The position numbers and the translations under genes were made by a program. This document shows positions 1-41,069 of a stretch of 41,069 bases of DNA, one piece after another (within the stretch, counting starts at the first letter, position 1; every line of letters begins with the position of its first letter). Under the pieces are notes generated by a model, which saw nothing but the letters and a program-made list of their open reading frames with translations, was not told the DNA's origin and did not search any database. Origin of the DNA: a virus; the IMG/VR virus record IMGVR_UViG_3300025459_000012, positions 1 to 41,069 of that record; one strand, 5' to 3'.

Positions 1-310
1 CGGTGGCGGCGTAGATGGCGTAGGTGGCGTCCCGGGTGGCGGCGTTCTTGGACCGATAAATAATTGCGGTTGACGCGCCATATGCGAATGCCATTACGAG
101 CGGCGACGGAACGATAATCACGCGAGGCTTTTTCAATCCTGCCGCCGCGTATAAATCATTGATCGCAGGAATGATTTTATCCGGCTCGATCTGATCTGTT
201 CTGAACGCGCGCGCAATCCAAAGTTTGGCGTGTTCGTCGAGCCGCGCCTTTTCTTCAGGAGTTATCCCTCCTTCGGCTCTTGTCGGCGTGCGAACGATTT
301 TGGGTGTCAT
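1..310 (-). CDS. DUF6745-like protein, N-terminal part (runs off window)
   Basis: Open on the - strand from ATG at 310 to the window edge (103 codons, no stop). A GGAG ribosome site lies 9 bases upstream of the ATG. Residues about 19-70 (ITPEEKARLDEHAKLWI, later YAAAGLKKPRVIIVPSPL) match my memory of the start of DUF6745-like proteins found in phages and bacteria: a Pro-Glu-Glu helix, then a Tyr-x-Ala-Ala-Gly-Leu-x-x-Pro-Arg stretch and a Ser-Pro-Leu motif. The last residues before the edge begin an Ala-Thr-rich repeat (NAATRDATYAIYAAT). The function of the family is unknown to me. It diverges from the HTH gene at 424. Confidence 0.6.
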   Translation of the reverse strand, partial: MTPKIVRTPTRAEGGITPEEKARLDEHAKLWIARAFRTDQIEPDKIIPAINDLYAAAGLKKPRVIIVPSPLVMAFAYGASTAIIYRSKNAATRDATYAIYAAT

Positions 311-357
311 TTGCTTCTCCTTCGCGGCGGGGCGCTGATGATTGGTTGTCGCATGGC

Positions 358-423
358 ATTTGCAAATTGGCAAGCACAAAAATAACATTTGACAAATATT
401 TTTGCATCCGCCATATTCGAGAC
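358..423 (+). promoter_or_regulatory. Promoter with two operator-like dyads between divergent genes
   Basis: TTGACA (389-394) and CATATT (412-417) are 17 bases apart, so transcription would start at about 424, on the A of the downstream ATG. Two related dyads are visible: ATTTGCAAAT (358-367, perfect) and ATTTGaCAAAT (387-397), the second covering the -35 box. Their centres are about 29.5 bases apart, near three helical turns. This looks like an operator region for the HTH protein next to it. The role is inferred from layout only. Confidence 0.5.
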
Positions 424-606
424 ATGAAACGCAAGCCGCACAAGACCACTCCCGAAATTGAAAAAGAGGCCGAGAAAATCGGTGCGACTCCTACGCAAAT
501 CCTGACATGGCGCTATCGTGGCGTGGCGAACGGGTGGCGACAGGCAATTGTCGCGGCCTCGCGCGGCCGGATCAAGCTTGAGGATTTCCCGGAGAAGGCA
601 ATATGA
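424..606 (+). CDS. Small HTH (Cro/YdaS-like) regulator, likely leaderless mRNA
   Basis: 60 residues from ATG 424. It is basic, and residues about 10-50 (IEKEAEKIGATPTQILTWRY, then a GWRQAIV helix) look like a Cro/YdaS-type helix-turn-helix that would bind operator DNA. No Shine-Dalgarno sequence precedes the ATG, and the best promoter places the transcript start on or next to it, as in lambda cI. An in-frame upstream start at 280 would extend it across the promoter and is unlikely. It overlaps the next gene by ATGA. Probably a phage repressor or Cro analogue acting on the dyads upstream; target and polarity are not shown. Confidence 0.55.
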   Translation: MKRKPHKTTPEIEKEAEKIGATPTQILTWRYRGVANGWRQAIVAASRGRIKLEDFPEKAI

Positions 607-767
607 ACACAAATCAGCGGCAATGGTGTCGCCGATTAAGCGACGCCCGTGATAGATTGGCCTCTGTGCATGGGCGTCGCGGTTATTCGCCCGGAAGGGC
701 AAAAGAAATTCTCTCGGTAAGTGGAACTCCTGAGAGGATGCCGTGTGCCGCAACGGTTTTGCGGTAG
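603..767 (+). CDS. Small basic protein of unknown function
   Basis: 54 codons from an ATG overlapping the stop of the HTH gene, with GGAGAAGG (591-598) as ribosome site. The protein is Arg-rich (RQWCRRLSDARDRL, GRRGYSPGRAKEIL) without a recognised domain. The strong ribosome site, the NTGA coupling and the hairpin terminator just downstream support it. It may partner with the HTH protein in a small regulatory operon. Confidence 0.4.
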   Translation: MNTNQRQWCRRLSDARDRLASVHGRRGYSPGRAKEILSVSGTPERMPCAATVLR

Positions 768-794
768 CCTTGATGGATGTTTCTCCCTCGACTT

Positions 795-829
795 GCCGGC
801 AGGTGTTCACCCGCACCTGCCGGCTCTTT
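795..829 (+). terminator. Rho-independent-like hairpin
   Basis: Perfect 11-base-pair stem GCCGGCAGGTG (795-805) / CACCTGCCGGC (814-824) with an 8-base loop, followed by TCTTT. The U-tract is short, but position after the first small operon fits a terminator. Confidence 0.6.
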
Positions 830-908
830 AGGGCAAAAGTCTGGAATGATCCGCGCCGCGACAACGGCGAGACTCGTCAAGATGTGTAGGTCGTTTGCGT
901 GTGTGTTG

Positions 909-943
909 CGTCTCCATGAATGCAAACTCGCATGATGGAGACG
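909..943 (+). promoter_or_regulatory. 9-bp inverted repeat upstream of HTH-like gene
   Basis: CGTCTCCAT (909-917) and ATGGAGACG (935-943) are perfect inverted copies 17 bases apart, with a further TGC/GCA pairing inside. There is no T-run after it, so it is not a typical terminator. It lies 28 bases before the start at 972 and could be an operator or a leader hairpin. The stretch 830-971 has no other gene. Confidence 0.4.
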
Positions 944-971
944 GGATTTGCGTCCGCGATCCGAGGATAAA

Positions 972-1331
972 ATGTCCGCGATAGCCGCAATCAACGAGGA
1001 AGCCCGCGCATGGGCGACAAAGCTGGAGCGACGAGAAATCGAACGCTCCGGTTGCAGCGTGCCAGCCGCCCGGAAAGCTGTTGCGCGCAAAATTGGAGTC
1101 GCTCCGGGAACGCTTGAGAACATCGCGCGGCGCCGAACAAAGGGCGTTCGCGGTTGGATTGTTGAAGCATTGCGTGTCGCGTTTGTTCAGGAACTCCAAA
1201 AAGAAATTGAACGGCTTTCACATGAACGCGAAATGGCTCTTAGAGGCGGCAATCACACTGACGCGGATCAAGCTCGGGAGGTTGAAGCGTATCTTGCGGA
1301 GGCTCGGCGCGTGCTGGGATCGGGCCTTTAA
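972..1331 (+). CDS. Putative DNA-binding protein with C-terminal coiled coil
   Basis: 119 residues from ATG 972, chosen because GAGG (963-966) sits 5 bases upstream; a start at 948 has no such site. Residues about 24-58 (CSVPAARKAVARKIGVAPGT, then LENIARRRTKGVRGWI) resemble a helix-turn-helix, and the 'ARRRTKGVRGWI' piece parallels 'WRYRGVANGWRQAI' in the 424 protein, so the two may bind related sites. The rest is a charged helical region (FVQELQKEIERLSHERE) likely to dimerise. A role in transcription control is inferred from layout. Confidence 0.5.
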   Translation: MSAIAAINEEARAWATKLERREIERSGCSVPAARKAVARKIGVAPGTLENIARRRTKGVRGWIVEALRVAFVQELQKEIERLSHEREMALRGGNHTDADQAREVEAYLAEARRVLGSGL

Positions 1332-1387
1332 TTGGAATGGTTGACGCTCGCGCGGATTGCGCGGCGCCGTGGGTGATGGAGAGGATC

Positions 1388-1594
1388 ATGAAGCGCAGAG
1401 TTTGGCACATCGACGCGGCGTTCGCAGTCATCATGGTCGCTCTTATGGGCGCTGCGTATTTTTTCGACGGCCCGCGCGACCCGAGCAATTCCATCAAGCC
1501 CATCACGACGCGGACGGATGACGACAAACGGCTTCTTTGCGTGGATGGGCAGCCGCCGGTCGATTGGTTATGTCCTGACGGGACGCGGCTGTAA
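1388..1594 (+). CDS. Small single-pass membrane protein
   Basis: 68 residues from ATG 1388, preferred over in-frame ATGs at 1337 and 1376 because GGAGAGG (1378-1384) precedes it. A basic N-terminus (MKRRVW) is followed by one hydrophobic segment, about residues 10-25 (AAFAVIMVALMGAAYFF), then a polar tail with two Cys (LLCVDGQPPVDWLC). An inner-membrane protein with a periplasmic tail is likely. It is not a recognisable holin and it sits in the early region. Confidence 0.5.
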   Translation: MKRRVWHIDAAFAVIMVALMGAAYFFDGPRDPSNSIKPITTRTDDDKRLLCVDGQPPVDWLCPDGTRL

Positions 1595-1654
1595 TCGATG
1601 GCTGAATGAATATGCAAAAAGGGAATATGCGAATATTCCAAACGGGATATACAA

Positions 1655-2041
1655 ATGGCCGCGCGCGCCGGAAGTGAAGATGAAGTCCATGAAGCCGTGA
1701 TCGGCTGGCTTCATGCTGTCCTTCCTCACAAGGAAATTGTTCACATACCGAACGAGAGTCGTCGCACGCTTTGGGAAGCTGCGCGCATGAAGCGCATGGG
1801 GCTCCGCAAGGGCGCATCCGACATTTTCGTGATCCTGCCGCGCCGTCTCGTCGTGATCGAGATGAAGCGCCCGGCTGACAAGCTCCGCAAGATACGCGCT
1901 GGGGTAGCGAGCGACGAGCAAATTGACTTCGGGTTGCAGGTGAACGCGCTCGGCCATGATTTTCTAATCGCGGAGGGGATCAATGACGTTCGGCGCGCTT
2001 TCGCGGCGCTTGGCATTCAAACCAGAGAAGTTCAGACATGA
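1655..2041 (+). CDS. VRR-NUC domain nuclease
   Basis: 128 residues. The layout matches VRR-NUC nucleases of the PD-(D/E)XK superfamily (PF08774): Glu34 in HIPNE, GASDI at 53-57 with Asp56, then VVIEMK at 66-71 giving the Glu69-x-Lys71 catalytic pair, and Gln89 in SDEQ. Such proteins cut branched or flap DNA and are common in phages, where they act in recombination or Holliday-type processing. All catalytic residues are present and the length is normal for the stand-alone form. It overlaps the next gene by ATGA and opens the early DNA-metabolism operon. Confidence 0.8.
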   Translation: MAARAGSEDEVHEAVIGWLHAVLPHKEIVHIPNESRRTLWEAARMKRMGLRKGASDIFVILPRRLVVIEMKRPADKLRKIRAGVASDEQIDFGLQVNALGHDFLIAEGINDVRRAFAALGIQTREVQT

Positions 2042-2655
2042 CTGATCGAGGCGCAGTGACAAACAGCATAATTCGCGCTCTTATCGCGGCATTGAGGGCG
2101 GAGGGCTGGGAGATCAGGTCGCCGCGCGCCGCGAAGGAAAAGCGACCGCCGCAATTCTGGAAAGACGCCGACATCGAGTTTGTCCGCGCTTGGTGGCCTA
2201 ATCCGACAATCTCGACCGAAGCCATTTGTGCGCGCGTTGGTCGGTCTCTTGAAGCGGTGAAACACATGGCCGCTAAGATCGGCGTCAGGCGCCCGGTTGG
2301 GCGTCCCGCAAAAAAACCGCATGAAAATCCCGCATTACGCAAATCGACTGAATTTGTGGCAGAGAATCCGCCGTCATGTCTGGAAATGTCGCCAGAAATT
2401 TTGAGTAGCTTGCCGTCGCTGACGGGATGCTGTTGGCCAGACCCGACCCTCGCCGAGGCGACCGAGATCGTCTCGCCGCGCGTTTCCGCCCATGACCACG
2501 CACCCAAGATGGCGGACCGCGATCCGCTTCCGGCGCCGAGAAAGGCCAAGCGCGGCGGATCGGATCGCACAGGTGCGCTGATGGGCGATCCCGGATTTAA
2601 GAACCGTCGCGAGGCGGAATGCCAGTATTCCAAAGATGGGAGTGGGTTGTCATGA
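2038..2655 (+). CDS. Putative HTH protein, unknown role
   Basis: 205 residues. Residues about 45-85 (DADIEFVRAWWPNPTISTEA, ICARVGRSLEAVKHMAAKIG) have the W-x-x-x-x-S-x-x-x-I-x-x-x-x-G-R-S pattern of helix-turn-helix/Myb-like segments seen in phage and alphaproteobacterial DNA-binding proteins. The C-terminal half is Pro/basic and low complexity. Coupled by ATGA to both neighbours, the VRR-NUC gene before and the DnaA-like gene after, so it probably acts in the same DNA-metabolism programme. Confidence 0.55.
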   Translation: MTDRGAVTNSIIRALIAALRAEGWEIRSPRAAKEKRPPQFWKDADIEFVRAWWPNPTISTEAICARVGRSLEAVKHMAAKIGVRRPVGRPAKKPHENPALRKSTEFVAENPPSCLEMSPEILSSLPSLTGCCWPDPTLAEATEIVSPRVSAHDHAPKMADRDPLPAPRKAKRGGSDRTGALMGDPGFKNRREAECQYSKDGSGLS

Positions 2656-2963
2656 GTGAAATCCAAAAAACAACGATCCGAGAAATTCAGCAGGCTGTAT
2701 GTGCTCACTACCGCATCGGTCGCGTTGATATGCTGTCAAAATCTCGGGTAGTTCATTTGGTCGAGCCCCGCCACATCGCGATGTTCTTATCTCGCAAACT
2801 TGGGGAGCGATCATGGGGACAAATCGGCCGCGCGTTTGGTGGCCGTGACCATACGACCGGGATACACGCAACTCGCAAGATCGCCGCGCGCGTCGATGCC
2901 GGGGATCGCGAGACACTGAATTCGCTCGCGGCGATCAAGGCGGTGTTGGGAGGTAGCGCATGA
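2652..2963 (+). CDS. DnaA domain IV-like DNA-binding protein
   Basis: 103 residues from ATG 2652, which overlaps the preceding stop by ATGA. Almost the whole protein is a DnaA C-terminal (Bac_DnaA_C) domain: IREIQQAVCAHYRI at the start, HIAMFLSRKL in the middle, then SWGQIGRAFGGRDHTTGIHA at 55-73, which carries the DnaA signature RDHTT-x-x-x-A. The ATPase domains of DnaA are missing. Stand-alone domain IV proteins could bind DnaA boxes to recruit or titrate host initiation, or repurpose the fold as a phage regulator. It overlaps the methyltransferase start by ATGA. Confidence 0.85.
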   Translation: MSEIQKTTIREIQQAVCAHYRIGRVDMLSKSRVVHLVEPRHIAMFLSRKLGERSWGQIGRAFGGRDHTTGIHATRKIAARVDAGDRETLNSLAAIKAVLGGSA

Positions 2964-5092
2964 GCCAGTCATTCCACAATGGCCGCGTTATTCTTCATGC
3001 CGGCGATTGCATCAACGTGCTTGATGACATGGACGCGAACAGTGTGGACGCGGTTTGTTGTGACCCGCCTTATCATCTGCTTTCGACAATAAAAAGGTTC
3101 TCCGCAACCTCACTTGATGGCGAAGGAACTAACGAAAAGCGCGCACGCGCCGGGACGGATGGATACGCGCGCCTGTCCAAAGGCTTCATGGGCAAAGCCT
3201 GGGATGGTGGCGACATCGCGTTTCGTCCCGAGACATGGGCGAAGGTATTGCGCGTGCTCAAGCCCGGCGGACATCTTGTCGCTTTCGCCGCGCCGAAATG
3301 CTCGCATCGCATGGTCTGCGCGATTGAGGACGCGGGGTTTGAAATCCGTGACCAAATCATGTATTTATTTGGAAGCGGATTCCCGAAAAGTCTAAATGTT
3401 TCCAAGGCGATAGACAAGGCTGCCGGTAAACTTGAGACGCAAAGCGTTGGTTTCAATGTCGCCGGGAAATCGTCGGGTCTTGGCACAATCCAACGTCCAG
3501 AACTTCGTTCAGATCACCCAGAATATAAGCTCTATGAACACGCGACCGATGACGCGCGCAAATGGGAGGGCTGGGGAACGGCATTGAAGCCGGCGTTTGA
3601 AAATATTTGTTTGGCGCAAAAACCCTTGCAAAATAACGAAAATATAGCGATAATAGGCTCCAAGCTACGTGAAATATGGAGCGCGCTATGGTCGACGTTG
3701 CCTGCGAAAGATGCGGAACAGTTTTCGATGTTAAGCCCTCGCGATTGCAGCGGGGAAGAGTTCGGTTTTGCTCAATGGAATGCCGAGCGGCGGTCCAATA
3801 CACGGGGCGCTTTATCAGATCAGATGGATATGTCGCTGTTCGAGACGGCGACGATTTCCAGCTTGAGCACCGTCGCGTCATGGAACGGCATTTGGGCCGA
3901 AAGCTCGAAACGCGCGAACACGTCCATCATCGAGACGGAATTAAGCACCATAATGACATTGAAAACCTTGAGGTTCTTAGTGTCGAAGATCACGCCAGTG
4001 AGCATCATCCTGGCCCACAGGACTGGTCAATGGTCGATTGCGAATGCCTCACATGCGGAAAGAAGTTTCAACGCAATCGCCTTGAAGTTGAGCGCCATCC
4101 TCGAACTTTCTGCTCTCGCGAATGCTATCGATCTGGAAGCGGAAAATTGCCGGGTCGCGGGCGTTAGCCCTGCCTACGAGCCGATCTGCCTCGCCTGCAA
4201 ACCGCTTGGCGAAGCGACAGTCGCGGCCAATGTGCTGAAGCATGGAACCGGAGCGATCAACGTTGACGCATGCAGGGTTGAAGCTGATGACCAAGAGGCG
4301 CTCGACAGAAATTGGGACCGCGAGACGATAACCGATATTCGCGGCGGCAATCTCATGAACGGCAAACCGGGAGGATTGCCAAATACGCGGCGGCGTCACG
4401 GCGGCGGCATTCCTGGCAACGGAACGTCTTTCGAATTGCCGGATGGCAAACATGAACTGCCGTCCGGGAGATGGCCGGCCAACATCTGCCATGACGGCAG
4501 CGAGGAAGTGCTGGCTGGATTTCCGGATACGACAAGCGGAATTCTCGCTGAACATCACCAACGCTCACAAGAAAAGCAGGTGAATGTCTTTGGCGCATGG
4601 AAGGGCGAAGGCGTCGGTTCGACCTTTGAGAATGCGCCGACATATGGCGATTCAGGTTCTGCAGCTCGTTTCTTCTACAGCGCCAAAGCTGGCCCAGATG
4701 ATCGCCTAGCGTCGAAACATCCAACGGTAAAACCAATCGCGCTCATGCGCTGGTTAGTGCGGATGATAACGCCTCCGGGTGGGACTGTCCTCGACTGCTT
4801 CGCTGGAACTGGCAGCACAGGCCATGCGGCATTGCTCGAAGGATTCAAATCTATCCTGATCGAGCGCGAGGCCGAATACCGCGCCGACATTGAGCGCCGC
4901 ATGTCGCTCGTTTTCGCTGGCGAGCATGAAACTACGATGGCGACGAAAAAACAGGACGATCATAGCACGCTTCCACTGTTCGGCGGCATGGATGATGCGG
5001 GGGGGGGGGAATCCTCTCAAATACAACGGGCACAAGTGCAAGTTCTTCGTCGGACCAGCCGAACCATCGGACCCATAGGAATGAAGAGGTGA
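2960..5092 (+). CDS. DNA methyltransferase (beta-type order), carrying an in-frame 579-bp insertion
   Basis: 710 residues. DPPY at 35-38 (catalytic, typical of N6-adenine or N4-cytosine methylation) precedes DCFAGTG at 612-618 (SAM-binding), the beta-group order. Late motifs HPTVKPIALMRWL and LIEREAEYR are also present. The peptide KPAFENICLAQKPL (residues 210-223) recurs as SPAYEPICLACKPL (403-416). Between their ends lie exactly 579 bases (193 codons), which contain an HNH gene in another frame. Without the insert the enzyme would be about 517 residues with a continuous KPL-GEATVAANV. The frame stays open through the insert. Near the 3' end, 11 consecutive Gs (4999-5009) make the last 30 or so residues doubtful. 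It may protect phage DNA from restriction or regulate transcription. Confidence 0.8.
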   Translation: MSQSFHNGRVILHAGDCINVLDDMDANSVDAVCCDPPYHLLSTIKRFSATSLDGEGTNEKRARAGTDGYARLSKGFMGKAWDGGDIAFRPETWAKVLRVLKPGGHLVAFAAPKCSHRMVCAIEDAGFEIRDQIMYLFGSGFPKSLNVSKAIDKAAGKLETQSVGFNVAGKSSGLGTIQRPELRSDHPEYKLYEHATDDARKWEGWGTALKPAFENICLAQKPLQNNENIAIIGSKLREIWSALWSTLPAKDAEQFSMLSPRDCSGEEFGFAQWNAERRSNTRGALSDQMDMSLFETATISSLSTVASWNGIWAESSKRANTSIIETELSTIMTLKTLRFLVSKITPVSIILAHRTGQWSIANASHAERSFNAIALKLSAILELSALANAIDLEAENCRVAGVSPAYEPICLACKPLGEATVAANVLKHGTGAINVDACRVEADDQEALDRNWDRETITDIRGGNLMNGKPGGLPNTRRRHGGGIPGNGTSFELPDGKHELPSGRWPANICHDGSEEVLAGFPDTTSGILAEHHQRSQEKQVNVFGAWKGEGVGSTFENAPTYGDSGSAARFFYSAKAGPDDRLASKHPTVKPIALMRWLVRMITPPGGTVLDCFAGTGSTGHAALLEGFKSILIEREAEYRADIERRMSLVFAGEHETTMATKKQDDHSTLPLFGGMDDAGGGESSQIQRAQVQVLRRTSRTIGPIGMKR
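3629..4207 (+). mobile_element. Probable HNH-bearing insertion in the methyltransferase gene
   Basis: Span between the ends of the two copies of the peptide PA(F/Y)E(N/P)ICLA(Q/C)KPL; true ends could lie anywhere within the duplicated peptide (from about 3590). Copy one (3590-3628) uses AT-rich codons (TTT GAA AAT ATT TGT TTG), copy two (4169-4207) uses GC-rich codons like the rest of the gene. Length is a multiple of three. No clear group I intron core was recognised, though removing it would restore an ordinary methyltransferase. Confidence 0.6.
3676..4167 (+). CDS. HNH homing-type endonuclease nested in the methyltransferase gene
   Basis: 163 residues, in a different frame from the enclosing methyltransferase. 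An N-terminal zinc-finger-like module (Cys10, Cys13, Cys32, Cys36) is followed by an HNH_3-like core: RRVMERHLGRKL (66-77), EHVHHRDG (81-88), NDIENLEVL (93-101), then His106 and His110. A second module (Cys124, Cys127, Cys146, Cys150) resembles the first. The order finger-HNH-finger is typical of free-standing phage homing endonucleases that cut DNA and spread by repair copying. Start 3676 is uncertain (ATG 3688 also possible; no strong ribosome site). The stop at 4165-4167 falls just before the native copy of the host peptide. Confidence 0.85.
   Translation: MERAMVDVACERCGTVFDVKPSRLQRGRVRFCSMECRAAVQYTGRFIRSDGYVAVRDGDDFQLEHRRVMERHLGRKLETREHVHHRDGIKHHNDIENLEVLSVEDHASEHHPGPQDWSMVDCECLTCGKKFQRNRLEVERHPRTFCSRECYRSGSGKLPGRGR
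4999..5009 (+). other. Run of 11 G inside the methyltransferase 3' end
   Basis: Eleven consecutive G bases at the codons for Ala-Gly-Gly-Gly. Such runs are prone to sequencing length error, replication slippage (phase variation) or ribosomal slippage. A one-base change would swap the last ~28 codons for a tail containing NPLKYNGHKCKFFVGPAEP, ending at 5078, in place of the tail ending at 5092. Confidence 0.7.
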
Positions 5093-5096
5093 TTTG

Positions 5097-5261
5097 ATGG
5101 AACGTATCTTCGCCTACATCGCCCGCAGTCACCGCGATTCATATATCGCGGCTGGCTGGTCCGTCACGCCGATGATGCTTCCACACGGATTTTTTTCATG
5201 CATCGCGGAATGGGTTGGCGACGGTGAGCCAGTGTTTCCGCAATTGGAACCTCGTCCATGA
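5097..5261 (+). CDS. Small hypothetical protein
   Basis: 54 residues from ATG 5097, with GAGGTGAT about 7 bases upstream, one of the best ribosome sites in the operon. The product (MERIFAYIARSHRDSYIAAG, then WSVTPMMLPHGFFSCIAEWV) looks like a compact globular phage protein with several aromatic residues. No family recognised. Its stop overlaps the next start by ATGA, which supports that it is real. Confidence 0.6.
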   Translation: MERIFAYIARSHRDSYIAAGWSVTPMMLPHGFFSCIAEWVGDGEPVFPQLEPRP

Positions 5262-5602
5262 CCCACCAAGTCGAATATGACGATCTTATCTTCGCCCTCG
5301 GCCAAATCCGCACATTAACGGGGCTCGGTTATGGACCGCAGCTTGAGGAACTGCCAGACGCGATCAAGGCTCGGATCGACGCGCTGAAGTGGGAGAGGGA
5401 CGAAGATCATGCATCGCTCGCGCTTACCCGTCGCTCTCGTGACCTATACGCCAACAAATACGTTGACGAGCGAGCTCGCGCCGAATCCGCCGAATCCCAA
5501 CGCGACGCGGCTTGCGCGCTGCTGAGAACCAGCGTGCGTCTGCTCTCCACGAGCGTGCATCGGGATGCGATTGAGGCGTTTCTGGAGGGGATGGGGAAAT
5601 GA
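5258..5602 (+). CDS. Hypothetical helical protein
   Basis: 114 residues. N-terminal half polar; residues about 35-100 are predicted long helix (DAIKARIDALKWERDEDH, DERARAESAESQRDAACALL), likely a coiled coil. No family recognised. Coupled by ATGA at both ends within the early operon. Confidence 0.6.
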   Translation: MTHQVEYDDLIFALGQIRTLTGLGYGPQLEELPDAIKARIDALKWERDEDHASLALTRRSRDLYANKYVDERARAESAESQRDAACALLRTSVRLLSTSVHRDAIEAFLEGMGK

Positions 5603-6291
5603 GTCTTCTCAGCGAGAAATCATCTCGTTTCGACGGCGCGCGCGTGACACGGCGTCCCGTGTCATGGGCCGAAGAAATGATGCGCCACGGAGTCGAAGCG
5701 TTCTATCGCTCGCGTTGGCCCGGCGCGAGGATTGTCCACGAACTAGTCATGGCCAGGGGATCGGTCCGCGCCGATGTTTGCGCGATCGGACGGGACCATC
5801 TCGTGTCCGGCGAGATCAAGTCGCAATACGACAATACCGAACGCCTGATCAACCAAGCCGCCATGTTCCGCCTAGCCAGCCCGGAACTTTGGTTGTTCGC
5901 AGACGAACGCCACCATCGCGATTGCAAAATAATTTCGTATCTTATGCCAAGCATCGGTTACGCGCTGTGCAAGGAAAACGATTTGCGCCTGGCCAAGCTC
6001 GAAGAGCGGCTCCCAGAATGGGAGATCGTGCGCGAGTCCGCGCCGTTCCGTCCAGACCCCGAAGCACTGTTGAGCCTGATATGGGTTGCGGAATTGACTG
6101 AGGAGGCCATAGCCGCGCGGATCATCACCGCTCCGAGGTCTAAGCCCTGGTCTCACTCGGCTTTGGTCAAGCGATTCATCGAGGCGGCGAGCGAAGCCGA
6201 AATTCTCGCTGCGGTGTGTCGCCAGCTCCGGGCGCGCGATGCTGAATGGCGAGCCGATCCTTCTATTCCTGCGGAGATGGGCAAGCCATGA
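5599..6291 (+). CDS. sce7726-like PD-(D/E)XK family protein
   Basis: 230 residues. The core RADVCAIG (57-64, Asp59), SGEIKS (70-75, Glu72 and Lys74) and DNTERLINQAAMF (78-90, Asp78, Arg82, Gln86) has the spacing of sce7726-family proteins, a branch of the PD-(D/E)XK nuclease fold. These are usually small proteins of about 200 residues in phages and mobile elements; catalytic-like residues are all present, so it may be an active DNase. The C-terminal 80 residues are helical (LTEEAIAARIITAP, SALVKRFIEAA). It is the second such fold in the operon besides the VRR-NUC protein. Confidence 0.65.
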   Translation: MSLLSEKSSRFDGARVTRRPVSWAEEMMRHGVEAFYRSRWPGARIVHELVMARGSVRADVCAIGRDHLVSGEIKSQYDNTERLINQAAMFRLASPELWLFADERHHRDCKIISYLMPSIGYALCKENDLRLAKLEERLPEWEIVRESAPFRPDPEALLSLIWVAELTEEAIAARIITAPRSKPWSHSALVKRFIEAASEAEILAAVCRQLRARDAEWRADPSIPAEMGKP

Positions 6292-6569
6292 AGCCTCGCA
6301 AAGCCAAAACCCCAAAGCAGCCCGCGTGGGTGCATCATATCGACGGCGTGGAAGTTCCCGCCGGCACAGTCGCTCCGAAGCCGCGTGAGAGCTTGCTGTG
6401 GCCTAACCCCGACATTCCAGGATCGACATTGTTCATGGAGAAAGACCTCTGGCGCCATCCGATCACGTTGGGCCTGACGGACGATCCTCGCGACCTTGCG
6501 CTGTCGCCCGCTGAATTGTTGGCAAAATACGGGCCTGCGTTCGTGTCGGATAAGGAGCTAGCGGAATGA
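6288..6569 (+). CDS. Hypothetical protein
   Basis: 93 residues from ATG 6288, overlapping the previous stop by ATGA. Basic N-terminus (MKPRKAKTPKQPAWVHHIDG), then PNPDIPGSTLFMEKDLWRHP and LALSPAELLAKYG. No family recognised. The C-terminal segment looks like a short folded domain. Confidence 0.55.
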   Translation: MKPRKAKTPKQPAWVHHIDGVEVPAGTVAPKPRESLLWPNPDIPGSTLFMEKDLWRHPITLGLTDDPRDLALSPAELLAKYGPAFVSDKELAE

Positions 6570-6892
6570 GCTGTTTGAAGCCAGAAGACATGGACACGCT
6601 GATCACCATTCTCGAAGAGGAGCATTTTTCACGCTCAAACGAGGAAGGAGCCGACGCACAATACATTGAAGTCGCATCATGCGCCCTCTCCACAGCCCTC
6701 GCCATGAAGGCGAGGATTGTGGAGCTTGAGGAGTCTTTGAAGCCGTTCGCTGAATCGTGCCGCGATAACATTGATTGCGACGACGACAAATGGCGGGACG
6801 GCGATAACTTGTGGGAATCTCCCGCCGCGATGTCTTTAACCGCTGGCGACCTTCGCCGCGCCCGCGCTTCTCTCAAAAGGAGCGCCGCATGA
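6566..6892 (+). CDS. Hypothetical acidic protein
   Basis: 108 residues, acidic, with a central helix (ALAMKARIVELEESLKPFAE) and a C-terminal helix (LTAGDLRRARASLKR). The arrangement 'ALSTALAMKARIVELEESLKPFA' followed by a spacer and 'LTAGDLRRARASL' is common in small early phage proteins of unknown role. ATGA coupling on both sides. Confidence 0.55.
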   Translation: MSCLKPEDMDTLITILEEEHFSRSNEEGADAQYIEVASCALSTALAMKARIVELEESLKPFAESCRDNIDCDDDKWRDGDNLWESPAAMSLTAGDLRRARASLKRSAA

Positions 6893-7170
6893 CCGCGCCA
6901 GACCTCCCGATCTTCGACCGCGTAATGACGCCATCAGAGCGAAAGAAGCTGTTCCGATCTTTTATTCCCAAAAAGGGGCTTTACGCCGGAATTCCAGGAA
7001 CAGGCCCCGAGGGCGAGACATGCCGCTCATGCGCTCACAAGGCATACAGCGGTGGGTGCGCCGGGGCTTACATAAAATGTTCGAGGATGCGGGCTCTTTG
7101 GACGAGAGGATCGGCCACAGATATTCGTGCGTCAACACCAGCGTGTTCATTTTGGGAACATAAAAAATGA
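6889..7170 (+). CDS. Cys-rich small protein; its C-terminus is duplicated in the next gene
   Basis: 93 residues from ATG 6889 (AAAAGGAG upstream; ATGA overlap). Cys residues in CRSCAHKAYSGGCAGAYIKC and a late Cys suggest a metal-bound fold. The end, TDIRASTPACSFWE (77-90), is matched at 10 of 14 positions by TDIKAGTPACQKWE at the end of the following endonuclease-like gene, where it is coded by different, GC-richer codons. So the present C-terminus (7117-7167) looks like a recoded replacement, and the native end now forms the tail of the next gene. Confidence 0.6.
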   Translation: MTAPDLPIFDRVMTPSERKKLFRSFIPKKGLYAGIPGTGPEGETCRSCAHKAYSGGCAGAYIKCSRMRALWTRGSATDIRASTPACSFWEHKK

Positions 7171-7673
7171 AACACGGACACGCAAAAAGAGACCATCGTT
7201 CTTCGCTTTATGGTGTGTGGTGCACTATGAAAACGAGATGCAACAATCCAAAATTTGTGCATTTTGCAAATTATGGGGGTCGCGGTATTTCAGTGTGCGA
7301 TGAATGGAATGATTTTGAGACATTTGCAAAATGGGCTCAAGAAGAAGGGTATGAACGCGGCCTTATAATTGATCGCAAAAATAACGAATTAGGATATTGC
7401 CCTGATAATTGCAGATGGGTTGATCGCACAGGAAGCAACCGAAATAGGCGAAGTGTAATTTATATAACTGCGTTTGGAGAATCTAAAGTAAGGAAAGCAT
7501 GGTCATCTGATCCAAGGTGCGTCGTTCCTTGGAATACATTACGGTATCGTCTTGAGAATGGATGGCCTCCAGAAGCCGCGATGGTTGAAAAGGCTAACAG
7601 CCGACCACGCAGGTTCTGGATCAACGGCGGGACGGACATTAAGGCTGGAACGCCGGCTTGCCAGAAATGGGAG
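7117..7673 (+). mobile_element. Probable endonuclease insertion with duplicated host C-terminal peptide
   Basis: Bounded by two codings of TDI(R/K)A(S/G)TPAC-x-x-WE, at 7117-7158 and 7632-7673 (offset 515 bases). The upstream copy has AT-rich codons (ACA GAT ATT), the downstream copy GC-rich ones. Best read as insertion of an AT-rich endonuclease gene that brought a substitute 3' end for the invaded gene. Confidence 0.6.
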
Positions 7674-7685
7674 AGCGCCACGTGA
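7167..7685 (+). CDS. Homing-endonuclease-like protein fused to a displaced host C-terminus
   Basis: 172 residues. SLYGVWCTMKTRCNNP (13-28), YGGRGISVCDEWNDFETF (36-53), IDRKNN (68-73) and GYCPDNCRW (76-84) form the pattern of a widespread phage family related to HNH/AP2-type homing endonucleases (short NxRW-type ends). DNA cutting is inferred from that family; I see no classic HNH triad. Base composition at 7170-7560 is clearly more AT-rich than the neighbours, a sign of transfer. Residues 156-169 copy the end of the upstream gene, so the frame runs from the element into the native remnant. Overlaps both neighbours by NTGA. Confidence 0.7.
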   Translation: MKHGHAKRDHRSSLYGVWCTMKTRCNNPKFVHFANYGGRGISVCDEWNDFETFAKWAQEEGYERGLIIDRKNNELGYCPDNCRWVDRTGSNRNRRSVIYITAFGESKVRKAWSSDPRCVVPWNTLRYRLENGWPPEAAMVEKANSRPRRFWINGGTDIKAGTPACQKWESAT

Positions 7686-7840
7686 CCACCGCAACTCCCC
7701 GAAATTCAGGCGAGTCAATAGGGAAAACGCTTGCGCGCGTTCATGATTCGTTTTACATTGGAAAATCGGGCCTGCGCGTCGTTGGAAGCGAACACGCAAG
7801 CCCTAACCGGAGTCCTACAGAACTAGGAGAACGGCTTTGA
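7682..7840 (+). CDS. Small hypothetical protein, GTG start
   Basis: 52 residues from GTG 7682, which overlaps the preceding stop as GTGA. The sequence (TPRNSGESIGKTLARVHDSF, YIGKSGLRVVGSEHASPNRS) has no recognised family. The coupling at both ends and the good ribosome site for the next gene support it, but it may be a remnant created when the element upstream inserted. Confidence 0.4.
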   Translation: MTTATPRNSGESIGKTLARVHDSFYIGKSGLRVVGSEHASPNRSPTELGERL

Positions 7841-8163
7841 AACGTAATACCACAGGCCATAGCGGTCTGACAATTCCCAATGACGAATCCGATAACTGGA
7901 CTTCGCTTGGCGACGTCGCGAAAAAGGTCGTCGAAAAGGTTGCGCTGCGGCGAGACGCTCGATTCCGCCATCTAACAGAAAATCTTCATGCGCTCGGTTC
8001 CAGACCCGTTGGTGAGCTTATTTCCGAGATCGCCGAGGCTCATGGCGTTCAAGCCGACGTTCTCGCGCGCCTAGAAAAATACACGCGGCTTGATTCGGAA
8101 ACAGTCGCCGCTCTTGGCGCTGACACATGGCCGGGTCTATCGGAAATCGAGGGGCGCGAGTGA
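7837..8163 (+). CDS. Hypothetical protein, TTG start
   Basis: 108 residues from TTG 7837, overlapping the previous stop as TTGA, with AGGAGA (7825-7830) as ribosome site; no ATG is available nearby. Residues 40-80 (DARFRHLTENLHALGSRPVG, ELISEIAEAHG) are helical. No family recognised. Sits just before the replication genes and may act with them. Confidence 0.55.
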   Translation: MKRNTTGHSGLTIPNDESDNWTSLGDVAKKVVEKVALRRDARFRHLTENLHALGSRPVGELISEIAEAHGVQADVLARLEKYTRLDSETVAALGADTWPGLSEIEGRE

Positions 8164-8789
8164 GCCCTTCCGACATTTCAAAGGCTATGAAGGCGCTAGG
8201 CTATTCTGAGGCCGATGCGCTTGCGCTTATCTGCAAGCTTGATGAACAGCGCAAGGATGCCGCTCGTGAGGCGAACGCTGAGCGTCAGAGACGGTTTCGT
8301 GACCGTAACGGATACAACAGCGTAACACCTGTAACGCGTGACATCGTTACTTCCGTAACGGATATAACGCGTGACAGCGTTACTGAAGACCGCGCATATA
8401 AGGAAACCACGCGCGCACCCGTTTTCCCGGTCGGAGAACCTAACGGTTCTCCTCAATTAGAATTAGAAACCCCCATCTGCCCCCAAGTCGCGGCTAAGCC
8501 AAAACGTGACAGCAAGCGCGGATCGCGCTTGCCAGATGATTGGGCTCCAGCCGAGCGAACAATCGAGATTTGCATCGCAATGGGATATTCGCGGCAGTTT
8601 TTGCTTGGCGAAGGTCTTGATGGATTCCGAGACTTTTGGTGCGGACTAGCCGGTTCTAAGGCGTTGAAATTGGATTGGGATAAGACGTTTTGCAATCGAA
8701 TGCGCGAGCGTCCAGATCGGCAGAAAATAACGAGCAGTGCGCGTGATGGTCCGAGTATCCGTAGTTTCCAAAAGGTGTATGCCATCTAG
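8160..8789 (+). CDS. Replisome organiser-like protein with internal iterons
   Basis: 209 residues from GTG 8160 (GTGA overlap, GAGGGG at 8149-8154); an upstream in-frame start at 8127 lacks such a site. The C-terminal part, LPDDWAPAERTIEICIAMGY and LDGFRDFWCGLAGSKALKLD followed by W, matches the conserved end of phage replication-initiation/helicase-loading proteins (DnaT/lambda O/DUF-type 'P-D-D-W ... F-x-D-x-W ... D-W'). The N-terminus (AERQRRFRDRNGYN) is basic. The middle holds a Thr/Val-rich repeat coded by direct repeats that look like origin iterons. It precedes the primase-helicase, which it may load. Confidence 0.65.
   Translation: MSPSDISKAMKALGYSEADALALICKLDEQRKDAAREANAERQRRFRDRNGYNSVTPVTRDIVTSVTDITRDSVTEDRAYKETTRAPVFPVGEPNGSPQLELETPICPQVAAKPKRDSKRGSRLPDDWAPAERTIEICIAMGYSRQFLLGEGLDGFRDFWCGLAGSKALKLDWDKTFCNRMRERPDRQKITSSARDGPSIRSFQKVYAI
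8303..8470 (+). other. Candidate replication origin inside the replication gene
   Basis: CCGTAACGGATA occurs at 8303-8314 and 8353-8364. A 20-base unit TAACGCGTGACA(T/G)CGTTACT occurs at 8332-8351 and 8365-8384, 33 bases apart, each with a TAACG...CGTTA dyad. Downstream is a perfect 8-base-pair hairpin, GGAGAACC/GGTTCTCC (8433-8452), and then an AT-rich stretch (8453-8470). Iterons, dyad and AT-rich DNA within an initiator gene is the layout of lambda ori in gene O. Confidence 0.5.
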
Positions 8790-8801
8790 CGGAGCTAAAT
8801 C

Positions 8802-10547
8802 ATGATCGAAGACCTTTTGTTTCAAGAGGGTATCCGCGTAAAGTGTAAGGGTTTGGGAACGGTTAAAACGGTTTGTCCGAAGTGCAGTTCGTCACGAAAA
8901 AACAAGTCAGACCCATGCCTTTCGGTTACGTTCGAACCGAATGGGGCGGTTTACCTTTGCCATCATTGCGGGTTCACTGGCGGCGTCACTGATCGCAGTC
9001 CCGATGACATCCGCGCGCCGCGTCATCGATCCGCGCTGATCAAACCAAACTTCATTCCCCAAGCGCCGGCTGATACGATGATCGAATGGTTCGCCCTTCG
9101 CGGAATCAGCCAAGGGACGCTATTCCGCGCCGGCGTCACTCGCGTCGAAGTTTGGATGTCTGACGGTGGAACCGGAAAAGTAGAGCCGGTTATCGCGTTC
9201 CCCTACATGCGGAACGGCGAGGTTGTGAACGTCAAATACCGCACCAAGGACAAGCGCTTTCGCCAAGAGAAAGGCGCGGAAAAGGTTTTCTATGGCCTCG
9301 ATATGATAGGCGACGCCAAGGAAATCTACATCGTCGAGGGCGAGATCGACGCGCTCAGCTTGCGAGAAATCGGCTTTGCGAACGTGCTTTCCGTGCCGGA
9401 CGGGGCTCCCAAAAACGTCCGAGACGAGCCGATCAATCCTGACGAAGACGTAAAATTCTCCTACGTCTGGAATTGTCGCGAGGAACTGGCTGCGGTCGAA
9501 AAATTCATCCTGGCGACCGATGCGGATGGGCCAGGGCAAGCGCTCTCCGAAGAGCTGGCGCGTCGGTTCGGCCGCGAGAAATGCTGGCGCGTGACATGGC
9601 CAGATGGCCGCAAGGACGCCAATGAGGTTCTCGTTTATGACGGCGCTGAGGCGCTGTGCAACGAGCTTGTCCGCGCCAAGCCGTGGCCGATCGATGGAAT
9701 TCACGAGGCGGACGACTATCGCAAAGAGGTCATTGAACTTTACCGCGTCGGTCGCGCCCGCGCGCTGTCCACGGGCTGGGATAACCTCGACAAGCATATG
9801 ACCATCGCCGAGGGGCAGCTTTCAATCGTCACCGGCATTCCGAACAGCGGAAAAAGCGAGTTTGTCGACGCCATCATGGTCAACATGGCGCTGCGCTTCC
9901 GATGGGCGTTCGCGATTTGCAGCTTTGAAAACCCGCCATCCGAGCACCTTTCAAAGTTCGCCGAAAAATATCTCGACGCCCCATTTTGGGATGGGCCAAC
10001 GCCGCGCATGAGCGAACCGCATCTCGAGCGAGCACTCGATTGGGCACAGGGCTATTTCACATTCATCCGCGCCGACGGCGACAGGGTTGTGACCACGCTC
10101 GATTGGATTCTCGAAAAGGCCGGGGCGGCCGTTATGCGCTACGGCATCCGAGGCGTCGTTATCGATCCTTGGAATGAAATAGAGCATCAACGGCCAAACA
10201 ACATGACTGAGACCGAATACATCGGCCAGTCCCTATCGAAGATCAAAAAGTTTGCGACGCAGCGTGGCGTTCATGTTTGGATTGTTGCGCATCCTTCGAA
10301 GATTCACGGAGAGGCTGGAAAGGCAACGCCAGTCCCTTCGCTTTACGATATCAGCGGATCGGCCAATTGGGCAAACAAAGCCGACCTTGGGATCGTCGTA
10401 TATCGTAACGAAGAAACAACAAATACAGACATCCACATCAAGAAATGCCGGTTCAAGTCTGTCGGATCGAAGGGTGTTGTTTCTCTTCACTATAACAAGA
10501 TGACGGGCCGATATTCCGACATCTTTCAATACGAGGCAGCCGAATGA
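8802..10547 (+). CDS. T7 gp4-like bifunctional primase-helicase
   Basis: 581 residues, close to T7 gp4 (566). Zinc site Cys25, Cys28, Cys53, Cys56 (CPKC ... CHHC). Toprim primase core: VEGEIDALS (178-186, Glu179) and LATDADGPG (237-245, Asp240 and Asp242). Helicase: Walker A GIPNSGKS (345-352), Walker B-like GVVIDPWNEIE, and later WIVAHPSK and GSANWANKADLGIVVYR, typical of DnaB-type RecA domains. It would make RNA primers and unwind the fork. GGAG (8791-8794) precedes the ATG. All key residues are present. Confidence 0.9.
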   Translation: MIEDLLFQEGIRVKCKGLGTVKTVCPKCSSSRKNKSDPCLSVTFEPNGAVYLCHHCGFTGGVTDRSPDDIRAPRHRSALIKPNFIPQAPADTMIEWFALRGISQGTLFRAGVTRVEVWMSDGGTGKVEPVIAFPYMRNGEVVNVKYRTKDKRFRQEKGAEKVFYGLDMIGDAKEIYIVEGEIDALSLREIGFANVLSVPDGAPKNVRDEPINPDEDVKFSYVWNCREELAAVEKFILATDADGPGQALSEELARRFGREKCWRVTWPDGRKDANEVLVYDGAEALCNELVRAKPWPIDGIHEADDYRKEVIELYRVGRARALSTGWDNLDKHMTIAEGQLSIVTGIPNSGKSEFVDAIMVNMALRFRWAFAICSFENPPSEHLSKFAEKYLDAPFWDGPTPRMSEPHLERALDWAQGYFTFIRADGDRVVTTLDWILEKAGAAVMRYGIRGVVIDPWNEIEHQRPNNMTETEYIGQSLSKIKKFATQRGVHVWIVAHPSKIHGEAGKATPVPSLYDISGSANWANKADLGIVVYRNEETTNTDIHIKKCRFKSVGSKGVVSLHYNKMTGRYSDIFQYEAAE

Positions 10548-11020
10548 CCAACCCAACCACTCCAGACTGGCTTCCCCGCGCCATTGAACTTCGCCGCGAG
10601 GGCAAGACCTATGACGAAATAGGCGGCGAGATAGGCCAGTCCGCCAGCGTCGTTGGCAAGACATTCATCAGCCTAAACATCAACATCCCTCGCCTCCAGA
10701 AAGTCGCAGGCCCGGCTCCGTGGGCCGAACGAGCCAAGGCCATGCGCCGCCAAAAGCTGTCGTGGAAGGACATTTCCGCCGCTTTGGGTGTCGGAACCCA
10801 TAACATTCGCTGCGAGATTGATCCTGGTTTCAAGGAAAGAAAATCTCGGCAAAACCGGGAATACATGGATCGAGATGGCTGGGCCGTTCGCCGGGAACGC
10901 GAGCGAAAGGCCAAGGAGGTTGCGGCGGTTGTTGAGCCAGCGCCAAAACGGAATATCTCTGCGGATGTTCTCGCGGCTGGGCGGTTTTGCAATCTGGCCG
11001 ATCAGCGAGCTGGCCGATGA
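10544..11020 (+). CDS. Protein with two HTH-like segments
   Basis: 158 residues. Two similar segments, AIELRREGKTYDEIGGEIGQ (12-31) and RAKAMRRQKLSWKDISAALG (65-84), each resemble the first helices of a GcrA/resolvase-type helix-turn-helix ('R-x-x-G/K-x-S/T-x-x-E/D-I-x-x-x-I/L-G'). A DNA-binding or regulatory role after the helicase gene is likely. C-terminal region basic and low complexity. ATGA overlap on both sides. Confidence 0.55.
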   Translation: MTNPTTPDWLPRAIELRREGKTYDEIGGEIGQSASVVGKTFISLNINIPRLQKVAGPAPWAERAKAMRRQKLSWKDISAALGVGTHNIRCEIDPGFKERKSRQNREYMDRDGWAVRRERERKAKEVAAVVEPAPKRNISADVLAAGRFCNLADQRAGR

Positions 11021-11235
11021 GCAAATTCGGCAAATGGGGCGAACGTCGGCCATTTGTCGTTGAAAAACGCAGTATTCCGCCAGATCGCCGCGAGGCACGT
11101 AAATCAGCGAGGCCGTCCAAATCGCTAGAAACGCCCCGTGCAGCGCCTATCACTGGTTTGGCGGCGGACATGGCGCGGCAGCCGAAAAACTCCGCATATG
11201 GGTTTATTCCGTCATTCTGGAAGCATGGGCAGTGA
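11017..11235 (+). CDS. Small basic hypothetical protein
   Basis: 72 residues from ATG 11017, overlapping the previous stop by ATGA. Very basic (SKFGKWGERRPFVVEKRSIP, REARKSARPSKS), mostly disordered in appearance. No family recognised. Confidence 0.45.
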   Translation: MSKFGKWGERRPFVVEKRSIPPDRREARKSARPSKSLETPRAAPITGLAADMARQPKNSAYGFIPSFWKHGQ

Positions 11236-11245
11236 AAGGCGAGAT

Positions 11246-11779
11246 ATGGCAACGGCTCAACGTAAAAGAAAATCAGGTCTGCGCCAGCCGAACGGCAGAC
11301 TTCGCCAGCCATCCAAAACCGAGCGGGAGGAATTTGCAAAACGGATGGAGCGCGTTGAAATGCAAACGGTATTAGATCAGCCGCACCGGCGCGGGAAAAT
11401 GGATCAAGGATGTGAATGCGCTTTGGGAAGATTATTCCTTCGTAACAATCAGTTACGTCGGGAACTAAAGGATTCCGCCGAGCACTATCGTGATACCCGG
11501 CGGCGTTGGCAGTCCGCATGGGGAGCACCAACGCTTGATTGTATCGAGGGCGGAAACGGTAATGGTCCAAGTGATCGCCTCGTCCGTCAATGGGCAAAGG
11601 ACATATCCGAGATGGAACACGAAATCGTAAGAGTTTGCCCGCTAAGTCAATTTCAGCAACTTGTATGCGAAGAGATTGATATAAAACCAGAATATGAGAA
11701 ATTAGCCATATTGGCGATGATCGCTATTGCCAAGCTGACTGGGCGTCTCGGCGAAAAATGTCATCCTTTTGAAAGATAG
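11246..11779 (+). CDS. Conserved-looking phage protein of unknown function
   Basis: 177 residues from ATG 11246 (AAAGG 7-8 bases upstream); ATG 11225 and an earlier start are possible. The core ECALGRLFLRNNQLRRELKD and YRDTRRRWQSAWGAP resembles a small family found between replication and packaging genes in proteobacterial phages ('A-x-G-R-L-x-L-x-x-x-x-x-x-x-Q-x-x-A-x-x-Y'). Last gene of the early block, a position where late regulators often lie, but I see no evidence for such a role. Confidence 0.5.
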   Translation: MATAQRKRKSGLRQPNGRLRQPSKTEREEFAKRMERVEMQTVLDQPHRRGKMDQGCECALGRLFLRNNQLRRELKDSAEHYRDTRRRWQSAWGAPTLDCIEGGNGNGPSDRLVRQWAKDISEMEHEIVRVCPLSQFQQLVCEEIDIKPEYEKLAILAMIAIAKLTGRLGEKCHPFER

Positions 11780-11783
11780 GCAT

Positions 11784-11812
11784 TTGACAGAATTTCGAGG
11801 ACGTGCTAAATG
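11784..11812 (+). promoter_or_regulatory. Possible promoter
   Basis: TTGACA (11784-11789), preceded by CAT as at 386-394, with a weak TAAATG at 11807-11812 after 17 bases. It lies just after the early block and could drive the leader and genes from 12071. The -10 is poor. Confidence 0.3.
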
Positions 11813-11937
11813 CGTTGGCAACTTTAATGAGTTTGCGCGCCCGGAATATAGCGTAGGACAATGAAATCAATTCAGTTTGCCGCGCGCCTCCCTCGCGGTC
11901 GCTATCTCCCCCAGGACAGAGAGTTAGCGTGACGGTC

Positions 11938-12038
11938 AGCTAGGATCGGAAAACGGAATCCTGATGCGGCGCAACCGTTCAATCAGGAAACTAGCTCTTA
12001 TAACGTCCTTGCCAATTTTCCGACTCGTGACTTGTCAC
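11938..12038 (+). ncRNA. Foldable leader: three-way junction-like RNA plus GTGAC dyad
   Basis: The 11780-12070 gap has no convincing gene. AGCTAG (11938-11943) pairs with CTAGCT (11991-11996), enclosing GGAT/ATCC (11943-11961) and CCTGAT (11960-11965)/ATCAGG (11982-11987), the latter with an inner CGG/CCG. These fit a three-stem junction, with one or two bases shared between stems. Downstream, GTGACttGTCAC (12027-12038) is a perfect dyad. It may be a regulatory leader or a small RNA; not matched to a known class. Confidence 0.3.
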
Positions 12039-12070
12039 AGTCAACAACAAAATGCACGGAAGGCGAAGAA

Positions 12071-12259
12071 ATGTCGCACGAACTGCATAAACGCTTGTTA
12101 GCATTGGAATGTCGCGCGGATCAAGTCGGCGCTATCAAGCATGAGAATGAGCGTCTCCGTTCCGCTCTCGCGGAAATGTGCACCGGTCAGGTAAGCCAAG
12201 ACCAAGCGATTAACGATCTACAGCGGCGCGTTCAGGCCTTAGAGGCCGAGCGTGAATAA
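12071..12259 (+). CDS. Small coiled-coil protein
   Basis: 62 residues from ATG 12071, chosen over TTG 12032 because GGAAGGCGAAGAA precedes it. Nearly all heptad-like (HKRLLALECRADQVGAIKHE, NERLRSALAEM, INDLQRRVQALEAERE). Probably a dimeric helper protein. It lies before the terminase-like gene, but no direct link is shown. Confidence 0.5.
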   Translation: MSHELHKRLLALECRADQVGAIKHENERLRSALAEMCTGQVSQDQAINDLQRRVQALEAERE

Positions 12260-12301
12260 TAGTCAATTGAAAAAGCTGAAAAATGCGTGAGAAACCCGAG
12301 A

Positions 12302-12646
12302 ATGGCTAAGGTTGGTGGTGCTCGGCCAGGCGCGGGACGCCGTAAAGGCGGCGTCAATGCGAAGACGCTTATTGCCAGAAAACAAGCGGAAAAAGCACTG
12401 AATGAAACCGTCACCCCTTTGAGCGTTATGCTCGAGGCTATGATCGCAGCTCACGCGGCCGGCGACTTGGCATTAGCTCATAATTTCGCCAAGGACGCCG
12501 CGCCTTACGTGCATCCAAGGCTTACGGCTGTAACCGCCGAGCACAGCGGAAAAGGCGGCGGTCCTATCGAGTTCGAGAATGTCACCGACGCTGATCGTGC
12601 TAAGGCTCTCGCGGCTTTTGTTGCGAGGACGAAGGCGAATGGGTAG
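12302..12646 (+). CDS. Possible small terminase subunit-like protein
   Basis: 114 residues from ATG 12302 (GTG 12287 possible). The start KVGGARPGAGRRKGG (3-17) is the basic 'GGARPGAGRK' motif common at the N-terminus of phage proteins in the small-terminase position. It is followed by helices (LIARKQAEKALNE, LSVMLEAMIAAHAAGDLALA, HNFAKDAAPYVHPRL). It lies 2.5 kb before the large terminase, separated by other genes. If it is TerS it would bind DNA at packaging start. The call is by motif and position only. Confidence 0.4.
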   Translation: MAKVGGARPGAGRRKGGVNAKTLIARKQAEKALNETVTPLSVMLEAMIAAHAAGDLALAHNFAKDAAPYVHPRLTAVTAEHSGKGGGPIEFENVTDADRAKALAAFVARTKANG

Positions 12647-12812
12647 CCTCTTTCTGGCGGCGAAACTAAGTCCTTCGGCTCATTCCGAGCGCAACCCAAG
12701 GCCGGGTCGCTTCCAATGTGGACGCGGCTTCTTCAAGTCGAGGCCGTCCACCATTCCCACCGCGTTTCATTGAGCGCCGCGCGGGATTGCGCGACGCATT
12801 GACGATAAAGGG

Positions 12813-13046
12813 CTATTTTACTTCCTTTTTCCTCTTCCGGTATCTCCTCATATATTCCTTCATGTAGGCCTTGTGAGCTACGTTCCGATCATATTTCGGC
12901 AGCTTCTGCACATTCGCTATAGGCGTATCGTCGCGCGCACGGGTTTGGGGCTTCGTCAGGATGACATGTGCAGGGGCGTTCGGTCTCTCGACTGGTTTCG
13001 TCGTCGTCTCGCATGATTGGTCCTTGGGACTGAATTTGATAGCCAT
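12813..13046 (-). CDS. Lone minus-strand small basic protein (moron-like)
   Basis: 77 residues on the - strand among + strand genes. Disordered N-terminus and very basic C-terminus (YDRNVAHKAYMKEYMRRYRK), a 'YMKEYMRRYRKRKK' tail often seen in small phage proteins of unknown role. An AAGG site lies before the ATG, with its own promoter-like element upstream. The preceding gap 12647-12812 holds only a weak 44-codon frame. Confidence 0.5.
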   Translation of the reverse strand: MAIKFSPKDQSCETTTKPVERPNAPAHVILTKPQTRARDDTPIANVQKLPKYDRNVAHKAYMKEYMRRYRKRKKEVK

Positions 13047-13053
13047 GCGTAAA

Positions 13054-13083
13054 GCCTTAACGTAAAGGCCTAATGGCTGTCAA
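13054..13083 (-). promoter_or_regulatory. Promoter/operator-like element for the minus-strand gene
   Basis: On the - strand, TTGACA (13083-13078) is followed by the inverted repeat GCCTTtacgttAAGGC (13069-13054) where the -10 would lie (poor TTAAGG). The dyad over the core promoter suggests repression. Confidence 0.35.
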
Positions 13084-13107
13084 CCTACAATTACAGGGAC
13101 GTTGGCG

Positions 13108-13305
13108 ATGGCAATGAACTACCTTCTGATGCGCGACATAAACCGTGAGCACAGCGAGGAAGTCGAAAGGCTGCTGAAAGCGCAAGCCGAGATAAACCGC
13201 CTACATCAAGCGGAAATGACCCAACTTGCTGCTTCAAAGAATGGCGCACCTGCCGCCCAACGCAGGCTCCCGCCGGTGCGCCGGCCTCTCCTAGAAGGTG
13301 ACTGA
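13108..13305 (+). CDS. Small helical protein
   Basis: 65 residues from ATG 13108, with AGGGAC at 13095-13100. Residues 5-40 form a likely amphipathic helix (MRDINREHSEEVERLLKAQA, EINRLHQAEMTQL). No family recognised. It ends just before the secreted fibre-like gene and may be co-transcribed. Confidence 0.5.
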   Translation: MAMNYLLMRDINREHSEEVERLLKAQAEINRLHQAEMTQLAASKNGAPAAQRRLPPVRRPLLEGD

Positions 13306-13306
13306 C

Positions 13307-14812
13307 ATGAAACTGAACCGAAAGCTGGCGGGGGCGATAGTCGCCGTTGCCTTGGCCATCCCGGCCATTGCGTGGAGCGGCGGGTATTGGTCTAATCTGC
13401 CTATCGTTGGCTCGCCTTCATTCTGCGGTTCGTATGTGACCGGGACTGGTGGCCTAACTGGCATCACTGGACAGGGCCAAGGCTCGACTGGCGTGATCTG
13501 CGGCCAGACGATCCCGGCGGGTCCGCCCGCTTTGACTGGTCTCGAGCTGATCCCGGCCGATACGGGTCTTGCTGGCGGCGCGCCTCCTCAGACCGTGGAC
13601 ATTCCGGTTAGCCTGCTTGGCAGCTCAACCAATCGTCTCATCGGCGGCGATTTTACGACGAACCTCGCGCAGCGACTTAATACGACCAAGGGCATCGCGG
13701 CGCTAGCGAGCACGAGCCCCACGGCGGCGATCATCACCGCTGATCGTTGGTGGGTTATCGCCCCGGCTGCCGGCGTCACCACGACGATCGACAGCACGGC
13801 GGCCACAGCCGTTGTTCCCGGCTTAAACAATACGAAGGCGCTTCGTGTCGCTCGCACGGCTTCCGGCGCGGCTGGTATCGTTTGCGTTGGTCAGACCTTG
13901 GACAAGGCGGCTGCGGCTCCCCTTATCGGGAATAATGCGATATTCTCGTTCTATGAGGAAAACGGCTCCACTCAATCGGCGACCAACGGCAACATTACGG
14001 TCAACGTCGATTACACCTCGGCGGCTGATACGGCGGCCACTCAAGCCACTCTCGGCTTTGCTGGCGGCAACGGATCGCTGTTCGCGCTCGGCGACGTTGG
14101 ACTGGCCTCGGCTGGCCCGGCTAACATGACGAGAGCGGTTGCCGGCGTCATTCCTGGAACGACGGGAACCATATCTACCGCCGGAGTTGCGACGATCCCA
14201 GCTTCGACGACTTGGACGCGCTATGGCGTCTATGCGCCGATCCCGGTCAATATTCCGGGCACGACTACTCCTGTCACGGCGATTAGCGTTTCGATCTGTT
14301 GGACGCCGACTGTAACGACTGCAGTCGCGACCGACTATATCGAACTCGAAGGATTGCAGCTTGAGGCTAAACCTTCGACTGCGACCGCGAACTTGCCAAA
14401 TGGCGTGATCTCGCCGACGGGTTTCGTTGCGCGGGCGGCCCAGACGGAAGCTTCTTTGGAATACTTCTATTGGTATTTCAACTATGAGCAGCAATCCCTT
14501 GGCCTGACGGTCAATGGAAACTGCGCCAGCGTTACGACGAGCTTGTCAAACTGTGTCGTGACCTTCCCTGTGCCGATGCGCATCGTTCCGCTCGTGAAGT
14601 TTACGGATGGCTTCCAACTCTTTACGCAGGTTGCTCAAACGTCGCTCACTGCTGGCACGTCTCTTGGTTATTCAACGTCTCTGGCTTCCGTTGCGAATAA
14701 CACCGGGTTTCTGATGACGATGAGTGGAACGGTCGTGGTCGGCGCCAACGAATGGATGTCGCTTGGCACTTCGGGCGCGACTGGCATCATCTCGGCATCG
14801 GCGGAGCCATGA
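13307..14812 (+). CDS. Secreted tail-fibre-like protein with signal peptide
   Basis: 501 residues from ATG 13307 (GAAGGTG upstream; GTG 13298 also in frame). The N-terminus is a typical Sec signal: basic MKLNRKLAG, hydrophobic AIVAVALAIPAIA, likely cleavage after AIA or WSGG. The body is Thr/Ala/Gly-rich beta sequence. Residues near 350-390 (IELEGLQLEAKPSTATANLP, then ASLEYFYWYFNYEQQS) follow the pattern of C-terminal phage tail-fibre and carbohydrate-binding modules ('QLE-G-xx-T-x-F-x-x-R ... E-x-x-x-C-x-R-Y-Y'). A receptor-binding or decoration role is likely. A signal peptide on a virion protein is unusual. Confidence 0.6.
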   Translation: MKLNRKLAGAIVAVALAIPAIAWSGGYWSNLPIVGSPSFCGSYVTGTGGLTGITGQGQGSTGVICGQTIPAGPPALTGLELIPADTGLAGGAPPQTVDIPVSLLGSSTNRLIGGDFTTNLAQRLNTTKGIAALASTSPTAAIITADRWWVIAPAAGVTTTIDSTAATAVVPGLNNTKALRVARTASGAAGIVCVGQTLDKAAAAPLIGNNAIFSFYEENGSTQSATNGNITVNVDYTSAADTAATQATLGFAGGNGSLFALGDVGLASAGPANMTRAVAGVIPGTTGTISTAGVATIPASTTWTRYGVYAPIPVNIPGTTTPVTAISVSICWTPTVTTAVATDYIELEGLQLEAKPSTATANLPNGVISPTGFVARAAQTEASLEYFYWYFNYEQQSLGLTVNGNCASVTTSLSNCVVTFPVPMRIVPLVKFTDGFQLFTQVAQTSLTAGTSLGYSTSLASVANNTGFLMTMSGTVVVGANEWMSLGTSGATGIISASAEP

Positions 14813-15018
14813 TGAACGACGTTGTAGAATTCGCCATCGAGCATGAAGCGTGGAACGTCTACGCCCTTGCCGATGGCTCCAAACTGCGGATGCGGGTTGT
14901 CTTGACCCGCGTCGCTCGCGTTGGAACTCATCCTAATGGAGTTCCAGACTACAAATTTGATCATGCGGTGATGTGTCAGGTTGAGCCTGTCCAGACCGCC
15001 GAAGAGAAGGAAGCATGA
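14809..15018 (+). CDS. Small hypothetical protein
   Basis: 69 residues from ATG 14809, overlapping the previous stop. HEAWNVYALADGSKLRMRVV and HPNGVPDYKFDHAVMC suggest a small beta-rich fold. The pattern 'W-x-x-Y-x-L-x-D-G-x-x-L/I' followed by 'D/N-G-x-P-x-Y' recurs in small phage proteins next to terminase genes, of unknown function. Confidence 0.6.
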   Translation: MMNDVVEFAIEHEAWNVYALADGSKLRMRVVLTRVARVGTHPNGVPDYKFDHAVMCQVEPVQTAEEKEA

Positions 15019-15176
15019 CAATGCCTGGCAATATCAAATCCGTGAACGGAACTTCGATGGCCATGAATGGCGGCGGCGGCGCGCCGATGCAGAAGCCAAC
15101 GGCGACGGGCAATCCGTCGCCTGGCGGGACCAAGCCTCCAAAGCCGGCTGAAATTCCGGTGAAGATGCCTAAGTAG
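15015..15176 (+). CDS. Tiny Gly/Pro/Lys-rich protein
   Basis: 53 residues from ATG 15015 (ATGA overlap; GAGAAGGAAGC upstream). Low complexity, rich in Gly, Pro and Lys (NGGGGAPMQKPTATGNPSPG, GTKPPKPAEIPVKMPK). Probably disordered. One of several tiny basic proteins in the packaging/head module. Confidence 0.5.
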   Translation: MTMPGNIKSVNGTSMAMNGGGGAPMQKPTATGNPSPGGTKPPKPAEIPVKMPK

Positions 15177-15182
15177 GCTCGG

Positions 15183-16691
15183 ATGGGCGATATACTCAAA
15201 GACCTTGAAGCCTATGCGGATTCTGTTAAAAATGAGGCTTACATAGCTGGCCTCACGAATCAAGCGAAGGCCGAGCTAGACCGAATGCTCGGCCCGCAGC
15301 TCATAGGTCAATGTCAAGCATCGAAAATCGCGTCTCTCAGACAATGGGAGCCGCGCCTATATCAGCGCCATCTTTGGGATTATCTGGACGGGGGCGGAAC
15401 TCGCGCTTGCGTGATCTGGCATCGCCGCTCGGGCAAGGACGATGTAGCTCTAAATTGGGCGGCGCGGGCTGCTCATTTGAGGGTTGGGGAATACTGGCAT
15501 ATGTTGCCGGAGGCCGTACAGGGTCGCAAAGTCGTTTGGGACGCGGTTAGCCCTCATACGGGACGCAAGCGGGTTGATCAAGCGTTCCCGCTAGAAATGC
15601 GGGAGAAAACACGCGAACAAGACATGGTGATCCAATTCAAGAATGGGTCACTATGGCGGGTTGTTGGCTCCGACAATTACAACAGCCTCATGGGCGCGAC
15701 ACCTGTTGGTATTGTGTTCTCTGAATGGGCGCTGGCCGATCCGAATGCGTGGGCTTTTCTACGGCCTATTCTAATGGAAAACGGCGGGTGGGCGATCTTC
15801 ATAACGACGCCTCGCGGCAACAATCACGCCAAGACAACTCTCGACCTAGCTCGGCAGGAAGATGGATGGTTCGCCGAAGTCCTGTCGGCTGAAAAGACCG
15901 GCGTGTTTCGCGCGGAGCAGCTTGAGACCGAACTTAGGGAACTCCAGCATGATTATGGGCAGGAGGAAGGCTCGGCGCTATTCGAGCAAGAATACAATTG
16001 TTCGTTCGAGAGCGCGCTTGTTGGGGCCTATTATGGGGCTTACCTCATGCGTGCGACGAAAGAGGGGCGCATCGGCAATGTTCCGATCGACCGTGGGATA
16101 TTGGTTCATACGGCTTGGGATTTAGGCGTTTCGGATTCAACCGCGATCTGGTTCATTCAATGCGTCGGCAAAGAACGGCGATTGATTGATTATCATGAGG
16201 CTTCCGGCGTTGGTCTTGACGAATATGCGCGGGTTCTGGCTGAAAAGCAGAAGCAGTATGGCTGGATTTACGGGCTGCATTATTTCCCGCATGACATCGA
16301 GCACCGGGAGCTTGGGAACAAGGGACTTTCCCGCGTCGATACGCTGGCGAGCCTAGGCATCAAGGCGAAAGTGGTTCCGGCCTCGAATGTGAATGATGGC
16401 ATCAATGCCGTTCGCCGGATGCTCGATAGCACTTGGATCGATGAAAAGCGCTGCGAGCGCGGTTTGAATGCACTGCGGAACTACCAGCGGGCTTGGAACG
16501 ATAAACTCAAGATGTTCAGCGATGCTGCACTGCACAATTGGGCCAGCCATGGCGCGGACAGCCTCAGGACGTTTGCCTGTGGCCATCGTGAAGCGAAAGA
16601 GAAACCGCCGATGCGCCCACAAATGCCGAAGATGCCAAGTTATGCCTCAACTCCGCATGATCGGGGCGTCGGCTGGATGGGCCGTCACTAA
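15183..16691 (+). CDS. terL: Terminase large subunit
   Basis: 502 residues, near the P22 gp2 length (499). ATPase: Walker A-like HRRSGKDD (80-87), Walker B GIVFSEWA (176-183) with Glu181, coupling motif FITTPRGNNH (206-215). Nuclease half: HTAWDLGVSDSTAIW with the first catalytic Asp, YFPHDIEHRELG in the middle, and SHGADSLRTFA near the end, the usual C-terminal Asp motif. It would pump DNA into the prohead and cut it. It meets the portal gene by a one-base TAATG overlap. Confidence 0.92.
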   Translation: MGDILKDLEAYADSVKNEAYIAGLTNQAKAELDRMLGPQLIGQCQASKIASLRQWEPRLYQRHLWDYLDGGGTRACVIWHRRSGKDDVALNWAARAAHLRVGEYWHMLPEAVQGRKVVWDAVSPHTGRKRVDQAFPLEMREKTREQDMVIQFKNGSLWRVVGSDNYNSLMGATPVGIVFSEWALADPNAWAFLRPILMENGGWAIFITTPRGNNHAKTTLDLARQEDGWFAEVLSAEKTGVFRAEQLETELRELQHDYGQEEGSALFEQEYNCSFESALVGAYYGAYLMRATKEGRIGNVPIDRGILVHTAWDLGVSDSTAIWFIQCVGKERRLIDYHEASGVGLDEYARVLAEKQKQYGWIYGLHYFPHDIEHRELGNKGLSRVDTLASLGIKAKVVPASNVNDGINAVRRMLDSTWIDEKRCERGLNALRNYQRAWNDKLKMFSDAALHNWASHGADSLRTFACGHREAKEKPPMRPQMPKMPSYASTPHDRGVGWMGRH

Positions 16692-18877
16692 TGCTCTTTG
16701 GCACAGCCGACACTGATGCGCCAGCCAAGGGCGACGATGGCATTGTGCAAGAGGCCGTGGAGCGTTGGAAAGCCTGTCGGGAATGGCAGGGCACGGAAGA
16801 CGAGCGAACCCGTGAGGACATCAAGTTCGCGAATGGTGACGCTCGCAACGCTTGGCAATGGCCGACCAAAATTTATGAGGCGCGGACTTCGGACGGCAAC
16901 GATATGCCGTGTCTCACCATTAACAGCACCCGCGTTCACAATGATCTTATCATCAATACGCTGTCGAAGAATCGCTATGGGATTAAGGTTAGGCCGAGCG
17001 GCGGAAAGGCGAGTTATAAATCAGCCGAGATGATGCAGACGCTCATCCGACGGACTGAGTATATCTCCAAGGCAAGTTCACAATATCGCAAGGTAGCCGA
17101 GCAACAGGTCGATGGCGGAATTGGCTATATCATGATCGAGACGGCCTATGTGTCCGAGCGGTCATTTGACCAGGATATCTATTTGAAGTCATCACGCGAT
17201 CCAACGGCGGTTTATCTTGATCCATGGTGTTTGGAGCCCGATGGCTCGGATGCGAATTTCGGGTTTGTGTTCGAGAAATTGCCTCGCAAGGAATTCAACC
17301 GAAAATACAAGCAATACAAGGATAAAGTTGGAACGTCTCCGCTCGACAGCAACATGATTGACTGGCTTTCCGACAAGGAAGTCCTGCTTTGCAAATATTT
17401 CCGCAAGAACTCTAAAAATGATACGCTGGTTTCATACAAAGATGACACTGGCGACGAGATCGAGAAATTGGCTTCCGAAATAAAGGACGAAGCTGGGAAT
17501 GAACTATACAAAGTGCTGATCCAGGACATTAAAGACGGCAAGATTGATGGTCGGACTAGGAAAGTCAGAAACGATCAAGTCGAATGGTTTCTGATCGCTG
17601 GAGATACGGTCATTGATCGAGGTGATTGGGCTGGGAGATACATTCCGATTTGCCGTTGCGTGGGCCGCGAGGTCGTCATAAACGGAACGCTTGATCGAAA
17701 GGGCCATACCCGGCCAATGATCGATGCGCAACGGATGCTTAACTATAATGCATCCATGGCAGTTGAGATCGTCGCATTGCAGCCGAAAGCCAGCTATATG
17801 GCCCCGGCGCGTTCGATTGAAGGCCAAGAGCAATACAAGACCCTGAATATTGATGGGTTCCCTGTCATCCTATACAACGACATCGACGATGAGGCTCCAG
17901 AAGGTCTGCAAAAGATCGAAGCACCCGTTCGACAAGACCCGCCAAAGACCTCCGCTGCCCATGTTCAAGGCATGCAGGATGCCGAACGCCAGATGATGAT
18001 GATCTCTGGCCAGTTTCAAGCGCAGATGGGGGAGAATGACACCCAATCGGCGGCGTCGGGCAAGGCGATTAACGAACGCCAGCAGCAAGGCGATACCGCG
18101 ACCTACCATTTCCCGGAGCATCAAAGCGAGATGTTCCGTTATATCGGGGTGCAGCTGCTCGATCTCTATCCGAAGATTTACGACACCAAGCGAGCGCTTC
18201 ATGTGATCGGCGAGGATGGCGAGAAATTCTGGATTCAGATCGATCCGAGACAGCAAGACGCGGTAAGCGATTTGCAAGACGCCAAAGAAGACGAAGAGGC
18301 GATCCGGGTTTCGTTCAATCCTTCGCTTGGTCAGTTCGAATGTGTTTCTGATCCCGGGCCTGATTACGCGACGCAGCGTCAGGAGGCTTGGAACGCCACG
18401 TCAATGATTCTACAACAGAATATGCAGCTTACTGGCGTCATTGGCGACTTGCTGTTCAAGTATGGTGACTTCCCAGGCGCGGACAAAATCATGGAGCGTC
18501 TCCAAAAGGAAATCAAAGCGACAAAGCCTTACCTCTTTGACGAAACCGCCGAACCTCAGATGCAGGCTCTCCAACAGCAGATGCAGCGGTTGACGGCGCT
18601 CAATGCCGAGTTGATACAGAAACTCGCCGTGAAGGATTTGGCGCTCAAGGGTAAGGACGAACGTCGGGATATCGAGGCGAGCAATGCTGAGACGAAGCGT
18701 CTACAAGTGATGGTCGAGGCGCTTGCGAAAATTGCTCTGACGCCGGCGGATCGCGAACGCATGGAACATGAAATCGCCTTGCGGTCACATGATGCAACGC
18801 TTAATATGATTGTCCAAGCGAACCAAGCGGAAATATCGCAACAGGGTAATCCGCAAGACCAAGGAACCGGGCAATGA
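16691..18877 (+). CDS. Portal protein, P22 gp1 family
   Basis: 728 residues, like P22 gp1 (725). Recognised by NDMPCLTINSTRVHNDLIIN near residue 75, EQQVDGGIGYIMIETAY near 140, the DPTAVYLDPWCLEPDGSDAN stretch, and ISGQFQAQMGENDTQSAASG with KAINERQQQG, all typical of the P22-type portal. The last ~100 residues are a Gln-rich helical barrel-like region (QMQALQQQMQRLTALNAELI). Twelve copies would form the DNA channel at one capsid vertex. Placed directly after terL, as expected. Confidence 0.93.
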   Translation: MLFGTADTDAPAKGDDGIVQEAVERWKACREWQGTEDERTREDIKFANGDARNAWQWPTKIYEARTSDGNDMPCLTINSTRVHNDLIINTLSKNRYGIKVRPSGGKASYKSAEMMQTLIRRTEYISKASSQYRKVAEQQVDGGIGYIMIETAYVSERSFDQDIYLKSSRDPTAVYLDPWCLEPDGSDANFGFVFEKLPRKEFNRKYKQYKDKVGTSPLDSNMIDWLSDKEVLLCKYFRKNSKNDTLVSYKDDTGDEIEKLASEIKDEAGNELYKVLIQDIKDGKIDGRTRKVRNDQVEWFLIAGDTVIDRGDWAGRYIPICRCVGREVVINGTLDRKGHTRPMIDAQRMLNYNASMAVEIVALQPKASYMAPARSIEGQEQYKTLNIDGFPVILYNDIDDEAPEGLQKIEAPVRQDPPKTSAAHVQGMQDAERQMMMISGQFQAQMGENDTQSAASGKAINERQQQGDTATYHFPEHQSEMFRYIGVQLLDLYPKIYDTKRALHVIGEDGEKFWIQIDPRQQDAVSDLQDAKEDEEAIRVSFNPSLGQFECVSDPGPDYATQRQEAWNATSMILQQNMQLTGVIGDLLFKYGDFPGADKIMERLQKEIKATKPYLFDETAEPQMQALQQQMQRLTALNAELIQKLAVKDLALKGKDERRDIEASNAETKRLQVMVEALAKIALTPADRERMEHEIALRSHDATLNMIVQANQAEISQQGNPQDQGTGQ

Positions 18878-19017
18878 AGAATAAGAAGACCGGAAAACCA
18901 ATGTCCGCATCGTCCAGCGGGCCGCTTAAGCAAGGTTTGAAAAAAGGCGACGGCGCCCCGAAGGACAGCGTGGAGCCTAAACCTCGCAAAATGCCGACGA
19001 TGAGAGGCAATAAGTGA
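18874..19017 (+). CDS. Tiny Lys-rich protein
   Basis: 47 residues from ATG 18874 (ATGA overlap). Very basic (MKNKKTGKPM, PLKQGLKKGDGAPKDS, KPRKMPTMRGNK), disordered. A GAGAGG site at its 3' end serves the next gene. Could bind DNA or RNA or capsid; no evidence decides. Confidence 0.5.
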   Translation: MKNKKTGKPMSASSSGPLKQGLKKGDGAPKDSVEPKPRKMPTMRGNK

Positions 19018-19682
19018 GCGACGAAAACCACGTTGATTATCTTGGCGGAAAGAAGGAAATTCAGCTCGTTCGCCATGGAGCGACCAAATTAAACAACGAT
19101 GATGTTTCCGTTGATCGCATTAGAGGATGGAAGGATATTCCACTTTCAAGGGATGGAGCTCAAGAAGCTGAACGCCTTGGCTGGAAGATGGCGAATAGCA
19201 AGACGCCAAATTTCATTGTTTCGTCCGACCTAGAGCGAGCGCAGGAAACCGCTTGGATTATTTCGCGAATGAGTGGCGTGCCGATTAAGGAGATAACCAT
19301 CGATTTCCGCCCGTGGGATGTTGGATCATGGTCTGGAAAGCTGTCGAAAGATGCGATTCCCGTTCTCGCTGACTACGCGGAGCATCGCCCGGACGAGAAG
19401 ATCGACGGCGGCGAGAGCTTCAACCAGTTCAGGGCGCGGTTCTTTGGTGGCGTTGCCGCGATTATCGAGCGCGACGAGGGCGTTCCGGCGGTTGTGACGC
19501 ATCATCGCGGGGAGCGCCTTATCAAGGCGTGGATTAGCGCCGGCTGCCCTTATAACGGCGACATCGATATCAAGGAATTCAACAAGCGCGGCGAACCCAC
19601 AGGTGAGATTCAATTCTTGGAAGTGCCGATTAACAAGCTTCGAGAAGCGGCAACGACATTGGCGAAGGGCCTCAAGCCATGA
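19014..19682 (+). CDS. Histidine phosphatase family protein
   Basis: 222 residues from GTG 19014 (GTGA overlap, GAGAGG upstream). The phosphoglycerate mutase-like signature LVRHGAT (18-24, catalytic His21, Arg20), a second phosphate-pocket Arg75 in SSDLERAQETA, Glu134 in DGGESF, and VTHHRGER (161-168, His163) are all in place, so it should be an active phosphatase. The substrate is unknown. It lies between portal and scaffold, in the head-assembly operon, an unexpected place for a metabolic enzyme; it may act on host nucleotides or on a phosphorylated protein. Confidence 0.85.
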   Translation: MSDENHVDYLGGKKEIQLVRHGATKLNNDDVSVDRIRGWKDIPLSRDGAQEAERLGWKMANSKTPNFIVSSDLERAQETAWIISRMSGVPIKEITIDFRPWDVGSWSGKLSKDAIPVLADYAEHRPDEKIDGGESFNQFRARFFGGVAAIIERDEGVPAVVTHHRGERLIKAWISAGCPYNGDIDIKEFNKRGEPTGEIQFLEVPINKLREAATTLAKGLKP

Positions 19683-19813
19683 AGGCCAAGCCGAAGGATC
19701 AAAAGAAGCCTGATAAGGCTCCAAAGCCGTCGCTTTCGATGGAACAGATTGGCAAGCGGACGAAAGACATTCACGACGCGCTTCATGGCCGTTCAGTCAA
19801 AAAGGGCAGGTGA
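19679..19813 (+). CDS. Tiny Lys-rich protein
   Basis: 44 residues from ATG 19679 (ATGA overlap). Lys/Pro-rich start (MKAKPKDQKKPDKAPKPS), then a short helix (MEQIGKRTKDIHDALHG). No family recognised. Confidence 0.5.
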   Translation: MKAKPKDQKKPDKAPKPSLSMEQIGKRTKDIHDALHGRSVKKGR

Positions 19814-19814
19814 T

Positions 19815-19982
19815 ATGGCCAAGGGCGCTAAGAAGGTTGAGAAGGTCATGCACGAGTATAAGGAAGGCAAATTGCACTCGGGTTCGAAGAAAGGCCCCGA
19901 AGTCACCAATCCTAAGCAGGCTGTCGCGATAGCGTTGTCAGAAGCACGGAAGGCGGGCGCGAAAATCCCGAAACGCAAATGA
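19815..19982 (+). CDS. DUF6496-like small basic protein
   Basis: 55 residues from ATG 19815 (GGGCAGGTGAT upstream). MHEYKEGKLHSGSKKGPEV (12-30) followed by QAVAIALSEARKAG (34-47) is the DUF6496 pattern, a family of small basic proteins found in phages and bacteria with unknown function. The length matches the family. Coupled to the next gene by ATGA. Confidence 0.75.
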   Translation: MAKGAKKVEKVMHEYKEGKLHSGSKKGPEVTNPKQAVAIALSEARKAGAKIPKRK

Positions 19983-20146
19983 AATCTGCAAAGTTCGAAG
20001 GCTCCCCAAAAGACAAGCGCGACGACGTTAAGAACGCCAAGAAGTATGGAATGACGCTGGCGCGGTATCAGCGGAGCGACATCGACAAGAAAAACGATGC
20101 GATCGGGCAGAAAAAGTTGGATGCCAAGATGGACAAGCGAAAATGA
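19979..20146 (+). CDS. Tiny basic protein
   Basis: 55 residues from ATG 19979 (ATGA overlap on both sides). Charged (KFEGSPKDKRDDVKNAKKYG, then MTLARYQRSDIDKKNDA), rich in Lys and Asp, likely helical. 'S-P-K-D-x-x-x-D-x-x-x-A-x-x-x-G-M-T-x-x-x-Y' recalls small proteins that accompany DUF6496 genes in phages. Confidence 0.55.
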   Translation: MKSAKFEGSPKDKRDDVKNAKKYGMTLARYQRSDIDKKNDAIGQKKLDAKMDKRK

Positions 20147-20595
20147 GCTACATCGAAATCAATGGCGAGCAAATCTCCACCAAGGAAGCCGCCGAGCTGG
20201 TGAAAATGCTCTGCAACGATGCCAAGCAGTTTGCCGGCGAGTTCTATGGCTTGGAGCGCAGCCCAAAATTCCGCGCTAACTGGCCGAATGAATACGACTT
20301 CGCCGATGCGAACTGGAAAACCTTCGTCGAACCGACGCGGATGCTATATGCCGCGCGTTTGGCTGATCCCAAGACGCCCCCGGCGGACGCCCGCAAGATG
20401 CACTTGGCGCTTGTTCTGCAAGCTATGATGGCGGCAGGTCAAGAGAAAGACAACCGGCTCCAGATTTTTCCGGATTCGCAACAGTTCGTCGGCGACCGTC
20501 GAGAGAACCAGAAAATCATCGAGAAATTCGGCACGCGGCAGAATTTGCGGGCTGGTCTCATGAACAGCGCGGCTCGTGTCGCGCGTATGCACTAA
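20143..20595 (+). CDS. Hypothetical head-module protein
   Basis: 150 residues from ATG 20143. Begins with MSYIEINGEQISTKEAAELV, followed by an aromatic-rich stretch (YDFADANWKTFVEPTRMLYA) and helices. No family recognised. Its place between the basic proteins and the scaffold suggests a part in head assembly. Confidence 0.6.
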   Translation: MSYIEINGEQISTKEAAELVKMLCNDAKQFAGEFYGLERSPKFRANWPNEYDFADANWKTFVEPTRMLYAARLADPKTPPADARKMHLALVLQAMMAAGQEKDNRLQIFPDSQQFVGDRRENQKIIEKFGTRQNLRAGLMNSAARVARMH

Positions 20596-20605
20596 CGGAG
20601 AACTT

Positions 20606-21403
20606 ATGACCGACGAACAAACCGTTGATCCGGCAGTCCAAGCTGCTGAGAATGCGAGCGTTGCCGCAGCAGCGTCTACGGAAACGCCCGTTGTCGAACC
20701 GATTGTCGAACAACCGCCTGCGCCGGCGGCGGCACCCCAAAAGAGCCCGTGGTATCTTCAACGCATCGCCGAAGAAAGTGCCAAACGTCAACAGGAAGCC
20801 ACCCGCGCCGCTGATCTTGAGCGCCGACTAGCTGATGCGGAGGCTTTGGCCGCGCGATTGCAGACCGCGAGGGAAGGCAACGCTGGCGATAGACAGCCAA
20901 TCCAGCCCGCTCCGCAAAATGACGCGCAGCATCGCGCGGAAATTCAGCAGGAAGCCACTCGCCAGCGGTTCTATGAGGATACGGTCGAAGTTCGCAGCCG
21001 TGGGCTATCGCAATTCGGCGGCTCATTCAACGAAACACTAGGCATTCTCTCCGCCGTCGGCGCGACATCTGACGATTTTGTCGCGGATGTTATCGCCTTC
21101 GACAAGCAGAATGCTCACACCATCCTCGACCAGATCGCTAAAGACCCGGAGAAGGCCGCCGCGCTCGCTCAGATGACCTCCCGCCAACGCATCGCCGAGA
21201 TCGCCCGTATGACCATCAAGCCAGCCGAATCCGCTCTTGCCGCCGCTCCCGCGCCGCGTCAAGTTAGCAGGGCGCCAGCTCCGCCGCCGCCGGTCCAGAC
21301 CAACGCGAAGAAGGTATTGACCGATTATTCGGATGAGATGTCCGATGAAGAGTTCACCGCGCTGTTTAACGAACGCGCGAAAATGCGCTCGGCGAGACGG
21401 TAA
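20606..21403 (+). CDS. Scaffolding protein (P22 gp8 position), C-terminus possibly replaced
   Basis: 265 residues from ATG 20606 (GGAG 5 bases upstream); P22 gp8 has 303. Ala/Pro/Glu-rich disordered start, long charged helix (RQQEATRAADLERRLADAEA), Pro-rich linker near 220, and a helical basic C-terminus (DEEFTALFNERAKMRSARR), the composition of a scaffold whose last helix binds coat protein. Placed right before the coat gene. Its end, YSDEMSDEEFTAL and then FNERAKMRSARR (21326-21403), is repeated downstream as YSDDMDDDQFTAL and AERLAEFNERMKIRSARR with one extra base in between (21781-21877). Confidence 0.7.
   Translation: MTDEQTVDPAVQAAENASVAAAASTETPVVEPIVEQPPAPAAAPQKSPWYLQRIAEESAKRQQEATRAADLERRLADAEALAARLQTAREGNAGDRQPIQPAPQNDAQHRAEIQQEATRQRFYEDTVEVRSRGLSQFGGSFNETLGILSAVGATSDDFVADVIAFDKQNAHTILDQIAKDPEKAAALAQMTSRQRIAEIARMTIKPAESALAAAPAPRQVSRAPAPPPPVQTNAKKVLTDYSDEMSDEEFTALFNERAKMRSARR
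21386..21403 (+). repeat. Direct repeat, copy 1 (18 bp) at scaffold gene end
   Basis: CGCTCGGCGAGACGGTAA; identical copy at 21860-21877, 474 bases downstream. Codes for the last residues RSARR and the stop in both frames used. Confidence 0.9.
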
Positions 21404-21407
21404 TGTC

Positions 21408-21551
21408 GTGATTGATAATTTTGAAGATCACTCAGTCCCGCGCTTTGAGCCTTCCGATCTCTTGCTTCGCCTCGTGGCCGCAATTCGCGCAAACAGTTTC
21501 GGTGAACTGAAGATCATTATTCACAATGATTCCTTCTCTTCGTCGGCGTGA
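21408..21551 (+). CDS. Small acidic hypothetical protein, GTG start
   Basis: 47 residues from GTG 21408, just after the scaffold stop. Sequence NFEDHSVPRFEPSDLLLRLV and AAIRANSFGELKIIIHNDS looks like a small folded domain. There is no strong ribosome site and no known family. Part of the inserted segment. Confidence 0.35.
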   Translation: MIDNFEDHSVPRFEPSDLLLRLVAAIRANSFGELKIIIHNDSFSSSA

Positions 21552-21568
21552 GGAGAACAGAGGAAGCG

Positions 21569-21877
21569 ATGACTGTAAAACCTTCTAATTCTGATTTTCC
21601 TAGCGACGCTCAGATGGCGTATTGCCGGGAGATAGCTCTGGCTTGGTTTGATGGGCGATCTGTTGGGATAGCTGTTGCACGCCAGGAAGCGTTAAAACGA
21701 GCGTTACCGGCCCCTTGTCTGTCATCGCCATTAACATGGCTCCGGCAGGCATTTGACGCGCTTCGATGTGTGAAACGCGATATTCCGATGATATGGACGA
21801 TGACCAATTCACAGCCTTATGCCGAGCGTTTGGCTGAATTCAACGAAAGAATGAAAATTCGCTCGGCGAGACGGTAA
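21569..21877 (+). CDS. Small protein ending in a displaced scaffold C-terminus
   Basis: 102 residues from ATG 21569 (AGAGGAAG upstream). N-terminal 72 residues (DFPSDAQMAYCREIALAWFD, GRSVGIAVARQEALKRALP) are unrecognised. The last 18 (AERLAEFNERMKIRSARR) are the scaffold tail, entered through a frame change of the older scaffold copy. Whether this fusion is used is unknown; it may be a passive result of the insertion. Confidence 0.4.
   Translation: MTVKPSNSDFPSDAQMAYCREIALAWFDGRSVGIAVARQEALKRALPAPCLSSPLTWLRQAFDALRCVKRDIPMIWTMTNSQPYAERLAEFNERMKIRSARR
21860..21877 (+). repeat. Direct repeat, copy 2 (18 bp)
   Basis: Identical to 21386-21403. Forms the end of the displaced scaffold copy. Confidence 0.9.
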
Positions 21878-21895
21878 AGGAAAACAAACTCCAAC

Positions 21896-22147
21896 TGCTT
21901 GGAAGGCCGCTCCCAAGCAATCAATCTGACGGCTCAGATTGAAACTGGTGTAGAGCCCGCGATCATTGCCGCGTTAAGCAATGGAAGCCAAAAGCTTCAG
22001 CCCGTCATTTGTCCGATCGGGAACGGACACAAACCGCAGCGCGAAAGGCTGCACCCGTTCCCCTCGCGCTTCGCCGCGGATAAATGAAAGGCAAGCCTCC
22101 GCTCTAAATCTCGTAATCATGCACGAGGTTAGGTCCAAGCGGCTTGG
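21896..22147 (+). promoter_or_regulatory. Hairpin-rich leader before the coat gene
   Basis: The 281-base gap 21878-22158 has no gene. It contains hairpins TGCTTGG/CCAAGCA (21896-21919), TCAATCTGA/TCAGATTGA with a CGGC loop (21921-21942, perfect 9 pairs), TGTCCG/CGGACA (22010-22029), GCAGC/GCTGC (22036-22052), and the dyad CCAAGCgGCTTGG (22135-22147) 11 bases before the coat ATG. The first and last share CTTGG/CCAAG and could pair with each other. No T-runs follow, so these look like mRNA control or processing elements. Confidence 0.4.
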
Positions 22148-22158
22148 CACGGACAATC

Positions 22159-23418
22159 ATGCCTAATAACATACTCACCCCCTCTATGATCACGCGGTAT
22201 AGCATCCGCATGTTCCTCAACACAAATTACTTACTCCAGAACGTAAGCCGCCAATTCGAGTCTCAATTCGGTATCGAAGGCGCTCGCATTGGTGCGCAGT
22301 TGCGTATTCGATACGCGAATCAATACACTGTTACGGACGGCCCCGGCATTTCTATTCAGGACACGACGGAGCAGCAGTTCCTTCTGACGGTTGCTACTCA
22401 ACGACATGTTGACGTTGCGTTCACGTCGGCCGAAACTACGTTGGACGTGGATGATTACATGGAGCGCATCGTCCTCCCGCGTGTTAATGCGTTGGCGGCG
22501 AACGTCGCGATCCAGATCATGGCGAACACGGCGAACACGGTTCGGAATATCTCAGCGAACGTGGATGCCAACAACAACATTCTCCCGGTCAATGACGCGC
22601 CTTTCGCTTTGGCTCGCGCCATTCTGGAAGAAAACTCGGCTCCGAACTTCGGCGAGATGGGAATGCGCAAGATCGTCCTTGCGCCGCGTTCCGACACCCG
22701 CGTCCAGTTGGCTTTGCGTGGCTTGTTGAATCCGGTTGACGCGATCTCGAAGCAATACAACACCGCGATGATGTATGAAGCGTTGCAGTTCCGCTGGTTC
22801 GAGGATCAGTCCGTCGTCTCACATACCACGGGCAGCGCAGCCACGGCGACTGTTAATGGCGCTGGCCAGACTGGGCAAGTCATCAACATCAACGCGCTCG
22901 TTGGCACGCTGAATGCTGGGGATATTGTCACCATCGCGGGCGTCAATGCCGTCAATCGCGTCAACTATCAGTCCCTCGGCGCTCTGTCTCAGTTCGTTGT
23001 GACGCAGAACGCCATCGCCGGCGCGACGCAGCTCAATATCTACCCGCCTATCGTGCCACCCGCGAACAATGTTCCTTATGCTGGGCTGCCCTATACTCCA
23101 CAGCAATATATGACCGTAACCGCCAGTCCGGCCAACGCTGCCGTGATCACGCCCTTCGCTAACGCCTCTGTCACCTATCGTCAGAACCTCGCCTACTGTC
23201 CCGAGGCCATTACGATGGTCGTCGCGCCGCTGTGGATTCCACCCAATGAAAAGGGCGTTATCGCGGCGGCTAGGCATAACTTCGACAGTCTGTCGATGCG
23301 AAGCCTAGTTTGCTATGAGCCTGCGACCGACCAACCGATTGATCGGTTGGACATTCTGTTTGGCTCCGGTGTCCCGAGACCTGAGTGGATAGTCTCGGTT
23401 GCGGATAGTATCCCTTAG
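22159..23418 (+). CDS. Major capsid (coat) protein, P22 gp5 family
   Basis: 419 residues from ATG 22159; P22 gp5 has 430. The start MPNNILTPSMITRYSIRMF matches the P22-type coat N-terminus, which decides the start over TTG 22144. Further support: QFESQFGIEGARIGAQLRIR, QYTVTDGPGISIQDTTE, and MRKIVLAPRSDTR. The region near 215-300 is the variable insertion domain. It would form the HK97-fold icosahedral shell with the scaffold upstream. Ribosome site weak (ACGGA); expression may depend on the leader structures. Confidence 0.9.
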   Translation: MPNNILTPSMITRYSIRMFLNTNYLLQNVSRQFESQFGIEGARIGAQLRIRYANQYTVTDGPGISIQDTTEQQFLLTVATQRHVDVAFTSAETTLDVDDYMERIVLPRVNALAANVAIQIMANTANTVRNISANVDANNNILPVNDAPFALARAILEENSAPNFGEMGMRKIVLAPRSDTRVQLALRGLLNPVDAISKQYNTAMMYEALQFRWFEDQSVVSHTTGSAATATVNGAGQTGQVININALVGTLNAGDIVTIAGVNAVNRVNYQSLGALSQFVVTQNAIAGATQLNIYPPIVPPANNVPYAGLPYTPQQYMTVTASPANAAVITPFANASVTYRQNLAYCPEAITMVVAPLWIPPNEKGVIAAARHNFDSLSMRSLVCYEPATDQPIDRLDILFGSGVPRPEWIVSVADSIP

Positions 23419-23440
23419 CGGAACTGCCTTATAGCGGAAC

Positions 23441-23474
23441 GCTGGGAGCCAAGTCGTCTCCCGGCGGTTTCTTG
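23441..23474 (+). terminator. Hairpin after the coat gene
   Basis: GCTGGGAG (23441-23448) pairs with CTCCCGGC (23458-23465), 8 pairs with one G-U, loop of 9, then GGTTTCTT. Likely a terminator or attenuator that leaves coat mRNA more abundant. The rest of the 23419-23530 gap shows nothing else. Confidence 0.5.
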
Positions 23475-23530
23475 GCAGAATTCAAATCAAACGACTTCTC
23501 AACCGACTTTAAGAGCTAGGAGACACAGCA

Positions 23531-23767
23531 ATGGCGTTTGATGTAAATAACAATCACGAATTTCCGAAATGGGTTCTGGTCCACGAAAGCCATATCGTTC
23601 GCCGTCATGGCAGCGCTCCAGTAGTGCAGAGCTTCTCCAATTTCCACGTCAATCGCGTGGACAACTCGGTGACGGTTCTCGTTCATGATGCGGATGAGGA
23701 GCAGCGGGCGCTTGCGGAATATCGCGAAGACATGATCTTCGACCTCATTTCCACTGAAGGACATTGA
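23531..23767 (+). CDS. Small structural-module protein
   Basis: 78 residues from ATG 23531 (AGGAG upstream). EFPKWVLVHESHIVRRHG near the start and NSVTVLVHDADEEQRALAEY later suggest a compact alpha/beta protein. No family recognised. Position directly after coat suggests a head-completion or decoration role. Confidence 0.55.
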   Translation: MAFDVNNNHEFPKWVLVHESHIVRRHGSAPVVQSFSNFHVNRVDNSVTVLVHDADEEQRALAEYREDMIFDLISTEGH

Positions 23768-23772
23768 TACTC

Positions 23773-24570
23773 ATGTTTAAGCTGCCTCCTAAATCCGAAG
23801 TCGGTTACCTTGATCCGGAAATTGCCAGTGAAGGACAGAAAATAGTCCTAAGCGAAGGCGAGCCACTCAGTTGGAACCCTCCGCCGGTGAGGCCAATCAT
23901 GCCGGATTGGAGCCAGATCAAATCGATCCAGAAATATTTTAATCGCTCCGGTTACGCGGTATGGCCGGCATGGCTTTATCATCCCACTGAATCGCCGCGC
24001 ATCGTCAATAACGCCCAAGAGGCTGGCGAGCTTGGCGTCTGCTATCGTGAAGCGACGGACGACGAGCGGGCAAGATATGGCTTGAAAACCGTATGGGATT
24101 GGATTGGCGATTCCAAATGGCGTTCAAAGCCTTTTGAGAAAGACTTGAAATTCGATCCGACGAAACTCGGGCAGGGCAAGACGTTTATTCCAGCGACGCC
24201 GAACCCGCGTATCGCACAGCATGAACTGGTCGAGGCACTGATTCCGCAGGTCGCAGCGGCGGTGGCTCAGGCGCTCAAGGCGACAGGTCCAAGCGCGCCG
24301 GCCCATATCGATCCGAAGCAGTGGGACGCCTTCCTCCAGTTTCAGGCGTTCCAAAAGACAGCGGAGACCGTGGACGCGCTTAAGGAAGAGAGCGACGAGG
24401 CTGTGGCATCGGCTCATACCAATGCTCTCAACGCCGTCCATTCGGAGAAGGACGACGAGGATGACGACGAACGCTCGCTTTGGATCGAAGAGGCCAAGCG
24501 GCTGAACATCAAAATCGATGGCCGATGGTCGCTAGATCGCATCAAGGAAGCCGTTGAGAAGGCGGCTTAG
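23773..24570 (+). CDS. Head-module protein with SAP/HeH-like C-terminus
   Basis: 265 residues from ATG 23773; TTG 23764 is possible but lies too close to the AAGGA site. The first 120 residues are a Trp/Tyr-rich domain (IKSIQKYFNRSGYAVWPAWL, YHPTESPRIVNNAQEAGELG) of a type common in phage head proteins. An acidic linker (EKDDEDDDE) leads to SLWIEEAKRLNIKIDGRW followed by SLDRIKEAVEKA, which resembles a SAP/HeH-like helix-extended-loop-helix. Precise function unknown. Confidence 0.55.
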   Translation: MFKLPPKSEVGYLDPEIASEGQKIVLSEGEPLSWNPPPVRPIMPDWSQIKSIQKYFNRSGYAVWPAWLYHPTESPRIVNNAQEAGELGVCYREATDDERARYGLKTVWDWIGDSKWRSKPFEKDLKFDPTKLGQGKTFIPATPNPRIAQHELVEALIPQVAAAVAQALKATGPSAPAHIDPKQWDAFLQFQAFQKTAETVDALKEESDEAVASAHTNALNAVHSEKDDEDDDERSLWIEEAKRLNIKIDGRWSLDRIKEAVEKAA

Positions 24571-24572
24571 AC

Positions 24573-25370
24573 ATGGCTGATCCGGGAATTGCCATAAAAC
24601 CTCCAGAGGAACCGCCGCTTCCGGTTCAGAATGTCCAACAACTTCTTACCAATGCGCTCGTTGATGCGGGTATTATCGGCATCGACGAAGACCTCGAGCA
24701 ACCGATCCTTAATCGCGCTTTCACGCAAGCCAATTGGCTGATAGCACAATGGGCGCGGAAACGATGGCTGTGTTACGCGCTAGAGGATTACTCCTTTGTC
24801 TCGACCGGAGCGCAGAATTATACAGTTGGTCCAAAACAGACGATCGACATCAGCCCGAGGCCGGATCGCATCGAATACGCCTTCATGCGATTTTTGAATA
24901 ACAACCCGCCAGTTGGCAACAGCGTCGGCGTTCCCGTTGATATCCCGCTGTATATCATCCAAAGCCATGAGGACTATTCGAGAATCACCGTTAAGACCAT
25001 TGGCACATTGCCGTGGCAGATTTTCTATAATCCGCTGTGGCCCGTTGGCCTGATTTATCCTTGGCCGGTTCCTCAAGCGTCTCTTTACGAAATCCACGTC
25101 GGGTTTAAGATCGTGCTTCCGAGATTTACGTCGTTGCAGCAAGCGATCACATTCCCGCCAGAATATGCGGCGGCGCTGAATTGGTGTCTTGCCCGTCGTT
25201 TCCGCGCCACCTATCAAATGCCACCCGATCCGACGATAGATTCGCTGGCGCGGGATGGCCTGAACGTGATTCGCCTTGCCAATCAGCAAGTCGGAGTTCT
25301 TCGTATGCCCATGTTCCTGAGACACCGGAACAAGGCTTACAGCTACCAGAGTGACAGCATTCCTGATTAG
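24573..25370 (+). CDS. Head-tail adaptor, P22 gp4-like
   Basis: 265 residues (P22 gp4: 166). NVQQLLTNALVDAGIIG near 20, NRAFTQANWLIAQWARKRWL near 47, YTVGPKQTIDISPRPDRIEY near 83, and FPPEYAAALNWCLARRF near 195 fit the P22_Tail-4 pattern: an N-terminal helix pair with 'L-N-x-M-x-x-x-W', a beta region, and the late 'L-P-x-E-x-x-x-A-L-x-x-x-L-A' motif. Rings of it would sit under the portal and plug into gp10. It is the expected gene between coat and gp10; here the minus-strand cassette separates it from gp10. Confidence 0.75.
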   Translation: MADPGIAIKPPEEPPLPVQNVQQLLTNALVDAGIIGIDEDLEQPILNRAFTQANWLIAQWARKRWLCYALEDYSFVSTGAQNYTVGPKQTIDISPRPDRIEYAFMRFLNNNPPVGNSVGVPVDIPLYIIQSHEDYSRITVKTIGTLPWQIFYNPLWPVGLIYPWPVPQASLYEIHVGFKIVLPRFTSLQQAITFPPEYAAALNWCLARRFRATYQMPPDPTIDSLARDGLNVIRLANQQVGVLRMPMFLRHRNKAYSYQSDSIPD

Positions 25371-25398
25371 GTTAGCCTGTGGAGGCCGTTAACATTTC

Positions 25399-25473
25399 GT
25401 TGCGGAGCGGAGCGGAGCGTGGCGTTGCGTTGCGGTGCGTGGCGATGCGGTGCGGAGCGGGGCGGAGCGTGGC
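25399..25473. repeat. Pentamer array A (15 units of GNNGC)
   Basis: Fifteen uninterrupted units. NN in order on the + strand: TT GA GA GA TG TT TT GT TG AT GT GA GG GA TG. Lies past array B at the distal end of the minus-strand cassette. Upstream flank carries TTAGGTTAGC (from 25369), a 10-mer that recurs near array C. Confidence 0.9.
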
Positions 25474-25529
25474 GTTTGGTGGTTCTCCACCGTCCAGCCG
25501 ACCGTGATCGGCTGAAGCTGGGGAAGTTC
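25474..25529 (-). other. Structured spacer between arrays A and B
   Basis: 56 bases with two perfect hairpins: GGTGG/CCACC with a TTCT loop (25478-25491) and CAGCCGA/TCGGCTG with a 6-base loop (25495-25514). Ends in GAAGTTC directly before the first GTTGC of array B, as does the spacer between C and D. Confidence 0.7.
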
Positions 25530-25574
25530 GTTGCGTTGCGGAGCGAGGCGTTGCGTGGCGCGGCGTCGCGACGC
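25530..25574. repeat. Pentamer array B (9 units of GNNGC)
   Basis: Nine units; NN: TT TT GA AG TT TG CG TC AC. On the - strand it begins 14 bases after the stop of the RAMP-like gene. Confidence 0.85.
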
Positions 25575-25588
25575 GTAGTAAACGTTTG

Positions 25589-26227
25589 CTAGCCGACCAC
25601 CGACCACTGGAATCGAGTCGGTCTAAATCGACCCAGCCCATTCGGGCAACCCGTTGACGGACGACCGCGACCAACGCCGGCGATAAGCCCCGCTTTCGCG
25701 AAAAACTCCTCGAACTTTTCCTGCGTGATGGAGTCGTTGAAAATCCTGAATGTCACGGAGCCTCCCCACTTGGGGAAGAATGGAAACACGCGGTTGACAC
25801 GCGTTCCCGGCATGCGCTTGCCATTCGCGTGACAATATACGGTCTCGAATTTCGTGTCGGCGATATTGACGCCAAGGTCCATGTCCGTGAGTGGAGCGAG
25901 CCCCATCTTGAAGACGCCGGCCCAGCGCTGATTTCCCTTGCCAGTTATTTTTTCATTGAGATTTTGGGCTGCTTCGTCGATGCAGAGCTTGAACGCCGCG
26001 CCGGGGATAAATACCGATCCATCGCCCCGAGTATGCGCCTTATGTCGCCATGCGCGCGCTTCGAAATCGTCCCACGTTTCGGATTTTTCCTTTTCGAAGC
26101 CCGGATGAGCGGACTGACTGTATGGGGTTATCCCTTCGAGGGTGACTGTCACGTCGCGAATAGCGAAGGCTTCAATATCGGCGTCTTGGCCTTCGTCGTC
26201 ATTGATAAGCGAGGTCGTGTCGGACAT
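25589..26227 (-). CDS. Phage protein with RAMP/Cas7-like motifs
   Basis: 212 residues on the - strand from ATG 26227, with AAGGA 9 bases upstream. VTVTLEGITPYSQSA (27-41), ETWDDFEARAWRHKAH (50-65), DGSVFIPGAAFKLCIDEAA (68-86), GTRVNRVFPFFPKW (142-155) and a glycine-rich end (AGVGRGRPSTGC, then NGLGRF). I recognise a conserved phage family with this order, function unknown to me. Two features recall RAMP/Cas7-type RNA-binding proteins: the 'IPG-x-x-x-K' segment, like IPGSSLKG in Csm3/Cmr4, and a C-terminal glycine-rich loop. This link is an inference from motifs. Last gene of the cassette. Confidence 0.6.
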   Translation of the reverse strand: MSDTTSLINDDEGQDADIEAFAIRDVTVTLEGITPYSQSAHPGFEKEKSETWDDFEARAWRHKAHTRGDGSVFIPGAAFKLCIDEAAQNLNEKITGKGNQRWAGVFKMGLAPLTDMDLGVNIADTKFETVYCHANGKRMPGTRVNRVFPFFPKWGGSVTFRIFNDSITQEKFEEFFAKAGLIAGVGRGRPSTGCPNGLGRFRPTRFQWSVVG

Positions 26228-26249
26228 TTGTGATTTTCCTTAGGTTAGC

Positions 26250-26329
26250 GTTGCGGAGCGTGGCGGAGCGTGGCGTTGCGTTGCGCGGCGTAGCGAAGCG
26301 CGGCGCGGCGTAGCGAGGCGTTGCGATGC
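26250..26329. repeat. Pentamer array C (16 units of GNNGC)
   Basis: Sixteen units; NN: TT GA TG GA TG TT TT CG TA AA CG CG TA AG TT AT. Ends 22 bases before the start of the RAMP-like gene (- strand), preceded on the + strand by TTAGGTTAGC (26239-26248). Confidence 0.9.
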
Positions 26330-26384
26330 GGTAGCTTTCGCCACCATGAGACGGCCCTTGAGCCGCCTGGTGCTGACGAAGTTC
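26330..26384 (-). other. Structured spacer between arrays C and D
   Basis: 55 bases. CACCA (26342-26346) pairs with TGGTG (26368-26372) around an inner hairpin CGGC/GCCG (26352-26365). Ends in GAAGTTC immediately before the first unit of array D, like the A-B spacer, although the rest of the sequence differs. Confidence 0.7.
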
Positions 26385-26464
26385 GTTGCGGAGCGGAGCG
26401 GAGCGGAGCGAGGCGTTGCGATGCGTGGCGGAGCGTGGCGTTGCGTTGCGGTGCGGTGCGGGGC
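26385..26464. repeat. Pentamer array D (16 units of GNNGC)
   Basis: Sixteen units; NN: TT GA GA GA GA AG TT AT TG GA TG TT TT GT GT GG. On the - strand it begins 4 bases after the stop of the winged-helix-like gene. Shares the block GA-TG-TT-TT with arrays A and C. Confidence 0.9.
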
Positions 26465-26468
26465 GTCG

Positions 26469-26969
26469 TTAACTTTTTCCAGCGCCCTTGATATTGCTCA
26501 AAGCGGTGGCGAAATCGAAGACAGAGGCTTGATCGCCTATGTCCGGCCTTTTCCGGTTCGACGATGTGACAGCCGCACTGGTCGTCGAGGCGATAATGTT
26601 CGCGCGAGAATACATCTCCACCGCCACGAGATGATCCTTTTCGTTAAGGTTCTCATTGATGGCGAGAAGCATTCTAGACGCGATCCGCGTGGATTTTTTT
26701 CGAATAGATGAGAATAGTCCAGCGCCAGAAGAAATCATGTCCTTCCCGGTTCCGCGCGAGAAGCCGAATTTTCTAATCGTGGCCACATAAACGCCGTGGT
26801 CGCGCTCCGCGATAAGCTTCGCGGACTGGTATGCTGGCGTTGTCGATTTGATGGGAAACCCGATAGTCAGGGAAGCCTGCGCGAATGAAATCGGCTCATC
26901 GTATTTTAAGTCTCGGAACATATTGACGATCTTGACGGTTTCGGCTGATTGCTCAAAGGATTTTCTCAT
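26469..26969 (-). CDS. Possible winged-helix DNA-binding protein
   Basis: 166 residues on the - strand from ATG 26969, with AAGGATG as ribosome site. Residues 10-70 (TVKIVNMFRDLKYDEPISFA, QASLTIGFPIKSTTPAYQSA, KLIAERDHGVYVATIRKFGF) look like a winged helix with a recognition helix and a beta wing. Residues 95-165 are a second, mixed region (RMLLAINENLNEKDHLVAVE). Function unknown. Middle gene of the cassette, with arrays on both sides. Confidence 0.5.
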   Translation of the reverse strand: MRKSFEQSAETVKIVNMFRDLKYDEPISFAQASLTIGFPIKSTTPAYQSAKLIAERDHGVYVATIRKFGFSRGTGKDMISSGAGLFSSIRKKSTRIASRMLLAINENLNEKDHLVAVEMYSRANIIASTTSAAVTSSNRKRPDIGDQASVFDFATALSNIKGAGKS

Positions 26970-26989
26970 CGCGGCATCCTTTTATATGC

Positions 26990-27044
26990 GTTGCGTTGCG
27001 GAGCGTGGCGCGGCGGCGCGAAGCGTCGCGGAGCGACGCGTTGC
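26990..27044. repeat. Pentamer array E (11 units of GNNGC)
   Basis: Eleven units; NN: TT TT GA TG CG GC AA TC GA AC TT. It fills the space between the HTH gene's stop (8 bases away on the - strand) and the ribosome site of the winged-helix-like gene. Confidence 0.85.
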
Positions 27045-27052
27045 GCGGTAAA

Positions 27053-27250
27053 TCATGGTTTTTTCGTGTATTTTTCGACGAGCACAAGCCCAAGGGCGTC
27101 AAGAATGGCCTTTCCGGGCTTGCGGCCACCACGAAGAACGTCGCTGACATAAGCGCCGCTCAAATTGTGTTTGTCGGCCCAGGCGATTTGGCTGCCGACC
27201 TCGGCGCACTTGGCGCGCAAGAGTGTGAGAACTTCGTCAACGGTCATCAT
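27053..27250 (-). CDS. HTH (XRE/Cro-like) regulator of the cassette
   Basis: 65 residues on the - strand from ATG 27250 (a second ATG follows at once). Residues 20-55 (SQIAWADKHNLSGAYVSDVL, RGGRKPGKAILDALGL) form a clear helix-turn-helix of the phage Cro/XRE kind: 'A-x-x-x-x-L-S-x-x-Y-V-S-D-V-L-x-G-x-R-x-P-x-x-x-I-L-x-A-L-G'. First gene of the cassette, behind a promoter with an internal dyad, so it probably controls its own operon. Confidence 0.8.
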   Translation of the reverse strand: MMTVDEVLTLLRAKCAEVGSQIAWADKHNLSGAYVSDVLRGGRKPGKAILDALGLVLVEKYTKKP

Positions 27251-27254
27251 AAAT

Positions 27255-27286
27255 GCTCATTAACACATGAGCGGACGCTAAGTCAA
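27255..27286 (-). promoter_or_regulatory. Cassette promoter with operator dyad
   Basis: On the - strand: TTGACT (27286-27281), 17 bases, TTAATG (27263-27258). The perfect dyad GCTCAT/ATGAGC (27255-27260 and 27267-27272) straddles the -10. This fits autoregulation by the HTH protein whose gene starts 5-8 bases further on. The -10 match is weak. Confidence 0.5.
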
Positions 27287-27300
27287 CAAGGAACCTCGAA

Positions 27301-27783
27301 ATGCGCAAATCACTCGCTAAAACTCTCGCTCTGGCGCTGCTTTGCGCTTCTGTCATACCTGCCTTTGCGACGACTGGACAGCCTCCGCTTACGGGCATTG
27401 GCCCTGCATTGCAGGATGGTCAATGGCTACAGGGCTTGGCAAATGGCAATAACTTCAGCTTTCAGTCAGGCATCACGGCGGCCGGCACGAACCAAGCCAC
27501 TGCGACGGTCCTTAATCCGAATTTCTTTATGATGGAGGTCGATACGTCAGGATCTGGCGGCGCTACGGGCGTTGCCCTACCATCTTGTGTAGCGCCCGAC
27601 TTCATGGTTTTGAATAACAACACGGCGTATACGATTGTTGTATATCCTGCGGTCGCCAACAATCCAATTACCTTGGCGCAGGATGTAATCGACGTTGGCA
27701 GTCAAGCGACTAGCACGACGATCACGACCTATGCGTCCAAGATTTTTGCGTGTGCTAAGAACGGTGTGTGGACGGTGAAATGA
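27301..27783 (+). CDS. Small secreted protein with signal peptide
   Basis: 160 residues from ATG 27301 (AAGGAAC upstream). Sec signal MRKSLAKTLALALLCASVIP with AFA as the likely cleavage site. The mature part is Ala/Thr/Gly-rich beta sequence with Cys in LPSCVAPDF and IFACAKNG. It resembles small surface or decoration proteins, but no family is recognised. It sits between gp4- and gp10-like genes and resumes the + strand tail operon after the cassette. ATGA overlap with the next gene. Confidence 0.6.
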   Translation: MRKSLAKTLALALLCASVIPAFATTGQPPLTGIGPALQDGQWLQGLANGNNFSFQSGITAAGTNQATATVLNPNFFMMEVDTSGSGGATGVALPSCVAPDFMVLNNNTAYTIVVYPAVANNPITLAQDVIDVGSQATSTTITTYASKIFACAKNGVWTVK

Positions 27784-27968
27784 TCCACCGGCTTTATTAC
27801 GCATGGCTAGATCAAAGACGAGGCGTCTATCGGATAAGCCTGTATCCACCGGACGCTCCCATTCGGCCATCGATCGAGATGGAAAGCAAAGCCGCCGTTA
27901 TCGCATGGGTTGAACGCAAGCGCGGACGGTTGATGTGGATTCCTGAATTGCCTTTGGACGCGAGATAA
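27780..27968 (+). CDS. Small hypothetical protein
   Basis: 62 residues from ATG 27780 (ATGA overlap). Basic and aromatic (MIHRLYYAWLDQRRGVYRIS, KAAVIAWVERKRGRLMWIPE). No family recognised. Translationally coupled to the secreted protein before it. Confidence 0.5.
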   Translation: MIHRLYYAWLDQRRGVYRISLYPPDAPIRPSIEMESKAAVIAWVERKRGRLMWIPELPLDAR

Positions 27969-27971
27969 TTC

Positions 27972-29516
27972 ATGATCCGAAGTCAGACGCTAATCCCACT
28001 GACTTCCGGTTCATATACGGCTCGGTCAAAGCTGGCCGATTATCAAGTCAGCGAAAACCTGTTCTGCGAAATCGACCCGGCGGAAACGACGCCGGACGTT
28101 CCGATGACGCTCTATCCAAGAGAGGGCAAACGCGCATTGTCGGCTCCGCCCGTTGCCGGACCGGGGCGAGGCGTCTTCACCTTATCGAATGGAAGGCTCT
28201 TTGCCATTGTCGGCGCGGCGGTCTATTTCATTGATCAGAATTGGAAATGGAACCTTCTCGGCCAGATTTCCAATCTGACGACGCCTGTTTCAATGTCTGA
28301 CAATGGCGTTACCGCAGTGCTCGTGGATGGAACGCCAAAGGGCTATACCATTACGCTCCAGAACAATGTCATTGTCTTCGCTCCATTGGTTGATCCAACG
28401 GGCCTTTTTGTCGGATCGAACCGGGTGGATTTTTCGGACACGTTCCTTGCCTTTGCGGCTCCCGGAACGAATGAATGGTATGTTACGCTATCTGATCAGG
28501 TCGCCTTCAACTTTTTCGCTCAAGCGAATAAGGATTCAACACCGGACCCGATCCAGACCTTCGCGTTCAATATCCGTCAGGCATGGCTGCTCGGGACGCA
28601 AAATTCCGAGGTTTGGTTCAATGCCGGCGGGACGCCGTTTCCATATCAGGAATGGCCAAATATCTTTGTTCCATATGGATGCGCAGCCATATACAGCCTA
28701 GTGCGGGCGGATATTGACCTGTTTTGGATGTCCGAAAATGCTCAAGGGCAGGCGATTGCCGTGAAGACCAATGGCTATGCGGTTGAGGCGATCTCGACTA
28801 GAGCGCTCGAATATGAATGGTCCGGCTATCCGACCATCGCCGATTGTATCGGCGGGACATTCCAACAGGGCGGCCACACGTTTATCATTTTCAGTTTTCC
28901 GATAGCGGACAAATGCTGGGGATATGATCTCGCCACGAAGCAGTGGCATGAGCGAACCTATCGCGATCAGAATGGCGTCGCACATCGAGACAAGGCCACA
29001 TTCTTCGCCGCCGTCGGCGCTCCTGGCGGTTATCCCGCGACCATCGTTGGACAGGATTGGGCCACGGGTCAGATTTACGCTCTTGATCCCAAGACCTATA
29101 CGGATAACGGCGTTCCAATCGTCTGCCGGCGGACCTTTCCGCACATTATGGCCGACATGAAGGAAATCACTCACGTCTCATTCGTGGCGGATTTCGAGAC
29201 TGGTGGAATTACAGAGATTTCAGAAAATCCGCCAACGCACGATTGGAGCCCGGATTTTGGACCGGATTTTCAACCTGGTCTTTCTTATTCTCAACCTTTC
29301 ATCACCGCGCTGTGCATGCGCTACAGCAATAATGGCGGTGGTAGTTTTGGGAATTATCGTCAAAAGAAGCTCGCCAGCAGTGGCCATTATCGCAGTATGA
29401 TGCGGTGGCGCGGACTGGGCATGGCTCGCGATCGCGTATATGAGCTTTTGTGGGCCTATCCTGGTCCTTCGGCCCTTCAAGGAGCCTATATCGAGCCTCT
29501 TGGTCATTCCGCATGA
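27972..29516 (+). CDS. Tail accessory/DNA stabilisation protein, P22 gp10-like
   Basis: 514 residues (P22 gp10: 472). Beta-propeller-like repeats throughout; diagnostic stretches include NLFCEIDPAE near the start, GTQNSEVWFNAGGTPFPYQE near 215, CAAIYSLVRADIDLFWMSEN near 237, and IVGQDWATGQIYALDPKTYT near 357, the usual 'D-x-x-T-G-x-I-Y-x-L-D-x-x-x-Y-T-D-x-G' motif of the gp10 family. It would close the portal vertex below gp4. It overlaps the following gene by ATGA. Confidence 0.8.
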   Translation: MIRSQTLIPLTSGSYTARSKLADYQVSENLFCEIDPAETTPDVPMTLYPREGKRALSAPPVAGPGRGVFTLSNGRLFAIVGAAVYFIDQNWKWNLLGQISNLTTPVSMSDNGVTAVLVDGTPKGYTITLQNNVIVFAPLVDPTGLFVGSNRVDFSDTFLAFAAPGTNEWYVTLSDQVAFNFFAQANKDSTPDPIQTFAFNIRQAWLLGTQNSEVWFNAGGTPFPYQEWPNIFVPYGCAAIYSLVRADIDLFWMSENAQGQAIAVKTNGYAVEAISTRALEYEWSGYPTIADCIGGTFQQGGHTFIIFSFPIADKCWGYDLATKQWHERTYRDQNGVAHRDKATFFAAVGAPGGYPATIVGQDWATGQIYALDPKTYTDNGVPIVCRRTFPHIMADMKEITHVSFVADFETGGITEISENPPTHDWSPDFGPDFQPGLSYSQPFITALCMRYSNNGGGSFGNYRQKKLASSGHYRSMMRWRGLGMARDRVYELLWAYPGPSALQGAYIEPLGHSA

Positions 29517-30331
29517 CCAATGTCTTTGCTAACAGCGTTCCAGGACTCCATATCACCGACGCTAAAGGAAATATGGATGCCGTTTGGTATCAGTTCTTTG
29601 TGGCCATTTGGTTGCGGACAGGCGGCGCGACGGGAAGTGTCGCTATTCAACTCGACAGCATTGACAATAATGTCGGCGCAACGCTCTATCGCGGCGCAAC
29701 GGCATGGCAGGGGTTAAGTCCTGGCGCGCAATACACTGTTTTGCAGATGGGCGTCCAGTTTCCGGATTGGGGATTTCTCCAAGGCCACAATTTCGGACCT
29801 CAAAGCCAGAACTATTTTCTCGCCGGACCATCTTCGGGTGGCGTCGGAACGGCGGCATTTCGTGCGATTAACAGCGCCGATCTTGATGTTCTGAATGGTC
29901 AATATCCCGGAACGACGACTAATGATAACGCCGGCGCGGGAAATATCGGCCAAGACATTTCATCGGCGGCGAGTGCTGTTTCTCTTACGACCGCGACGCC
30001 AAAAGACATAACCAGCATCAGCTTAAGTCCAGGAGATTGGGACGTATGGGGAAACTTCACGAGCGCGCCAGCCGGATCAACGACGCAGAGCGACGTCCGA
30101 GCGTGGATCAATACGGTATCGGCGACCGATCCGGGACCTCCCAACGGCGGGTGCTATGCGGAGTTGCAAATGGCGATAGCGGCGGGATTGAGCCAGACCC
30201 TACCGCTCGGAATGATGAGAGTGACAATTCCAACGGGGCCAAATCTGACGGTTTATCTGAGCGCCGAGGTGACGTTTCTAGTCTCGACACTCACGGGCGG
30301 AGGATTTCTCGGGGCGAGACGCCGACGCTAG
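29513..30331 (+). CDS. Tail needle/fibre-position protein (P22 gp26 slot)
   Basis: 272 residues from ATG 29513. The start NVFANSVPGLHITDAKGNMD and AVWYQFFVAIWLRTGG is a pattern of phage tail proteins that begin with a short 'L-x-D-x-x-G-x-x-x-x-x-W-x-x-F-x-x-L/I-W-x-R-T-G' attachment region. The rest is beta-rich (SISLSPGDWDVWGNFTSAPA) and ends in ARRRR. By order it takes the place of gp26, but it does not look like a long coiled-coil needle and may be a short fibre. Confidence 0.5.
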   Translation: MTNVFANSVPGLHITDAKGNMDAVWYQFFVAIWLRTGGATGSVAIQLDSIDNNVGATLYRGATAWQGLSPGAQYTVLQMGVQFPDWGFLQGHNFGPQSQNYFLAGPSSGGVGTAAFRAINSADLDVLNGQYPGTTTNDNAGAGNIGQDISSAASAVSLTTATPKDITSISLSPGDWDVWGNFTSAPAGSTTQSDVRAWINTVSATDPGPPNGGCYAELQMAIAAGLSQTLPLGMMRVTIPTGPNLTVYLSAEVTFLVSTLTGGGFLGARRRR

Positions 30332-31113
30332 AACGTTCGTTCGACGCGAGCGAAATTAACGCGATCATCAATGATCAGGATATCTTTCCGCTCATTACGG
30401 TTCCAGGCCTCGATTATCTTGATGCGACGCCGATTATTTCCGACATGAACAATTTTGTTCTCATCGTGCGAGATGAGGAATGTGCTATCGGCGGAGGCAT
30501 GATCTTCACGCAGATGGAGCCGGGGATTTATGAAACTCATACTAATTTCCTGAAATCGCATCGCGGGATGTTCGCGGTTCAAGCCGCGCGCTTGGCCTGT
30601 CGATGGATGTTCACGCATACCGACTGCATGATCCTGCTGACAAGAATTCCGGCGTTTAACAAGGCTGCCGAGAAATTCTGCACGGCGATTGGCGGAACGA
30701 GGGAATTTGAACGCAAGGCGGTCTGGCCGAGTAACGATGGTCTCGCCGATATGTCGTTTTGGGCGCTGAGGTATGATGATTGGGTGAGAAAAACGCCAGA
30801 GTTGAGCGTCGTTGGTCACGAGTTCCATGAGAAGCTGGATAGCGAATTTTTCCGTCACGGCGTCGGGAGGACAAATCCTCACGAAGACGAGGAATGCCAT
30901 GACCGCTATGTCGGGGCTTGCATGGAAACGATCTTCGGCGGCCAGCCTGAGAAAGCAATTGTTCTCTATAACCGATGGGCTCGGTTCGCCGGTTATGGCT
31001 TGGTTAGTCTGGTCGCGCATAATCCGCTCATTTTAGATATCGGCGATGCAGTTCTGCAAATGCTGGACGGCAACACTTTCAAGGTGATTAAATGCCGACA
31101 GCAGCTGCAATAG
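30151..31113 (+). CDS. GNAT-like phage protein (P22 gp14 position), start unclear
   Basis: 320 residues if GTG 30151 is used, but the domain begins only at about 30328 (LERSFDASEINAII). ECAIGGGMIFTQMEPGIYET and HTNFLKSHRGMFAVQAARLA, followed by WMFTHTDCMILLTRIP and NKAAEKFCTAIGG, follow the GNAT-like fold of DUF2824-type phage proteins ('H-T-x-F-L-x-x-x-R-G ... T-x-x-P-x-x-N-x-x-A-x-x-x-x-x-x-x-G'). No ATG, GTG or TTG in frame exists between 30151 and 30328, so the first 59 residues would overlap the previous gene in another frame. A non-standard start or a sequence error is possible. Confidence 0.6.
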   Translation: MLCGVANGDSGGIEPDPTARNDESDNSNGAKSDGLSERRGDVSSLDTHGRRISRGETPTLERSFDASEINAIINDQDIFPLITVPGLDYLDATPIISDMNNFVLIVRDEECAIGGGMIFTQMEPGIYETHTNFLKSHRGMFAVQAARLACRWMFTHTDCMILLTRIPAFNKAAEKFCTAIGGTREFERKAVWPSNDGLADMSFWALRYDDWVRKTPELSVVGHEFHEKLDSEFFRHGVGRTNPHEDEECHDRYVGACMETIFGGQPEKAIVLYNRWARFAGYGLVSLVAHNPLILDIGDAVLQMLDGNTFKVIKCRQQLQ

Positions 31114-31787
31114 GGGCCGCTGGCTCAGTAGGGAGCGCCTTGATCGGAGCCGGCGCGTCGAAAGCCGCGTCTGGAGCCCAGACCCAGGCCGATATGATGG
31201 GGCTCATGCTCCAGCAACAACGGTTCCAGCAAGCGCAATCCGCGCTCAATCCCTATATCCAAGGAGGGCAGAGCGTTCTCCCGACGCTGCAAAACCTGCT
31301 TACGCCTGGACAATCCGCGCAGCAACTCGCGAAAATGCCGGGGTTTCAGTTTCAATCACAATGGGGAAATCTCGCCGCGACTAACCAACTTGCCGCGCAG
31401 GGTCTTGGTGGATCAACCGGCCCCTTGGCGACAGCGTTGTCTCAATACAATCAGGGCTTGGCCGGAACGTATTATCAGAACACGACGAATGCTCTGCAAA
31501 ATTATGCCAATATGGGCGCTGGCGCCGGGGCCGCGCTTGCTGGAACCGCGATGCAATCAGGACAACAGATGGGGCAGAGTTCTCAGGCGATCGGCGGCGC
31601 GCAAGCACAAGGTATTCTCGGTTCGGCTAATGCTCTGAGTGGCGGATTGGGAGGGCTTGCTAATGCCGGCATGTTGAGTAGCTTGATGAGCGGCCAATCT
31701 GGTTCGAGTTCTGGTCTCTATGGACAACTCAGTTCCGGATTGATGGGCCTTGGCCAAGGCGGTATAACTGGCGCGCCGGGAGGCTGA
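31092..31787 (+). CDS. Ejection protein, P22 gp7-like
   Basis: 231 residues (P22 gp7: 229) from ATG 31092 (AAGGTGA upstream), overlapping the previous gene by 22 bases. Start AAAIGAAGSVGSALIGAGAS is a Gly/Ala-rich membrane-active segment, followed by ADMMGLMLQQQRFQQAQSAL and NPYIQGGQSVLPTLQNLLTP, the 'L-x-P-Y-x-x-x-G-x-x-x-L-x-x-L' motif of phage DNA-injection/internal virion proteins. Gly/Gln/Ser-rich remainder. It would leave the virion with the DNA and help it cross the host membrane. Confidence 0.7.
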   Translation: MPTAAAIGAAGSVGSALIGAGASKAASGAQTQADMMGLMLQQQRFQQAQSALNPYIQGGQSVLPTLQNLLTPGQSAQQLAKMPGFQFQSQWGNLAATNQLAAQGLGGSTGPLATALSQYNQGLAGTYYQNTTNALQNYANMGAGAGAALAGTAMQSGQQMGQSSQAIGGAQAQGILGSANALSGGLGGLANAGMLSSLMSGQSGSSSGLYGQLSSGLMGLGQGGITGAPGG

Positions 31788-31788
31788 C

Positions 31789-32319
31789 ATGGCAAACGCT
31801 CTCTCTGCCCAAGGCGGACCACCCCCAGCGCCAAATCCGCAGCCATCGGCTATCATGGGCGGTCAAGGCGCTCCGATGGCTCCAGGAGGCTCGCAGGCGG
31901 CTCCGCAGGGCGCTCCCATGCCGCCACCAGCGCCGAGTCATCAGCAAACGGTGGCAGCGCTGCGACACTTCGATGCCATCGAAAAGGAGTTGAGCGGGCT
32001 GTTGGCAGACCCCGACCTCGGAAAATCGGATTTGAAGTCCAAGATCATCGATGGGACGACAAAACTGGTAGCGAACGGGATTCTAACGGCATCGGCTGCA
32101 GTGACGGAACTTGGCACTGTTCCGGAGCGGCCGTTTGAGCAGAAAAAGTGGCTGGAAAACCATTTCGTTCAAACTTTGCAAGCCGCGAATGCCGTGTTGG
32201 GCCACCATGCCGCCGCATTCGCTGGCCAGCAGGTGGACACGACGCCCGCCAATCCTGATGATCATCAGCAGCATATGGCCGGTTTGATGTCAAATTATGC
32301 GAGGCGTCCGAATGGTTGA
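31789..32319 (+). CDS. Virion-associated protein, Pro-rich N-terminus
   Basis: 176 residues from ATG 31789 (GGGAGG upstream). The first 50 residues are Pro/Ala/Gly-rich (PPPAPNPQPSAIMGGQGAPM); the rest is helical (HFDAIEKELSGLLADPDLGK, WLENHFVQTLQAANAVLGHH). This is typical of small proteins placed among ejection genes in P22-like phages. Exact function unknown. Confidence 0.5.
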   Translation: MANALSAQGGPPPAPNPQPSAIMGGQGAPMAPGGSQAAPQGAPMPPPAPSHQQTVAALRHFDAIEKELSGLLADPDLGKSDLKSKIIDGTTKLVANGILTASAAVTELGTVPERPFEQKKWLENHFVQTLQAANAVLGHHAAAFAGQQVDTTPANPDDHQQHMAGLMSNYARRPNG

Positions 32320-33556
32320 TCTGTCCGGCCTTTATCCCGCACCGCCGGCGCAGCCGCAGAACCTCCTCTCGGGTAATCCCGGTGCAATTCTAGGCATGGT
32401 CGGACAAGTAAACGCGCTCCAGCAATTTCAGGCACACCGAGCAGTGGGCGAAGCTTATCAGAATGCCCTGAATCCGGATGGTTCCGTCGATCAGTTGAAG
32501 CTTGCCGCAGGACTGAAAGCTCCTCAGGCCGCGCTCGCGGCGCCAGAAGCAATCGGGACCATGCTCGAACAGCGCGGCAAGATGATTGCCAACTCGACGA
32601 CGCAGTTCGGGTTGAAGCAATCGCAGAACGCTGAAATGCAGAGATTGCTTGCTGGATATGCGCAAGACCCCGATCAATCAGACGAAAAGATGCGAGATTT
32701 TGCTGTGACCGCTGCCAGAGCTGGCGGCGATCCGAACGACATCAATGCCATGCGACAAGAATTGTTATCGCAAAATCCTAAACAACGCGCTGCCACAATA
32801 GGCAACGCCTCCCGTCTTTCTATGGGGGCTGGCGCGGCATCGACGCCTGAGACAGTTACCGATCCTATTACTGGACAACAGATCCGAATCCCGCATGGCG
32901 GATTTTCTGGCGGCGCCCAAGCAATTCCTACAGGATTGTCTCCGCAACGAGCAGCCGATACGCAATCTTATATCGCTGACCAAGCTGCTTCGGCGAAAAC
33001 ACTTGCTGATATCCGCACGGCTGAACAAGCCTATCCGTTACTTGAGAAAATGACAGCACCGCAGTTCGGTCCTCTATCCCCAGAGTTTTCAAAAGTTAAG
33101 AATGGGCTTGTCTCTCTTGGGTGGCTCGATCCAAAATCGCCGATTGCCGACGCTGACACACTTCGACAAGAAGTCGCAAAAAAACTCAGTCAAAATTCTC
33201 TTATGATGCCTGGAGCTACTCGTTCTAATGAAGGAATGGCTGCTCAATACCAATCAAATCCTAGTTTGTTCCTGAGTAAAGAAGCTAATCTTCCATTGCT
33301 TCGTGATGCGATTGGTATGGCAAAGCAGGACGCCGCTGCTCCTTTGTTCGCTGGGAATGCTAATGATTATCAAAATGTTAAGAATAATCATTATCTTACC
33401 ACTGACCCACGCGGGTTTGTTTTGCATTTGATGGATGTTAAGACACGTGCGGCACTCAAGAATGATCCGAACGCAGCCAAAATACACGCAACCGGCCTTA
33501 AGGCGATATCGCGCGGTATGATGCCGCCTCCGATCGCGCCCAACGCGGGGCAATAA
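32312..33556 (+). CDS. DNA ejection protein, P22 gp20 position
   Basis: 414 residues from ATG 32312, overlapping the previous stop by 8 bases (P22 gp20: 471). GNPGAILGMVGQVNALQQFQ and KMIANSTTQFGLKQSQNAEM, then DVKTRAALKNDPNAAKIHAT near the end, resemble long, Gln/Ala-rich helical ejection proteins. It also carries a glycine-poor middle region coded by more AT-rich DNA from about 32,900. It meets the gp16-like gene by TAATG. Identified mainly by order and composition. Confidence 0.55.
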   Translation: MVDLSGLYPAPPAQPQNLLSGNPGAILGMVGQVNALQQFQAHRAVGEAYQNALNPDGSVDQLKLAAGLKAPQAALAAPEAIGTMLEQRGKMIANSTTQFGLKQSQNAEMQRLLAGYAQDPDQSDEKMRDFAVTAARAGGDPNDINAMRQELLSQNPKQRAATIGNASRLSMGAGAASTPETVTDPITGQQIRIPHGGFSGGAQAIPTGLSPQRAADTQSYIADQAASAKTLADIRTAEQAYPLLEKMTAPQFGPLSPEFSKVKNGLVSLGWLDPKSPIADADTLRQEVAKKLSQNSLMMPGATRSNEGMAAQYQSNPSLFLSKEANLPLLRDAIGMAKQDAAAPLFAGNANDYQNVKNNHYLTTDPRGFVLHLMDVKTRAALKNDPNAAKIHATGLKAISRGMMPPPIAPNAGQ

Positions 33557-36120
33557 TGGACCTCTCCTATATGCCTTCCGATCAATCATCTAGTGATGAT
33601 GTCGAAGGCTATATCTCTCAAGCGGCAAAGGCCAGGGGAATAGACCCTAAGGTCGCCTTGCGCGTCGCCCAAAGTGAGGGACTGAACAAATATTCTGGTG
33701 ATAGCGGATCATCGTTTGGACCATTCCAACTTCATTATGGCGGGATAGCCCCAGGTGGGAATGCCGTTTCTGGATTAGGTGATGAATTCACTAAAGCCAC
33801 GGGCAAACACGCGGGCAATCCATCGACTGTTCGCGATCAAATCGACTTCGCGCTCGATCACGCAGCTCAAAATGGATGGGGAGCCTTTCACGGCGCGGCT
33901 AGGGCTGGAATCAAGCCTTATGCCGGGATTCAAAAGCAGGCGGCTGTTGATTTATTCGGCTCATCGTGGGAAGCTGCGCCCGCTAAAGCTACCGCACCTG
34001 CTCAAGCGACGAAAAGCGCCGCTCCACAGCAGGCAGAACCGGATTTATTCAGTTCGTCATGGGAAGCTGTGCCCGCGCAGCAGGCTCAAGGCACCGCAAC
34101 GCCGTCGCCAGCGGCAATCGCTCCCACCGCACCACTTGGCATCAATGAATCAGTTCGCGCTCTCGGAACCGGAATCCCAATTGTCGGTGGGTTGCTCAAT
34201 AAAGCCAATGCGGCGACAAATGCGCTGTTAGCCCCCGCGCTTAACCCGATGTTCGCTCCCAATGAACAACTGCAAGGCGGAACAATTCAAGAGCGCTATA
34301 CGAACGCGCTCGCCCAACAAAACGCGATGGATATTGCATCGCAACAACAACATCCGAGCGCTACCACAGCGTTAAATATCGCGGGTGCGGTTGGCGGCAC
34401 AATTCCGGCCATGATGGCTGCTCCCGCCGCATTTGGTATTAGCAGAGCGCCTTTGCTAGCGCGTAGTTTGCTATCTGGACTTACAGGAGCCGGGGTTAAT
34501 ACCGCTGACGTTCTTGCGCGACACGGCTATGATCCAGATGAATTAAAGAATGCCGCCGCGACCGGATTGGCGTTCGGCATGGGCGGACCTGCTGTCGGAG
34601 CTTTGGCAGGCGAAGGCGTCAGCGCATTGACCAATCTTGCCGCGCGAACTACCCCAGCCGCGCGATGGATGGCAAACGCATTGACGGGAACAGGAACCAC
34701 CCCGCAAGAGGCAAGCACCTCCATCCAAGGCATGGGGCCACAAGCCACGATTGCCGACATAAATCCAACGATGCAAACTCGCGCCGGCGCTGTCGCCAGT
34801 CTTGGCACGCCCGAAACGTCCGGCATTAAAGAGTTTATGACCGCGCGCCATGAAGGTGGAGATGACCGCCTCTCTCAAGCCGTTGAGCGCAATCTTGGAC
34901 CGAGGCCAGACGTAACCGCGCTCAAAGAGAATATGCTTGAAACCGCCCGCGATGCCGCTCGACCTTATTATGATCAAGCTCGCACGCAAGGCGGTCCGAT
35001 GGACACAACGTCGCTTATTTCCGACATTGATAATCAACTCGGGAAGGTAAATCCAAAAGGGCATAAGGCGGCGGCCTTGAACAAAGCAAGATCGCTTCTC
35101 ACGTATGAAACACCTATCGTCGGTCCTGACGGGAAGCCGACGACGATTACAGTTCCGCGCGACGATCCTGGCATGCTCCACGAAACACGACAAGAACTTG
35201 ATGACATTCTTTATGGCGTCAAGCGAACTGGATTGATGGATGGAACGTCGGTTGATAGAGCCGTGACTAATACGCTCTCAAATGTTCGCGGAAAATTGGA
35301 CGATATTATAAAAACAAATCCAGCCATGAGGAGAGCAGATGAAGCATTTTCAGAACATATGGAAAATATCAATGCGGTTGATGAAGGAACCGACTTGTTT
35401 AAGCCACAGAACAGGATTGAGGATGTTCGTCGCAGCATACAAGGAAAAACTCCAGATCAATTGCAAAGCATGCGACAGGGAGCGTTGGCTGCTATTCACG
35501 ATGCCATAAATAATAGCCGTCAAGGTGATCTGTCGGGCGCGAGAAGCCTTCTTGCCAAATCGAGCGCCAATCGTTCCAAATTGGATGAACTGTTTCCAAA
35601 TTCCGGTAATATGCTAGACGATCTCGATAGCGAACTTGCCAAGCGGGCGACCGAGCATCAGGTTTTAGGTCAATCAGCCACGGCGGAGCGGACAGCTATT
35701 CGCGAAAGCCTTAAGCCGCCGCAGCCAGGAGGACAGAATGGTCTTCCTGATGTTTTATCAGCCATCGCGGGTGGTCACTTTGCGGGCGGCCCTGGTGTCG
35801 CCGCCGGTATCGCAGCTAGTCGGGCATATCAATCCGCGCTCCAATCAATGCGCAATTGGCAATATCAGAGATTGACGGGTGGCTTGGCGCGTGGATTTAC
35901 GGCAGTAGGACCGGAACAGCGCGCGTTTCTCGATCAAGTGCAAAGAGCCCATGCGACGAACGCTCTTGCCGCGAGCGCGGCGCAAAAGGCTTCCACGGGA
36001 GCTAATCTGCTAACGCGCACTCTTGGACCACGAGGTGTCAATTCCCTCATGACGGCCTTTGGCCAGCGTCCAGTGCTAAGCGTCTATCCGCAAAGCGGAA
36101 ATGCGCTTAGCCAACCCTAG
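33556..36120 (+). CDS. DNA ejection protein with lytic transglycosylase domain (P22 gp16-like)
   Basis: 854 residues (P22 gp16: 609). Residues 15-65 form a lysozyme-like domain: ISQAAKARGIDPKVALRVAQ, then SEGLNKYSGDSGSSFGPFQL with likely catalytic Glu41 and GPFQLHYGG. DLF(G/S)SSWEA(A/V)PA occurs twice in the linker that follows. Hydrophobic Gly/Ala-rich stretches near 230-370 could be membrane-active. The remainder is a long helical region (EAFSEHMENINAVDEGTDLF). It would open peptidoglycan and pass DNA through the envelope. Confidence 0.8.
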   Translation: MDLSYMPSDQSSSDDVEGYISQAAKARGIDPKVALRVAQSEGLNKYSGDSGSSFGPFQLHYGGIAPGGNAVSGLGDEFTKATGKHAGNPSTVRDQIDFALDHAAQNGWGAFHGAARAGIKPYAGIQKQAAVDLFGSSWEAAPAKATAPAQATKSAAPQQAEPDLFSSSWEAVPAQQAQGTATPSPAAIAPTAPLGINESVRALGTGIPIVGGLLNKANAATNALLAPALNPMFAPNEQLQGGTIQERYTNALAQQNAMDIASQQQHPSATTALNIAGAVGGTIPAMMAAPAAFGISRAPLLARSLLSGLTGAGVNTADVLARHGYDPDELKNAAATGLAFGMGGPAVGALAGEGVSALTNLAARTTPAARWMANALTGTGTTPQEASTSIQGMGPQATIADINPTMQTRAGAVASLGTPETSGIKEFMTARHEGGDDRLSQAVERNLGPRPDVTALKENMLETARDAARPYYDQARTQGGPMDTTSLISDIDNQLGKVNPKGHKAAALNKARSLLTYETPIVGPDGKPTTITVPRDDPGMLHETRQELDDILYGVKRTGLMDGTSVDRAVTNTLSNVRGKLDDIIKTNPAMRRADEAFSEHMENINAVDEGTDLFKPQNRIEDVRRSIQGKTPDQLQSMRQGALAAIHDAINNSRQGDLSGARSLLAKSSANRSKLDELFPNSGNMLDDLDSELAKRATEHQVLGQSATAERTAIRESLKPPQPGGQNGLPDVLSAIAGGHFAGGPGVAAGIAASRAYQSALQSMRNWQYQRLTGGLARGFTAVGPEQRAFLDQVQRAHATNALAASAAQKASTGANLLTRTLGPRGVNSLMTAFGQRPVLSVYPQSGNALSQP

Positions 36121-36263
36121 AATATAGGATTGAAATGAATAGGGCAGTAATTACTGCAAGAATGATACCAGTCATGATAACCAACTCCATTTATACAGGT
36201 TCGTTTGATAGTTCGGCTGGCTCTCCAACGCTGGACGGCCTGACTACCTACCACAGGAACCCC

Positions 36264-37919
36264 ATGCTTCACAAGCTATGCCTCGTCCTCGCCGCAATGA
36301 TGGTCATCCTCGAGGCGACAGTTGCCTTTGGCCAGGCCGTCCAAGTCATGCCGGCCGAACAATGTTTTCAGGCCACGACCGGCATCAATGGAATGATCGG
36401 CGTCCTCGGAACGATCACCGGAGGTTCTGGCGGAACGGCCGGAATCTTCGTGAATGTCCCATTGACTGGCGGCGTCGGAACGGCGGCTAGTGCTAATATA
36501 ACGGTTGTTTCCGGGGCTGTCACCCAAGTTGTCATCCTTAATCCTGGTATAAATTACGCCGCAGGCGACGTTCTCTCTGCCGCAAGTGGAAGCATTGGAG
36601 GAGTTACTGGATTTTCCGTTCCTATAAATTCAATATCAATAAATTCCTCATTAGCAGGCGGTTCAGTCGGTATGTATATACCGAACACATTGACCTATTC
36701 TCAGACGTGGCAGGATTCGGCCCAGACTATATTAAATACCAATCCGATCGCTCTTGATTCAAATGGCTGCGCCATCATATGGGGCATAGGAACTTATCGG
36801 CAAATACTCTACGATAACTTGGGAAATGAGGTCTGGGATCAGCTGACCTCTGTCGCTCCAATCAATCCCTACTGGGCCGGCACGGCCTCTGGCACGGCGA
36901 ACTTGATCACTGTAATCGATGCTTCGTTTGGTTCGGTCTCGGGCCAGACGATCCAGTTTTCCGCGCTGTTCACGAATACCGGCGCGACAATGATTGACGG
37001 GATTCCAGTTGAGAAGAATTCAGCCACTGGCCCCGTAGCGCTGACGGGCGGTGAGATCGTCGCGGGCAATCTCTATCTCGTCACCTATAACGCCGCTCTT
37101 GGCGCTTTCATTATTCAGAACCCATCGATTCCAACGTCGGCTTCTCCTGCCATGTTGGGAGGTGCTTACGGAACATTGATCACGAACAATTCATCCACGC
37201 CAAACACCCAAATCGACGCTTCGGCGACAATGGCGGTTTTGACGAACAGTGCCGGTTTTGGCGTCCAAGTCTCGGCTCCTTCGGTCACGATCAATGCAGC
37301 GGTGATTGGCGCCAATGGCATTGATGTCGGCGGTCTCGCGGTCAGCACATGGTATTATGTTTGGTTGATCAATAATGGAACCACGACCGCTGGCCTTGTT
37401 AGCCTATCCTCGACCGCCCCGACGCTGCCAACTGGCTACACGTATTCACTACGGATTGGTTCCGTAAAGACCGATGGATCGGCGAATTTTTATAGGTTTG
37501 TTGAAAGAGGAAATGATTTTGCATGGGTAGTTGTCACTTCGACAAATACTCCAACGCTATTTCCCATAATTCCTTATAATACCGCGACTGGAGATGTGGG
37601 TGTTCCGACATGGATTGGTGAAGTAGTGCAGGCGTCCTCTGGATTATCACCCTTGGCGTTAGTTCCACCGACAGGAAAAGCAATAAAAGTTCTACTATTA
37701 AGTCTTAGCTCTGGAACAAACAGCGCCATAGTAGCTCCAAACGGTGATTATGGCGGGCAAGTTTCCGCGACTAATCCTCCACCATTGCAGAATCCCGGAG
37801 CTACAAATAGCGCAACGGCAAAAACAATAACTCTTGAGAGCACGTCCATTTATGTGGCGACCCAAGCGAACGCCGCGATATTCACCGATGGATTCATCGA
37901 CTCTGCAAATGTGAACTGA
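36264..37919 (+). CDS. Secreted tail-fibre-like protein
   Basis: 551 residues from ATG 36264 (CACAGGAAC upstream), chosen because it gives a good Sec signal: MLHKLCLVLAAMMVILEATV, cleavage likely after AFG or VAF. An upstream in-frame ATG at 36135 (AGGA before it) would place 43 odd residues before the signal. The body is Gly/Thr/Ala-rich beta sequence; YSQTWQDSAQTILNTNPIAL and DSNGCAIIWGIGTYRQILYD are typical of phage tail-spike head-binding modules ('Y-x-D-x-x-x-x-x-x-x-N-P-x-x-L-D-x-x-G'). It would bind host surface sugars. Late insertion of the signal is unusual for a tail protein. Confidence 0.6.
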   Translation: MLHKLCLVLAAMMVILEATVAFGQAVQVMPAEQCFQATTGINGMIGVLGTITGGSGGTAGIFVNVPLTGGVGTAASANITVVSGAVTQVVILNPGINYAAGDVLSAASGSIGGVTGFSVPINSISINSSLAGGSVGMYIPNTLTYSQTWQDSAQTILNTNPIALDSNGCAIIWGIGTYRQILYDNLGNEVWDQLTSVAPINPYWAGTASGTANLITVIDASFGSVSGQTIQFSALFTNTGATMIDGIPVEKNSATGPVALTGGEIVAGNLYLVTYNAALGAFIIQNPSIPTSASPAMLGGAYGTLITNNSSTPNTQIDASATMAVLTNSAGFGVQVSAPSVTINAAVIGANGIDVGGLAVSTWYYVWLINNGTTTAGLVSLSSTAPTLPTGYTYSLRIGSVKTDGSANFYRFVERGNDFAWVVVTSTNTPTLFPIIPYNTATGDVGVPTWIGEVVQASSGLSPLALVPPTGKAIKVLLLSLSSGTNSAIVAPNGDYGGQVSATNPPPLQNPGATNSATAKTITLESTSIYVATQANAAIFTDGFIDSANVN

Positions 37920-37929
37920 GGAAATGGCG

Positions 37930-39156
37930 ATGAAAATCATGAGAATTCTAGGCGCGGCGGGTTTGGCGTTCTGTCTATTGACTGGAGCCGCATTCGCCCA
38001 AGGCGTGACGCGAGTCTGTGTTGAAAGCATCGGCGCTAATGGATCAAATAATTGCGTTGATGCGTCCGCGACTAATCCGTTTCCTGTAACGGGATCGTTC
38101 TCGGCGACGGTTTCCGGATTCGCTCCCGGCGGTTCTTACGCCACGCCGCTCGCCGTCACCAATGCAACGGGAAACGTCGCGCTTCCGACCGGCACAACCG
38201 TCGTCGTCTACAACGTAGGCGCGAATGCGGCATATGTGAAGCTCGGAACGTCCAACGCCGTCACCGCGACGACAAGTGATGACTACATTCCAGCGGGCGG
38301 CGCGATTGCTCTCACGGTTGGATCGAACACATACCTAGCCGCCATCACGTCAAGCAGCACCACCACGCTCAATCTCAGCGGCGGAACGGGTCTCGCTACT
38401 GGTTGGGGTGGTGGAAGTGGCGGTTCCGGCGGGACCGTCACTCAAGGCACGGCGGCGAGCAGCGGCCCGTGGATTTTCACGCCTTGGATCGCGGGCGCCG
38501 TGAACAGCGCGACCAACGGAACCTACTCGGACATCCTCCAAGGCAACGCGGTTCTATCCGCCACCAACGGGCTGTTCTCCAATATCCTCCAAGGCAACGC
38601 TGTCCTAACCGGGGCCAACCCAATTTTCACCGCGCTCTCAATCGGCGGCGCGGTGGACTCCGCCACGAACGGCATCTACGCCAACCTGCTCCAGGGCAAT
38701 GCCGTCGTCTCCGCGAGCAACCCATCTCCGGTTCAGTTGAGCCAAGGCGGCGCGGTCCTTAGCGCTTCCAACGGCATACCTACTCAAGCCGTCGCGGGAG
38801 CCACCGGTGGCGCGACGCCGTATCATCTGCTATCCGCCGCCACGACCAACGCGACCAACGTCAAAGCCACGGCTGGAACGCTTTACAGTCTCTCGCTCAT
38901 AAACACCACGGCGACAATTTATTACCTTCGCCTTTACGACATCGCCACATCCGCTCCAACATGCTCATCCGCCACTGGCGTTGTTGAAAACATCCCCATC
39001 CCGGCCAATGTCGCCGGCGCGGGCGTGGTTTTACACTTCGGCAGTATGGGAATGCTCTTCGCCAATGGGATAGGCTTTTGCCTCACCGGAGGATTTTCCG
39101 ACACAGATACGACGAACGCCGCGACCGGCGTGGCCGTGAACCTTACCTATAAGTGA
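37930..39156 (+). CDS. Secreted fibre-like protein with 17-residue repeats
   Basis: 408 residues from ATG 37930 (GAGG 8 bases upstream; ATG 37924 is too close to it). Sec signal MKIMRILGAAGLAFCLLTGA with AFA as likely cleavage. A Gly/Ser hinge near 158-168 leads to about six repeats of 17 residues with consensus S-A-(T/S)-N-G-x-x-x-x-(I/L)-L-Q-G-N-A-V (about 38,500-38,800), probably a beta-solenoid or fibrous stalk. The C-terminal 120 residues (HLLSAATTNATNVKATAGTL, YYLRLYDIATSAPTCSSATG) look like a small beta-sandwich head common in phage and phage-like particles. Confidence 0.65.
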   Translation: MKIMRILGAAGLAFCLLTGAAFAQGVTRVCVESIGANGSNNCVDASATNPFPVTGSFSATVSGFAPGGSYATPLAVTNATGNVALPTGTTVVVYNVGANAAYVKLGTSNAVTATTSDDYIPAGGAIALTVGSNTYLAAITSSSTTTLNLSGGTGLATGWGGGSGGSGGTVTQGTAASSGPWIFTPWIAGAVNSATNGTYSDILQGNAVLSATNGLFSNILQGNAVLTGANPIFTALSIGGAVDSATNGIYANLLQGNAVVSASNPSPVQLSQGGAVLSASNGIPTQAVAGATGGATPYHLLSAATTNATNVKATAGTLYSLSLINTTATIYYLRLYDIATSAPTCSSATGVVENIPIPANVAGAGVVLHFGSMGMLFANGIGFCLTGGFSDTDTTNAATGVAVNLTYK

Positions 39157-39164
39157 GCCGCGCC

Positions 39165-41069
39165 ATGAAAAAGCTTCTCGCAATCGCCGTCCTTTCAATC
39201 TTTGGCGCGATTTCAACTCCAGCCATGGCGACATGCGTTGACACTTTTGCGCAAATACAAGCACTGATAAATGCAGATATTGTTGCCGGTGTTCCTGGCG
39301 GAATACGCGCAAGCACCGTCAATACTATTATGAATATTCAGAATAGTTGCTATTTGAACATCAAGTCTTATCCATCAGCGTCAATAACTGCATTCGGCAT
39401 AACGCCCAATACGGTGGGCGGCTTCGCGACATGGCCAACATCGATGACTGTCGGCGGCAGCTTAAACGATGTCTTCACGGCGGGAGGCGCCGATAACGCC
39501 TCGGCGGCGGCGACTTGGACTACGGGAACTTCAAAGGGAACTTTCACACTCGGACCATCCCCGGCTGGCAATCAAGAATATTATTTTTCGTCTTCGGTCG
39601 ATTTAATATCGCCAGGCCTGAACCTGGATTGCGGCGGCGGCGGATTTCGTGCTGATCCAGTCTCTCTAACCTTCGCCGCTGGCGTCGATGGCGTCATCGA
39701 GGATGTAGGTTCCCGCAGCGATGTTAGCGGGTGCACGATCCGCTCTCTTGGCGTGTTTCTCGCCGCGAACAGCGTAGCCTCCGGGAATCCCACGCTTATC
39801 CATATCGTGGGCCTATCTGGCAGCACGTTGACCGTTCCATTCTTCGCGCCGGGGGACGGGGTGATCGCCAAGGGCGGCAGTGGCGCCGACGCCGCCTTGC
39901 TAACTCCGCCGGGGGCCTATGTTCAATCGGTCGGCAGCGGCTCCATAACGCTTCCGACCGCATTCGCTCCAACATCGACCCCGGCGAACGGCAACGCCTC
40001 TCTTTTCCGCCTTCCCGCCGCGTTAGCCCAATCGGCGACAATCGTTTCCGGTAGCCCAGCCGTCGTGATTACTAGCGGGAGCTACAAATGGGTATCCGGC
40101 GATCTGATTTGGTCGGACGCCTTTCCTCTGGGGGCGACGGTCTACACCGCCTCGGGTAGCGTGGGCGCCCAAACGCTGCAAATTTACGACGCTTTCATGA
40201 GCCAATCATTGAACGCGACCGTCTCGCATGCGGCGGGTAGCGGCCAAGTGTGGATGATCCCGTCATCGTTCAAGCGCCGAAACACCGGAGAAAGCCACAA
40301 TGTCTACACCATAGGATTCTTCACCGGGATGCAAATGTCATGCAACAGCCCTGGGAGCATCAATTGCACCAATAGCACGGATTATAATTTCAGTAATGAG
40401 AACTCCGCCGTAGGCCGATGGGTCAGCGGAGATAATACCGGAGCATCAACATCTTACAATGGACTATATACAGGAAATTACAGATATACGGTATTTGAAC
40501 TTGGGGATGTTGGCTCTTCATACTATGGCGAGGGCTATAATTCCGCTGAATACGGCTCCGCTCTTGAAGACGTAGTGCTAAATTGCAAGAGCGATAACCT
40601 GTCGCATTTTTCTGGATTTTACTCCGTCCAGACCAATGCCGTTGGAGGGTGCGCGGATATAACGGATCCATATAATACAAATCCGCCCGTGCAAAGTCCG
40701 TTTGGGAAAGGCGCCTCGCTTATTCTAAATGTCGATCCTGTAAATGATCCCATCCCAGGAACGCCAGTTATTCAAGGCAACCGATTTTATGGGGCTCCAT
40801 TTCAGTTTGGAAACGGGGGCGGCACTGGCGACTGCATGTTTTTCGCGGGTGGCGATTCTCCGATATATAGTCAAACGTCTCCATCTGTTTACGTTCTAAC
40901 ATCGTGGTGGAATCATACTTGCGGCATCAATTTCAATAAAGGCATAGATGGAGGGTATTACGGCCTACTCGGTTATATGTATTCAAACAGCACTACAACA
41001 AAACCGTTGTTTGTGTTTACGGACCCCACGGTCTATACAAAATATGGAAGCGGCGCGACCAACTATTGG
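39165..41069 (+). CDS. Secreted tailspike-like protein, partial
   Basis: 635 codons open from ATG 39165 to the window end. Sec signal MKKLLAIAVLSIFGAISTPA with AMA as likely cleavage. DTFAQIQALINADIVAGVPG (28-47) is the usual short lead-in of pectate-lyase-like proteins. From about residue 200 the sequence is a Gly/Asn/Ser-rich right-handed beta-helix in style (SDVSGCTIRSLGVFLAANSV, ITDPYNTNPPVQSPF). A depolymerising or host-recognition spike is likely, by position equivalent to P22 gp9. Enzymatic residues cannot be assigned. Confidence 0.6.
   Translation, partial: MKKLLAIAVLSIFGAISTPAMATCVDTFAQIQALINADIVAGVPGGIRASTVNTIMNIQNSCYLNIKSYPSASITAFGITPNTVGGFATWPTSMTVGGSLNDVFTAGGADNASAAATWTTGTSKGTFTLGPSPAGNQEYYFSSSVDLISPGLNLDCGGGGFRADPVSLTFAAGVDGVIEDVGSRSDVSGCTIRSLGVFLAANSVASGNPTLIHIVGLSGSTLTVPFFAPGDGVIAKGGSGADAALLTPPGAYVQSVGSGSITLPTAFAPTSTPANGNASLFRLPAALAQSATIVSGSPAVVITSGSYKWVSGDLIWSDAFPLGATVYTASGSVGAQTLQIYDAFMSQSLNATVSHAAGSGQVWMIPSSFKRRNTGESHNVYTIGFFTGMQMSCNSPGSINCTNSTDYNFSNENSAVGRWVSGDNTGASTSYNGLYTGNYRYTVFELGDVGSSYYGEGYNSAEYGSALEDVVLNCKSDNLSHFSGFYSVQTNAVGGCADITDPYNTNPPVQSPFGKGASLILNVDPVNDPIPGTPVIQGNRFYGAPFQFGNGGGTGDCMFFAGGDSPIYSQTSPSVYVLTSWWNHTCGINFNKGIDGGYYGLLGYMYSNSTTTKPLFVFTDPTVYTKYGSGATNYW

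Follow-up and report, generated by a model that had tools for sequence, protein, structure and literature searches.

VIPR (Viral Interference Programmable Repeat) is a CRISPR-like system of phages presented in a 2026 preprint (PMC13142463). According to its main text, the system combines a viral RAMP protein with guide RNAs (vrRNAs) made of 9-16 YNNGG units, also written GGY/NN, and a 3' tail. Further marks of a VIPR system are a Vipr of about 20 kDa, NN pairs that differ strongly between related systems on a conserved spine, an invariable structure in the tail, skips at codon wobble positions and an accessory vap gene. The NN pairs bind double-stranded DNA with a one-base skip, and the result is repression of genes in competing elements (PMC13142463). 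There are seven types, described as having "GGY/NN motifs, or a related consensus", and the system of Escherichia phage SUSP1 is type II, with vipr and vap1 at KT454805 28031-29061 (PMC13142463). The SUSP1 arrays lie on the same strand as vipr.

The DNA considered here is a viral sequence of 41,069 nucleotides (IMG/VR record IMGVR_UViG_3300025459_000012), which we call the window. It contains a 212-aa gene accompanied by arrays of GNNGC pentamers. The author of an earlier note on this DNA knew of no named element with such a form; one can now be named, as the arrays match the VIPR guide RNAs (PMC13142463, 2026). We are confident that the arrays and the gene form a VIPR cassette with a variant CGC spine in a P22-like podovirus. 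We file the cassette as VIPR because the protein, the arrays and their hypervariability all agree with that system, as does the target code tested through a relative. Our case rests on the homology and fold of Vipr, the polarity of the arrays and their constant 3' end, the folding and covariation of the tails, the linkage of arrays to vipr, a spine that is kept while the NN pairs turn over, and the skip rule in the relative.

The likeness to the SUSP1 system is extensive. Both have a small gene for a Cas7-like Vipr and, on the strand of that gene, pentamer arrays both upstream and downstream of the protein genes, units of three constant bases plus NN, a structured 3' tail (on arrays 2 and 4 in the window) and a small accessory gene whose predicted helix layout is similar by eye. 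Unlike SUSP1, the window has CGC as its constant triplet instead of GGY, its arrays end (3') in constant CGC-AA units and also sit between genes, the tail differs and no SUSP1-like pseudoknot was identified in it, the accessory gene has no detectable homology to vap1, and there is an extra HTH gene. Another comparison is with the backbones of class 1 CRISPR systems (Cas7/Csm3, type III and type VII), which share the RAMP fold with the window's Vipr and in which the guide RNA is coated and splayed at regular intervals, as we propose for the window. The window differs from them in lacking a CRISPR array or other cas genes, and its guide is interrupted at every unit where a CRISPR guide is nearly contiguous. 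A third comparison is with a cassette in a Paracoccus litorisediminis prophage (L145, G001 contig 19). It has CGC/NN arrays with 3' AA units, a Vipr about 39% identical to the window's and an alignable accessory gene (23%).

Table 1. Elements of the cassette by position in the window; NN pairs are given in the RNA sense.
Feature	Position	Strand	Description
array 1	25399..25473	-	15 units, final element of the cassette; NN: CA TC CC TC AC AT CA AC AA AA CA TC TC TC AA
array 2 3' tail	25474..25529	-	GAACUUC..., outer stem and hairpin with UCACGG loop; z -3.24 on -, -1.62 on +
array 2	25530..25574	-	9 units, 14 bases past vipr stop; NN: GT GA CG CA AA CT TC AA AA
vipr	25589..26227	-	212-aa Cas7-like RAMP (Vipr) protein; C-terminal glycine-rich loop GVGRGRPSTG..GLGRF; phrog_4652 (unknown function)
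array 3	26250..26329	-	16 units, directly upstream of vipr start codon; NN: AT AA CT TA CG CG TT TA CG AA AA CA TC CA TC AA
array 4 3' tail	26330..26384	-	GAACUUC..., outer stem and hairpin with UCAAGG loop; z -3.68 on -, -1.42 on +
array 4	26385..26464	-	16 units; NN: CC AC AC AA AA CA TC CA AT AA CT TC TC TC TC AA
vap-like accessory gene	26469..26969	-	166 aa; predicted winged helix and two long helices
array 5	26990..27044	-	11 units; NN: AA GT TC GA TT GC CG CA TC AA AA
HTH gene	27053..27250	-	65 aa, leads the cassette; phrog_925 HTH DNA-binding, E 4e-4; candidate member of the system

Read on the minus strand, the order is HTH gene, array 5, accessory gene, array 4 with its tail, array 3, vipr, array 2 with its tail, and array 1 (Table 1). 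The cassette is inserted opposite to the direction of the late genes of a P22-like podovirus, recognised by its portal (PF16510), coat (PF11651) and head closure Hc3 (phrog_578) proteins. A sigma-70 promoter scan found no promoter, and an Rfam search of the cassette gave nothing above threshold, only two sub-threshold matches that look like chance. Elsewhere in the window, a 710-aa protein (2960-5092, +) matches N6/N4 DNA methylases only in residues 578-644 and has no confident family outside them. A 594-aa protein (36135-37919, +) carries the second domain of Mtd (Pfam PF21916, E 1.6e-5). Mtd is the tropism protein of diversity-generating retroelements; such a retroelement is not evident in the window, as the large ORFs that were scanned include no recognisable reverse transcriptase.

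A scan of the whole 41,069-base record for runs of at least 3 tandem units finds 67 GNNGC units in five plus-strand arrays of 15, 9, 16, 16 and 11 units, ordered by position, and no further run anywhere else in the window. When the window is shuffled 200 times with a first-order Markov model (dinucleotide composition), runs reach 4 units at most. The G--GC frame is unbroken: all 67/67 units have the same base at three of the five positions, and variation is confined to the remaining two. On the plus strand the pair is TT 17 times, GA 15, TG 9, CG 5 and GT 4, and CA, CC and CT are absent among the 67 units. The array sizes and NN counts that the earlier note had made by hand are thus reproduced exactly, and its statement that the arrays are unique within the window holds. 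They occupy the gaps around three minus-strand genes (212, 166 and 65 aa). The genes ending at 27053, 26469 and 25589 are each followed on that strand by an array, which starts 8, 4 and 14 bases past the stop codon, respectively, in agreement with the 4-14 bases given before. Every one of the five arrays contains a single copy of GCAACGCAACG, which is absent from the rest of the window. Each array starts on the plus strand with GTTGC once or twice and then GGAGC. This motif was described correctly, but as an opening it has the wrong direction; since the functional strand is probably the minus strand, it is the 3' end of the RNA. Read on the vipr strand, each array consists of CGC-NN units with constant CGC-AA units last. 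There is some local NN duplication within arrays, as in GGAGC GGAGC GGAGC. Arrays 1, 3 and 4 also have in common a run of 4-5 units, AA AA CA TC (CA or TC) in the RNA sense, which could mean that guides were duplicated, that their targets overlap or that the constant part is longer; the relative with a 77%-identical Vipr has none.

The product of the 212-aa gene is a Cas7-like RAMP protein of the Vipr family, judging from profile comparison and a predicted structure. A single-sequence search of the PDB gives only a weak match, to the "SUSP1 Vipr protein" 36pp (E 0.22), while a profile built from a 44-member alignment finds 36pp as its sole match with E 1.5e-8. Aligning the protein against SUSP1 Vipr with hhalign gives a probability of 96. 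The AlphaFold model has a pLDDT of 92.3, and Foldseek returns 149 PDB matches with E<=1e-3, the best being type VII Cas7 and Csm3 chains (best E 5e-8, TM about 0.5); all of the 50 listed among the 149 are CRISPR RAMP chains (Cas7/Csm/Cmr/Cas7-11) or effector complexes. The gene is intact and keeps the residues that are invariant across the 44-member Vipr alignment. A tblastn search of Vipr against named phages gave no match. No further RAMP or cas gene was recognised in the cassette and no CRISPR-like repeat-spacer array is present among the window's tandem repeats, which sets it apart from class 1 CRISPR-Cas. The model of the accessory protein has a pLDDT of 81, the winged-helix fold matches are weak, sequence comparison with SUSP1 vap1 gives no significant match, and the order of helices and strands is alike by eye only. 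The gene is kept beside vipr in loci L140, L133, L080, L082, L029, L135 and L141.

Three tests place the predicted RNA of the window's arrays on the vipr (minus) strand: 3' AA bias, strand-specific folding and a shared tail structure. In 344 arrays taken from 120 loci, NN entropy stays near 3.8-3.85 bits of a possible 4 everywhere but one end. It drops only at the 3' end on the vipr strand, where AA makes up 38, 31 and 21% of the final three units. The two linkers that separate paired arrays fold more stably than shuffled sequence on the minus strand and hardly so on the plus strand (Table 1). The same tail structure, an outer stem with an inner hairpin and a UCANGG loop, is common to both window tails and to locus L133. 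Of its 16 predicted pairs, 6 have both bases substituted in one or more of the sequences; this covariation comes from three sequences only, so it is modest. Arrays 1, 3 and 5 end in constant AA units and no obvious folded tail was identified after them.

The earlier note had asked for a genome search with at least 8 tandem units and a look at the neighbouring genes. The exact 8-unit GNNGC pattern gives at least 119 stretches in viral contigs. Array loci usually hold several arrays on one strand, and a search with a profile built up from the 212-aa protein of the window and two other Vipr seeds finds a Vipr homologue in 86/120 of them. The reverse approach agrees: in 58 of the 80 loci of a sister clade fetched by the protein alone, arrays of period 5 lie on the strand of vipr, with CGC as the constant triplet in 50, CAC in 7 and CGT in 1. 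Part of the remaining 22 have mixed C[GT]C or CRY units that fall below our array detection rule. Of seven loci found with the window's own Vipr clade, 6 have CGC arrays and the seventh, L139, has GAC arrays. It had been held that arrays scattered in unrelated contexts would make a cassette-specific function unlikely; with linkage of 86/120 and 58/80, such scatter is not what we find. As a separate observation, one Vipr homologue lies in a cyanobacterial contig (L146, Iningainema tapete), with no period-5 array found nearby.

Comparing the NN order between related phages was another proposed check, and we consider its outcome decisive. A 6.9-kb contig binned as Lysobacteraceae (L140) encodes a Vipr 77% identical to the window's, in genes about 70% identical in DNA. 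An accessory gene is present too, arrays occupy the same gaps, and the genomic surroundings are entirely different. Its spine keeps CGC except for a few CTC units, yet it has no NN run longer than 2 in common with any of the window arrays. The flanking genes in L140 differ, with no evident border repeat. The constant triplets GGY, CGC, CAC, CGT and GAC all fit S-R-Y, and the triplet label is clustered on the Vipr tree, with 17 changes against 29.9 when shuffled, a contrast that near-copies inflate. We provisionally regard the CGC spine as a variant of the published GGY, a comparison made with the main text of the preprint, which allows "a related consensus" (PMC13142463).

The Paracoccus prophage allows the target code itself to be examined. 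Because L145 is a prophage in a sequenced host genus, its targets can be identified. Guide 1 (CT AT GA CG GT AC CT GT) has exact 16/16 matches with one-base skips in 2/125 Paracoccus genomes, both in a GpA-like terminase at the peptide LIERVTLV with the skip at the wobble base; the reversed control has 1 match. Guide 2 (AA CC TC TC CT GA TT CG) also matches 16/16 in 2/125 genomes, with 0 for its control. Both of its matches are antisense in a large serine recombinase at the peptide RKSSEEGL, again with the skip at the wobble base, and we take this peptide for the catalytic serine region of the recombinase. The names terminase and serine recombinase are our reading of the translated sequence and not a database assignment. 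Taken alone these counts are near background, given that a guide from L140 gave 3 chance-like matches in 395 genomes. Guide 3 (AA CG TC AT TT TA AC AC AC AC TC AC) is read through CTC, TGC or CCC units. It matches 23/24 bases in guide 2's recombinase gene in the same genome, antisense at VDVVVVYKIDRL, with the skip at wobble phase. Other skips reach at most 14-15 and 200 shuffles of the NN order at most 17. The guide 3 match settles what the near-background counts of guides 1 and 2 could not, so the one-base-skip code is supported in a CGC-type relative.

The window's own guides are a different matter. Exact 9-unit scans of viral contigs with arrays 3, 5, 1 and 2 give 1, 0, 2 and 1 independent matches, which is chance-like; a rough size estimate, assuming viral contigs averaging about 20 kb, puts the chance expectation at about 1-2. 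The genes matched by arrays 3, 1 and 2 were a small gene in which the skip misses the wobble base, an RNA-ligase-like protein, an uncharacterised 176-aa frame and a DNA polymerase. These are unrelated genes in single lineages, and we reject them. In the records matched by arrays 1 and 2, array 3 finds nothing even when 3 mismatches are allowed, array 5 has no match in 397 Hyphomicrobiales genomes, and 290 guides compared with VIPR-flanking loci gave nothing above noise at any skip. The 3 matches of the L140 guide in the 395 Lysobacteraceae, its assigned host family, include two in chromosomal EAL-like genes and were also taken as background.

If the cassette works as the published system does, its vipr gene would yield a small Cas7-like protein, and the arrays would be transcribed together with it from the minus strand to give vrRNAs. 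Each of these would be a series of CGC-NN units closing with one or two CGC-AA units, with a structured tail in two cases. By analogy, Vipr monomers would polymerise on the RNA at one per five bases, gripping CGC and exposing the NN pair. The pairs would then match a DNA target of the form NN-x-NN-x-NN, in which x is ignored and is usually the wobble base of a codon. The bound complex would block transcription of a gene in a competing phage or mobile element, with possible help from the predicted winged-helix protein at the DNA. We infer the steps of transcription, processing, assembly, DNA binding and repression, as well as the targets of the window's guides. Among the roles suggested earlier, a ladder for a multimeric RNA- or DNA-binding protein came close: the arrays are probably an RNA ladder for the cassette's Cas7-like RAMP, to which we add a guide code in the NN pairs. 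Rho loading, mRNA protection and a transfer tag found no support.

Several observations count against the VIPR reading. The triplet is CGC and not the GGY of the main text. The NN runs of 4-5 units shared by arrays 1, 3 and 4 are unexpected for independent guides. That no target was found for the window's own guides, that a guide from L140, the closest relative, gave only chance-like matches, that arrays 1, 3 and 5 have no obvious folded tail, and that the accessory gene has no significant vap1 match must be counted here as well. Some of these points favor the idea that the arrays are untranslated RNA ladders for self-control of the operon (autoregulation, mRNA protection or Rho traffic) with no DNA target. 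The arrays do sit between co-oriented genes, one of them directly upstream of the vipr start, the window's NN pairs are biased and partly common between arrays, and no window target was found. However, a regulatory ladder should not exchange its NN order completely while the spine is kept beside a 77%-identical Vipr, nor should the Paracoccus arrays match genes of rival mobile elements at a 1-nt skip, and we consider this idea improbable.

We give still less credence to a VIPR-derived cassette that is inactive here or self-directed, for instance controlling the phage's own genes. In its favor, no external target was found for the four arrays scanned (1, 2, 3 and 5), but the invariant Vipr residues are kept in an intact gene and databases hardly cover the phage's host. 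The missing target is weak evidence either way. The idea that the arrays are simple slippage repeats or a recombination tag with no RNA role draws on their short period and the local NN duplications, and we find it hardly credible. Against it stand the three positions that hold in every unit while two vary, the tie of the arrays to the strand of a RAMP gene in many phages, the polarised 3' end of the RNA, the folded, covarying tails, and the differing L140 flanks with no evident border repeat. The linkage and target data already contradict this idea.

Preferring the VIPR reading for the window, we also lean, with less assurance, towards a joint reading of all these loci. The GGY spine would be dispensable for VIPR guides. 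A large class, mostly of environmental phages, would use CGC and tolerate CTC, TGC and CCC, with smaller groups on CAC, CGT or GAC. The S-R-Y triplet held by the protein would evolve with Vipr while the one-base-skip code is kept, and at least one CGC-type system would aim several guides at conserved motifs of a single rival gene, such as the active-site region of a recombinase. VIPR became known only in 2026, through guides whose spine is GGY in the main text (PMC13142463), and the window leads to a large CGC-spine set. This gives independent database confirmation of a gapped, wobble-skipping target code in another spine class, and it supplies natural targets (terminase, serine recombinase) together with many orthologous guide RNAs. 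One can now test which residues of Vipr recognise the constant triplet and whether guide arrays fail to see one another when their spines differ; such invisibility would matter for phage competition and for orthogonal tools.

Some variant loci deserve mention. The Vipr of L139 (3894-5276) is 37% identical to the window's and is accompanied by three GAC/NN arrays (17, 10 and 12 units) with a repeated tail, GAATCAACAAAAG. L136 (4603-5404) has three arrays, each with a tail of about 23 bases behind it; these tails are nearly identical (GATTGTTTTAGCCCTTTCCCAAC and variants) and simpler than those of the window. Loci L026, L053, L091 and L113 have a different Vipr subfamily (MSKNLTIQFHLVGTRPLMFD...) on the strand opposite to their CGC arrays, so their guides would read GCG/NN on the vipr strand.
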